Shown here piece by piece: positions 1-48,262 of a DNA stretch of 48,262 nucleotides. How positions within the stretch are numbered: the first letter of the stretch is position 1; the number at the start of each line of letters is the position of its first letter. The position numbers and the translations under genes are program-made. The DNA comes from Candidatus Zambryskiibacteriota bacterium (GTDB lineage Bacteria > Patescibacteriota > Minisyncoccia > Phycocordibacterales > Zambryskibacteraceae): the NCBI GenBank assembly GCA_016177225.1, contig JACOVQ010000006.1:1-48262 (forward strand). Reading direction: 5' to 3'. The notes beneath the pieces are model-generated. The model was given only the letters and a program-made list of their open reading frames with translations, did not search any database and had not been told where the DNA came from.

Positions 1-132
1 ATTGGTTCAGTGACTCAAGAAGAAATAGATGAAATCCTTTCCTTCTTGAACGACCGACCGAGAGAATGCATTGGCTTTCAGAGTGCTTCGGAGTATTATT
101 ATTCACTAACTAGTGTCCTACTTGAGGGGTAA
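1..132 (+). CDS. IS30-family transposase, C-terminal fragment (truncated by contig edge)
   Basis: Frame 1 reads IGSVTQEEIDEILSFLNDRPRECIGFQSASEYYYSLTSVLLEG*, matching the IS30-type tail (LNxRPRxCLGxxxPxE). Confidence 0.75.
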   Translation: MGSVTQEEIDEILSFLNDRPRECIGFQSASEYYYSLTSVLLEG

Positions 133-139
133 CTGGAGT
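1..139 (+). mobile_element. 3' end of IS30-like element; inverted copy at 48123-48261
   Basis: 139-bp perfect inverted repeat of the contig ends; identity stops after ...GGTAACTGGAGT. Confidence 0.8.
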
Positions 140-219
140 TCTTTGATTCTACATTAATTCTATACCAATAATCCATATTTGTCAACTAGAGTATAAAGAA
201 TGTTATAATGTCGCACAAT

Positions 220-1104
220 ATGCCAAGTGCTACTGAATTAGAACGGCTGAAACGAGAGTTCCTCGAATATACGGAAATTGAAAAAGGCCGAAGTCTAAAA
301 ACTGTCGAAAATTACGACCGCTATCTTTCCCGATTTTTAAATTTCGCCAAAATAAATAAACCAACAGATATTGTTGACGATGTTATCAGAGAATTTCGGT
401 TATGGCTTAATAGACAACCTGCCGGTTTTTCAAAGAACGGAGATACGCTTTCTAAAAAAACGCAGAATTACTATATGATTGCTTTGCGCGCATTCCTAAA
501 GTATCTTGCGAGACGCGGAATTAAAACCCTTCATTCGGAAAAAATCGAACTTGCTAAAGTTCCTGAGCGCACTCTTGACCTCATAACCTCAACCGAACTT
601 TCTCGCCTGCTCTCCGCTCCCGAGGGAGATGATGACAAATCTCTTCGTGATAAAGCTATTCTCGAACTCCTCTTTTCTACCGGACTTCGGGTATCGGAAT
701 TGTGCTCGCTTACGGTTGATGCGGATTTTTCTTCCGGAGAATTTTCCATCAGAGGCAAAGGCGGCAAAGTTCGGGTGGTTTTTATTTCTGAATCGGCCAA
801 AAGAGCTTTGGATAAGTATTTAAAGGCGCGCAAAGACATGAAAGAAGAGTTATTCCCTCTCAATCGCCGTTCCATCATAAGAGTGGTAAAAAAATATGCC
901 ATTAAAGCCGGTATCGGCAAAAAGGTTACGCCTCATGTCATCCGCCATATGTTTGCCACCGACCTGCTCTCAAACGGGGCTGATTTAAGGAGCGTTCAAA
1001 TGCTTTTGGGTCACGCCAATATTTCCACTACCCAAATTTACACGCATATTACCGATAAAGCCCTGCGCGAAACGCACCAAAAGTTCCACTCCAAAAAAGA
1101 TTGA
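220..1104 (+). CDS. Tyrosine recombinase XerC/XerD-like
   Basis: STGLRVSELCSL, HVIRHMFATDLLSNGADLRSVQMLLGHANISTTQIYTH catalytic motifs; start moved from 208 because ATG208 overlaps the TATAAT -10 (204-209). Confidence 0.85.
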   Translation: MPSATELERLKREFLEYTEIEKGRSLKTVENYDRYLSRFLNFAKINKPTDIVDDVIREFRLWLNRQPAGFSKNGDTLSKKTQNYYMIALRAFLKYLARRGIKTLHSEKIELAKVPERTLDLITSTELSRLLSAPEGDDDKSLRDKAILELLFSTGLRVSELCSLTVDADFSSGEFSIRGKGGKVRVVFISESAKRALDKYLKARKDMKEELFPLNRRSIIRVVKKYAIKAGIGKKVTPHVIRHMFATDLLSNGADLRSVQMLLGHANISTTQIYTHITDKALRETHQKFHSKKD

Positions 1105-1130
1105 CAGAACAAAACCAACCTTGTTATACT
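1101..1130 (+). promoter_or_regulatory. Strong sigma70-type promoter for nusA
   Basis: TTGACA (1101-1106), 18-nt spacer, TATACT (1125-1130) with TGT extended -10. Confidence 0.75.
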
Positions 1131-1199
1131 AAAAAGGTAATAAGTGCGATTGAGGTGGGTTCGCCGGGAGGCGAACCCGTTTCGTAACCAAGGAATAAC

Positions 1200-2378
1200 A
1201 TGTTTGATTTAAAGGTCATCAATTCCGTTTTGGGAGAGCTCGAAGAAGTTCGGGGTATTCCGCGCGCCTCCATCATTGAGGCTATAGAAGCGGCCCTGGC
1301 TACCGCGTATAAAAAAGAATACGGCAAAAAGGGTCAGATTATTCGCACCACTTTCGACATTAACACCGGCGCGACCGAGTTCTATCAAGTAAAAGTTGTC
1401 GTCGATAGTTCGAAAGTTATTCTTGATGAAAATGAAGAAACTAAAGACGGCGACGAAAGGCCGTATTACAATCCGGAGCATCATATTCTCATTGAAGATG
1501 CCAGAAAGATTAAAAAGGATGCTCAATTGGATGAGGAAATAATTTTCCCTATCGAAAGCAAGGGCGACTACGGACGCATTGCCGCCCAAACCGCCAAACA
1601 AGTGATTATGCAAAAGATTCGCGAAGCGGAAAAAGTTTCCGTAGTCTCGGAGTTCGGCAAACGAGAGGGAGAAATAGTAAACGGCACCGTTCAGCGCATT
1701 GAACGCGGCAATATTTTCGTTGATATGGGTCGTGCCACGGGACTTCTATCTTATGAAGAACAAATTCCGGGCGAGCGCTTCAGTCAAGGCGAGCGGGTGC
1801 GAGCTTACTTATATAGAGTGGAAGAGTCTCCGCGCGGAGTTTTTCTCAGACTTAGCCGTTCCCACCCGAAATTTTTGGAAAAGCTTTTTGAAGCCGAAGC
1901 GCCGGAACTGGCTAATGGCGCGGTAGTAGTCAAGGCGATTGCGCGCGAAGCGGGCTATCGCTCCAAAATTGCAGCCCAAGCCGTCGACGGGCATATTGAC
2001 CCGGTCGGGGCGCTTGTAGGCCAGCGCGGAGTGCGAGTGTCTACGGTGATGTCTGAATTGCGCGGTGAGAAAATCGATATCATTGAATGGTCTGGCGACC
2101 CGAAGAAATTTATCGAGGAAGCGCTCTCTCCCGCCAAAATTCTCAATATTGAAACGAACGAAGCCCCCGCCCGACTCGCCTACGGCGAAGCCGTGGCGGG
2201 CGGGGAACAGTCCGCAGTTGTAACTGTGGCTGAAGACCAGCAATCTTTGGCCATCGGCAAAGGCGGACAGAATGTGCGCTTGGCGGCGAAACTGACCGGC
2301 TGGAGAATAGACATTCAGTCTGCAAAAGGCGAAGAGCTCGGTTCTGCAGAAGCAGAACCCATAAGTCCAAATGCCTAA
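1200..2378 (+). CDS. nusA: Transcription termination/antitermination factor NusA
   Basis: NusA N-terminal domain, S1 (GEIVNGTVQRIERGNIFVDMG) and KH motifs (DPVGALVGQRGVRVSTVMSELRGEKIDII; AIGKGGQNVRLAAKLTGWRIDI). Confidence 0.95.
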   Translation: MFDLKVINSVLGELEEVRGIPRASIIEAIEAALATAYKKEYGKKGQIIRTTFDINTGATEFYQVKVVVDSSKVILDENEETKDGDERPYYNPEHHILIEDARKIKKDAQLDEEIIFPIESKGDYGRIAAQTAKQVIMQKIREAEKVSVVSEFGKREGEIVNGTVQRIERGNIFVDMGRATGLLSYEEQIPGERFSQGERVRAYLYRVEESPRGVFLRLSRSHPKFLEKLFEAEAPELANGAVVVKAIAREAGYRSKIAAQAVDGHIDPVGALVGQRGVRVSTVMSELRGEKIDIIEWSGDPKKFIEEALSPAKILNIETNEAPARLAYGEAVAGGEQSAVVTVAEDQQSLAIGKGGQNVRLAAKLTGWRIDIQSAKGEELGSAEAEPISPNA

Positions 2379-2472
2379 TGACGAATGTCGAATCAATGAC
2401 TAAGCCTAAATTTAGAAATTTATTCATTTGGATTTGATTTGTCATTAGTAATTTGTCATTATTAAATTATCC

Positions 2473-3000
2473 ATGAACCTCTGGCATGAAATTGAGCCCG
2501 GCACCAAAGACGAGATGAACGTTATCGTTGAAATCAACAAGGGTTCCAAAAATAAATACGAAATAGACAAACAAACCGGTTTGATTGCGCTTGACCGAGT
2601 GGCTCACACTGCGCAAGACTTCCCTTTCGATTACGGTTTTGTGCCGCGCTCGCTTTGGCACGATAACGACCCTCTTGATGTGGTGCTTTTAACCACCCAT
2701 CCGCTGTTGCCGGGAATTCTGGTGCGAGCGCGGCCGGTTGCTCTGATGAAAATGATAGATACCGGCGAAAGAGACGACAAAGTGATTGCTGTGCCGACAG
2801 ACGACCCGCGCTTTGACGGCACTCAGGACCTCTCTGATATAAATCCCCACACGCTTAAGGAGATTGAACACTTTTACAGCACTTACAAGAAGCTTCAGAA
2901 TAAAGTGGTTGAAGTAAAGGGTTTTGAAGGCAAAAACGAGGCTCAAGTGGCCTTCGAGGAAGGCTTGCAGTTGTACACAAAAGAGTTTGGAAGTAAATAG
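2473..3000 (+). CDS. ppa: Inorganic pyrophosphatase
   Basis: Family I PPase motifs (VIVEINKGSKNKYEIDK, FPFDYGFVPRSLWHDNDPLDVVLL). Confidence 0.95.
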   Translation: MNLWHEIEPGTKDEMNVIVEINKGSKNKYEIDKQTGLIALDRVAHTAQDFPFDYGFVPRSLWHDNDPLDVVLLTTHPLLPGILVRARPVALMKMIDTGERDDKVIAVPTDDPRFDGTQDLSDINPHTLKEIEHFYSTYKKLQNKVVEVKGFEGKNEAQVAFEEGLQLYTKEFGSK

Positions 3001-3023
3001 CGTGTGTTTGCTATAATTGTTTC

Positions 3024-3548
3024 ATGCAAAAGAAATATTTAATTTCATTGTTTTTATTAGTATTTGTGTTCGGAGCCGTTTCCTTAGTATCAGCGGAGGG
3101 TTATGGAACAAGGAAAGCGACGGCAACCACGACCCAAAGAATGTCTACCACCACAAGGGAGGAGAAAAAAACGGAAATGAAAGAAAAACGGGTGGAGTTC
3201 CAGCAAAGCGTGGCTAAACGCAAAGTTGAAAACACAGCACGAGTAATTTCAGCGACCATTATGCGTCTGGAGAAAGTGGTTGAGAGAATTGAGTCAAGAA
3301 TTGCAAAAATTAAGTCTAACGGAGGCAATACTGCTGAAAGCGAAGGTTTTATAGCGGAAGCCAAAGCTCATCTTGCCGATGCGAAAACTAAGGTAGCGGT
3401 TTTTGCTCAAATTGACCTCTCAAGCGAGAAGGCTCAAGATAATTTCGAGAGAATTCGCGCGGCCGCCAAGGAAGCAAAAGACCATATTCGCATGGCCCAC
3501 GAATCCTTGATGAAAGCGCTGCGAAGTCTTACTAATCGAGCTTCTTAG
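3024..3548 (+). CDS. Secreted, coiled-coil-rich hypothetical protein
   Basis: Signal peptide MQKKYLISLFLLVFVFGAVSLVSA; TATAAT 6 nt upstream of ATG. Confidence 0.7.
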   Translation: MQKKYLISLFLLVFVFGAVSLVSAEGYGTRKATATTTQRMSTTTREEKKTEMKEKRVEFQQSVAKRKVENTARVISATIMRLEKVVERIESRIAKIKSNGGNTAESEGFIAEAKAHLADAKTKVAVFAQIDLSSEKAQDNFERIRAAAKEAKDHIRMAHESLMKALRSLTNRAS

Positions 3549-3572
3549 CTTAAAAGTTAATAAACTAATTCA

Positions 3573-3842
3573 ATGGACGAACAAAATACAAATATGAACC
3601 AGCCAAGCGGAAGCTCAAGCGGCCCTATTGTCGGTATTATCATAATTCTTATAGTTATTATCTTGGCCGGACTTTACTTCTGGGGCCAGCGCGGTTCTAT
3701 GCCTAATGACACCAATGCCGAAAATACCGAAGTCAGTACTGAATCCATCAGTACTCAAAGCGACTCTGACGACGCCGCTTCTATCGAAAACGACCTCAAC
3801 AATACCGACTTAGAAGTCGACACCGAAATCAACGCCTCGTAA
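3573..3842 (+). CDS. Small single-TM protein with acidic Ser/Thr-rich tail
   Basis: PIVGIIIILIVIILAGLYFWG TM helix; in line with flanking genes. Confidence 0.6.
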   Translation: MDEQNTNMNQPSGSSSGPIVGIIIILIVIILAGLYFWGQRGSMPNDTNAENTEVSTESISTQSDSDDAASIENDLNNTDLEVDTEINAS

Positions 3843-3885
3843 ACCGAAACTTGCAAGAGGCGGAGCTGTAAGGTAAGGTGGCTCT

Positions 3886-4461
3886 ATGAGTTACCTTATT
3901 CCTACGGTTATTGAGAAATCGCAATTTGGGGAGCGGGCTTACGATATTTATTCACGCCTGTTGCGCGAGAGAATTGTTTTCCTCGGCGGGTCGATTGATG
4001 ACGATACCGCGAACATCGTTATAGCCCAACTTCTTTTTCTTCAATCTGAAGACCAAAAAAAAGATATTTCTCTATATATAAATTCTCCCGGAGGCTACAT
4101 TCATTCAGGCATGGCTATCATTGATACAATGAATCATATAAAACCAGAAATCTCAACTGTGTGTGTCGGTATGGCCGCGTCTATGGGTGCCATGATTCTC
4201 TCGTGTGGTGCTAAGGGCAAGCGCTTTATTCTCCCAAATGCGGAAGTAATGATTCATCAACCTTTGGGCGGTACGGAAGGCCAAGCTTCTGATATTGAAA
4301 TTAATGCCAAGCATATCGTCAAAAGCAGGGAGATTCTCAATAAAATGCTTGCTAAGAACACCGGCCAGTCATTGGAAAAAATCGAAAAGGACGTTGATCG
4401 TAATTTTTATATGTCTGCAGAAGAAGCCAAAAAATATGGCATTGTGGACAAAATTCTATAG
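3886..4461 (+). CDS. clpP: ATP-dependent Clp protease proteolytic subunit
   Basis: [11 protein letters not shown] (Ser) and MIHQPLGG (His) motifs. Confidence 0.96.
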
Positions 4462-4555
4462 CAGGAGTATTGTTAAGTTGTTCCAAAATTAAATTAAAAT
4501 TGAAACTGAATTAATACCGATTTTCCCGTTTCTGGCCGTCTAACCCCCATACGAA

Positions 4556-6052
4556 ATGTCCCTGAAATTAGCGCTACTTTTAGCATTGCTTGCCGCATCT
4601 GCCGGTATCGGCTTCGGTTATTTGCTGCGCCTTATCATTTCCCTTGGTAGGAAGGGCTCGGTTGAACTTGATATTAAAAGACTTGAACTTGAGGCTAAAG
4701 AAGAGGCTCAGCGTATTGTATCGGAAGCGGAAGCTCGTGCCGAGGCTTTTCTTGAACGCAATAAAAAAACCGAAGATAGATTGGTAAAAAAGGAAGAGCT
4801 TCTGGATAAACGCCAGATGGACTTGGACAAAGAAGCCGAATTTGCAAAGAGTAGAATTGCCGAAGCGCGAAGCTTGCGCGAAAGAGCTGAAGAGCTTGTG
4901 CGGGAGCGGGCAAACGAACTTTCTAAAATATCGGGACTCTCTGTAGATGGCGCCAAAGAAGAACTCTTTAAAACTCTTGAGAAAGAATTTGAGAAAGATT
5001 TACTGGTGCGCATCCAAAAGCTTGAGAGTGACGGCAAAGAAAGATTCGACGACAAGGCGCGTGATATTCTCGCCGTCACTATTCAAAGACTGGCTATGTC
5101 TGTTTCCGGCGAGATGATGACGACGACCATTACGCTTCCCTCCGATGATGTCAAGGGTAAAATTATCGGTAAAGAAGGCCGAAATATTAAAGCCTTTGAA
5201 CGCGCTACCGGTGTGGAAGTGATTGTGGATGATACTCCCAACTCCATTACCCTTTCTTCGTTCGACTCGGTTCGCCGCGCAGTAGCAAAATTGGCGCTCG
5301 AGAATCTGGTGGCCGATGGGCGTATCCAACCTGTAAGAATTGAAGAATTCATATCTCTAGCCGAGGCAGATGTAAACAAAATTATTAAGGAAAAAGGCGA
5401 AGAAGCGGCAGTCGAATGCGGCGTCTTTAATCTCGATTCGAAACTTCTCTTGCTTCTCGGGAGGCTCCATTTTCGCACCAGTTTTGGGCAAAATGTTTTG
5501 CGCCATTCTGTGGAGATGGCGCATCTGGCAGGCATGATTGCCGAAGAAGTGGGGGCTAATGTCGCGACAGCTAAAGCGGGCGCTCTACTACATGACATCG
5601 GTAAGGCTATTGACCATGAAGTGCCGGGCACGCACGTAGAAATTGGCAGGAAAATACTTGCGAAATTTCATGTTTCCGAAGAAATTATCCAAGCCATGCA
5701 GTCGCATCATGAAGAATACCCTTACGCAACCGTCGAATCCGTTATTGTGCAGACGGCAGACGCTATTTCCGGAGGCCGACCTGGCGCGAGGCGGGATACC
5801 GCCGAGCGTTACTCCAAGCGCCTAGAAGATTTGGAGGCCATCGCCCTGTCTTTTGAAGGAGTGGAGAAAGCTTACGCATTGCAAGCAGGGCGCGAAGTGC
5901 GAGTATTTGTCACTCCGGATAAAATTTCCGACATTGAAGCTCGCAAACTTGCCAGAGATATCGCTCTGCGGGTGGAAAATGAACTTAAATACCCCGGAGA
6001 GATAAAAGTTAATGTTATCCGCGAGTCCAGAGCGATAGAATTTGCCCGCTAG
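4556..6052 (+). CDS. rny: Ribonuclease Y
   Basis: N-terminal TM, coiled coil, KH (GKIIGKEGRNIKAFERATGVEVIVDDTP), HD (ALLHDIGKAIDHE). Confidence 0.95.
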   Translation: MSLKLALLLALLAASAGIGFGYLLRLIISLGRKGSVELDIKRLELEAKEEAQRIVSEAEARAEAFLERNKKTEDRLVKKEELLDKRQMDLDKEAEFAKSRIAEARSLRERAEELVRERANELSKISGLSVDGAKEELFKTLEKEFEKDLLVRIQKLESDGKERFDDKARDILAVTIQRLAMSVSGEMMTTTITLPSDDVKGKIIGKEGRNIKAFERATGVEVIVDDTPNSITLSSFDSVRRAVAKLALENLVADGRIQPVRIEEFISLAEADVNKIIKEKGEEAAVECGVFNLDSKLLLLLGRLHFRTSFGQNVLRHSVEMAHLAGMIAEEVGANVATAKAGALLHDIGKAIDHEVPGTHVEIGRKILAKFHVSEEIIQAMQSHHEEYPYATVESVIVQTADAISGGRPGARRDTAERYSKRLEDLEAIALSFEGVEKAYALQAGREVRVFVTPDKISDIEARKLARDIALRVENELKYPGEIKVNVIRESRAIEFAR

Positions 6053-6105
6053 CCTTAAAAAACGGCTTGGTATATAATTATTACGTTAATAAGTAAAAAA
6101 TATTC

Positions 6106-6378
6106 ATGAATAAAGTAGATATTGCAAATGCGGTTCACGCCAAACTTGGCGGCACCAAGGTTCAGGCTGAAGAAGTGATAGATACTGTGATTAATTCTAT
6201 TATTTCGACTCTCAAAAGCGGCGGCGAAGTCTCGATTGCAGGACTCGGCATCTTCTCGACCAAAACTCGAGCGGCAAGACAGGCCCGCAATCCTCGCACC
6301 GGCGAATCCATTTCCGTCCCAGCCATGCGCGTACCGAAATTCCGTCCGGCAAAAGGTCTAAAAGAGGCGGTTAAGTAA
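6106..6378 (+). CDS. HU-family DNA-binding protein
   Basis: Full-length HU motif incl. GLGIFSTKTRAARQARNPRTGESISVPA. Confidence 0.95.
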   Translation: MNKVDIANAVHAKLGGTKVQAEEVIDTVINSIISTLKSGGEVSIAGLGIFSTKTRAARQARNPRTGESISVPAMRVPKFRPAKGLKEAVK

Positions 6379-6482
6379 AAAGAAAAACCAGTTTTCTTAG
6401 CACGCAGTAATTTTCTGCTGAAAATTCTGCTAAAACTCGGCTCATCAGCCTCCGTTATGCTAAATAAACTGGTTTTTCTTTT
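6377..6482 (+). terminator. Long stem structure / terminator downstream of HU
   Basis: 17-bp perfect arms AAAAGAAAAACCAGTTT ... AAACTGGTTTTTCTTTT ending in a U-rich tract. Confidence 0.65.
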
Positions 6483-6544
6483 GACTAAAACTTAATACAT
6501 CTATCTTATGCTATAGCTAGAGTTAGATGTAAAAACTGATAACG

Positions 6545-6673
6545 TTATTTTGTCTGAAATCCGAATTTTTTGTGTCTGGGTTTCGGCGGGTTCATCAATG
6601 CGCGGATGGCTTCGAAGACCACTCTGAATTGCTTATCATATACCGCCGTGTTTTGAACTTGAGGTCGCAAATT
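6545..6673 (-). pseudogene. Remnant of ORF6N-domain (phage/antirepressor-like) protein C-terminus
   Basis: Minus strand reads ...RPQVQNTAVYDKQFRVVFEAIRALMNPPKPRHKKFGFQTK*, resembling the conserved ORF6N tail YDxxFxxVFxAIxxLxxPPxPxxxxIGF. Confidence 0.5.
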
Positions 6674-6810
6674 GCGACCTTACAGATATTGTCTCTGACT
6701 TATTAAGCCGGAACATAAAATCTAGCGGAAATCTCTCACGGATGAAAAGTATTCTTCTCTCAATCATACGCACTGAAACGACTGGAAGAAGAGATTCCTG
6801 TTTCATATAT

Positions 6811-8268
6811 TTAATTTACCTTGTATTCCTCGCGGATTTTGGAGATTTCTTTTTCTTCTTCGCTTTCATTTTTGACTCTCGCTTCTCTGCCGAGCTTTGT
6901 CAGTTCATCGAGTTTCAGTTTGTATAATTCCTGGACTCTTTTTTCCAGGCACTCTTTGGTGTTGAGTTTTGGATTTTCTAAGACTTCAGACAAAAGAATT
7001 TCAAGAATGAAACCGACGTGCGGACCTGGTCCTGTTTCAGTTATTTGCATTACCTCGACTCCGCCGAGGGATAACTGCTTCACAGTTATCGGGTCTCGAA
7101 GTACTTCTTCAATCATCGATTTATATTTGCGCAGGCGGAAAGGAGTTTCTTTCGGTCGGCCGGTGCCGATGCGGTCGCAAACGCGCAAGTTAACTAAATC
7201 CCAAATTAGTTCCGGACCCACGTTCCGGACGATTCTGCGTACCGCAGAGAGCGTAATTTTATCCGGGTCGGAGAAGAACATATGCCAGCGCACCAATTTA
7301 ACCGCTTGCTCAGTCAAGTCTTTTGGAAATTTCAATTCCTCAAAAATATTTTTCGTTAGTTTTGCTCCAACCACTTCGTGGCCATAAAAGGTAATGGTAT
7401 TACCTTTTAAGCCCTTAGTGTGCGGCTTGCCGATATCATGGAAGAAAGAAGCTAATCGCACATACAAAGGATATTTTTTCCTGGCGGAATGCTCCAGAGT
7501 TCTCAAAAGGTGTTCCCATACGGTGTAAGCGTGGGCTTGGTTTTGCTTCATGCCTATCCCCTTCTCAAATTCCGGAGAAATAAACTTTAATAAGCCTAAG
7601 CGCGCGGATAATTCTAAGGCCAGTGCGGGATAATCAGACAGAACGATTTTTACCAACTCATCCCGTATGCGTTCGCGAGAAATTTTTGCCGTAAGCTCGG
7701 CATTTTTTGTAATAGCAGATTGAGTTTCAAGTTCAATGGCGAAATTCAGCTCGCTTGCCAGTCGCAGTGCGCGAAACATGCGAAGCGCGTCTTCGTTAAA
7801 TCTGTCATCCGGGTTGTCAACCGTTTTAATTACCTTATTTTCGATGTCTTTCAAACCGCCAAAAGGGTCTAGAAGCTCTTCCGACTCGATATTATAAGCC
7901 AAGGCGTTAATCGTAAAGTCTCTTCGAGCCAAATCTTCTTCTATTGTTTTAGCCCACTTGACTTTGTCGGGGTGTCTCGCGTCCGAGTAACTCGACTCCA
8001 GTCTGTATGGAGTTATTTCAACAATGCCGATACTTGTTTTAACTCCGACCGTGCCGAATTTATTTTCGTAAAATGAATCGGGAAATATCTTTTGGATTTT
8101 TTCCGGAGTGGCGCTTGTGGCGACATCCCAATCTTTAGGAACACGATTCGTCACTAAATCACGTATGCTTCCACCGACTAAATAATTTTCAAATCCGGCA
8201 GTGGAAAGCGTCTGTGAAATTTTCCTCACTTCTTCCGGAAGATTAAATTTAAATTTTGAATTTTTCAT
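6811..8268 (-). CDS. cca: CCA tRNA nucleotidyltransferase / polyA polymerase family, with HD domain
   Basis: VGGSIRDLVTNRVPKDWDVATSATPE, RRDFTINALAYN, HDIGKPHTKG. Confidence 0.93.
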   Translation of the reverse strand: MKNSKFKFNLPEEVRKISQTLSTAGFENYLVGGSIRDLVTNRVPKDWDVATSATPEKIQKIFPDSFYENKFGTVGVKTSIGIVEITPYRLESSYSDARHPDKVKWAKTIEEDLARRDFTINALAYNIESEELLDPFGGLKDIENKVIKTVDNPDDRFNEDALRMFRALRLASELNFAIELETQSAITKNAELTAKISRERIRDELVKIVLSDYPALALELSARLGLLKFISPEFEKGIGMKQNQAHAYTVWEHLLRTLEHSARKKYPLYVRLASFFHDIGKPHTKGLKGNTITFYGHEVVGAKLTKNIFEELKFPKDLTEQAVKLVRWHMFFSDPDKITLSAVRRIVRNVGPELIWDLVNLRVCDRIGTGRPKETPFRLRKYKSMIEEVLRDPITVKQLSLGGVEVMQITETGPGPHVGFILEILLSEVLENPKLNTKECLEKRVQELYKLKLDELTKLGREARVKNESEEEKEISKIREEYKVN

Positions 8269-8281
8269 AGATTTTTATTTG

Positions 8282-8352
8282 TGCGGGATGAGGTAATCGA
8301 AACCTCGACTACAGTTTGGAAAACTGTCGTTTTACCACTAAACTAATCCCGC
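8282..8352 (-). tRNA. tRNA-Gly(TCC)
   Basis: Cloverleaf GCGGGAT...ATCCCGC, anticodon loop TTTCCAA; no encoded CCA. Confidence 0.9.
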
Positions 8353-8369
8353 ATCATCTAATTATACCT

Positions 8370-8440
8370 TCGGGCTGCCGGGAGTTGAACCCGGGTTGCA
8401 TGACCCCCAGCCATGAGTAATACCGTTATACCACAGCCCG
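8370..8440 (-). tRNA. tRNA-Pro(GGG)
   Basis: C1:G72 acceptor CGGGCTG/CAGCCCG, anticodon loop CTGGGGG. Confidence 0.85.
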
Positions 8441-8456
8441 TATTTAAACTAACTAT

Positions 8457-8526
8457 CGGGGCGCCGAGAATCGAACTCGAACCTTGTGCTCCCAAAGCAC
8501 ATATACTGCCGCTATACTACGCCCCG
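8457..8526 (-). tRNA. tRNA-Pro(TGG)
   Basis: Acceptor CGGGGCG/CGCCCCG, anticodon loop TTTGGGA. Confidence 0.9.
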
Positions 8527-8560
8527 GTGCGCCTAGGCTTGAAGCTTCGGCGACACAAGT

Positions 8561-8630
8561 CGGAGTGCCGAGAATCGCACTCGGGTCTCACGCACCCGAA
8601 GCGTGTATACTACTGCTGTACTACACTCCG
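8561..8630 (-). tRNA. tRNA-Pro(CGG)
   Basis: Acceptor CGGAGTG/CACTCCG, anticodon loop TTCGGGT. Confidence 0.9.
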
Positions 8631-8702
8631 AAAGCAAAGCTTTCCGCTCCGCGAGAACTTACTCTAGCATTTTAGCTCAATTTAGGCTAACATTTTTCTG
8701 TC

Positions 8703-8773
8703 GCGGGTATGGTTCAGTGGCAGAACAATTGGTTGCCAATCAATTGACGGGAGTTCGATTCTCCCTACCCGCA
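8703..8773 (+). tRNA. tRNA-Gly(GCC)
   Basis: Acceptor GCGGGTA/TACCCGC, anticodon loop TTGCCAA. Confidence 0.9.
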
Positions 8774-8791
8774 CTGGTACAATAGATCAAT

Positions 8792-8866
8792 GCTCCCGTG
8801 GTGAAATGGATATCACGACGCGCTTCGGACGCGTTATTCTGGGTTCAAGTCCTGGCGGGAGCACCA
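8792..8866 (+). tRNA. tRNA-Arg(TCG)
   Basis: Acceptor GCTCCCG/CGGGAGC, anticodon loop CTTCGGA; followed by ACCA (possibly encoded CCA). Confidence 0.9.
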
Positions 8867-8997
8867 AAACAGAACTCAACGGCTTTTTCAAAGCCAGAAG
8901 GTGAGACGCGCAAAGCGCCGACCAAGGATTTTTTTGGTGGGCTTCATGTGGATAAAAATCTTGTTGTGTTTTTTTGTTTTGATTTGTTATCATTTGA

Positions 8998-9318
8998 ATG
9001 TATATGCAAACGAAAGATATCCAAAAAATTAAAAAAGAGATGGAAGACAGAAAAGCAATTCTCCAATGTGCCGCGGAATTTAATATGGTGGGCGACCCGA
9101 CGCGGCTCAAGATTTGCTATATCTTGTGTCGACACAAAGAACTCTCGGTGGGCGAGATTACGGAAATTATCAGTGTTTCCATTTCGGCTGTTTCTCACAC
9201 GCTCAAAAAATTACAAAAGGCCGGGATGGTCGAGAACCGCCGAGAATTCCGAACGGTCTATTACAAACTTAAACAAACGTCCCTTGTCGATATGCTCAAG
9301 GAGCGGCTTACAACATAA
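8998..9318 (+). CDS. ArsR/SmtB-family transcriptional regulator (putative Hg-responsive)
   Basis: wHTH: ADPTRLKI-type motif (VGDPTRLKICYILCRHKELSVGEITEIISVSISAVSHTLKKLQKAGMVENRREFRTVYYKL); 1 nt upstream of merA. Confidence 0.88.
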   Translation: MYMQTKDIQKIKKEMEDRKAILQCAAEFNMVGDPTRLKICYILCRHKELSVGEITEIISVSISAVSHTLKKLQKAGMVENRREFRTVYYKLKQTSLVDMLKERLTT

Positions 9319-9319
9319 C

Positions 9320-10759
9320 ATGAAAAATTTTGACCTTATAATTATCGGCGGAGGAGCAGGCGCGTTTGCGGCGGCAATCCGCGCCAACGAACTGAAAGCC
9401 AAAACGGCGCTCGTGAACACCGGGCTTCCGCTTGGCGGCACCTGCGTTAATGTCGGGTGTGTGCCGTCAAAGACGCTTCTCTATGCCGGTGAAATTTTGC
9501 ACCACGCCAAACATCACGACGTCCCCGGCATTGAACTTGAAGTAAAAAGATTTGATTTTCAAAAAGTCGTGCAAGGTGAACTCTTGCTTGTGGAAAAGTT
9601 ACGCCAAGAAAAATATGAGAAGGTGTTGAAAAATTTAGAATATATAACGGCAATCGAGGGCAAGGCAAAATTTGTTTCTCAAAACGAGATAGAGGTGACC
9701 CATTCGACAAACTCAGGGCAAGCTGGCGAAAAATTGAGTGCGGAAAAATTTATTATCGCCACCGGATCAACGGCAATAATACCGTTTATAGAAAACATCC
9801 GCGAAGTTGGATTTATTACGCATATCGAAGCGTTGCGTCTTGAAAAACAACCGGAAGAATTGGTTATCATCGGCGCGGGCCCGCTTGGCTTGGAGTTTGC
9901 CCAGATGTTTTCACGCTTTGGCACGAAAGTAACTGTTTTACAACGCGGCGATTCAATTTTTCCGCACTCTGAAAAAACGCTCACCGACCGACTCGCCGAA
10001 GTGTTGTCAAAAGAAGGAATCACTATCAAGACCAATGTTGAGGTGAAAGGCGTGCGTAAAGAGAATGGTAAAAAAGTTATCTTGTACACCATAAACGGCA
10101 CGCAAGAAGAAACGGCTGCGGACGAAATACTTTTGGCGGCAGGCAAAACTCCCAACACGCAGGGGCTTGGCCTTGATATTGTTGGCGTTGAAATAAACAA
10201 ACAGCAGGCGGTTGTTGTCAATCAGAATTTTCAAACTTCCAACAAAAATATTTTTGCGGTCGGTGATGTTACCGGCGCCCCCGTGCGCCTTGAGACAACC
10301 GCCGGGCGCGAGGGCACGCTTGCCGCTGAAAATGCCCTTCGACAAAGCTCAGGGCAAGCGCTCAAAAGTATTGACTACAACGCCGTGCCCTACACTATTT
10401 TTACCGACCCACAGCTTGCTGGTGTCGGTTTTACCGAAGATGAACAGATAAAACAAATGGGAGTTTGCGCCTGTCGAACTATTTCGTTTGCCGATGTTCC
10501 CAAGGCGGTCATCATACATCGCACCGAGGGAATGATAAAAATGGCGATTCATCCGCAAACAAAACAAATTCTCGGCGTGCATATTCTCGCGCCGAACGCG
10601 AGCGAGCTTATCGCCGAGGCGATGATATTGGTAAAAAATAAAAACACAATTGACGACGTGGTTAATTCTCTGCCGATATTCCCAACACTTTCGGAGGCGA
10701 TTAAAATTGTCGCGCTGTCGTTCACCAAAGACATTTCCAAATTAAGTTGCTGCATATGA
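9320..10759 (+). CDS. merA: Mercuric reductase (lacking N-terminal HMA domain)
   Basis: GGTCVNVGCVPSK redox centre, FAD GGGAGAFAAAIRA and NAD GAGPLGLEFAQMF motifs, C-terminal vicinal Cys LSCCI*; the ORF track's 8798 start is a spurious upstream extension. Confidence 0.85.
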   Translation: MKNFDLIIIGGGAGAFAAAIRANELKAKTALVNTGLPLGGTCVNVGCVPSKTLLYAGEILHHAKHHDVPGIELEVKRFDFQKVVQGELLLVEKLRQEKYEKVLKNLEYITAIEGKAKFVSQNEIEVTHSTNSGQAGEKLSAEKFIIATGSTAIIPFIENIREVGFITHIEALRLEKQPEELVIIGAGPLGLEFAQMFSRFGTKVTVLQRGDSIFPHSEKTLTDRLAEVLSKEGITIKTNVEVKGVRKENGKKVILYTINGTQEETAADEILLAAGKTPNTQGLGLDIVGVEINKQQAVVVNQNFQTSNKNIFAVGDVTGAPVRLETTAGREGTLAAENALRQSSGQALKSIDYNAVPYTIFTDPQLAGVGFTEDEQIKQMGVCACRTISFADVPKAVIIHRTEGMIKMAIHPQTKQILGVHILAPNASELIAEAMILVKNKNTIDDVVNSLPIFPTLSEAIKIVALSFTKDISKLSCCI

Positions 10760-10826
10760 CAATAGAAACTCTCGCTTTTTTAGGCACAACACTTGTTGCA
10801 GTTGCTTAATCTGGGAGATAAGGACA

Positions 10827-11201
10827 TTAAATCACAATATTCTCCATCATCTCTACCCTAGCCTTCCGATTAATTTCATCAAGTCTGACCGTTATAAGGT
10901 CCAACTGCCAATCACAATCGAGTTTTCTGTCCAATAGATAAGTTTGGATTGCTCTGGCGAGTCTCTTTAACTTCCACAGATGCATATTATCCTCAGGACG
11001 ATACGTCTCAGTTCCACGTGTAACCATGCTTTTTACCTCTATAAACCGTATCACACCACTTTTTCTAGCAATAATATCAATTTCTCCCCATTTTCTAGAG
11101 TAATTTCTCTCTATAATTTCGAAACTTCTTTTCTCCAAAAAACTGCAAGCGATATTTTCTCCTAGGTCTCCAATCTTTCTTTTCTCCGTCTTTTTAAGCA
11201 T
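10827..11201 (-). CDS. YraN/UPF0102 family putative endonuclease
   Basis: GDLGENIACSFLEKRSFEIIERNYSRKWGEIDIIARKSGVIRFIEVK. Confidence 0.88.
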   Translation of the reverse strand: MLKKTEKRKIGDLGENIACSFLEKRSFEIIERNYSRKWGEIDIIARKSGVIRFIEVKSMVTRGTETYRPEDNMHLWKLKRLARAIQTYLLDRKLDCDWQLDLITVRLDEINRKARVEMMENIVI

Positions 11202-11288
11202 AAATAGTGTTACTAAGTAACTTTTGACCTTTATCTTTGTCCTTTATGCACCTTTTCCCCATAATTATCCACAATTGTCTAATAAAAA

Positions 11289-11380
11289 ACCGCCCACGGG
11301 CGGTCCGCGAGCGGTGTAATCCGCTCATCTCTTACGAGTGTCGCGGACCAAAGCCACACTACTGCGTGGCAAGGAGAAAA
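11289..11380 (+). promoter_or_regulatory. Structured leader with two mutually exclusive stems ahead of an SD
   Basis: ACCGCCC/GGGCGGT (11289-11304) overlaps GGTCCGCGA/TCGCGGACC (11302-11349); GCCAC/GTGGC then AAGGAG. Confidence 0.4.
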
Positions 11381-11428
11381 ATGAACAGAAAGTGCCAGGC
11401 CCAGTGGATAAACAACACTCAAAAATAA
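11381..11428 (+). CDS. Possible 15-aa small ORF (MNRKCQAQWINNTQK)
   Basis: AAGGAG 4 nt before ATG; very short, low support. Confidence 0.3.
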   Translation: MNRKCQAQWINNTQK

Positions 11429-11498
11429 AATAATGTGGGAGTCTGTTATCCTCTAAGCGCCTAAATTTAGTATAGGACATAAAGGACAATATGCAATA

Positions 11499-12272
11499 TC
11501 AGGCTGTGGATAACTTTATTGGACAATGGTCTGAACCATAGATATTGTCCATTATTTCTATGCTTTTTATGGACTTAAGCATCTCCGACGAAGAGAAAAA
11601 GTAATCTATTCTCCATCCTATGTTCCTCTCTCTGGCAAAGCTTTTCATATCCCAATAGGTATAAGCGTCGGTTTTATCAGGATAAAAATACCTGAATACA
11701 TCTACCCACTTATCATTGGAAACTAGCTTGTCCATCCAAGCTCTTTCTATTGGTAAGAAGCCAACATGAGTTTCATTTTCCTTGGGTCGTGCTAAGTCTA
11801 TTGGCTTATGCGCTACATTGAAATCTCCACAGATAATAATACTAGGATGTTTCGCGTGTAACTTATTTATAAATTCTAAAAAGTAATCATAGAAGTCTAG
11901 TTTGTACCGGAGACGTTCAGGCGGTCCGCCACCATTAGGGAAGTAGCAATTGATGAGTGTAAAATTAGGATATTCTGCCATAATCAGTCTGCCTTCTTGG
12001 TCCATAAGCTTGATTCCTATATCACGTGAGACTTTCACGGGAAACACTTTGGTATATATAGCAACTCCGCTGTAACCTTTTTTCTGGGTAGGGAAATGGA
12101 AATAAGAATGATAGCCATCCGGAGATTTTAATTCTTCTGACAATTGTTCCGGAAGCGTCTTAGTCTCTTGAATACAGAGAATGTCAGGACTGTCCTTTAG
12201 AACTTCATCAAAATGTCCTTTACGGTGTACCGCTCTAAGTCCATTAACGTTCCAAGAGATAATTGTTTGCAT
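11499..12272 (-). CDS. xth: Exodeoxyribonuclease III
   Basis: MQTIISWNVNGLRAVHRKGHF, DILCIQETK, CGDFNVAHKPIDL, SDHCPI. Confidence 0.94.
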   Translation of the reverse strand: MQTIISWNVNGLRAVHRKGHFDEVLKDSPDILCIQETKTLPEQLSEELKSPDGYHSYFHFPTQKKGYSGVAIYTKVFPVKVSRDIGIKLMDQEGRLIMAEYPNFTLINCYFPNGGGPPERLRYKLDFYDYFLEFINKLHAKHPSIIICGDFNVAHKPIDLARPKENETHVGFLPIERAWMDKLVSNDKWVDVFRYFYPDKTDAYTYWDMKSFARERNIGWRIDYFFSSSEMLKSIKSIEIMDNIYGSDHCPIKLSTA

Positions 12273-12391
12273 TTTCACATTATATATTAACATTATTCAA
12301 GTTTGACTTTTACGACTTTAAAAAATTACACCACAGTATTTCGTTCCGCAAGGCCTTGCCTTGAGATGTACAAAATAATATCTTTGAAAAC

Positions 12392-12420
12392 TTGCTTTGG
12401 TGGCTTAATTACTGTATGGT
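12392..12420 (+). promoter_or_regulatory. Putative promoter of 53-aa gene
   Basis: TTGCTT, 17-nt spacer, TATGGT. Confidence 0.45.
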
Positions 12421-12457
12421 TTAAGCTGGACAGTAATCCAGAAAGGAGGTGAGAAAA

Positions 12458-12619
12458 GTGGGTTTTTGGTCAGATATGTTTGGACCTCCGAGCGATAGGC
12501 AAGTTGACCGTGACATTGAACGTGGACAAGCGGAATCTCGCGGTTCTTCTGGCGAACAACAGGCAGAGTCGGACTATGTCGACGAAGCCATAGAGACGGG
12601 GAAAGACCCTCTTGAGTAA
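12458..12619 (+). CDS. 53-aa hypothetical protein, GTG start (absent from ORF track)
   Basis: AAAGGAGGTGAGAAAAGTG SD context; MGFWSDMFGPPSDRQVDRDIERGQAESRGSSGEQQAESDYVDEAIETGKDPLE*. Confidence 0.65.
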   Translation: MGFWSDMFGPPSDRQVDRDIERGQAESRGSSGEQQAESDYVDEAIETGKDPLE

Positions 12620-12631
12620 TGTAATAGACAA

Positions 12632-12665
12632 CGAAGGGGTAGTGAGTTTCCTCACTACCCCTTCG
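12632..12665 (+). terminator. Terminator-like hairpin
   Basis: 15-bp perfect stem CGAAGGGGTAGTGAG-TTTC-CTCACTACCCCTTCG. Confidence 0.65.
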
Positions 12666-12685
12666 ATAGATTTAATTTAAATCAA

Positions 12686-13012
12686 ATGTTTGGTAAAAGA
12701 TTTGAAAGAGAATTACAAATGATCGAGGATGCTTTGGAAGACGAACAAAGCAAAGATGATTTTAAGGAATACACAAGACCACTTGTGGAAGCTGTCGCTG
12801 ATAAATACGCGACTCACGAACATGCTAAAAAAATACCCAGAAAAAAACTTGTTGAAGCAGGATGGACTCATTTTGATTTTGCATTAAAAAAATACAAAGA
12901 GAATGCAGACTTGATGCTTGAACGCAAAAAAGAATTATTCTTTTTCAGCACTTATTTTACCTGGTTTATCCGGCAGGGAATAGTGGAATATATAAAAACT
13001 TTTAATGAATAA
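12686..13012 (+). CDS. Small protein resembling isolated sigma-70 region 2
   Basis: LVEAVADKYA...LVEAGWTHFDFALKKYKE...FFFSTYFTWFIRQGIVEYI vs sigma region 2 (LVxxIAxKY, DLIQEGxxGLxxAVxKFD, FSTYATWWIRQAI). Confidence 0.6.
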   Translation: MFGKRFERELQMIEDALEDEQSKDDFKEYTRPLVEAVADKYATHEHAKKIPRKKLVEAGWTHFDFALKKYKENADLMLERKKELFFFSTYFTWFIRQGIVEYIKTFNE

Positions 13013-13043
13013 GTTATCATTCTGCAAAGCAAAACCTTACAGA

Positions 13044-13072
13044 TGTTGACAAGAGATAGAGAAGCGTGATAG
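13044..13072 (+). promoter_or_regulatory. Putative promoter for 13140 gene
   Basis: Perfect TTGACA followed at about 17-18 nt by ATAGCA/TAGCAT. Confidence 0.45.
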
Positions 13073-13139
13073 CATTGACAGAGGATGATTTTTGTTCCTT
13101 AAATTCAAAAAAATAGGCCGAAAGGCCAGAGGAGGTTCT

Positions 13140-13910
13140 ATGAAGCGGTTGTTGAGGTTTGTATTTATGTCGGCATGCCTTCTAGTGCCGACGACTCTGG
13201 CCCACGGCCAGATTCCGGGTCAGCATGTTCTGATTTTTCCCCAGATTGTGTACGGGGGAGGCTGGTTTACCAGTGTTCTGGTCACGAATGTGACCGACAC
13301 CCCACAGGAGTTTACCCACGGGTTTACTGCCCCAGATGGAAGTGACTTGTATCTAACGATTACCGTTCCGGGGCCACCATATCGGCAAGTATGGGGTAGT
13401 TCGTATTCCACCAACCCTGTTCCTCCTAAGGGTTCGTTTCTTGTAATTCTTAGGTCATTCGACCAGAAGGTTACAACTGGTTGGATGAATACTTGGGTCC
13501 CTGTAGTCAATGGCAAGGATGCCTTGAAGGTGCAAGTGACCTACTTCTACGCCCCTAACGGAGTGATAGAAGGCCAGGCCGCCGTGATTCCGGCTGAGCT
13601 AACCAGGAGCTTCAGCTTTCAGGCGGTTCATTCTGGCGAGTCATCTGATACAGGATTTGCCATCGTGAATTGGGACGACGTTCCGGCGATTGCGACAATG
13701 AATGTCCGCAATATGTCTGGAGCGGTGGTTGCTACCGTAAATTTCACTATTCCGCCTGGAGGCCAGGTTGCTAAGTTCGTCACAGAGCTTGCGCCGGCGC
13801 TAAAGACCGGCTGGAACGGAGGACTGGTGGAGTTCAGCTCCGACCATAAGATTGCGGGGATGAGTATTTTGATGAACGGCGGAGTATTCTCCACCGGCCA
13901 GACGTTTTAG
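13140..13910 (+). CDS. Exported protein of unknown function
   Basis: Signal peptide MKRLLRFVFMSACLLVPTTLAHGQ; AGAGGAGG SD; more GC-rich than neighbours. Confidence 0.8.
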   Translation: MKRLLRFVFMSACLLVPTTLAHGQIPGQHVLIFPQIVYGGGWFTSVLVTNVTDTPQEFTHGFTAPDGSDLYLTITVPGPPYRQVWGSSYSTNPVPPKGSFLVILRSFDQKVTTGWMNTWVPVVNGKDALKVQVTYFYAPNGVIEGQAAVIPAELTRSFSFQAVHSGESSDTGFAIVNWDDVPAIATMNVRNMSGAVVATVNFTIPPGGQVAKFVTELAPALKTGWNGGLVEFSSDHKIAGMSILMNGGVFSTGQTF

Positions 13911-13929
13911 TAACGGGTTTCCTGTAAAT

Positions 13930-13958
13930 CGAGGAGTAGAAATACTCCCCGATTTTTT
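13930..13958 (+). terminator. Rho-independent terminator
   Basis: GGAGTA-GAAA-TACTCC stem with outer CG pairs followed by TTTTTT. Confidence 0.75.
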
Positions 13959-14009
13959 GTGGACAACTTTTCATTGTTTTACAGGATTAACGAGCTATAA
14001 TGTAGTAAC

Positions 14010-14708
14010 ATGAGCCGAAATTTGAAGATTATTGCCGTCATCTTGATTATCGGACTGATTTCGTTTGGAGTTTTTTATATTAATTCTCGAAAATCTAACA
14101 GCAAAATCTTAGAAGATGAGATAGTTGAACTAGGGAGCTTGGTAGTCGAGAGTCGCGACTGCGGCAGGGTTATTGAAGAGGCAGAAGCCTTTCTCGTAAA
14201 AAGAAAAGATGCAGCGGAAGTTTGGAATTTTTTGGGAGTATGCCAGTTTGATATCGGTAAATTTGAAGAAGCCAAAGTCAGTTTTGAAAAAGTTCTATCT
14301 CTGAATCCCGAGCATGAAGGTGCGAAAAATTATTTGGCGTTGATAAAACCGGAACCAGGCAGAACTTTAATCAGCCAAACCGAGCTTAACAAACTTCAGC
14401 TTACGCGGGCGGAGTTTGAATCAAAAATCGGCGTCAGCCTTGACGACCCTGCTTTAACTTTTGAAAAAGCCAGATTATTCTTAACCGATGAGGCGCCTCA
14501 AGAGGTTCTTGAATCCGCGTTTGCTGTTTATTCTTCGTCCAAAAGCCGCGCACAAACTCTTGAATATCTTAAAAATCTTTTCAAGCAATTTAACCCAACA
14601 ATTGGAGAAAATGGGCTGTCCGTTAAACTTAGTGCGACAAAATCTATGGATGTTACCCTAAACTTCCCGTCCGGTCAGGTCATTTTTAACTACACCGTAA
14701 AGAAATGA
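14010..14708 (+). CDS. Membrane-anchored TPR-like protein
   Basis: N-terminal TM; AEVWNFLGVCQFDIGKFEEAKVSFEKVLSLNPEHEGAKNYLA TPR. Confidence 0.75.
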   Translation: MSRNLKIIAVILIIGLISFGVFYINSRKSNSKILEDEIVELGSLVVESRDCGRVIEEAEAFLVKRKDAAEVWNFLGVCQFDIGKFEEAKVSFEKVLSLNPEHEGAKNYLALIKPEPGRTLISQTELNKLQLTRAEFESKIGVSLDDPALTFEKARLFLTDEAPQEVLESAFAVYSSSKSRAQTLEYLKNLFKQFNPTIGENGLSVKLSATKSMDVTLNFPSGQVIFNYTVKK

Positions 14709-17700
14709 GTGGAATCAAAAAAATATTTTTATTTGCGAGCTTGGGCGCTTTAATGCTTGTGTTCGCGGTGGTGGCGGAAGGTCAAGTTTCCGGTACGGTG
14801 AGTTTAAGCGTGCCTGATGGAAATCTCGGCTGTCCCAATGAAAAACAAGCATTGCGGTCAACTCCGGTGGAAACAACCGGCGCCTATCTTGATTACGGTT
14901 GGATGGGAGGTGATGTAAGCTATGACGACTGGATAGAATTTTATATGACTTATCACGGGCCGGGAGGTGGTAGCTATAAAACTTCGGCTATCCAACCTGC
15001 CGGTTCGTGGGGAGACGGTTGTATAAACGGCTCTGCGGGGTCAGCTGTGTATACAAAGCCACCGTTAAATACTCCGCCAGTTCAAATATCTGGAACGACT
15101 GCCCAAGGTGAAAGCTTCGATTTTAATATCACTGTCCGCAACAGGCAAAATCCCAGCCAGCATGGCTCGGTAGAATACGGTTACACTTTGATAACTTGCA
15201 AACCTGGACAATTTGTACAATCCGGCGCTTGTGTTGATACTGCCGGTACCATAACGGTGGCGCCCGGAAATTCAGGCCAGACAGGCGGGTCAAGTTTGAC
15301 TTGTGCCGCGCCGTGCAATCCGGATATTCACTGGAGAACTACTACTGGACTTCGAGCGGGAGCTGACGCTCAAATATTGCGTGACGGCACTCAAGTCGGT
15401 CCTATTTGGTACGACGGAGATTATTATGATTCCAACGCTAATCTTGCGGCTGGTCCGCATACATATACTCTGCAAATTAAAGACGGCTTTGGCAATTGGT
15501 CCTCAAGAGCGACGGCTAATGTAGCAGTCAGTTCGCCTCAGGTTTCTAAAACCGCCACTCTCGCGGTTTCTACGGGTAATATAAATCTTAGTCCGAGCGC
15601 GCTGATTGGTTCGGCTACGATATCAAATGTTGATGCGACCAATGAAGGAAGATTTACCGTTACCTGTGAAATCACATCAAATCCAAGCAATATTCCTCTG
15701 ACGATAGTTTGTCCTACTGTTTCGATTGGTCCTGGAGCAAGCGGGCCTCTTTCGGCCATAATCGGTTCCGGCGCTCCAACAGACCCAAGTATTTACATAG
15801 CCAATGTTAGAATCACAGCTGACGGCGGAAGTTATAACACAACTGTTTCCGGTTCTCCTAAAAATGTTTTTGTCAATTATAGCGTATCAAGCCGAACTGC
15901 CACGCTTTCTGTGTCTCCGACTAAAGTCGATCTCTCGCCAAATACTCCGAGTGCTACTATCACCGTATCAAACAGTGCAACCAACGAAGGCACTTTCACT
16001 ATAGATTGCACGAAGCAATCAGGAACTTTAGATAGCAGATTTATTTCAGTTAGCGGTTGTTCCGGTTCGGTCGGGTCGGATGACAAAACTTTTTTTATAT
16101 CAGTAGATGCTAGCGCTCCTTCCGGTTCATCAATCGTGCAAGTACGGGCAACCGGGCAAAACAGCACATCTATTTCTGGTTCTCCCCAAAATGTTACCAT
16201 CAATTATGTTGCATCCAATGCCAACCTTTCTTTAACTGCCAATCCATCCAGGATTGATTCAGGACAAAATTCAACTCTTTTCTGGGTTATTCCTAGCGAT
16301 GAAAAAACGCCTTGTGCGATTCGCAAAGGATACACGTCTTTTACCGCCGGCGACCTTGTTCGCACGGTCTCCTCGACTGGCAGCGGAAGTGTTTCCACAG
16401 GAGCATTAACTGAAACAACAAGTTATCAATTATCTTGCCCGGACCGCGCCACCTCAACAAACCTCTACTCATTTACAAATACCACGGTTACCGTATCTGG
16501 ATCTAGTCAAACTCCTCTACCAAATCAAATTGTTTTAAAAGTCGCTACTGATTCTAAAACATGGACCAAAAACTTAAGCGGCAATGCCCCGCTAGATGGA
16601 GTTGATATGCAAGTTTATTTTAACAGCGGGTATATTAACTCGTATTATATAAAAAGCATGACTTTAGATTGCGGCAACGGGAATAATTATTTTTACTACA
16701 GTTCTCTTGTTGACTCCAGTCCCTTTGCCAACCTGTGTTCTTACAGTAGCCCGGGAACATACACGGCTCGCGTTACTGGCTACTATGGATATAGCGCAAA
16801 TACCAGCTATAATCCGCTATACACGGATACCGCCACAGTTACGGTGACTCTTAATGTGACCAAACCCGTTGATTTTTCTTTCAATCAAGCCGCTTGGACT
16901 ATCCCATCCGGCACACCGCGTTATCGGGTTGACTATGATTACAATAACGACGGAGTTTTGAATAAAATTGATCAGGACCAGCTCCAACTTTGGTCTTCAA
17001 GTCGTACCTGCCCTATTAGCGGCAAAACCTGCGATATCAACGGCCGAGACGGCTTTTCCGTCGGTGATGTTTTGGCTTACAACTTCTATCTGCAAACCTT
17101 AGACATCTACCAAAACCAAAATGACGCCATAGGCGCCGTTTACCTCCAATCCACCAGCGGAGCCACCGTGGCATTTACCGCAAGTTCCGTTCTTGGAACG
17201 ACATTTTCACCAAATCCTTTAAATATCTCGGCCAATGGAAAAGCAAATGCCACTATGACTGTGCCGAGAAGCGTGTCTGTCGGCAGTTACTCCATAACTA
17301 TAACAGGAACTGCTTCTGGAGTTTCCAAACAACCGGATAATTCGCTCATCTTAAATGTTCTCGGACCTCCTTTGCCTCCGACACAGAATCCGCCGACCGC
17401 AGGCTGTGACGTATCTTCGTCTAAAATTACTCTTACCTGGACCCCGTCCCAAAGTGGCTCTCAACCAACCGGTTATGACGTGTATCTGGTTCGGGAAAGT
17501 AGATCAATTTTCCTCACTAGAACCAGGTATACCAAGCTTAACTCAACCACCCTCTCGGGAACCACCCTCTCTTACACTCATTCCAACCTCTCTCCGGGCA
17601 CACTTTATACGTATGTTATTCAAGCATCTAATCCGGCAGGCACCAGCGGTTACTCTAATAGGCAATCCGCAACTGCTTCCAGTTGCGCCACACCCATCAA

Positions 17701-18286
17701 TTACAACCTCTCTAATTCCGGCACTTCAAATGTGGCCAAGGTAAGTGGCTATGCCCACACTCAAAACATCATTACCAAAACATTAGTTTCGGGCGATACG
17801 CAGCAAGTCGACTTGTCTCTCTCCGGTGTGCCCAGCGGCACCACGTATACCATTTCAAACGTGGCTTGCTTGCCGACTTGCAGTTCGACCATAACCTTTG
17901 CTGTTGATTGGAATACACGCACGGGTACTTATCCGATAACTGTTACCGGCTCGCCTTTGGACAGGCGCACCGCTTTCAATCTTGTCGTTTCTGGCAATCC
18001 CATGACAGTTACTTGCACGCCGTCTTCCGGCACAGCGCTTATTAACCGTCCGGTAACGTGGACTGCGAATGTCTCTTCTGGCGGCACCGCGCCATTTACC
18101 TATTCCTGGAGCGGCACCAATATTCCTACCAATCCGGCTCCCACCAGTAATCCTTACACCAGAAGCTACAGCACTGTGGGACAAAAAAATGCTTTAGTGA
18201 GAGTAACTGACGCCGACGGTTTAACCGCAAACTGCGCGACTTCCACGGTCTTTATAAACTTCAACCCGGCGTTCCAAGAATTCTAA
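14705..18286 (+). CDS. Giant (1193 aa) secreted surface protein: Ig-like repeats, dockerin/EF-hand-like segment, FnIII-like, PKD-like
   Basis: Signal peptide; repeated TATLxVSPTKVDLSPNTPSATITVSN modules; DYNNDGVLNKIDQDQL...CDINGRDGFSVGDVLAYNFYL; ATGA overlap with upstream gene. Confidence 0.85.
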   Translation: MSGIKKIFLFASLGALMLVFAVVAEGQVSGTVSLSVPDGNLGCPNEKQALRSTPVETTGAYLDYGWMGGDVSYDDWIEFYMTYHGPGGGSYKTSAIQPAGSWGDGCINGSAGSAVYTKPPLNTPPVQISGTTAQGESFDFNITVRNRQNPSQHGSVEYGYTLITCKPGQFVQSGACVDTAGTITVAPGNSGQTGGSSLTCAAPCNPDIHWRTTTGLRAGADAQILRDGTQVGPIWYDGDYYDSNANLAAGPHTYTLQIKDGFGNWSSRATANVAVSSPQVSKTATLAVSTGNINLSPSALIGSATISNVDATNEGRFTVTCEITSNPSNIPLTIVCPTVSIGPGASGPLSAIIGSGAPTDPSIYIANVRITADGGSYNTTVSGSPKNVFVNYSVSSRTATLSVSPTKVDLSPNTPSATITVSNSATNEGTFTIDCTKQSGTLDSRFISVSGCSGSVGSDDKTFFISVDASAPSGSSIVQVRATGQNSTSISGSPQNVTINYVASNANLSLTANPSRIDSGQNSTLFWVIPSDEKTPCAIRKGYTSFTAGDLVRTVSSTGSGSVSTGALTETTSYQLSCPDRATSTNLYSFTNTTVTVSGSSQTPLPNQIVLKVATDSKTWTKNLSGNAPLDGVDMQVYFNSGYINSYYIKSMTLDCGNGNNYFYYSSLVDSSPFANLCSYSSPGTYTARVTGYYGYSANTSYNPLYTDTATVTVTLNVTKPVDFSFNQAAWTIPSGTPRYRVDYDYNNDGVLNKIDQDQLQLWSSSRTCPISGKTCDINGRDGFSVGDVLAYNFYLQTLDIYQNQNDAIGAVYLQSTSGATVAFTASSVLGTTFSPNPLNISANGKANATMTVPRSVSVGSYSITITGTASGVSKQPDNSLILNVLGPPLPPTQNPPTAGCDVSSSKITLTWTPSQSGSQPTGYDVYLVRESRSIFLTRTRYTKLNSTTLSGTTLSYTHSNLSPGTLYTYVIQASNPAGTSGYSNRQSATASSCATPINYNLSNSGTSNVAKVSGYAHTQNIITKTLVSGDTQQVDLSLSGVPSGTTYTISNVACLPTCSSTITFAVDWNTRTGTYPITVTGSPLDRRTAFNLVVSGNPMTVTCTPSSGTALINRPVTWTANVSSGGTAPFTYSWSGTNIPTNPAPTSNPYTRSYSTVGQKNALVRVTDADGLTANCATSTVFINFNPAFQEF

Positions 18287-18289
18287 TAT

Positions 18290-18994
18290 ATGGCACGACC
18301 AATATTGGTGGCAAACTGGAAGAGTTACCCAAACTCTCTTTTTGAAGCGAAGAGTCTTTTAAATCAACTGGCTCGGCAAAGCCGCTTATATAAAAAGTTT
18401 AATTTTTCCATCGCGCCGCCGCTCGTTTACTTTGAATCTGTAGCACGGTCAGGTTTTGCTCTTGCTTCTCAAGATATGGAAATGACGGATATTTTGAAAA
18501 GTTTCGGCACTAAATTTGTCATCGTGGGCCACAGCGACCGTAGAGCCAAGGGAGAGACAGAGGAAATCATTAATCGCAAAGTCAAAATTGCTTTGCGCGC
18601 CGGCATTATTCCTCTTTTGTGTATTGGGGAACTCTTTTCAGACCGCGACGGTGAGCATTTCGAATTTTTGCGGAGCCAACTGAGATTGGCCTTAGCTGGC
18701 GTTAAAAATTCTAAAATAATAGTAGCCTACGAACCGGTATGGGCGATAGGGAAAAGCGCCAAGGGCGCGATATCTCCAGATGAGTTGTCCCAAACGGTAA
18801 TTTTTATAAAAAAAGTTTTGTCAGATATTTTGGGCAGAAAGATTGCCAATCAAATTTCGGTTCTTTACGGCGGCTCGGTCGAGCCGGCCAATGCGGAGGC
18901 TCTCATGCGAGATACAAACATCAGAGGATTTCTTGTCGGGCACGCTTCTCTGGATGCTAAAAAGTTTAAAACTATAGCCGAATCGATGCTCTAA
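18290..18994 (+). CDS. tpiA: Divergent triosephosphate isomerase
   Basis: VANWKSY, VGHSDRR, VAYEPVWAIG, LYGGSVEPANA. Confidence 0.9.
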   Translation: MARPILVANWKSYPNSLFEAKSLLNQLARQSRLYKKFNFSIAPPLVYFESVARSGFALASQDMEMTDILKSFGTKFVIVGHSDRRAKGETEEIINRKVKIALRAGIIPLLCIGELFSDRDGEHFEFLRSQLRLALAGVKNSKIIVAYEPVWAIGKSAKGAISPDELSQTVIFIKKVLSDILGRKIANQISVLYGGSVEPANAEALMRDTNIRGFLVGHASLDAKKFKTIAESML

Positions 18995-19902
18995 TGAAAT
19001 CAATTATTGAAATTCTTGATTTAAAAGGCAAACGCGTATTGGTGCGTGTCGACTGGAATGTCCCTATAGAAAACGGGGAAGTGGTCGATAACTTCCGCAT
19101 AAAGAAATCTATGTCGACTCTCGAGTATCTTAGAGACAAAGAAGCTCGAGTAACTATCGCGACTCACGTCACTCACGGCTCTATCGAATCATTGCAAAAA
19201 TTTGTGCCGGCAGGCATGACTCTTCTCCCTAATCTCCGGGATCATCCCGGAGAAGAAGCTAATTCTCCTGAATTTGCCAAAGAATTGGCAGGCCAGGCGG
19301 ACATTTATGTCAACGAAGCTTTTTCCGAGTCTCATCGAGAGTACACTTCTATAGTCGGCATACCGAAACTCCTCCCAAGTTTTATCGGATTGCAGTTTGA
19401 GAAAGAAATTGAAGCACTCTCTCAAGCTTTTAATCCTCCAAGACCATTTCTCTTGATTATTGGTGGAGCGAAACCAGAAACTAAACTACCTTTGATTGAA
19501 AAATTGTTAAGTATAGCAGATACAATTTTCGTTGGGGGTACTCTAGCAAAAGACATAATAAACAAAAATCCGAAGATCATTTTGCCACTCGGCGATCTTC
19601 TAGCTTTGGATGCTGATGAAAATGTAATCCGCCAGCTCGAGGAACAAATTAAAAATTCTAGCTTCATATTATGGAATGGCCCATTGGGCAATTATGAAAA
19701 AGGGTTTAAAAAAGGTACTCTCACATTGGCCAAAATTCTTAGCACTTGTAGCAAGCAAGTAATCATTGGAGGTGGAGATACCCTCGCCACTATCCGGGAA
19801 CTTGATATCTATGATAAATTCTCTTTTGTCTCGACCGCCGGCGGCGCTATGCTCCAATTCCTCGCCACGGGCACTCTGCCCGGTATCGAAGCTCTTAAAT
19901 AG
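18994..19902 (+). CDS. pgk: Short phosphoglycerate kinase
   Basis: RVDWNVP, LRDHPGEEAN, VNEAFSESHR, IGGAKPETKL, WNGPLGNYEKG, GGGDTLATI, STAGGAMLQFL. Confidence 0.88.
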   Translation: MKSIIEILDLKGKRVLVRVDWNVPIENGEVVDNFRIKKSMSTLEYLRDKEARVTIATHVTHGSIESLQKFVPAGMTLLPNLRDHPGEEANSPEFAKELAGQADIYVNEAFSESHREYTSIVGIPKLLPSFIGLQFEKEIEALSQAFNPPRPFLLIIGGAKPETKLPLIEKLLSIADTIFVGGTLAKDIINKNPKIILPLGDLLALDADENVIRQLEEQIKNSSFILWNGPLGNYEKGFKKGTLTLAKILSTCSKQVIIGGGDTLATIRELDIYDKFSFVSTAGGAMLQFLATGTLPGIEALK

Positions 19903-20293
19903 CTTTTCGGATTTTCTCTGCGTTTCCTTCCAAATCTGTTTTACTTGATTCGCCGAAGCTTTGCGAAGGCAATTCGCCGGGATAAACCCAGATGTGGGCG
20001 TGTTCCACTTCGTCGCCGATGATTTTGGATAGAATAAAGTCAGTGTTAAATGCTTTTTGTTGCGCTAAGGCAATTTTCTGGACAACCTTAAAGTAATCGC
20101 CAATATTTCCTGGAACCTGCCCCCCGGGCAGGTTCCAGACCCATCGGAAGTGTTTTTTTGGTATAACTTGCGTGTGACCCGGTGATTGCGGATTAATATC
20201 TAAAAAAGCCAAGAAATTTTCATCCTCGTAAATTTTATGAGACGGGATTTTTCCTTTTACAATTTTACAGAATATGCAATCTGTTTCGGACAT
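19895..20293 (-). CDS. HIT-family protein
   Basis: CIFCKIVKGKIPSHKIYEDENFLAFLDINPQSPGHTQVIPKKH; variant HAHIW triad. Confidence 0.9.
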   Translation of the reverse strand: MSETDCIFCKIVKGKIPSHKIYEDENFLAFLDINPQSPGHTQVIPKKHFRWVWNLPGGQVPGNIGDYFKVVQKIALAQQKAFNTDFILSKIIGDEVEHAHIWVYPGELPSQSFGESSKTDLEGNAEKIRKAI

Positions 20294-20295
20294 GG

Positions 20296-21426
20296 CTATT
20301 TAACAGCACTAATATTGGTTTTCTCTCTTCTCTCAATAATATTTCTTATCAAGATGATAATCAATAATATCAAAACGATAGTAATCAACCAACCGATAAT
20401 GCTGTTTGTAAATATACCTAAGTCGATGGCGGCAGTAGCGGCATTAGCCGAAGTTTCCTTATTGCTTGATAATTTTTTGTTCGGAATCGGCAGGGCAGCA
20501 GTTTGACTGATTGGCGGCAATGAAGTGCTGGCGGTGATATTTGACTGCGCCACTGCCGGTTGTCTAGAAACGTTAATTGCCACCGAATCCGAACGGAAGC
20601 TGGAATTATTGCTGTTGTAACAAGTGATGGTATAGGTGGTTCTGTCCGTTAAGTTGCCGGTGTAGAATAAACCCGAAGTGTTTCTGCTGGCGCTAGACCA
20701 GTTGTTTGTGCCGTCCGACGAGCGGCAGTTTGCGGCGTTAGTGGAAGTCCAGCGGACGATAGTGCTTAAGTTATAGCCAAGACTAGTATCGTCAGCCCAA
20801 ATGTCCACGGTGACCGGATTACTGATGCTCATCGAACCTCCTATATTGATTGTTACCGAATCGCTTTTTGACCCGATGTCATTGGAACAAGTGATGGTGT
20901 AAGTGACAGTATTAGCCAAACTGCCGGTGCCTATGAAGCCGGACAATGCCTTGGAGCCAGCCCAACCGTTTGTCCCGCCAGAAGCATTGCAACTTGTCGC
21001 ATTATTGGAAGACCAGCGGATATTGGTGGCGGCGTTGTAAGCAAGATTGGTATTATCCGCAGAGATATTTACAGTCGGTTCCTGTGTATATTCTCCGCTG
21101 ACGTTAATTGTTACCGAGTCAGACGCAGAACCGAAGTTATTGGAGCAGGCAATTGTGAAAATGGTTGTGTTGGCTAAACTGCCGGTGCCCATCGAACCGG
21201 AAGTGAGTCTGGGACCAGCCCAGCTGCCCGCCCCTCCGCTCGCGACACAGTCGGTAGCGTCGGTAGAAGACCAAAAAAGAGTGGTGCCGCTGTTGCGCTG
21301 GATATCCGTGTCGGCCGCGCTTATGTCAACCGATTGCGCGAAAGCTTCATAACTAAATACAAAAGACCCGAGGACCAAGCCTGCTACGATTAGAGCCAAT
21401 TTTAGTGTGATGAGTTTGTTTAACAT
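20296..21426 (-). CDS. Surface protein with three tandem Ig-like repeats and C-terminal TM anchor
   Basis: Signal peptide MLNKLITLKLALIVAGLVLGSFVFSYEAFAQ; three ~80-aa repeats ending xYTITCSN...SDSVTINV; terminal TM + basic tail. Confidence 0.85.
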   Translation of the reverse strand: MLNKLITLKLALIVAGLVLGSFVFSYEAFAQSVDISAADTDIQRNSGTTLFWSSTDATDCVASGGAGSWAGPRLTSGSMGTGSLANTTIFTIACSNNFGSASDSVTINVSGEYTQEPTVNISADNTNLAYNAATNIRWSSNNATSCNASGGTNGWAGSKALSGFIGTGSLANTVTYTITCSNDIGSKSDSVTINIGGSMSISNPVTVDIWADDTSLGYNLSTIVRWTSTNAANCRSSDGTNNWSSASRNTSGLFYTGNLTDRTTYTITCYNSNNSSFRSDSVAINVSRQPAVAQSNITASTSLPPISQTAALPIPNKKLSSNKETSANAATAAIDLGIFTNSIIGWLITIVLILLIIILIRNIIERREKTNISAVK

Positions 21427-21495
21427 CGACATTATTATCATATTATCTAAATAAGTAAATGTCAAGTACGCCGAGCAATGTGTTAAAATATCCCA

Positions 21496-23136
21496 ATGCA
21501 CTTTCCGGAACTACTCGATATTCTGTTTGAAGAACGCGGCATTTTACCTGAAGGCCGAGCTGATTTCTTGAATCCTGACTATAACAAGCTTCACAGTCCG
21601 CTTCTGCTCCCGGATATAGAGAAAGCCCGCGACCGTGTCGCTCGAGCCGTAAAGGACAACGAGCACATCGTCGTTTTTTCCGATTATGATTGCGACGGAA
21701 TACCCGGTGCCGTTGTACTTTCCGACTTCTTTAGGCGCATAAAGTATGAAAACGTGTCTTTTTACATTCCCCACAGGCATCTTGAAGGTTTCGGTTTAAA
21801 TCGCGATGCTATAGATGAAATAGAGAAGAGGGGGGCCAAGTTAATTATTACCATAGACTGTGGTATGGCCGATATAGAAGAAGTGAAAGTGGCGCAAAAC
21901 AAGAGCATTGATGTCATCATTACTGACCATCATCAGCAAAGACCGGAATTACCTCCTGCTTATGCTGTAGTGAATCCTAACCGCACTGATTCAAATTATC
22001 CTTTCAGTGGCATATGCGGGTCTGCTGTGGTATTTAAACTGGTACAGGCAATATATGACAAAGAACCTTTCGGTGTTAAACCGGGGATGGAAAAATGGTC
22101 TTTGGATATGGTTGGACTTGCTACGCTCTCCGATATGGTACCGCTTGTAGATGAAAATAGAATTCTTGCAAAGTTTGGCCTGGAAGTTTTGAAGAAATCT
22201 CCCCGCCCGGGGCTTGCCGCGCTCTCGCGCAAACTTAATTTGGACAGGAAAAATATTTCGGAAGACGATGTGACGTTTATGATTACTCCGCGCATCAATG
22301 CCGCTTCAAGAATGGGCGTACCGAAAAATGCTTTCGAACTTTTGCGTACAGACAAACCGGAAGAAGCCGAAGGCCTGGCGCTTCACTTGGAGAAAATTAA
22401 TAACGAAAGAAAAGGAGTAGTGGCAGCGATGGTCAAAGAAGCGAAAGCAAATCTCGAAAAGCGCGAAAAAATTAATGATGTGATTGTCATCGGCTCGCCC
22501 GAGTGGCGCCCGGCGGTGGTGGGATTAGTGGCGAACAGTGTTGTAGATGCATATAAACGCCCCGCGTTTATATGGGGTCGCGATGGCGATGGTGTTATCA
22601 AAGGTTCATGCCGTTCTTACAATGGCTACAATTTATTTTTGCTCATGAGTGCTATAGGCAAATTGTTTATAGAATTTGGCGGGCATCCGGGCGCCGGCGG
22701 GTTTTCTGTAACGCTCGAGAATCTCACAACGCTTGAAGAAAGGCTTTCTGAGGCATTGAAAAAAGTAGCTGTTGGACAGCCACTTAGCTGTCCAACAGCT
22801 AAGTTATTGTCGATTAACATTTCCGACATCGGAGAGAATCTTTGGAATGCCATCTCTGGATTTGCGCCTTTCGGCTTGGGCAATCCCAAACCAATTTTTG
22901 ATATTAAAGGAGAAATTAAATCAGTCCGCCAATTCGGCAAAGAAAATAATCACATGGAATTGGTATTAACAGACGGAAAACAAGACGTTAAAGCCATTTC
23001 TTTCTTCTCTTCTCCCGAAACTTATAAACTTATAAACTTTCAAACTTCCGTCACTCTCCGCGCCAATCTCGAGAAGTCCTATTTCCGCAACCGTCCCGAA
23101 CTCCGCCTAAGAATTGTTGATATAATTCCGGCATGA
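21496..23136 (+). CDS. recJ: Single-stranded-DNA-specific exonuclease RecJ
   Basis: FSDYDCDGIPGAVVL, ITIDCG, ITDHHQ, GGHPGAGGFSV. Confidence 0.93.
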   Translation: MHFPELLDILFEERGILPEGRADFLNPDYNKLHSPLLLPDIEKARDRVARAVKDNEHIVVFSDYDCDGIPGAVVLSDFFRRIKYENVSFYIPHRHLEGFGLNRDAIDEIEKRGAKLIITIDCGMADIEEVKVAQNKSIDVIITDHHQQRPELPPAYAVVNPNRTDSNYPFSGICGSAVVFKLVQAIYDKEPFGVKPGMEKWSLDMVGLATLSDMVPLVDENRILAKFGLEVLKKSPRPGLAALSRKLNLDRKNISEDDVTFMITPRINAASRMGVPKNAFELLRTDKPEEAEGLALHLEKINNERKGVVAAMVKEAKANLEKREKINDVIVIGSPEWRPAVVGLVANSVVDAYKRPAFIWGRDGDGVIKGSCRSYNGYNLFLLMSAIGKLFIEFGGHPGAGGFSVTLENLTTLEERLSEALKKVAVGQPLSCPTAKLLSINISDIGENLWNAISGFAPFGLGNPKPIFDIKGEIKSVRQFGKENNHMELVLTDGKQDVKAISFFSSPETYKLINFQTSVTLRANLEKSYFRNRPELRLRIVDIIPA

Positions 23137-23609
23137 TTACTGTTTATACAGATGGTGCCTCTCGCGGTAATCCGGGCCCGGGTGGCTACGCCGCCATTAT
23201 ATTGAATAACGATACTGTAACTGAAATTGGTGGACGAGAAGACCGCACTACAAATAATCGTATGGAACTTATGGGTGCAATTAAAGCATTAGAGTTTGCA
23301 TCACAACTATCTGCTAACAACTATCTACTGTGTACTGATTCCGAATATGTAATGAAAGGAATAACCGAATGGATAAAAAGATGGCAACTTAAGGGCTGGA
23401 AAACGGCCGGCAAGAAATCGGTTTTGAATCAAGATTTGTGGCAAGAACTTTTAAATGTAACGGAAGGCAAACAAATAAAATGGAAATATGTCGCGGGGCA
23501 TTCCGGGCACATTCTAAATGACCGTGCAGATAAGATTGCTACCAGCTTCGCGGATGGATTGAATCCAAACTTATACAATGGACCGAAGTCAGAATATCGG
23601 CACAAATAG
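23133..23609 (+). CDS. rnhA: Ribonuclease HI
   Basis: VYTDGASRGNPGPGGYAAII, NNRMELMGAIKAL, CTDSEYVMKGI, GHSGHILNDRAD. Confidence 0.95.
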   Translation: MITVYTDGASRGNPGPGGYAAIILNNDTVTEIGGREDRTTNNRMELMGAIKALEFASQLSANNYLLCTDSEYVMKGITEWIKRWQLKGWKTAGKKSVLNQDLWQELLNVTEGKQIKWKYVAGHSGHILNDRADKIATSFADGLNPNLYNGPKSEYRHK

Positions 23610-24888
23610 TATTTTTGTTTTTATTTGGAGTTTTATATTTGCGGTATTTGTTTCTTCCTTCTTTTTCTTACCGCCGCTTATAAGTATATTTATAATTTTA
23701 GTTGGTACAGCGATTTTGGCAGTGGATAAAGTATCACTATTCTTGTCCATCGCATTAATCTCTTTCGGTCTCGGAATTTTACGCTATGACATTAAAGATT
23801 TTCACACAGAAATTATGCCAAGCACAACAGGAGTGGTGATAAATGAGCCGGAACAGAGAGAAAATACGACAAGATTCGTTTTCTTATCTGACAATGGCGA
23901 AAAGATTTTAGTAAATACTGGTTTATATAGTGCTGTGCAATATGGAGACCAAGTAGAAATATCCGGCAAACTAGCGAAGCCCGGCATTATAGAAGATTTC
24001 AACTACGGGACTTATTTATCCAAAGATGATATTTATTTCGTGATGAACTTTACCGAAGTGGAAATTATTTCAAGCGGACACGGAAATATTATCAAGAGCA
24101 AGCTTTTATCTCTAAAGCAAAGCATCGTAAACAAAATGAGAAATATTTTTACCGAACCGGAATCGTCACTTCTTGCCGGACTTATATTGGCAGGCAAATC
24201 GGCTTTACCGAAAAATGTCTTGGAAGAATTCCGTCGCGCCGGCATCATCCACATTGTCGTGCTTTCCGGTTACAACATCACCATCATTGCCGACTTTTTG
24301 AAAAAGATTTTTGGACCGGTTGCAGCGATAGTAGGAGTGCTCTTGTTTGTTGTCATGACTGGAGCCGAAGCGACAGTGGTACGCGCGGCCATTATGGTGC
24401 TCATTGTGGTTGCAGCAAAGAATTTCCGCAGGCCGTACTCTGCTCCGAGAGCGCTTTTAGCCGCAGGGTTCCTGATGGTTATGCATAATCCTAAAATTCT
24501 TGTTTTTGACGCCTCATTTCAATTATCTTTTCTTGCTACCTGCGGTTTGATTTACGTCGTGCCTAAAGTGATGCAGCATCTGCAATGGATTACGGAAAAA
24601 TTTAAAACAAGAGAAATTATCGCGACAACTATCGGGACGCAGATAACCGTCTTGCCTTTCTTAATCTATCTTACGAGAGAAGTTTCTATCGTTTCTTTGC
24701 CGGCAAATATATTAGTGCTCTTCTTTATCCCGTATGTGATGTTTGCGGGCTTTTTCGCCGCTCTTATCGCTTATGTTTCCGCTATACCGGCGCTTCCTCT
24801 GACTTATTTGGCGCACCTCATCTTATCTTGGATACTTTTTGTCGCGGATTTTCTAGGCAACCTATCATTTGCCACCGCTAGCTTCTAA
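23578..24888 (+). CDS. comEC: ComEC/Rec2 membrane channel (DUF4131 + Competence domain), without MBL domain
   Basis: LLAGLILAGKSALPKNVLEEFRRAGIIHIVVLSGYNITII typical ComEC. Confidence 0.88.
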   Translation: MDRSQNIGTNSIFVFIWSFIFAVFVSSFFFLPPLISIFIILVGTAILAVDKVSLFLSIALISFGLGILRYDIKDFHTEIMPSTTGVVINEPEQRENTTRFVFLSDNGEKILVNTGLYSAVQYGDQVEISGKLAKPGIIEDFNYGTYLSKDDIYFVMNFTEVEIISSGHGNIIKSKLLSLKQSIVNKMRNIFTEPESSLLAGLILAGKSALPKNVLEEFRRAGIIHIVVLSGYNITIIADFLKKIFGPVAAIVGVLLFVVMTGAEATVVRAAIMVLIVVAAKNFRRPYSAPRALLAAGFLMVMHNPKILVFDASFQLSFLATCGLIYVVPKVMQHLQWITEKFKTREIIATTIGTQITVLPFLIYLTREVSIVSLPANILVLFFIPYVMFAGFFAALIAYVSAIPALPLTYLAHLILSWILFVADFLGNLSFATASF

Positions 24889-25392
24889 GAAATTATCTTC
24901 GCACGTTTGCCAATTTAGGTTTGCGAAAAAAGCTTCGATATATTTTTTCTTTTCTGCCGGAGTATAGTCTGTAAAGTAGGCGTGTTCCCACATATCGAGA
25001 ACTAAGATAGGCGAGAGACCGGTTAAAACTCCCAAGTGATGTTCATCCACCCACGCACTGATAAGTTGTTTTGATGTCTGGTCGTAATACAGAGTCGCCC
25101 AACCCACTCCGCGCGTAAGCGCCATAGTTTTAAATTGCTCCCAATCAACTTTAGAGAGAGGGCTCTCTGTGAGGAGCGGAGTCGGACCACCTTCTAAATG
25201 CGAGAAATAAATCTCGTGATTTCTCATTCCATCGAATTCAAATGGAAACCGGCGATTATAGTTTTTTTCCTGAAGCAATTCGTTGACATTCTTGACGTAA
25301 CCGGCGTAGAGCTGAAGGTGTTCCTTAATAGTCTTTTCGCTTATGCCTTCCAATTTCGGGATATTAAATTTCTTTTCTTCAAATAATTTCAT
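24865..25392 (-). CDS. Fe/Mn-family superoxide dismutase
   Basis: MRNHEIYFSHL, VLDMWEHAYFTDYTPAEKKKYIEAFFANLNW. Confidence 0.88.
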   Translation of the reverse strand: MKLFEEKKFNIPKLEGISEKTIKEHLQLYAGYVKNVNELLQEKNYNRRFPFEFDGMRNHEIYFSHLEGGPTPLLTESPLSKVDWEQFKTMALTRGVGWATLYYDQTSKQLISAWVDEHHLGVLTGLSPILVLDMWEHAYFTDYTPAEKKKYIEAFFANLNWQTCEDNFLEASGGK

Positions 25393-25415
25393 AATAAGCA
25401 CATTATACTATATGA

Positions 25416-26273
25416 ATGGGCTGGGTTAAAAAATACTCTAAAGAAGTGGTTGTAGGATTGCTTTTTCTTTCAAATATTTTCGTCTGGGTTGCCGTTTATG
25501 CTCGGCAATCTGGAAATCTGTTAAGCGTTTACTTCTTAGATATCGGACAAGGCGATTCTATCCTAATCGATTCTCCCCAACATGGCCGGGCGCTCGTAGA
25601 TGGTGGCAGGAATCGCAAAGTGCTTGCGGAAATAGACAAAGTCCTGCCCTTTGGCGATAAAAGGATTGATGTGGTGATTGCAACACATCCCGATGCCGAC
25701 CATATCGGCGGTTTGCCGGAAGTCGTTTCGCGTTACAAGGTCGGGCTTTTTATGGAACCGGGCGTAGAATCCGACAATACCGTCGATGACGAGTTGGAAA
25801 AGAGGGTGGAAGAGAAAAATATCCCCACACTTCTTGCGCGAAGAGGTATAGTAATCAACTTTGGCGATGAAGCAAAGCTCCAAATACTTTTTCCGAACCA
25901 AGATGTTTCCAATTGGGAGACCAACAGAGCATCCGTTGTCTCTAAATTAACTTATGGAAGTATTTCTTTTCTACTTACAGCCGATTCGCCTATGGCAATC
26001 GAAGACGTTTTGATGAATCTTGATAGGAAAGCACTAGATGCAGATGTATTAAAAGCGGGACACCATGGTTCTCGCACTTCGACCGCCGCGGCCTTCGCCG
26101 CAGCGGTCAGTCCTCAATACGCTGTTATTTCTGCCGGTAAAAATAATTCCTACGGCCATCCTCATAAAGAAGTTTTAGATATTTTAAAAAGTGTTGGCGC
26201 GCAAATCGTCAGCACAATCGATATGGGTACTATTAAATTCCAAACGGATGGAAAAATCCTAGAAATTAAATAA
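25416..26273 (+). CDS. ComEC C-terminal-like metallo-beta-lactamase protein
   Basis: FLDIGQGDSILI, VIATHPDADHIGGL, LKAGHHGSRTS, YGHPHKEVL; N-terminal TM. Confidence 0.9.
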   Translation: MGWVKKYSKEVVVGLLFLSNIFVWVAVYARQSGNLLSVYFLDIGQGDSILIDSPQHGRALVDGGRNRKVLAEIDKVLPFGDKRIDVVIATHPDADHIGGLPEVVSRYKVGLFMEPGVESDNTVDDELEKRVEEKNIPTLLARRGIVINFGDEAKLQILFPNQDVSNWETNRASVVSKLTYGSISFLLTADSPMAIEDVLMNLDRKALDADVLKAGHHGSRTSTAAAFAAAVSPQYAVISAGKNNSYGHPHKEVLDILKSVGAQIVSTIDMGTIKFQTDGKILEIK

Positions 26274-26508
26274 CCCCGGCTTTTTTGAGGACAGAGTGGG
26301 CGCCGCGTTTGTTGATAGTTTTGATGGCGCGAGTGGAGAGAGTGAGAGTAATGGTCTTTTTCAGTTCCGGTATGTAAATGCGTTTTTTCTGGAGATTGGG
26401 GTACTTCCTAACCATCCCGGTAGGGTTAAATTTGGTCGCGCGGGTTCTATTGGAGTAGCCACCTCCAATTATGGAACCCTTCTTTAATACCGGGCAAATT
26501 TTCGCCAT
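26266..26508 (-). CDS. rpmB: 50S ribosomal protein bL28
   Basis: GGGYSNRTRATKFNPTG...KYPNLQKKRIYIPELKKTITLTLSTRAIKTI. Confidence 0.9.
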   Translation of the reverse strand: MAKICPVLKKGSIIGGGYSNRTRATKFNPTGMVRKYPNLQKKRIYIPELKKTITLTLSTRAIKTINKRGAHSVLKKAGVI

Positions 26509-26576
26509 CCCATTAGAAATTAGTACTTTTTGATAATTTGGTCATAACCTTATGCCCCGTTGCATTTCTAACGGGA
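26508..26576 (-). promoter_or_regulatory. Start-codon-abutting stem element (element C) of rpmB
   Basis: In rpmB sense: TCCCGTTAGAAAT...ATTTCTAATGGGA with the start ATG at the end; competing CCCGTT/AACGGG hairpin. Confidence 0.45.
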
Positions 26577-26601
26577 CAGGTAGTTGCGATATACTAGCAC
26601 T

Positions 26602-27204
26602 ATGGATTTTGTATTTCAAATCGCCGTGCTCATCATGTCTGTCGTGATACACGAAGTTTCTCACGGCTATGCGGCGGCGATGCTCGGCGATAACACCGCC
26701 CGCTACCAAGGCCGCCTCACTCTCAACCCTCTCAAACACCTCGACCCTATCGGCTCGATACTCGTGCCCACGCTTGCTTACTTATTTGGCGGTTTTCTTT
26801 TTGGCTGGGCAAAGCCGGTTCCTTATAATCCCTATAACTTGAAACCGGGGCGCTGGTCTGAAGCAATGGTGGCGGCTGCCGGCCCAATTGCCAACATCTC
26901 CGTGGCGATAATCTTCGGTATCATTTTACGCACGGCCGGCAATCTTAACTCCGCCTTTACTCAAATTTTGGCAATCATCGTGCTCATCAATATCGTCCTT
27001 GCCGTTTTCAACCTTGTGCCGATACCGCCTCTCGACGGTTCCAAGCTCATCTTTGCCATTTTCCCAAATAAAATTCCTCAAATTAGAGATTTCTTTGAAC
27101 GGTACGGGCTAATGCTCATTATTTTCTTCATTCTCTTTCTCTGGCAGTCGATTTCTCCTTTAATTATCTGGATATTCAGGCTTATTACTGGTGTTGCTTT
27201 TTAG
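26602..27204 (+). CDS. Site-2 protease family (peptidase M50) membrane protein
   Basis: VVIHEVSHGYAAAMLGD and NLVPIPPLDGSKL; start set to ATG26602 (TATACT 6 nt upstream). Confidence 0.92.
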   Translation: MDFVFQIAVLIMSVVIHEVSHGYAAAMLGDNTARYQGRLTLNPLKHLDPIGSILVPTLAYLFGGFLFGWAKPVPYNPYNLKPGRWSEAMVAAAGPIANISVAIIFGIILRTAGNLNSAFTQILAIIVLINIVLAVFNLVPIPPLDGSKLIFAIFPNKIPQIRDFFERYGLMLIIFFILFLWQSISPLIIWIFRLITGVAF

Positions 27205-27231
27205 AGATTTTTCTAGTAATGTATCCTCTCG

Positions 27232-27645
27232 ATGTCAACCATTAATCAGTTAGTTAAAAAGAAGAGGTATAAAACGGCTCGCAAGAATAAGTCTGTGGCT
27301 TTGACGCGCGGTTTTAATACCAAAAAGAATCGGCCAGTATTTTATATGTCTCCGTTTAAGCGCGGCGTGGCGACCAAAGTAACGACTAAAACTCCCCGCA
27401 AGCCCAACTCCGCTATTCGCAAAATTGCCAGAGTTCGTCTTACCAATGGCATGGAAATTACCGCCTATATTCCCGGCATTGGGCACAATTTGCAAGAACA
27501 CTCGGTGGTGCTTGTGCGAGGCGGCCGCGTGAAAGATGTTAACCTCCGATACCAAATCGTTCGCGGCGTGCTTGACGCGACCGGCGTAGAGACGAGGCGG
27601 CAAGCTCGCAGCCAATACGGCGCTAAAAGACCGAAGAGTAAATAA
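27232..27645 (+). CDS. rpsL: 30S ribosomal protein uS12
   Basis: [18 protein letters not shown]-type core, [22 protein letters not shown]. Confidence 0.97.
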
Positions 27646-27647
27646 AT

Positions 27648-28118
27648 ATGCGGCGCAAACTTAAAACAAAGCCGAAAATAGTTCCAGATTTTACCTACGA
27701 CTCGGAAAAAGTGGCGAAATTTATCAATTACTGTATGCAAGAAGGCAAGAAGAACACCGCCCGCACCATTGTCTACAAATCTTTCGACATAATTAAAGAG
27801 AAAACGAAGAATCGAAATCCTTTGGAAGTGTTTGAAACCGCGCTGAAAAATACCGGACCGACAATGGAGGTGCGTTCCAGACGTGTTGGAGGCGCTAACT
27901 ACCAAATTCCTCGCGAAGTCCGTCCGGAACGCCGCCAATATTTGTCTATGAAGTGGATTATTGATGCCGCTCGCTCGAAGAAAGGCAAGGCTATGGCAGA
28001 AAAGTTAGCAGAAGAGATTATCTCTGCTTCAAACAACGAAGGAGATGCAATCAAGAAACGTGAAAATACTCACAAGATGGCTGAAGCCAACAAAGCCTTC
28101 GCGCATTTCGCTTGGTAA
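27648..28118 (+). CDS. rpsG: 30S ribosomal protein uS7
   Basis: [43 protein letters not shown]. Confidence 0.97.
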
Positions 28119-28121
28119 TTT

Positions 28122-30242
28122 ATGAACAGAGATTATCCTCTAGAAAGAGTCAGAAATTTTGGCATTATCGCGCATATTGACGCGGGGAAAACGACTACGA
28201 GCGAGCGCGTGCTTTTTTATACCGGTTCGCAACACAAAATCGGGGAAGTGCATGAAGGAGAAACTACGACAGACTGGATGGAGCAAGAGCGCGAGCGTGG
28301 CATCACTATCACCGCCGCCGCGGTTACCTGTTTTTGGAAAAATACTCGCTTCAATATCATCGATACTCCGGGGCATATCGATTTCACCGTGGAAGTTAAA
28401 AGGTCTCTCAGAGTTTTAGACGGCGCGGTCGTCGTCTTCGACGGCGTGGCCGGAGTAGAACCGCAGTCCGAGACTAACTGGCGCTACGCCGAAGAGGCTC
28501 ATGTGCCGCGAGTTTGTTTTGTAAATAAATTAGATAGAACGGGCGCATCTTTTGAACGTTCATATCAATCTATCTTGAATCGTCTTTCTAAAAAAGCTGT
28601 TCGCATGCAGATTCCGATTGGAGAAGAAGGCAATCATGAAGGCATCATCGACCTTTTGAAACTGAAGGCTTACTATTTCGAAGGGGATATGGGCAATAAA
28701 GTTGTGGAGAAAGAAATTCCAGAAAATCTGAAAGCGGATTCCGAGAAGTATCGAAGAGAACTTATTGAAAGGATTGTAGAAAATGACGAAGATTTGATGA
28801 GCTTGTATCTTGAAGGCAAAGAAATTTCTCTCGACGAGCTTAAAAAAACTTTAAGAAAAGCCGTTATTGAAAACAAGATTTTCCCAGTGCTCACAGGTTC
28901 TGCTTTGAAGAATAAAGGAGTGCAACTAGTACTCGACGCGGTGGTAGATTATTTACCGTCTCCATTAGATATTCCACCGGTCAAAGGCATTGACCCTCGC
29001 ACCGGAGAAGAGGTAGAGCGCAAGGCTTCAGATACGGAACCCTTCGCGGCGCTTGCTTTCAAACTCCAAGCGGACCCGTTTGTGGGACAACTGACATTTT
29101 TTAGAGTCTACTCTGGCACAATCGAGAGCGGTAGTTATATCTATAATTCAACCACCGGCTCCAAAGAACGCCTTGGCCGCATCGTGCGCCTTCAAGCCGA
29201 CAAGCGCGAAGAAGTGAAAAAAGTTTTTGCCGGAGAAATCGCGGCCGCCGTCGGTCTTAAGGATGCGAAGACTTCCCATACATTTTCTGACGAAAATAAT
29301 CCGATTGTCTTAGACCAGATAAAATTTCCAGAGCCGGTTATATCTTTGCGCATTGAACCGAAAACCAAAGCCGACCAAGAGAAAATGGGCATGGCACTTA
29401 AGCGCCTTTCGGACGAAGACCCGACTTTCAAAATTAAATCAGACCAAGAGACTGGCGAGACGGTCATTATGGGCATGGGCGAATTGCACTTGGAAATTAT
29501 CGTCGACCGCATGAAGCGCGAGTTCGGGGTGGAAGCTAATGTTGGTAAGCCGCAAGTGGCTTACAAAGAGACTATCCGGGGTGAAGCAGAAGTGGAAAAT
29601 AAATACATCAAGCAAACCGGAGGCAAAGGCCAGTATGGACACGTTAAAATTAAGATTAAGCCTCTGCCTCAATATGACCCGGAAGAAAAAGTGCCGAAGA
29701 ATGCTCATCGAGAACCTGGATTTGAATTTATCAACGCTATCAAAGGCGGTGTCATTCCCCAGGAATTTATCCCGGCGGTAGAGAAGGGTGTGCGTGAAGC
29801 GATGGATAGAGGAATACTTGCAGGTTATAAAATGACGGATATTTCGTGCGAATTAAATTATGGTTCTTACCACGACGTTGACTCTTCTGAAATTGCCTAC
29901 AAAATTGCAGCCTCACAAGCCTTTCAAGAAGCGGCTAAAAAGGCACGCCCAGTGCTTCTCGAGCCAATTATGAAAATAGAAGTGGTAATGCCGGAGAAGT
30001 TTATGGGTGACATTACCGGCAACCTCTCCGGCAAGCGCGGGCAAATCGAGGCGATGGAAGACCGTGGCGAACTCAAAGTGGTGCGCGCCAAAGTGCCTCT
30101 CTCAGAAATGTTCGGTTATGTTACATCTCTCCGCTCAATGACCGAAGGCCGCGGCTCATCGACTATGGAATTCGACCATTATGCTGTTGTGCCAACTAAT
30201 GTGGCGCAGGGAATTATTGAGGCGCGTACTGGTGGAAAATAG
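28122..30242 (+). CDS. fusA: Elongation factor G
   Basis: [22 protein letters not shown]; full-length EF-G. Confidence 0.98.
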
Positions 30243-30252
30243 TTATCATCGA

Positions 30253-30287
30253 CCCGCCCGCTAACGCCTGAGCGTAGCGATGGCGGG
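30253..30287. repeat. REP-like palindrome
   Basis: CCCGCCCGCTAACGC-CTGA-GCGTAGCGATGGCGGG imperfect 14-bp stem. Confidence 0.6.
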
Positions 30288-30430
30288 CGGGAGCAAGAAC
30301 AGGTGGCAAATGAGCCTTATTTTAAGCCATTCAGGAAGAGATGGAAAAAGAACATCGGAGACTGGAAAGGGTTTCCGACGAATCGAGAGCCAAACGTTCT
30401 GGTCGCATCGATTAGTTCTTTTGGAGTTTT

Positions 30431-30464
30431 GAAAGGTCTTCACGTAAAAAACCTTTCTTGGTTT
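30431..30464 (+). terminator. Terminator-like hairpin
   Basis: GAAAGGT / ACCTTTC (30431-30457) followed by TTGGTTT. Confidence 0.4.
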
Positions 30465-30467
30465 ATT

Positions 30468-30565
30468 GGGAAATCACGCGGTTCGTGATTTCCCTTCTTA
30501 TTCAGCCCACTGAAAGTTTAGTGGGTTGATAGGAATTCATAGAAAGCGGGTTACCGCACTGGTTT
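30468..30565 (+). repeat. Structured repeat, copy 1
   Basis: GGGAAATCACG-CGGTT-CGTGATTTCCC TTCTTATTCAG [stem] TTGATAGGA ... GCGGGTTACCGCACTGGTTT. Confidence 0.75.
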
Positions 30566-30615
30566 GAAAACTCTGTAAGTCCTGACCGAAGGGCAGGCAA
30601 GAGTAAGGAGGATAT

Positions 30616-30801
30616 ATGAATTATGATGAGATTATGACCCTAACACACGAGCTTCGGCTCGAGCTGTTAGTGGCGGTGGAGACGGTGGCGCATCATGCTG
30701 ATGTGCCGCTCAATCTGACTGACGCCGAGGGTGACACCCACTCTCGTCCCATGGCGGATGTCCTGCGGGACATCCGCAAGTTCCGACGCTTCGGAACTTA
30801 A
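30616..30801 (+). CDS. 61-aa hypothetical protein
   Basis: AAGGAGG SD 6 nt upstream; lies between the two repeat copies. Confidence 0.6.
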   Translation: MNYDEIMTLTHELRLELLVAVETVAHHADVPLNLTDAEGDTHSRPMADVLRDIRKFRRFGT

Positions 30802-30809
30802 AGGTTTTC

Positions 30810-30902
30810 GGGGAATCACGCGGTTCGTGATTCCCCTTCTTATTCAGTCCGTCACATAAGTGATAGATTGATAGGATGAAGGCGGGTTACCGCACTGGTT
30901 TT
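30810..30902 (+). repeat. Structured repeat, copy 2
   Basis: GGGGAATCACG-CGGTT-CGTGATTCCCC TTCTTATTCAG [different stem] TTGATAGGA ... GCGGGTTACCGCACTGGTTT. Confidence 0.75.
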
Positions 30903-30970
30903 ATTCCACACTCGACACCGACTTAAACGAAAGTAACAGCGGATTACAGAAGTGTGAGTGGAGATATGAT

Positions 30971-31252
30971 ATGGAACCGATTTTTTTCGATCTAGAAAAT
31001 GACCGTGCGGTTTTGGAACATGTGACCAGCGATTTAATCGCATGGGCGCACAAAACTCGCCGAGCCCACACGGATGGCGCGTGGGTAAAATGTAATAATT
31101 GCTGGGAGAAAAAGTTCCTAGGCGACGAAGTACTCGTCGTGTATGAAACACGAGGCGAAGTAGTATACAAAAATGTGTACTGCTCTGTATTGTGCCAACG
31201 GCAATACAGACTGAAAAGCCTCGCCAAGAAACAACGTTGGGCAAATAAGTAA
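30971..31252 (+). CDS. 93-aa hypothetical protein with Cys pairs (possible zinc-binding)
   Basis: VKCNNCWEK...YCSVLCQRQYR; upstream GTGGAG and ATG. Confidence 0.6.
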   Translation: MEPIFFDLENDRAVLEHVTSDLIAWAHKTRRAHTDGAWVKCNNCWEKKFLGDEVLVVYETRGEVVYKNVYCSVLCQRQYRLKSLAKKQRWANK

Positions 31253-31270
31253 TGTTCCTTTTGGCAGCTT

Positions 31271-31300
31271 AGCCCCGATGCGCGTGCGCGCATCGGGGCT
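31271..31300. terminator. Bidirectional terminator
   Basis: 14-bp perfect stem AGCCCCGATGCGCG-TG-CGCGCATCGGGGCT between convergent genes. Confidence 0.8.
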
Positions 31301-31305
31301 TGTTG

Positions 31306-31503
31306 TTACATATGGATGAGTTGTCGACGGGTCCGATGGCGTTCGTCGGCTCTTCTCTGTCTCGTGAATTGAGCCGAACTCTGACGGTTCACTGGAAAGG
31401 CTACAACAGTCCTGCTGGCTTCTTTCGGTGTTTTTTCTGGTGTAAATTCGGCGTCCAATCTTCTGTGCTCGAGTTCTAAAGCGTAATCCATTGCCCAGTC
31501 CAT
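31306..31503 (-). CDS. 65-aa hypothetical protein
   Basis: GAGGAGG SD 7 nt before ATG on minus strand. Confidence 0.55.
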   Translation of the reverse strand: MDWAMDYALELEHRRLDAEFTPEKTPKEASRTVVAFPVNRQSSAQFTRQRRADERHRTRRQLIHM

Positions 31504-31561
31504 ACTGTTACCTCCTCTCTCTTTATACCACTCGAAGTATTATTGAGAAAGGGATAAACTA

Positions 31562-31590
31562 TTGACTCTTACCGGTCCTTTGTGTACCAT
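31562..31590 (+). promoter_or_regulatory. tuf promoter
   Basis: TTGACT, 17-nt spacer, TACCAT. Confidence 0.5.
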
Positions 31591-31656
31591 AGCGCTTACG
31601 CGTTTTACCGTGCGATGCTCTTTGAGATTCTCTCAATATCGAGGATTATGCGGTTT

Positions 31657-31746
31657 ATCCTGTTAGAAGCAGGTCGCGGTCAGTGAGCTAATCAATAACT
31701 ACTGATAGTCTTTCGTTGAAACCGTGACCGCGGCTTCTAACAGGAT
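31657..31746 (+). promoter_or_regulatory. Element A: structured tuf leader
   Basis: ATCCTGTTAGAAGC/GCTTCTAACAGGAT plus CGCGGTCA/TGACCGCG stems. Confidence 0.55.
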
Positions 31747-31787
31747 TAGTATGCGTATTAATTTTAACTATTTAATTTATCAAAACT

Positions 31788-32981
31788 ATGGCAGCAGAAT
31801 TTGACAGGTCCAAGCCGCACATTAATGTAGGCACCATCGGTCACGTTGACCACGGCAAGACCACCCTTACGGCCGCAATTCTTAACGTGCTTCATCGCGC
31901 AGGCAAGAAAGCGACCGTGAAGAATGTCGACCAAATCGACAATTCTCCCGAAGAGAAAGCCCGTGGCATTACTATCGCCCTCTCACACTCCGAGTACGAA
32001 ACTGACGTAAGACACTACGCTCACGTCGACGCTCCCGGTCACGCAGATTACATCAAAAACATGATTACCGGGGCCGCTCAAATGGACGGCGCTATTTTGG
32101 TGGTGGCGGCCACTGACGGCGTGATGCCTCAGACTCGCGAGCACATTCTTCTTGCCAAGCAAGTCGGTGTGCCGAAAATCGTGGTATTTCTCAACAAGTG
32201 TGATCAGGTTTCTGACAAGGAACTCATTGCTTTGGTTGAAGAAGAAGTTCGAGACCTCTTAAACAAGTACGAATATGACGGCAAAAACGCTCCGGTTATC
32301 AAGGGTTCGGCCCTTAAGGCTCTCGAAGCTTCCGGCGTAGACGATGAATGGTCTAAGCAGATACTTGCTCTTACTGATGCTCTCGACACTTACTTTCCAA
32401 TTCCGATTCGCGAAACCGATAAACCGTTTCTTATGCCTATCGAGGACATTTTCTCCATTGAAGGCCGGGGCACGGTAGTAACTGGACGTATTGAGAGAGG
32501 CAAGGTAAAAGTGGGTGAGGAAGTTGAAATTATCGGTATCAAAGATACTGCGAAGACCACTGTTACAGGCATCGAGATGTTTAACAAAAGTCTTCAAGAA
32601 GGCATTGCCGGAGACAACGCCGGAGTGCTTCTTCGAGGCGTGAAGAAAGAAGACTTGCATCGCGGACAGGTTCTTGCTAAACCAGGAAGCGTGACTCCGC
32701 ATACCGAGTTTACCGCCGAGGTTTACATCTTAAAGAAAGAAGAAGGCGGACGACACACCCCATTCTTTACTGGTTACAAGCCTCAATTCTACATCCGTAC
32801 TACCGATGTTACCGGCGAAGTCACCCTCGCCGAAGGTGTAGAAATGGTAATGCCCGGCGACACGGCAACCTTTACTGTTAAATTGGTCGCTCCAGTCGCG
32901 CTTGAGAATGAACAGCGCTTCGCCATCCGCGAAGGAGGCAAGACTGTTGGCGCCGGTGTTGTGACTAAGGTCGTTAAGTAA
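31788..32981 (+). CDS. tuf: Elongation factor Tu
   Basis: [19 protein letters not shown]; full-length EF-Tu. Confidence 0.98.
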
Positions 32982-32982
32982 A

Positions 32983-33372
32983 ATGGCAAAGGCGGTCCCC
33001 TTAAAAAAACAAACCGCCTCAACGGCGGTCCGCCGAAAAGGCGAAAAAGCTCCTAAAGAGGAAGCTGTTGGTCGGTTGCGTATTCGGGTTCAGGCTTACG
33101 AGTCAAAGATTCTTGACCTTTCGGTCAAGCAAATTATCGACACCGCCTTGCGCTACGACGCCAAGATTCAAGGTCCGATTCCTCTGCCGACCGCAATCAA
33201 AAAATACACTGTTAATCGCGCCCCGTTCGTCTACAAAAACGCCCGGGAGCAGTTTGAGATGAGAATACACAAACGCTTGATTGACATCGTTAATCCGACG
33301 CCCAAAATTATCGAATCGTTGACTAACCTCTCGCTGCCAAGCGGGGTCAACATCGACGTCAAGATGGTATGA
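32983..33372 (+). CDS. rpsJ: 30S ribosomal protein uS10 with basic N-terminal extension
   Basis: LRIRVQAYESKILDLSVKQIIDTA, GPIPLPT. Confidence 0.95.
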   Translation: MAKAVPLKKQTASTAVRRKGEKAPKEEAVGRLRIRVQAYESKILDLSVKQIIDTALRYDAKIQGPIPLPTAIKKYTVNRAPFVYKNAREQFEMRIHKRLIDIVNPTPKIIESLTNLSLPSGVNIDVKMV

Positions 33373-33794
33373 AAGCAAAAAAAATAAACATGACGCAAAT
33401 TTTTGCTGAAACAGGCGAAGTACAACCTGTAACCTTAGTCGTAGCCGAAAATAAAGAGGAAGTAAGTAATCTGTCGGAAGGAGCGATAGTAACTGTCTCA
33501 GGTACATCCAAGGGTAAAGGCTTTCAGGGTGTGGTCAAAAGACACGGATTCAGAGGAGGCCCAAGGTCACACGGGCAAAAACATTCTGAACGCGAGCCGG
33601 GCTCCATCGGCGGCGGCGGCCGCGCCGGTGGGCGAGTAGCCAAAGGTATGCGCATGGCTGGTCGGATGGGCGGCGAGCGCGTGACGGTAAAAAATCTCAA
33701 ATTGATTAAAATATCGCCGGAATCAGGCGAGATTTATATCCAAGGGGCTGTCCCGGGAAGGAGGGGAAGTAAAGTAGAGATTAAAGCGAAATAA
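33369..33794 (+). CDS. rplC: 50S ribosomal protein uL3 (shortened, 141 aa)
   Basis: VTGTSKGKGF-type motif SGTSKGKGFQGVVKRHGFRGG...PGSIGGGG...GAVPGRRGSKVEI. Confidence 0.92.
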   Translation: MKAKKINMTQIFAETGEVQPVTLVVAENKEEVSNLSEGAIVTVSGTSKGKGFQGVVKRHGFRGGPRSHGQKHSEREPGSIGGGGRAGGRVAKGMRMAGRMGGERVTVKNLKLIKISPESGEIYIQGAVPGRRGSKVEIKAK

Positions 33795-34424
33795 ATGGAA
33801 GTAACAATTCATAACATTAAAGGAGAAAAAGTCAGGACAATTAATTTGCCTGAAAATGTTTTCGCCGTGCGTTGGAATGCCGATTTGGTAAAACAAGTGG
33901 TTGACTCTATGCTCTCTTCGGTCAGAATTCCTGTCGCGCATACAAAAAATCGGGGCGAAGTGCGCGGCGGCGGCAGAAAACCTTGGCAGCAAAAGGGGAC
34001 AGGTCGCGCCAGGCATGGTTCGACGCGCTCGCCTATCTGGAGGCACGGAGGCGTGGCTCACGGGCCAAGAAATGAAAAGAATTTTCTCCGCAAAGTTTCG
34101 AAGAAAATGAAAACGAAAGCTTTATACGCGATTCTTTCTCGTAAATTCAAAGAAGGAGAAATCATTTTTGTAGATTCTCTTAAACCGAGTGCGGCCAAAA
34201 CCAAAGAAGGAGTAAAAGCTCTCAAAGGATTTTCGAATATTTTATCTAAGAAGAGAAATGCCGCAGTCTTGGCTCTTGCGGAGAAAAATAGAGAAACGGA
34301 ACGCGCTTACAGAAACATTGGCAATATTGAAATTATTGAAGCTAGGAACTTAAATCCGCTCTCGCTTCTGCGGTATAAATATCTCGTAATGGAAAATCCC
34401 CAATTATGGCTAAAGCAAAAGTAG
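33795..34424 (+). CDS. rplD: 50S ribosomal protein uL4
   Basis: HTKNRGEVRGGGRKPWQQKGTGRARHGSTRSPIWRHGGVAHGP. Confidence 0.96.
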   Translation: MEVTIHNIKGEKVRTINLPENVFAVRWNADLVKQVVDSMLSSVRIPVAHTKNRGEVRGGGRKPWQQKGTGRARHGSTRSPIWRHGGVAHGPRNEKNFLRKVSKKMKTKALYAILSRKFKEGEIIFVDSLKPSAAKTKEGVKALKGFSNILSKKRNAAVLALAEKNRETERAYRNIGNIEIIEARNLNPLSLLRYKYLVMENPQLWLKQK

Positions 34425-34660
34425 AACTGAACAAAAAGATTATTTTAGGCCCTTGTATTACCGAGAAAGCGATGATTGGTGCTGACAAAAACGACGTCTA
34501 TGCTTTCAATGTTACTAAATCTGTCAACAAACACGCTATCGCGCTTGCTATCAAAGAGGCTTATCAAGTTACTCCTAAAAAAATTAATGTTACTAACGCT
34601 GGCGAAAACAAAAAGGCCTATGTTTATCTGAAAAAAGGGGACAAAATTGAAATTATCTAA
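34406..34660 (+). CDS. rplW: 50S ribosomal protein uL23
   Basis: GPCITEKAMI...YAFNVTKSVNKHAIALAIKEAYQV. Confidence 0.94.
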   Translation: MAKAKVELNKKIILGPCITEKAMIGADKNDVYAFNVTKSVNKHAIALAIKEAYQVTPKKINVTNAGENKKAYVYLKKGDKIEII

Positions 34661-35500
34661 ATGAAAAGTTATAAACCGACAACTAAATCGCGCCGAGGCA
34701 TGTCAGGAATTAATTTCCGAAAAGTTTTGACTGGAAGCAAGCCAGAAAAGTCTTTGGTTTCCGGATTCAAGCGCGGAGTGGGCAGAAATAAACAAGGCCG
34801 CATTACCACGCGGCACAAGGGCGGCGGACACAAGCGCCTTTATCGCAACGTTGATTTTTCTTATGGTAAATACGATGTGCCGTTCACTATTAAAACTGTT
34901 GAGTATGACCCAAACCGCTCTGGATTCATCGGCCTTGCGGTATATCTAGACGGAGAAAAAAAATATGTGCTCTTGCATAACTCGGCGAAAGTTGGCGAGA
35001 CTTACATAATTTCTGAAAAAGCGCCGCAAACTCCGGGTAATAGGTTGCCTCTCAGCAATATTAATATCGGCACTTTCGTCTATAACGTAGAACTAAAAGC
35101 TAAGGATGGGGCCAAGCTCGCCCGTTCCGGTGGCAATTATGCCGAGGTGGTGGCCAATGAAGGTAACTATGTTTTTTTAAAAATGCCTTCCACAGAAGTG
35201 CGTAAGGTGCCCGCAAATGCTTGGGCTTCTATCGGTGAAGTTTCTAATAATGAAAACCGTTTAATTAACTTCGGTAAAGCGGGACGCTCTCGTTGGCTCG
35301 GCATCCGCCCGACGGTGCGCGGCACCGCTATGAACCCGGTTGACCATCCTCACGGAGGAGGCGAAGGCAGGCAAGGCCGCGGCCGCCGCCGGGCTATTTC
35401 TATATATGGTAAGCCCACTGGCAAAGGCCAAAAGTCCCGCCGCGCCAAAAAATATTCAAACAAATTTATCATTTCCCGCCGAAAGGTAGGGAAGAAATAA
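34661..35500 (+). CDS. rplB: 50S ribosomal protein uL2
   Basis: GRITTRHKGGGHKRLYR; RGTAMNPVDHPHGGGEGR. Confidence 0.98.
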   Translation: MKSYKPTTKSRRGMSGINFRKVLTGSKPEKSLVSGFKRGVGRNKQGRITTRHKGGGHKRLYRNVDFSYGKYDVPFTIKTVEYDPNRSGFIGLAVYLDGEKKYVLLHNSAKVGETYIISEKAPQTPGNRLPLSNINIGTFVYNVELKAKDGAKLARSGGNYAEVVANEGNYVFLKMPSTEVRKVPANAWASIGEVSNNENRLINFGKAGRSRWLGIRPTVRGTAMNPVDHPHGGGEGRQGRGRRRAISIYGKPTGKGQKSRRAKKYSNKFIISRRKVGKK

Positions 35501-35501
35501 T

Positions 35502-35529
35502 TTGACTTCCTATTTTATATCTGTAATGT
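35502..35529 (+). promoter_or_regulatory. rplJ promoter
   Basis: TTGACT, 16-nt spacer, TAATGT. Confidence 0.45.
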
Positions 35530-35535
35530 ATTGCT

Positions 35536-35604
35536 CATAAGGTCAAAGACAGCAGGCGTCCGCCAGCCGGTGGAAGAAGACCTGCCGAGACAAATGGCCT
35601 TATG
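35536..35604 (+). ncRNA. Ribosomal protein L10 leader
   Basis: CATAAGG/CCTTATG closing stem, internal GCAGG/CCTGC stem and kink-turn-like GAGACAAAT, immediately before rplJ. Confidence 0.7.
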
Positions 35605-35609
35605 GAAAT

Positions 35610-36098
35610 ATGGCTGTATCTCGTGCGAAAAAAGAAGAAATTGTTGAGAAATTAAAAAGGGCGTTCAATGATGCCAGGTCTTTGGTATTTGTCAATTTCA
35701 AGGGACTAACGGTAGGCAATACTACTGAACTTCGCCGCACTCTTAAGGGAGAGAAAATCTCTTACACCGTTGCTAAAAAAACTCTTGTTGCGAGAGCACT
35801 TGAAGAAGAGAAATTCAAGGGCGAACAGCCTAATCTCGAAGGAGAATTAGCGATGGCTTGGGGAGAGGACTTGGTGGCTCCGGCGCGCGGTATATATAAC
35901 TTCATGAAAAAATTTCCGGAGAACTTAAAGATTCTCGGAGGAATTTTTGAAGGCAGATTTATGTCGGCTGGTGAAATGATGGAAATTGCCAAAATTCCCG
36001 GATTTGATGTGCTCCGAGGTAAATTCGTCAGTATTCTTAATTCGCCAATTCAGCGATTCGCCGTCGTACTAAATGAAATTGCAAAATTAAAACATTAA
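35610..36098 (+). CDS. rplJ: 50S ribosomal protein uL10
   Basis: L10 N-terminal motif (SLVFVNFKGLTVGNTTELRRTLKGEKISYTVAKKTLVARAL). Confidence 0.94.
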   Translation: MAVSRAKKEEIVEKLKRAFNDARSLVFVNFKGLTVGNTTELRRTLKGEKISYTVAKKTLVARALEEEKFKGEQPNLEGELAMAWGEDLVAPARGIYNFMKKFPENLKILGGIFEGRFMSAGEMMEIAKIPGFDVLRGKFVSILNSPIQRFAVVLNEIAKLKH

Positions 36099-36102
36099 AA
36101 TT

Positions 36103-36474
36103 ATGAGTGAAAAATTAGAAAAAATTATAAAAGAAGTGGAAGAAATGTCTGTCTTGGAATTAAATGACTTAGTGAAGGCATTTGAAGAGAAGTTTGGCGT
36201 ATCAGCTTCCGCCGTCGCTGCGCCCGCCTCCGCCCAAGGCTCTGGCGAGGTAACAGAAGAGAAGTCTACTGTATCTGTTGAACTTACTGACAGCGGCGCC
36301 AACAAAATTGCCATTATCAAAGTAGTGAAAGAAATTCTTGGTCTCGGACTCAAGGAAGCCAAAGATTTGGTAGACGCCGCGCCTTCTATGCTCAAGACGG
36401 ATATGAAGAAAGAAGAGGCGGAAGCTTTGAAGAAATCTATTGAAGGGGCTGGCGGAAAGGTGGCATTCAAGTAG
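36103..36474 (+). CDS. rplL: 50S ribosomal protein bL7/L12
   Basis: NKIAIIKVVKEILGLGLKEAKDLVDAAPSMLK. Confidence 0.97.
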   Translation: MSEKLEKIIKEVEEMSVLELNDLVKAFEEKFGVSASAVAAPASAQGSGEVTEEKSTVSVELTDSGANKIAIIKVVKEILGLGLKEAKDLVDAAPSMLKTDMKKEEAEALKKSIEGAGGKVAFK

Positions 36475-36494
36475 ATAATAAGTAGAATAAGCGC

Positions 36495-37055
36495 ATGTCC
36501 AAGTCCGTTTCCCATATCTTTGGAGGGGAGGCCAAGGTAAAGATCATGCGCCTTTTCATATTTAACCCAGAAGTGGTTTTCAGTCCTTCCGAAGTGGCTC
36601 ATCGAGCTCAAGAAAGAGCGAGGCGTGCTTGGGTGGAACTGCGCATCTTGCTTAAAGCCGGCCTGATTAAGCGCCGAGCAAGAGGTTTTATCCTTAATCC
36701 ATTTTATCTATACTTGCCGGCCATCGAGAACTTCTTGATAGATGCTGCGCCTATTACCGAGCAGGAGATAATCAGAAGGCTTTCTAAGGCCGGGATGATG
36801 AAGCTCATATTAATCTCCGGAGTATTTCTCCATAACCCGGATACCAGAGCAGATATCTTGATAGTGGGTGATCATATTAAAAACTCAAAGCTGATTTCCG
36901 TTATTATTTCCATAGAAGCTGAACTTGGCAAAGAATTGCGTTACGCCGTGTTTGAAACGGTCGACTTCCAGTATCGTTTAGGCATCTACGACAAACTTAT
37001 AAGAGACATTCTGGAGTCTGACCATAAAAAAATTCTCAATAAATTGAGTATTTAG
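36495..37055 (+). CDS. Winged-helix transcriptional regulator with degenerate nucleotidyltransferase-like C-terminal region
   Basis: N-terminal wHTH (FSPSEVAHRAQERARRAWVELRILLKAGLIKRR); ADILIVGD...ELGKELRYAVFETVDFQYRL. Confidence 0.65.
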   Translation: MSKSVSHIFGGEAKVKIMRLFIFNPEVVFSPSEVAHRAQERARRAWVELRILLKAGLIKRRARGFILNPFYLYLPAIENFLIDAAPITEQEIIRRLSKAGMMKLILISGVFLHNPDTRADILIVGDHIKNSKLISVIISIEAELGKELRYAVFETVDFQYRLGIYDKLIRDILESDHKKILNKLSI

Positions 37056-37157
37056 GTTGTCCACACCCTCAAAGATTCCTTGATTTTTCGATGTATAATG
37101 GTGTTATACGCTTTTATAGCGGTAAAATTAAAAGTTAAACGTTAGTAATAAGTACTT

Positions 37158-37847
37158 ATGTTATTAAATACATGGGGAGAAGTATTGACTGTTTCTTTCC
37201 AAAACTTATGGGTGGGAGTAGTCAATTTCGTTCCTAATCTTGTCATTGCCGTAATCATCCTTGTTGTAGGTTGGCTTATCGGCGCTCTGCTTGGTCGCGC
37301 CATTTGGCAAGTATTCAAGTCTCTGAGAGTTGACCATGCTCTTCGCAAGGCTGGTTTCGAGTCTCTTGTCCGCCGCGGAGGCATCAATCTTGATTCAGGA
37401 GCCTTTATCGGCGCTTTGGTCAAGTGGTTTGTAATCGTAGTGTTTCTGATGGCGGCACTCGATGTGCTCGGTCTTTCCCAGGTTAATTTCTTCCTACAGG
37501 AAGTTGTTCTAGGATACCTCCCTCGCGTTATCGTAGCGGCTTTGGTTCTCTTGGTAGCCGGAGTTGTTGGTGATGTAGTAGGCAGACTGGTAGTTACGGC
37601 GGCAAGAACAGCCGATATCTCTTCAGCGCACTTTGCCGGTGCAATCGCCAGGTGGGCTATCTGGATTTTCGGTATCTTGGGCGCACTGTCCCAGCTTGGA
37701 GTGCTTGCACCATTCAGCCAGACTCTCTTTACCGGCGTAGTTATCGCGGTATCCCTTGCCCTCGGCCTTTCCTTCGGCCTTGGCGGTCAGGAAGCGGCAG
37801 CACGATTTATCGACAGGTTGCGTGGAGAAATGAGCGGTCGCAACTAA
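37158..37847 (+). CDS. Mechanosensitive-channel-type TM-helix protein
   Basis: Multiple TM helices, GLSFGLGGQEAAARFIDRL motif. Confidence 0.8.
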   Translation: MLLNTWGEVLTVSFQNLWVGVVNFVPNLVIAVIILVVGWLIGALLGRAIWQVFKSLRVDHALRKAGFESLVRRGGINLDSGAFIGALVKWFVIVVFLMAALDVLGLSQVNFFLQEVVLGYLPRVIVAALVLLVAGVVGDVVGRLVVTAARTADISSAHFAGAIARWAIWIFGILGALSQLGVLAPFSQTLFTGVVIAVSLALGLSFGLGGQEAAARFIDRLRGEMSGRN

Positions 37848-37857
37848 AACTTTGGTA

Positions 37858-37882
37858 TGAAATCTGCCCCCAGCAGATTTCA
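37858..37882. terminator. Hairpin after mechanosensitive channel gene
   Basis: TGAAATCTGC-CCCCA-GCAGATTTCA. Confidence 0.45.
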
Positions 37883-37910
37883 TTTAGCTAGGTAATACCT
37901 CAGTGTTTTA

Positions 37911-37942
37911 AGTAACCCTCCACTTGCAAGTGGAGGGTTACT
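37911..37942. repeat. 32-bp perfect palindrome
   Basis: AGTAACCCTCCACTTG|CAAGTGGAGGGTTACT. Confidence 0.9.
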
Positions 37943-37960
37943 GTTATACTATATTGCGAC

Positions 37961-37978
37961 ATCCCGACAAGTCGGGAT
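37961..37978. repeat. Short hairpin upstream of rpsS
   Basis: ATCCCGAC-AA-GTCGGGAT followed by TTT. Confidence 0.7.
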
Positions 37979-37991
37979 TTTAACTGAAATA

Positions 37992-38333
37992 ATGACCAGA
38001 AGTGCATCCAAAGGTCCATATGTCGACCCTCGAATATTAAAAAAAATTGAGGGCAAGAAACCCGGCAGTACTGGCGTTATTAAGACCTGGTCTAGAGCCT
38101 GCCAGATTGCGCCCGAAATGGTTGGTTTTACCTTTGGCGTTCATAACGGCAAGGAGCACAAGGAAGTATTTATCACCGAGGATATGGTTGGACACCGCCT
38201 TGGTGAATTTTCTTTGACGCGTAAATTCGTGCGTCATGGAGGCAAGATGCAGAAGGAAATGGAACAGAAACAGAAAGAAGCAGAAATTTCCGCCGCTAAA
38301 GCAGTCAAGGGGGCGACGGAAGTTAAAAAGTAG
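37992..38333 (+). CDS. rpsS: 30S ribosomal protein uS19
   Basis: [49 protein letters not shown]. Confidence 0.96.
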
Positions 38334-38338
38334 ATAAT

Positions 38339-38674
38339 ATGAATGAGGCAAAAGCAAAACTTAATACTTATAGACAATCTCCGCGCAAAGTACGCTTAAT
38401 TGCCAATTCCGTCAGAGGGAAGAAAGTGGAAGACGCTCTAAATACTCTCGAATTTATTCCTAAGCGTTCGGCACAACCTCTTTTGAAATTGATGGCTTCC
38501 GCTTTGGCCAACGCGAAAGCCCTTTCCATGCCGGTAGGGAATTTGGTCGTGAAAGAAATCAAGGTCGACTCCGGAGCTATCCTTTATCGGCGCCGCCCGC
38601 GCTCTCACGGCATGACAAACCCTATCCGTAAAAGGACTTCTCATATAAGTATTGTTCTAGCTCCCAAAAAATAA
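38339..38674 (+). CDS. rplV: 50S ribosomal protein uL22
   Basis: YRQSPRKVRLIANSVRGKKVEDAL; RRRPRSHGMTNPIRKRTSHI. Confidence 0.96.
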   Translation: MNEAKAKLNTYRQSPRKVRLIANSVRGKKVEDALNTLEFIPKRSAQPLLKLMASALANAKALSMPVGNLVVKEIKVDSGAILYRRRPRSHGMTNPIRKRTSHISIVLAPKK

Positions 38675-38675
38675 C

Positions 38676-39335
38676 ATGACACACGTAGTTCACCCGTATT
38701 CACATCGACTCGGCATCTTGAGAGATTGGAAATCCAGATGGTTTTCTCCTAAGGGAACTTATAAGTACGCTTTGCGCGGTGATATTTTAATCAGGAATTA
38801 TTTGGAGAAGAAACTGAAGGGATTCTTCGTCGCCGATATTGAAATTGAGCGAAGCCAGAAGACTTTGCGCGTGATACTTAGCTCTTCAAGGCCGGGACAG
38901 ATTCTAGGTAGGCAAGGTGATGGAGCCGAAATTTTAAGAAGAGAAATAAAAGAACTTCTTTTGAAAAATAAATTGCTTGGAGAAAAGGTTGATTTGAGAC
39001 TCGATATTAAAGAAATAAAAAACGCGGAAGCAAACGCGGCCATCGTATCTCAGATGATAGTGGAAGGTTTTGAGAAAAGATTGCCTGTTCGCAGAGTGGT
39101 CAAACAAATGCTTGAAAAAGTCATGGCTAATCGGGACGTTTTAGGAATTAGAATATCTTATTCAGGAATGATAGGCGGCGGTATGGCTCGTACAGAAGTT
39201 TATAAAAAAGGTCGTGTTCCTCTTCAGACTCTGCGTGCGGATGTGGATTATGCGGCAAACAGAGCAAGGTTGCCGCTCGGAGCAGTGGGAGTGAAAGTAT
39301 GGATATACAAAGGCGACATATTTGATAAAAAATAA
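38676..39335 (+). CDS. rpsC: 30S ribosomal protein uS3
   Basis: THVVHPYSHRLGILRDWKSRWF; KH domain; SGMIGGGMARTEVYKKGRVPLQTLRADVDYA. Confidence 0.95.
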   Translation: MTHVVHPYSHRLGILRDWKSRWFSPKGTYKYALRGDILIRNYLEKKLKGFFVADIEIERSQKTLRVILSSSRPGQILGRQGDGAEILRREIKELLLKNKLLGEKVDLRLDIKEIKNAEANAAIVSQMIVEGFEKRLPVRRVVKQMLEKVMANRDVLGIRISYSGMIGGGMARTEVYKKGRVPLQTLRADVDYAANRARLPLGAVGVKVWIYKGDIFDKK

Positions 39336-39353
39336 TCGATTAATAACATTATC

Positions 39354-39773
39354 ATGTTATATCCAAAAAAAGTTAAGCATAGAAAGTGGCAAACAACGAG
39401 GAGAAATCTGAAACGTGTCGGCGTCGCCACTAGAGGAGTAACGGTAGCTTTCGGTTCTTTCGGTCTCAAAGCGCTCGGTCAAGCTCGCATTCGCTCCAAC
39501 CAGCTTGAGGCGGCGAGAAAAGTACTCTCTCGCTCGATAGGCAAAACCGGCAGGCTTTGGATTCGTGTTTTCCCCGATATGCCTTATACTGCAAAGCCGG
39601 CTGAAGTCAAGCTTGGCAAGGGCAAAGGAGAGCTTCAGGGTTATGTGGCGCCGGTTTTGGCGGGGCGGGTAATATTTGAAGTTGATGGTACTACAGAGCC
39701 TATCGCCCGCGAAGCTCTCAGGAAGGCCGGTACTAAGTTGCCCGTAAAAACTAAAGTGGTCGCTCGACAATAA
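39354..39773 (+). CDS. rplP: 50S ribosomal protein uL16
   Basis: MLYPKKVKHRKWQT; WIRVFPDMPYTAKPAEVKLGKGKGELQGYVAPV. Confidence 0.96.
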   Translation: MLYPKKVKHRKWQTTRRNLKRVGVATRGVTVAFGSFGLKALGQARIRSNQLEAARKVLSRSIGKTGRLWIRVFPDMPYTAKPAEVKLGKGKGELQGYVAPVLAGRVIFEVDGTTEPIAREALRKAGTKLPVKTKVVARQ

Positions 39774-39779
39774 TATGAG

Positions 39780-39857
39780 TCCTGTTAGAAGTCCACTAGA
39801 TATGAAAAACGTGATTTTAATAACTAGGTGTGTTATAAACATTAACTTCTAACAGGA
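39780..39857 (+). promoter_or_regulatory. Element B: stem abutting rpsQ start codon
   Basis: TCCTGTTAGAAGT/ACTTCTAACAGGA with ATG directly following AACAGG. Confidence 0.55.
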
Positions 39858-40081
39858 TGAGTAAAAAAATTCTTGCAGGCACCGTTGTTTCGAATAAAAT
39901 GAAAGACACTATTGTTGTGGCTGTTTCTCACTATGAAAAACATCCAAAATATGAGAAGTACGTCACTCGCCGCAAGAAATACAAAGTTCATGATGCCGGC
40001 AATACGGCAAAAGTCGGTAATAAGGTTCAGATTGAATCAACCCGTCCCATATCTAAGGACAAACATTTTAAATTAATATGA
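39857..40081 (+). CDS. rpsQ: 30S ribosomal protein uS17
   Basis: GTVVSNKMKDTIVVAVSHYEKHPKYEKYVTRRKKYKVHD. Confidence 0.95.
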   Translation: MSKKILAGTVVSNKMKDTIVVAVSHYEKHPKYEKYVTRRKKYKVHDAGNTAKVGNKVQIESTRPISKDKHFKLI

Positions 40082-40449
40082 TTCAACCGCGTTCCATAAT
40101 TCAAATAGCAGACAATTCAGGTGCCAAGCTTGGCAGAGTGTTTAAAGTGCTTGGAAGTTCCAAAAAGAGGTACGCTTCGATTGGAGAGATTGTAGTGTTG
40201 TCGGTGCAAAAGGCCGAACCAAGAAAACAGGTTAAGAAAAAGGACATCCTTTATGGTTTGGTAGTTCGGCAAAAGGCGCCGTATCGCCGCAAAGATGGCA
40301 CATACGTGCGCTTCGATGAAAATGCCGTGGTTATTTTAGACACGACCAAAAAAGAGCCTCTAGCCGGACGCATCTTCGGCCCTGTGCCGCGAGAAATTGG
40401 CGAAAAAGGCTTCCAAACTATCATTTCGCGCGCGCCCGAGGTAGTTTAA
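40078..40449 (+). CDS. rplN: 50S ribosomal protein uL14
   Basis: MIQPRSIIQIADNSGAKLGRVFKVLG; GTRIFGPVPRE-like tail. Confidence 0.96.
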   Translation: MIQPRSIIQIADNSGAKLGRVFKVLGSSKKRYASIGEIVVLSVQKAEPRKQVKKKDILYGLVVRQKAPYRRKDGTYVRFDENAVVILDTTKKEPLAGRIFGPVPREIGEKGFQTIISRAPEVV

Positions 40450-40458
40450 TTTACAAAT

Positions 40459-40683
40459 ATGAAAGTTAAAAAAGGAGACGATGTAATAGTTTTGGCAGGT
40501 CAGGATAAAGGCAAGACCGGCAAGATTTTGCGCGCCTTTCCCAAGCTCGATAGGGTGCTAGTCGAAGGAGTCAATGTCAAAAAAGTTCATCAGCGCGCCA
40601 AGAAATCCGGCGGCAAAGGCTCTATAGTGGAAAAGAGTTTTCCTATCCACGTTTCTAATGTAAAAATCCATGGAAAGTCTTAA
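40459..40683 (+). CDS. rplX: 50S ribosomal protein uL24
   Basis: [24 protein letters not shown] motif. Confidence 0.94.
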
Positions 40684-41182
40684 AGAAAAATCAAAAAAAC
40701 TCGAAGGCTACAAAAATCCCATGCAAGCGCCGCGAATTATAAAAGTCGTTATTTCAAGTGGCGTCGGCTCGTTTAAAGACAAAAATAAATTTAAAATTGT
40801 GGAAGACAGGCTCGCCCGCATTACCGGCCAGAAGGCTTCTCCGCGAGGAGCAAAAGTTTCCATCGCTAACTTTAAATCTCGCGAGGGTGATGTTGTTGGT
40901 TACCAAGTAACCTTGAGAGGCAAGCGCATGAACGACTTTTTGGAGAAATTAATTCATATCGCGCTTCCGCGTACTAAAGACTTCCGCGGCATTTCTCCCA
41001 ATGCAGCCGATGAGATGGGGAACTACACTTTGGGCATCAAAGAACACACTATTTTCCCCGAAACCGCCGATGAGGAATTGAAAGACGTCTTCGGCCTTGC
41101 CATCACTATTGTCACCACCGCCAAATCTAAAGACGAAGTCCTGAAGCTCCTAACTCACCTCGGCTTTCCGCTTAAGAAGTAA
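40670..41182 (+). CDS. rplE: 50S ribosomal protein uL5
   Basis: L5 motifs [43 protein letters not shown]. Confidence 0.95.
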
Positions 41183-41184
41183 GT

Positions 41185-41385
41185 ATGGAACAGGAAACTT
41201 TTTGGACATTAGTTCGAGATGTTGCTCACTGGGAATTCGAAATATTTCTCATCATAATTTTCGATGTTATTATCGGCATACTGATTTGGCCTAGAATAAG
41301 AAAACTATTCAAGCATCATGAGGAAGATGACCACAAACTCGCCGAACTGGAAGAAAGGGTTAATAAGCTAGAAAGAGGAAAATAA
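41185..41385 (+). CDS. 66-aa membrane/coiled-coil protein within spc operon
   Basis: TM EIFLIIIFDVIIGILIWP + basic/coiled-coil tail; tightly packed between rplE and rpsN. Confidence 0.7.
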   Translation: MEQETFWTLVRDVAHWEFEIFLIIIFDVIIGILIWPRIRKLFKHHEEDDHKLAELEERVNKLERGK

Positions 41386-41444
41386 GGCTTGAATAGGCTT
41401 ATTCTTTATGTTAAGCTCATTTCACGGCTTAAAGCCGTTTTTAA

Positions 41445-41630
41445 ATGGCGAAAACTTCTGTTATAGCTAGGTCAAAAAAGAAGCCTAAATTTTTGGTTAG
41501 GGCGGTTAATCGCTGTTTTAGATGCGGCAGGAAGCGAGGATACATGAGAGACTTCGACCTCTGCAGGATTTGCTTTAGAGAATTAGCGAATGAAGGAAAA
41601 ATCCCGGGCATAAAAAAATCTTCTTGGTAG
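41445..41630 (+). CDS. rpsN: 30S ribosomal protein uS14, zinc-binding type
   Basis: [40 protein letters not shown]. Confidence 0.96.
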
Positions 41631-41631
41631 G

Positions 41632-42018
41632 ATGGATACTATCTCAAACATGATTATTGCGATGAAAAATGCGGGCAATGCCGGCCACGAATCTCTGACC
41701 GTACCTTATTCTAAGCTAAAAGAGTCTATAGCCAATGTTTTGAAAAAAGAAGACTTTATTAAAAATTTTAAGGAAAAGAGCGAGAAAGGCAGAAAAGTTT
41801 TAAATATCGAACTGTTCTTGGAAAATCGCATTCCGAAAATCAAAGGAGTAAAAAGAATTTCAAAACCTTCCAAAAGAATTTATCGAAAAGCTTCCAAGAT
41901 TCGTCCGGTAAAATCCGGCTATGGTGCTCTCATTATCTCTACTCCAGCGGGGGTAATGAGCGGACGAGATGCAAGAAAAGCCAAACTCGGCGGCGAAGCA
42001 TTGTTTTCAATCTGGTAA
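41632..42018 (+). CDS. rpsH: 30S ribosomal protein uS8
   Basis: DTISNMIIAMKNAGNAGHE; GYGALIISTPAGVMSGRDARKAKLGGEALFSIW. Confidence 0.96.
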   Translation: MDTISNMIIAMKNAGNAGHESLTVPYSKLKESIANVLKKEDFIKNFKEKSEKGRKVLNIELFLENRIPKIKGVKRISKPSKRIYRKASKIRPVKSGYGALIISTPAGVMSGRDARKAKLGGEALFSIW

Positions 42019-42023
42019 TTTAT

Positions 42024-42557
42024 ATGTCTAGAATTGGTAAAAAATTAATCACGCTTCCTGAAAAGACTGAACTTACCGTTGCGGATAATTTAGTTTCCGT
42101 TAAGGGTCCGTTGGGAGAGTTAAAAAGACAAATCCACTCTCTTATCGAGGTTAAGATTAACGGCAATGAGGTAACTCTTGTCCCAAAAAAAGACACTCCA
42201 GAATCAAGCGCTTTATGGGGCACTTCCGCCGCCCATATTACCAATATGATAAAGGGCGTGAACACCGCTTTTGAAAAGAAATTAATTCTTGAAGGTATCG
42301 GATACAAATCGGAAGTTTCCGGCACAAGTATCAAATTTGCTCTGGGCTTCTCCCACCCGGTGGTAATAGAGATTCCGGCTGGTCTGAAAGTAATCGCGGA
42401 AAAAAATGTTATAACTATCTCCGGTCCTGATAAAGAATTGGTAGGACTTTTCTCGGCTAAGCTTCGCGCCCTTAAAAAGCCCGAACCGTATAAAGGCAAA
42501 GGCATGCGCTATAGCGACGAAGTTATCAGGCGTAAGCAGGGCAAAAAGTCAGTGTAA
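42024..42557 (+). CDS. rplF: 50S ribosomal protein uL6
   Basis: [49 protein letters not shown]. Confidence 0.96.
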
Positions 42558-42560
42558 ACG

Positions 42561-42588
42561 GAATCACGAATCAAGAATCATGAATCAA
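42561..42588 (+). repeat. Heptanucleotide tandem repeat overlapping rplR start
   Basis: GAATCAC GAATCAA GAATCAT GAATCAA. Confidence 0.8.
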
Positions 42589-42903
42589 GTAAACTCAAAA
42601 ATTCAACAGAGGAACAGAAGACGAAAGAGAATCCGCGCCAAAATTTCCGGCACTTCAGAGCGCCCGCGCCTTTCTGTGTTTAAATCCAATACCGCCATTT
42701 ATGCTCAACTTATCGATGACGCATCCGAAAAGACTCTCGTTTCAAGCAAAGGTACTAACGCCTCAAAGGTTGGAGAAAGTCTGGCTAAATCCGCTTTAGC
42801 TAAGAAAATAACCTCAGTAGTATTCGACCGAGGCGGATACATTTATACCGGCAAAGTGGCGAGTCTTGCCGAATCAGCTCGCAAGTTCGGCTTAAAATTC
42901 TAA
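42580..42903 (+). CDS. rplR: 50S ribosomal protein uL18
   Basis: [46 protein letters not shown]. Confidence 0.95.
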
Positions 42904-42907
42904 GTTT

Positions 42908-43453
42908 ATGAATGAAACTCAGGTAAAAACAACTAAGACTGATAAGAGCAAAGGACGCGGCCGCCGTCCTTCGAGAAGGGAGTCTCGAGTCAAGCCAGAA
43001 TTTGACCAGAAAATTGTGAGCTTAAGAAGAGTCACTCGCGTTATGGCCGGAGGCAGGCGCTTTAACTTCGCGGTATGCCTCGTGGCGGGCAATAAGAAGG
43101 GCATGGTCGGAGTAGGCCAAGGCAAAGCCGCAGATACCTCGCTTGCCATAGAAAAAGCTTTCCGAGATGCCAAGAAGAATATGATTACAGTAAATGTTAC
43201 CAGGGATATGTCTATTCCTCATGATGTACAGGCGAAGTATGCCGCTTCGATTGTAAAAATTATGCCGGCTCCCGGCAAAGGTATTCTGGCCGGCAGTTCC
43301 GTTCGCACGGTCTTTGAACTGGCTGGGTTAAAAGGCGTGGGAGCGAAGCTTTTTTCTCGAAGCAAGAATCAAATCAATAATGCTTACGCCGCCATCAAAG
43401 CTCTAAGAGTGTTGGAATCTACTAAGATTCGTGACATTCGATCTAATTCGTAA
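42908..43453 (+). CDS. rpsE: 30S ribosomal protein uS5
   Basis: RRVTRVMAGGRRFNFAVCLVAGNKKGMVGVGQGKA. Confidence 0.96.
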   Translation: MNETQVKTTKTDKSKGRGRRPSRRESRVKPEFDQKIVSLRRVTRVMAGGRRFNFAVCLVAGNKKGMVGVGQGKAADTSLAIEKAFRDAKKNMITVNVTRDMSIPHDVQAKYAASIVKIMPAPGKGILAGSSVRTVFELAGLKGVGAKLFSRSKNQINNAYAAIKALRVLESTKIRDIRSNS

Positions 43454-43462
43454 AATTCGCAT

Positions 43463-43726
43463 ATGCAGTTCCATAATTTAGTCAGGAAGATAAAAAATAA
43501 AAAACCGAAACAAGTTGGACGTGGCGGCACTCGCGGCAAAACTTCCGGTCGCGGCACCAAAGGGCAGAATGCCCGTGCCGGCAGAAAGAAACGGCCGGAA
43601 ATGCGCGATATAATTAAGCGAGTGCCAAAGTTGCGCGGTCGCGGCACCTCCTCTCTGAAATCTCTCCAAAAGAAACTTTCCGGTCAGGCTCTTAAAAAAC
43701 ATTTGGCGAAGAAAAAGAATGCCTAA
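43463..43726 (+). CDS. rplO: 50S ribosomal protein uL15 (truncated form, 87 aa)
   Basis: KKPKQVGRGGTRGKTSGRGTKGQNARAGRKKRPE N-terminal L15 motif. Confidence 0.88.
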   Translation: MQFHNLVRKIKNKKPKQVGRGGTRGKTSGRGTKGQNARAGRKKRPEMRDIIKRVPKLRGRGTSSLKSLQKKLSGQALKKHLAKKKNA

Positions 43727-44987
43727 ATTTGTAGAAAAAATCAGACTCATTTTCGCGGACAAAGACCTTCGAAAGAGGATACTTTTCGTCCTCGGCGTAC
43801 TTGCTATTACCCGCATACTTGCGGTTATTCCTATCCCGGGCATTGACCCGTCTAGGCTTCAGAGTCTTTTTGCATCAAGCGAATTTTTAAATCTTTTAAA
43901 TCTTTTCTCCGGCGGAGGCTTGCAGAACCTTTCTATCGTAATGCTTGGCGTTGGTCCGTACATCACCGCTTCCATTATTATGCAACTGCTCACGGTAATG
44001 GTTCCGAAACTCAAGGCCATGTATCAAGAGGAAGGAGAGGCTGGCAGGCGCCGTTTTGCCGAATACTCGCGTCTTTTGACCGTACCGCTCGCGGTATTTC
44101 AGGGATACGCCTTTATCAAACTTCTGCAGAGCCAAAATGTTTTGCCTCCGCTTCCGTTACCCACTTTTGCCGTAGATATTCTTATAGTGGTCGCGGGCTC
44201 GATGCTTCTTGTCTGGCTGGGAGAACTTATCACGGAGTTTGGCATAGGCAACGGAGTCTCACTCATCATTTTTGCCGGCATTGTCTCGGGACTGCCGGCT
44301 TCTACCAGCCAGCTTGCCTTTACTTTCGAGCCTGCGCAGTTGCCTATATATGTTGTGGGACTTGCGGTGGCATTGCTTGTCATCTTTGGGGTAGTGGTAA
44401 TTACCGAAGCCGAGAGGCCGATACCGGTAACTTATGCCAAGCAAGCGAGAGGTGCGGCTTTCTCCGGAGTCTCCACATATCTTCCTTTGAGAGTAAATCA
44501 AGCGGGAGTAATACCGATCATTTTCGCTCTTTCTCTGCTTCTATTCCCGCAAATGATTTTTAGATTCCTTGCCAATTCCACTATAGCTTCAATCGCGGCT
44601 TTTTCAAAGTATGCGCTTAATCTTTTAGCCAATCAATGGCTATACGCCTCAATTTATTTTGTGCTGGTGGCGCTCTTTACTTATTTCTACACGGCCGTTA
44701 CTTTCGACCCTGATTCCGTCGCCACTAATTTGCAGAAATCCGGTGCCTTTGTTCCCGGCGTGCGTCCAGGCACCGCTACCGCCGACTACCTTTCTCGCGT
44801 GCTTGTGCGCTTAACTCTGGTAGGAGCTCTCTTTTTAAGCATCATTGCCGTTCTGCCGCTTGTTCTGCGCGCTCTGACCGGCGTTCAAGCTTTGGCTATC
44901 GGAGGCACCGCGCTTCTCATTGTGGTATCAGTGGTAATCGAGCTGGTAAAAAAGATTGACGCGCAAGTCTCGGCGCGCGAATATTAA
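43719..44987 (+). CDS. secY: Protein translocase subunit SecY
   Basis: ITRILAVIPIPGID; GVGPYITASIIMQLLT; ERPIPVTYAKQ. Confidence 0.97.
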   Translation: MPKFVEKIRLIFADKDLRKRILFVLGVLAITRILAVIPIPGIDPSRLQSLFASSEFLNLLNLFSGGGLQNLSIVMLGVGPYITASIIMQLLTVMVPKLKAMYQEEGEAGRRRFAEYSRLLTVPLAVFQGYAFIKLLQSQNVLPPLPLPTFAVDILIVVAGSMLLVWLGELITEFGIGNGVSLIIFAGIVSGLPASTSQLAFTFEPAQLPIYVVGLAVALLVIFGVVVITEAERPIPVTYAKQARGAAFSGVSTYLPLRVNQAGVIPIIFALSLLLFPQMIFRFLANSTIASIAAFSKYALNLLANQWLYASIYFVLVALFTYFYTAVTFDPDSVATNLQKSGAFVPGVRPGTATADYLSRVLVRLTLVGALFLSIIAVLPLVLRALTGVQALAIGGTALLIVVSVVIELVKKIDAQVSAREY

Positions 44988-44990
44988 GAA

Positions 44991-45551
44991 ATGGTAAATA
45001 CTTTTGTATTTATGGGCAGGCCCGGGTCGGGGAAAGGAGTCCAGACCGAGATATTGGCAGCAAAACTTGGCTCTAAAGTTTTTTCTACGGGAAAACGCTT
45101 ACGCGATATTGCTAAAGAAGACTCAGTCCTTGGTCGCAAAGTAGGAAAAATTCTTGATTCCGGAGATTTGGTCCCGTCATGGCTTGCCTCTTTCCTTTTT
45201 GGCGAAGTTTTTTTATCGCTTAATAATAAAGAAGTAATAATTTTTGATGGCATTGGACGGCAAGAATCAGAAGCTAAACTTTTTGCTGAGATTTGCGATT
45301 GGTTAGGACGCGATTTTCAAGTCATCAATCTTGATGTTTCTGAAAAAACCGTTACTGGAAGAATCAATAAACGCCATGTTGTAGAAGACCGCACGGATGA
45401 TGATAATATTCAAGATCGATTTACTAAATACAACACCCAAACAATGCCGGCCCTAAACTTCTTCCGCTCCATCGGGAAAGTTATCGATATCGACGGCGAG
45501 CCATTGCCCGATATAGTGGCGGCCGAAATTCAAGAAAAACTTCGTGGTTAA
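44991..45551 (+). CDS. adk: Adenylate kinase
   Basis: FMGRPGSGKGVQTE P-loop; position after secY. Confidence 0.88.
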   Translation: MVNTFVFMGRPGSGKGVQTEILAAKLGSKVFSTGKRLRDIAKEDSVLGRKVGKILDSGDLVPSWLASFLFGEVFLSLNNKEVIIFDGIGRQESEAKLFAEICDWLGRDFQVINLDVSEKTVTGRINKRHVVEDRTDDDNIQDRFTKYNTQTMPALNFFRSIGKVIDIDGEPLPDIVAAEIQEKLRG

Positions 45552-46311
45552 GCTCAAGACAGAAAAAGAAATTGAAATTATGAAAGAAGGCGGGCAAAGG
45601 CACGCTGAAATTTTACGCGAACTTGCCACACTTTGTAAGCCGGGAGTCTCAACTCTGGTCGTTGAAGAAGAATCTTTAAGAATGATTAAAGAGAATGGCG
45701 GTAAGCCAGCCTTTCTAGGTTATAAGCCCATGGGAGCCGATAGGCCTTTCCCTGCATCCATTTGCATATCAATCAACGATGAAATAGTGCATGGTATTCC
45801 TAACGAAACGGCGCGTATTCTAAGGGAAGGAGATATAGTCGGCCTCGACCTCGGTATTACTCGTGAAGGTCTCATAACAGATGCGGCTATTACCGTGCCT
45901 GTCGGCACGGTAGATGATGAATCACAGAGGCTTATTGATGTGACGAGAGACGCTCTTATGGCGGGCATTGAGGCGGCCAAGCCGGGCAATACTATCGGCG
46001 ACATAGGTGCCGCCATTAATGCTGTGATAGGACCGACAGGATTTAAACTGGCGGAAGATTTGGTGGGACATGGCGTGGGATACAAAGTACATGAAGACCC
46101 GTATGTGCCGAATGTCGGCATTGCAGGGACGGGAGAGAAAATCGTGCCGGGTATGGTGCTTGCGCTTGAACCGATGGTCAATGCCGGCACTTCTAAAATT
46201 AAAATAATGGACGACGGCTATACCATTAAAACCCGCGACGGCTCCCGTAGCGCCCACTTCGAACACACCATTGCCATTACCGAAAAAGGAAATATAATAT
46301 TAACCTCATGA
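45544..46311 (+). CDS. map: Methionine aminopeptidase type I
   Basis: ISINDEIVHGIP; VGLDLG; VGHGVGYKVHEDPYVPN; LEPMVN. Confidence 0.95.
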   Translation: MVKLKTEKEIEIMKEGGQRHAEILRELATLCKPGVSTLVVEEESLRMIKENGGKPAFLGYKPMGADRPFPASICISINDEIVHGIPNETARILREGDIVGLDLGITREGLITDAAITVPVGTVDDESQRLIDVTRDALMAGIEAAKPGNTIGDIGAAINAVIGPTGFKLAEDLVGHGVGYKVHEDPYVPNVGIAGTGEKIVPGMVLALEPMVNAGTSKIKIMDDGYTIKTRDGSRSAHFEHTIAITEKGNIILTS

Positions 46312-46892
46312 CTCATCTGAAAGAAGAACAGACATTCGTGCTTATTAAGCCGGACGGAGTGCAAAAAGGGCTGATAGGAGAAATTATCAAGCGCTTTGAA
46401 CAAAGAGATTTAAAAATCGTGGCTCTGGAAATGTTCCGGCCGACTCGGGAACAAATTAATAATCACTATCCAAAAAGTAAAATCTGGATTACTCGTCTGG
46501 GAGAAAATAGCCTCAGTACATACAACAAGTATGGTATTAACGCTAAATCCATTCTGGGTACAGAAGATTCTTTCAAGATTGGTAAAATGGTGCGCCAATG
46601 GATTATTGAGTATATGACAGGAGCGCCTTTGGTAAAGATAACAATACAGGGCCTGCACGCTGTCGATATGGTACGGAAAATTACCGGTCCAACATTACCA
46701 TTTCAAGCGGATATGGGTACTATCAGAGGAGATTTTTCGAATGACTCTCCGGCTTTGGCTAACAAGGAAAAGCGAGCTGTAATGAATTTGCTTCATGCAT
46801 CAGAAACAGCGGAAGAAGCTCGCCACGAAATTAAGCATTGGTTTGAAGGTATAAAAGCTTTGCAATACAAGCGTTTTGGCGTAGACATATAA
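46308..46892 (+). CDS. ndk: Nucleoside-diphosphate kinase (expanded, 194 aa)
   Basis: TFVLIKPDGVQKGLIGEII; NLLHASETAEEARHEI active-site His region. Confidence 0.88.
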   Translation: MTHLKEEQTFVLIKPDGVQKGLIGEIIKRFEQRDLKIVALEMFRPTREQINNHYPKSKIWITRLGENSLSTYNKYGINAKSILGTEDSFKIGKMVRQWIIEYMTGAPLVKITIQGLHAVDMVRKITGPTLPFQADMGTIRGDFSNDSPALANKEKRAVMNLLHASETAEEARHEIKHWFEGIKALQYKRFGVDI

Positions 46893-46953
46893 TGCGAAAT
46901 ATTTTTGGCACGAAGTCCATACAATATCAACAGATTTTTGTTGATTGGTGCGT

Positions 46954-47092
46954 TATACTGTAAGCAGGGTTATTTGAGGTATTATCTAGCTAAAATATTT
47001 ACAGGGAGTCTTAATTGTTCCGACCCCTTAGGCGTCGGAATTGCGGACACCCACCTAGTTTTTCAACTAGGGTATACCAGAATAACCCTACT
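46954..47092 (+). ncRNA. ssrS: Probable 6S-like rod-shaped RNA (promoter -10 at 46954)
   Basis: AGGGTTATT(46966)/AATAACCCT(47081), GGTAT/ATACC, apical TTCCGAC/GTCGGAA; 3' bubble CACCTAGTTTTTCAACTAGGGT resembling the 6S 3' hairpin. Confidence 0.5.
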
Positions 47093-47097
47093 AAAGC

Positions 47098-47129
47098 CCC
47101 AGCACTAATATTGTAAGTGCTGGGTTTTT
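47098..47129 (+). terminator. Rho-independent terminator
   Basis: CCCAGCAC...GTGCTGGGTTTTT. Confidence 0.85.
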
Positions 47130-47143
47130 AGTAGAATAGAACT

Positions 47144-47524
47144 ATGCAAAAACGCCTGCTTTTACTATCTGCTTTTGTACTATTTAGTATCGTCTGGCTT
47201 CTTAACCGTATCGCCTTAACCTTTTATCTCTACTGGACTACTTCCTGGTACGATATCCCGGTACATTTTCTGGCCGGTATGGCGTTTGGGGTGTTTATCG
47301 TTTGGATTCTTAATTTGCAAACTCGTACCAAACGCTCTTTCCTGACGGTATTTCTTTTGGCAACGACAACAGGAATAACTTGGGAAGTATTTGAATACAT
47401 TATCGGCGACACCTTCGCTATAGAAGGCCATCTTTTAGATACCATATCCGATTTACTGATGGATGCAGTAGGAGCAACGAGCGCTTATCTGGTGGCTACC
47501 TCACGCTCTCAAGAATCTTTTTAA
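47144..47524 (+). CDS. Multi-TM membrane protein (YjdF/DUF2238-like)
   Basis: WYDIPVHFLAGMAFGVFI; TGITWEVFEYIIGD; DTISDLLMDAVGA. Confidence 0.7.
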   Translation: MQKRLLLLSAFVLFSIVWLLNRIALTFYLYWTTSWYDIPVHFLAGMAFGVFIVWILNLQTRTKRSFLTVFLLATTTGITWEVFEYIIGDTFAIEGHLLDTISDLLMDAVGATSAYLVATSRSQESF

Positions 47525-47840
47525 AAGTTTCGGGAGCTTCGTTGGCGATTTGGGACAAAATTTTCCTATCTAAAATAATGTTGCTCTTTTTAAGCAGGGG
47601 AATAAATTTGGAATACGAAATGCCGTTTTCTTTAAGCAATGCTGACATCTTCACGTTCCAAAGGCGGCGGAAATCTCCTTTCTTATCGCGGCGGTGGGCG
47701 AAAGCGTATGTGCCGGCATGGAAAATGGCTTCATTGGCCTGGCGCTCCTTTTTTGAACGGCCATGCTTGTAGCCTTTAACCTTGCGTAGAATGTTTCTCC
47801 GGGTCTTTAATGCATTAACGCCTTTTTTAACCCGTGTCAT
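47496..47840 (-). CDS. rplT: 50S ribosomal protein bL20
   Basis: MTRVKKGVNALKTRRNILRKVKGYKHGRSK; GISYSKFIPLLKK. Confidence 0.96.
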   Translation of the reverse strand: MTRVKKGVNALKTRRNILRKVKGYKHGRSKKERQANEAIFHAGTYAFAHRRDKKGDFRRLWNVKMSALLKENGISYSKFIPLLKKSNIILDRKILSQIANEAPETFKKILESVR

Positions 47841-47842
47841 AT

Positions 47843-48028
47843 TTAAAAATTAACTAAGTAACGGGACCTGTCTTTATTGGATATATGAAATTCCGAACCG
47901 CGCTTTTTAATTCTTTTGGCGGCTGAGCGTTCTTTGGCGTTGAAGTGGTCTTGGCCGGCGCTTCGAGCCAAAAGCTTGCCCGATTTAGTGATTTTGAGCC
48001 TCTTTAGATAAGATTTATTTGTTTTCAT
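47843..48028 (-). CDS. rpmI: 50S ribosomal protein bL35
   Basis: MKTNKSYLKRLKITKSGKLLARSAGQDHFNAKERSAAKRIKK. Confidence 0.93.
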   Translation of the reverse strand: MKTNKSYLKRLKITKSGKLLARSAGQDHFNAKERSAAKRIKKRGSEFHISNKDRSRYLVNF

Positions 48029-48122
48029 CGGCTTTCGAGCTTCTCATATTACCTGTTTTTACGGTTGTGTAAATGATTGACAAAAAATATATATTATGCC
48101 ACTATTAAAAATGGAGGTACAG

Positions 48123-48261
48123 ACTCCAGTTACCCCTCAAGTAGGACACTAGTTAGTGAATAATAATACTCCGAAGCACTCTGAAAGCCAATGCATTCTC
48201 TCGGTCGGTCGTTCAAGAAGGAAAGGATTTCATCTATTTCTTCTTGAGTCACTGAACCAAT
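48123..48261 (-). mobile_element. 3' end of second IS30-like copy, inverted relative to left end
   Basis: Perfect reverse complement of 1-139; transposase C-terminus on minus strand ends at 48130. Confidence 0.8.
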
Positions 48262-48262
48262 A

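Follow-up and report, generated by a model that had tools for sequence, protein, structure and literature searches.

Among the closest described counterparts of the element analyzed here is the putRNA of phage HK022, an RNA of approximately 70 nt with two bulged stem-loops, which brings about antitermination without a protein by acting on RNA polymerase (PMC9378689). The element, which folds into two hairpins (P1 and P2), shares with it the length of approximately 70 nt, two adjacent bulged stem-loops, the apparent placement as a cis-acting leader and several sites per genome, and it meets the geometry of a putRNA in that its refined covariance model (R2) has 67 positions and two helices with a conserved bulged U in P2. 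It differs in that putRNA serves phage early promoters, whereas the element lies in cellular arrays, before successive genes and often with boxA; neither contact with RNA polymerase, which putRNA makes at the zinc-binding domain of beta', nor a sequence relationship to putRNA has been demonstrated for it.

The second counterpart is boxA, which is established as the NusB-S10 site of rRNA antitermination (PMC4807359, PMC10250234). As in rRNA leaders and lambda nut, boxA stands beside hairpins, its letters are identical to those in the rRNA leaders of the same genomes, and the fixed position beside a hairpin expected of a Nus site is found, in the window only in degenerate form. Unlike those sites, P1-P2 is a distinct covarying fold that is absent from rRNA leaders and precedes orphan protein genes, and many of its copies have no boxA. 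Leader RNAs before long operons also mediate processive antitermination in the case of the LoaP/dfn hairpins (PMC12691694) and of EAR and canT (PMC11658703), which are likewise structured but have one leader per operon, while the element occurs once per gene, lacks a UNCG tetraloop in its consensus and comes without a NusG paralogue. The specialized NusG paralogue that a LoaP/RfaH-type system would require does not accompany the arrays, and a LoaP-like factor is ruled out, as 21 of 22 genomes have a single NusG, whether they contain arrays or not.

The window, that is, the whole stretch of 48,262 nucleotides under analysis, comes from a small Candidatus Zambryskiibacteriota genome of 455 kb in 15 contigs. 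In it, fusA (28122-30242) and tuf (31788-32981) bracket two copies of the repeat, each followed by a short ORF, and the interval contains the following features.

30415-30421, + strand: boxA-like GTTCTTT, 46 nt upstream of copy 1 P1; weak, a single occurrence
30468-30494, + strand: copy 1 P1 hairpin, 11 bp, loop CGGUU; terminator-like with its UUCUUAUU tail
30496-30534, + strand: copy 1 P2 hairpin, 17 bp, with the conserved bulged U at 30501 and a variable tip
30546-30557, + strand: copy 1 GCGG-GTTA-CCGC hairpin, local to the window's genome, then ACTGGTTTGAAAAC, possibly a degenerate boxA
30570-30604, + strand: copy 1 start-proximal hairpin, directly 5' of the Shine-Dalgarno sequence AGGAGG (30606-30611)
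30616-30801, + strand: ORF61, cargo gene 1, an orphan
30810-30836, + strand: copy 2 P1 hairpin
30838-30876, + strand: copy 2 P2 hairpin, with the conserved bulged U at 30843
30882-30893, + strand: copy 2 GCGG-GTTA-CCGC hairpin
30971-31252, + strand: ORF93, cargo gene 2, an orphan
31271-31300, + strand: intrinsic-terminator-like hairpin, 19 nt after ORF93, closing the array

The P1-P2 core spans 30468-30534 in copy 1 (68.6 bits, E 6.5e-13) and 30810-30876 in copy 2 (67.9 bits, E 9.3e-13), and in each of them a single linker base separates P1 (11 bp) from P2 (17 bp, one bulged U). An earlier sequence-only reading had described two copies with shared blocks ahead of two small genes; copies, blocks and coordinates are as it gave them, and ORF61 and ORF93 both exist, with AGGAGG a few nt before the ATG of the former. 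It had also pointed to a compensatory change in the first stem and to a middle segment that differs between the copies yet pairs in both, and these are borne out by five compensatory pair changes, one in P1 (A-U/G-C) and four in P2, where two one-sided changes and one C-A mismatch (copy 2) are found as well; the P2 tips are almost wholly different, with pairing retained in both copies. The GCGG-GTTA-CCGC hairpin that it took to close the unit is present in both window copies and not in relatives, in which this part varies and conservation stops at the end of P2. Its claim of selected RNA structure is upheld by fold z-scores of -6.2 and -5.7, with none of 200 shuffles folding as well, by a control in which sliding the partners by 1-3 columns reduced pairing from 98% to 38-50% and double changes from five to 0-1, and by the covariation described below. 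The hairpin at 30570-30604 has a z-score of just -1.7. A CxxC...CxxxC pattern in the predicted ORF93 product suggests that it may bind zinc. Farther downstream, the tuf leader contains a perfect 14-bp inverted repeat (31657-31670 and 31733-31746, ATCCTGTTAGAAGC and GCTTCTAACAGGAT, spacing 62 nt), which sits downstream of a promoter-like TTGACT-N17-TACCAT.

A covariance model built from the two window copies alone (R1), the check which the same reading had proposed, found matches in ten other genomes, which belong to different families within the order (E 1e-7 to 6e-4); in several of these, additional copies lie close by in the same orientation. It had no match in 16 further genomes of the window's genus. 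Exact-pattern searches in relatives returned nothing, and the covariance model alone succeeded. With R2, the element was detected in 65 of 397 genomes of the order (44 of 179 genera) and in 24 of 384 genomes of a class sample that included other orders; these counts are lower bounds, since scoring in the sweeps was limited to some of the candidates in each genome. Outside the class, 315 phylum-wide genomes yielded just one case (G857), which is doubtful, since both strands match at one palindrome. When 85k named genomes were scanned by pattern and the matches checked with R2, there remained Kaiserbacteria, Taylorbacteria, Nomurabacteria, another Paceibacterota genome and one further bacterium; pattern matches outside CPR (Niastella, Dyadobacter, archaea and others) failed R2, which gave no confirmation of viral matches either. 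No third copy was found in the window's genome at this sensitivity (150 of 152 candidates scored).

In the window and seven array loci, Rfam release 15 (4227 families) gave only tRNA at the gathering score, and a permissive search gave sub-threshold partial matches only. No paper on the element was found in open-access sources, most subscription journals and preprints being outside the scope of the search. The element is an RNA leader family of many ultra-small Paceibacteria-type bacteria, and this family and the architecture of its arrays appear to be new, while the mechanism proposed below would be a variation on a known kind.

In a sequence-based alignment of 19 cores (A5), 92% of cells are paired and two-sided changes occur at 21 of 28 pairs, amounting to 111 cells as compared with 38 in shuffles and 10-25 in slid versions. 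For 88 copies, the share of paired cells is 92.5%, and two-sided changes number 549, versus 141 in shuffles; it should be noted that this larger alignment was fitted to the model and hence leans towards it. The conserved letters of the 88-copy consensus are nearly all paired, the exception being the bulged U of P2, which is 99% conserved. Two pairs are mostly U-G or G-U, wobbles which would be A-C mismatches on the opposite strand, so that it is likely the mRNA-sense strand that folds and the RNA of the coding strand that acts.

The surroundings were described from a set of 110 copies in 39 loci, in which genes were called by a simple script. There are several copies (up to eight) in 25 of the 39 loci, and no locus has copies on mixed strands. 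The next gene downstream lies on the strand of the element in 97 of 107 cases (median distance 70 nt), as does the previous gene in 107 of 110. The cargo genes are short (median 131 aa), mostly one ORF per unit and usually orphans, few having a Pfam match; PADLOC assigned some of them to Csx3, Csx20, Csx16 and a DHH hydrolase. Recurrent housekeeping neighbors of the arrays are TrmB/ruvC-yebC-ruvB, xer-rpsO-NYN-pnp, rny-hup and fusA. In 21 of the 39 loci, the first element is preceded within 3 kb by a TrmB-family gene, 17 times divergently oriented; one locus has such a gene downstream. As genomes carry 0-8 occurrences of PF01978 each, chance alone would account for about one or two such loci. 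As separate observations, cargo related to the accessory proteins of type III CRISPR systems (similar to AAA-Csx3, to Csx20 and to a DHH-type hydrolase) lies at L063:7471-8148, L075:8247-8627 and L023:9953-10732, and two loci (L065 and L081) have what, inferred from sequence, is a phage-like setting with terminase-like and serine-recombinase genes, L065 also with a DNA methyltransferase.

GTTCTTT occurs at most 45 nt after P2 in 22 of the 88 copies, where 0.75 would be expected (an approximately 30-fold enrichment), whereas its reversed form is found in one of the same copies and its reverse complement in none. In all, boxA is present in 22-28 of the 88 copies, about a third, typically 4-7 nt after P2. 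It is also present in the rRNA leaders of several element-bearing genomes, that of the window's own genome reading TGTTCTTTAAAATTGAAT, and rRNA-type boxA (TCTTTGACAA) is found at the array heads of L023 and L028. An origin of P1-P2 from rRNA leaders was considered and is unsupported, R2 having given no match there.

The explanation preferred here, to which about an even chance may be given, is that the element is a boxA/put-like antitermination leader, repeated along operon-like arrays of orphan genes. The conserved P1-P2 core (~67 nt) is a cis-acting leader folded on the coding strand and followed by boxA in many copies. In this model, as it emerges in the nascent transcript it would, together with boxA where present, load the core Nus factors, NusB-S10 as in the case of rRNA leaders, or contact RNA polymerase directly in the manner of HK022 putRNA, or both. 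Elongation through poorly translated orphan genes would then resist termination, mainly Rho-dependent polarity, and with one leader per gene, the array could gain, lose and exchange genes and still be expressed. At the head of a typical array, the divergent TrmB-family regulator would probably control the promoter, and a terminator is often present at the end. Of this, the RNA family with its fold and strand, its place ahead of same-strand genes, the boxA enrichment, the link with TrmB and the turnover of cargo rest on the sequence comparisons; the loading of Nus factors or RNA polymerase, antitermination and control by TrmB are inferences. An action mainly against Rho is inferred from the distribution of intrinsic terminators, which are not enriched inside the arrays (0.35 per kb versus 0.42 on the other strand) but often close them, an intrinsic-terminator-like hairpin following the last cargo gene within ~50 nt in at least ten loci, the window included. 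Against antitermination, it has to be said that it is inferred without any transcription or binding data, and that about two thirds of the copies lack a strict boxA, which is degenerate in the window. The missing enrichment of intrinsic terminators, the lack of R2 matches at rRNA leaders and the lack of a NusG paralogue weigh on the same side.

If, on the other hand, the element were a structured leader of another kind, governing mRNA stability, processing or translation or binding a ligand or protein, the processivity of RNA polymerase would be unchanged; this is a possibility to be kept in view, though it falls short of being probable. The elements directly precede start codons, the ATG is buried in a strong hairpin in about seven copies, and P2 is shaped like a protein-binding bulged hairpin. 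Start-codon pairing is, however, not above that of control genes (0.49 versus 0.59 in the controls), by which general start-codon sequestration is rejected. A riboswitch would be expected to have an unpaired ligand core and coherent genes, neither of which is found, as the bulged U is the only conserved unpaired letter, unlike in aptamer cores, and the cargo functions are unrelated. The enrichment of boxA would also be left unexplained.

The turnover of cargo raises the question of whether the element is (also) a recombination site of integron-like cassettes, acting as folded single-stranded DNA, which is doubtful. The arrays do resemble those of integron attC sites in having same-strand, mostly single short orphan genes, in cargo turnover and in exchange between families. 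In two genomes of one genus (G178 and G216), identity is 82-86% for the xer, rpsO, NYN and pnp flanks, while the cargo has been replaced entirely, with no protein in common. Families f62 and f82 share an NDK unit, both of its elements included, at 90% identity, with RuvB at 79% and the other flanks at 50-76%. A Xer-like recombinase gene also lies near eight loci. Homology breaks, however, ~125 nt upstream of P1 or at start codons, that is, outside the element, and the conserved G-U pairs are those expected for coding-strand RNA. By inspection, the R and L core boxes of attC (GTTRRRY ... RYYYAAC) are absent from the fold ends of the 88-copy consensus. The Xer-like gene looks like a housekeeping gene of the conserved xer-rpsO neighborhood, and no dedicated integrase is common to the arrays. 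From the two roles that the sequence-only reading had left side by side, cis-regulatory or cassette, the former is favored over a recombination cassette, though the arrays look cassette-like. It can be suggested only tentatively that they form an undescribed mobile gene-cassette system of Paceibacteria-type CPR, in which TrmB-controlled arrays at a few conserved chromosomal slots would hold exchangeable orphan and defence-related genes, each with an antitermination-type leader whose region doubles as homology for swapping.

It is quite improbable that each unit is insulated by P1 in the role of an intrinsic terminator or attenuator, with P2 as its antiterminator-side partner. P1 with its tail is terminator-like by score in both window copies, and at least five T are found in the 8 nt after P1 in 62 of 88 copies, but this tail is broken by a conserved A and is itself the 5' arm of P2, a stricter terminator test is passed by only 13 of 110 copies, and P1 and P2 are adjacent rather than mutually exclusive. 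That a functionless chance palindrome was recently duplicated, as might be supposed from there being only two copies in this genome and none in the 16 others of its genus, can hardly be credited, since it is refuted by the strong covariation across 19 and 88 copies and the conserved context in 44 of 179 genera; both outcomes which the sequence-only reading had named as fatal to it, a lack of further homologues and negative covariation with a recent segmental duplication, thereby failed to occur.

As compared with the rest of the family, the window is an outlying, reduced member, its array having two units, no TrmB gene beside it and only degenerate boxA letters after P2. With boxA degenerate or displaced and TrmB missing, the array either works through P1-P2 alone or is decaying; that it was acquired laterally is probable, by inference. 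The sequence-only reading had missed boxA, the association with TrmB and the array context, none of which is visible in this two-copy member.

Through its RNA signature, the element makes hypervariable gene arrays searchable in a very large group of mostly uncultured bacteria with otherwise streamlined genomes, and it opens their orphan and defence-related genes (e.g. Csx3- and Csx20-like) to systematic listing. Should the antitermination mechanism be true, antitermination leaders would here be used over and over, once for each gene, which would account for the ability of small genomes to express interchangeable foreign genes from a single promoter.

Three further noncoding features were observed in the arrays. 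A second conserved module, ACAAAATCCGGTNGTGTAAATCAAGGTAAA...TTTTGTCCCCGTTT...GGAGCAGAACTTCC, is found at L023:4989-5086, L028:9027-9118, L062:13043-13148, L066:7377-7476 and L150:9719-9826 (element-oriented coordinates), mostly 10-30 nt after the preceding stop, and has no Rfam match; four of the five lie 35-105 nt ahead of P1. A conserved hairpin of ~70 nt, TTCCTCTTCGCC...GTAAGAGGG, lies near the array heads of L023, L028, L063, L064 and L066, where it adjoins TrmB in four of the five loci and is similar across families. Between P2 and the start codon, a start-proximal hairpin, CAGGTGTGCCAA...ACACCAG, recurs in several families (L028:9787, L029:9392, L069:7281 and L081:4407).
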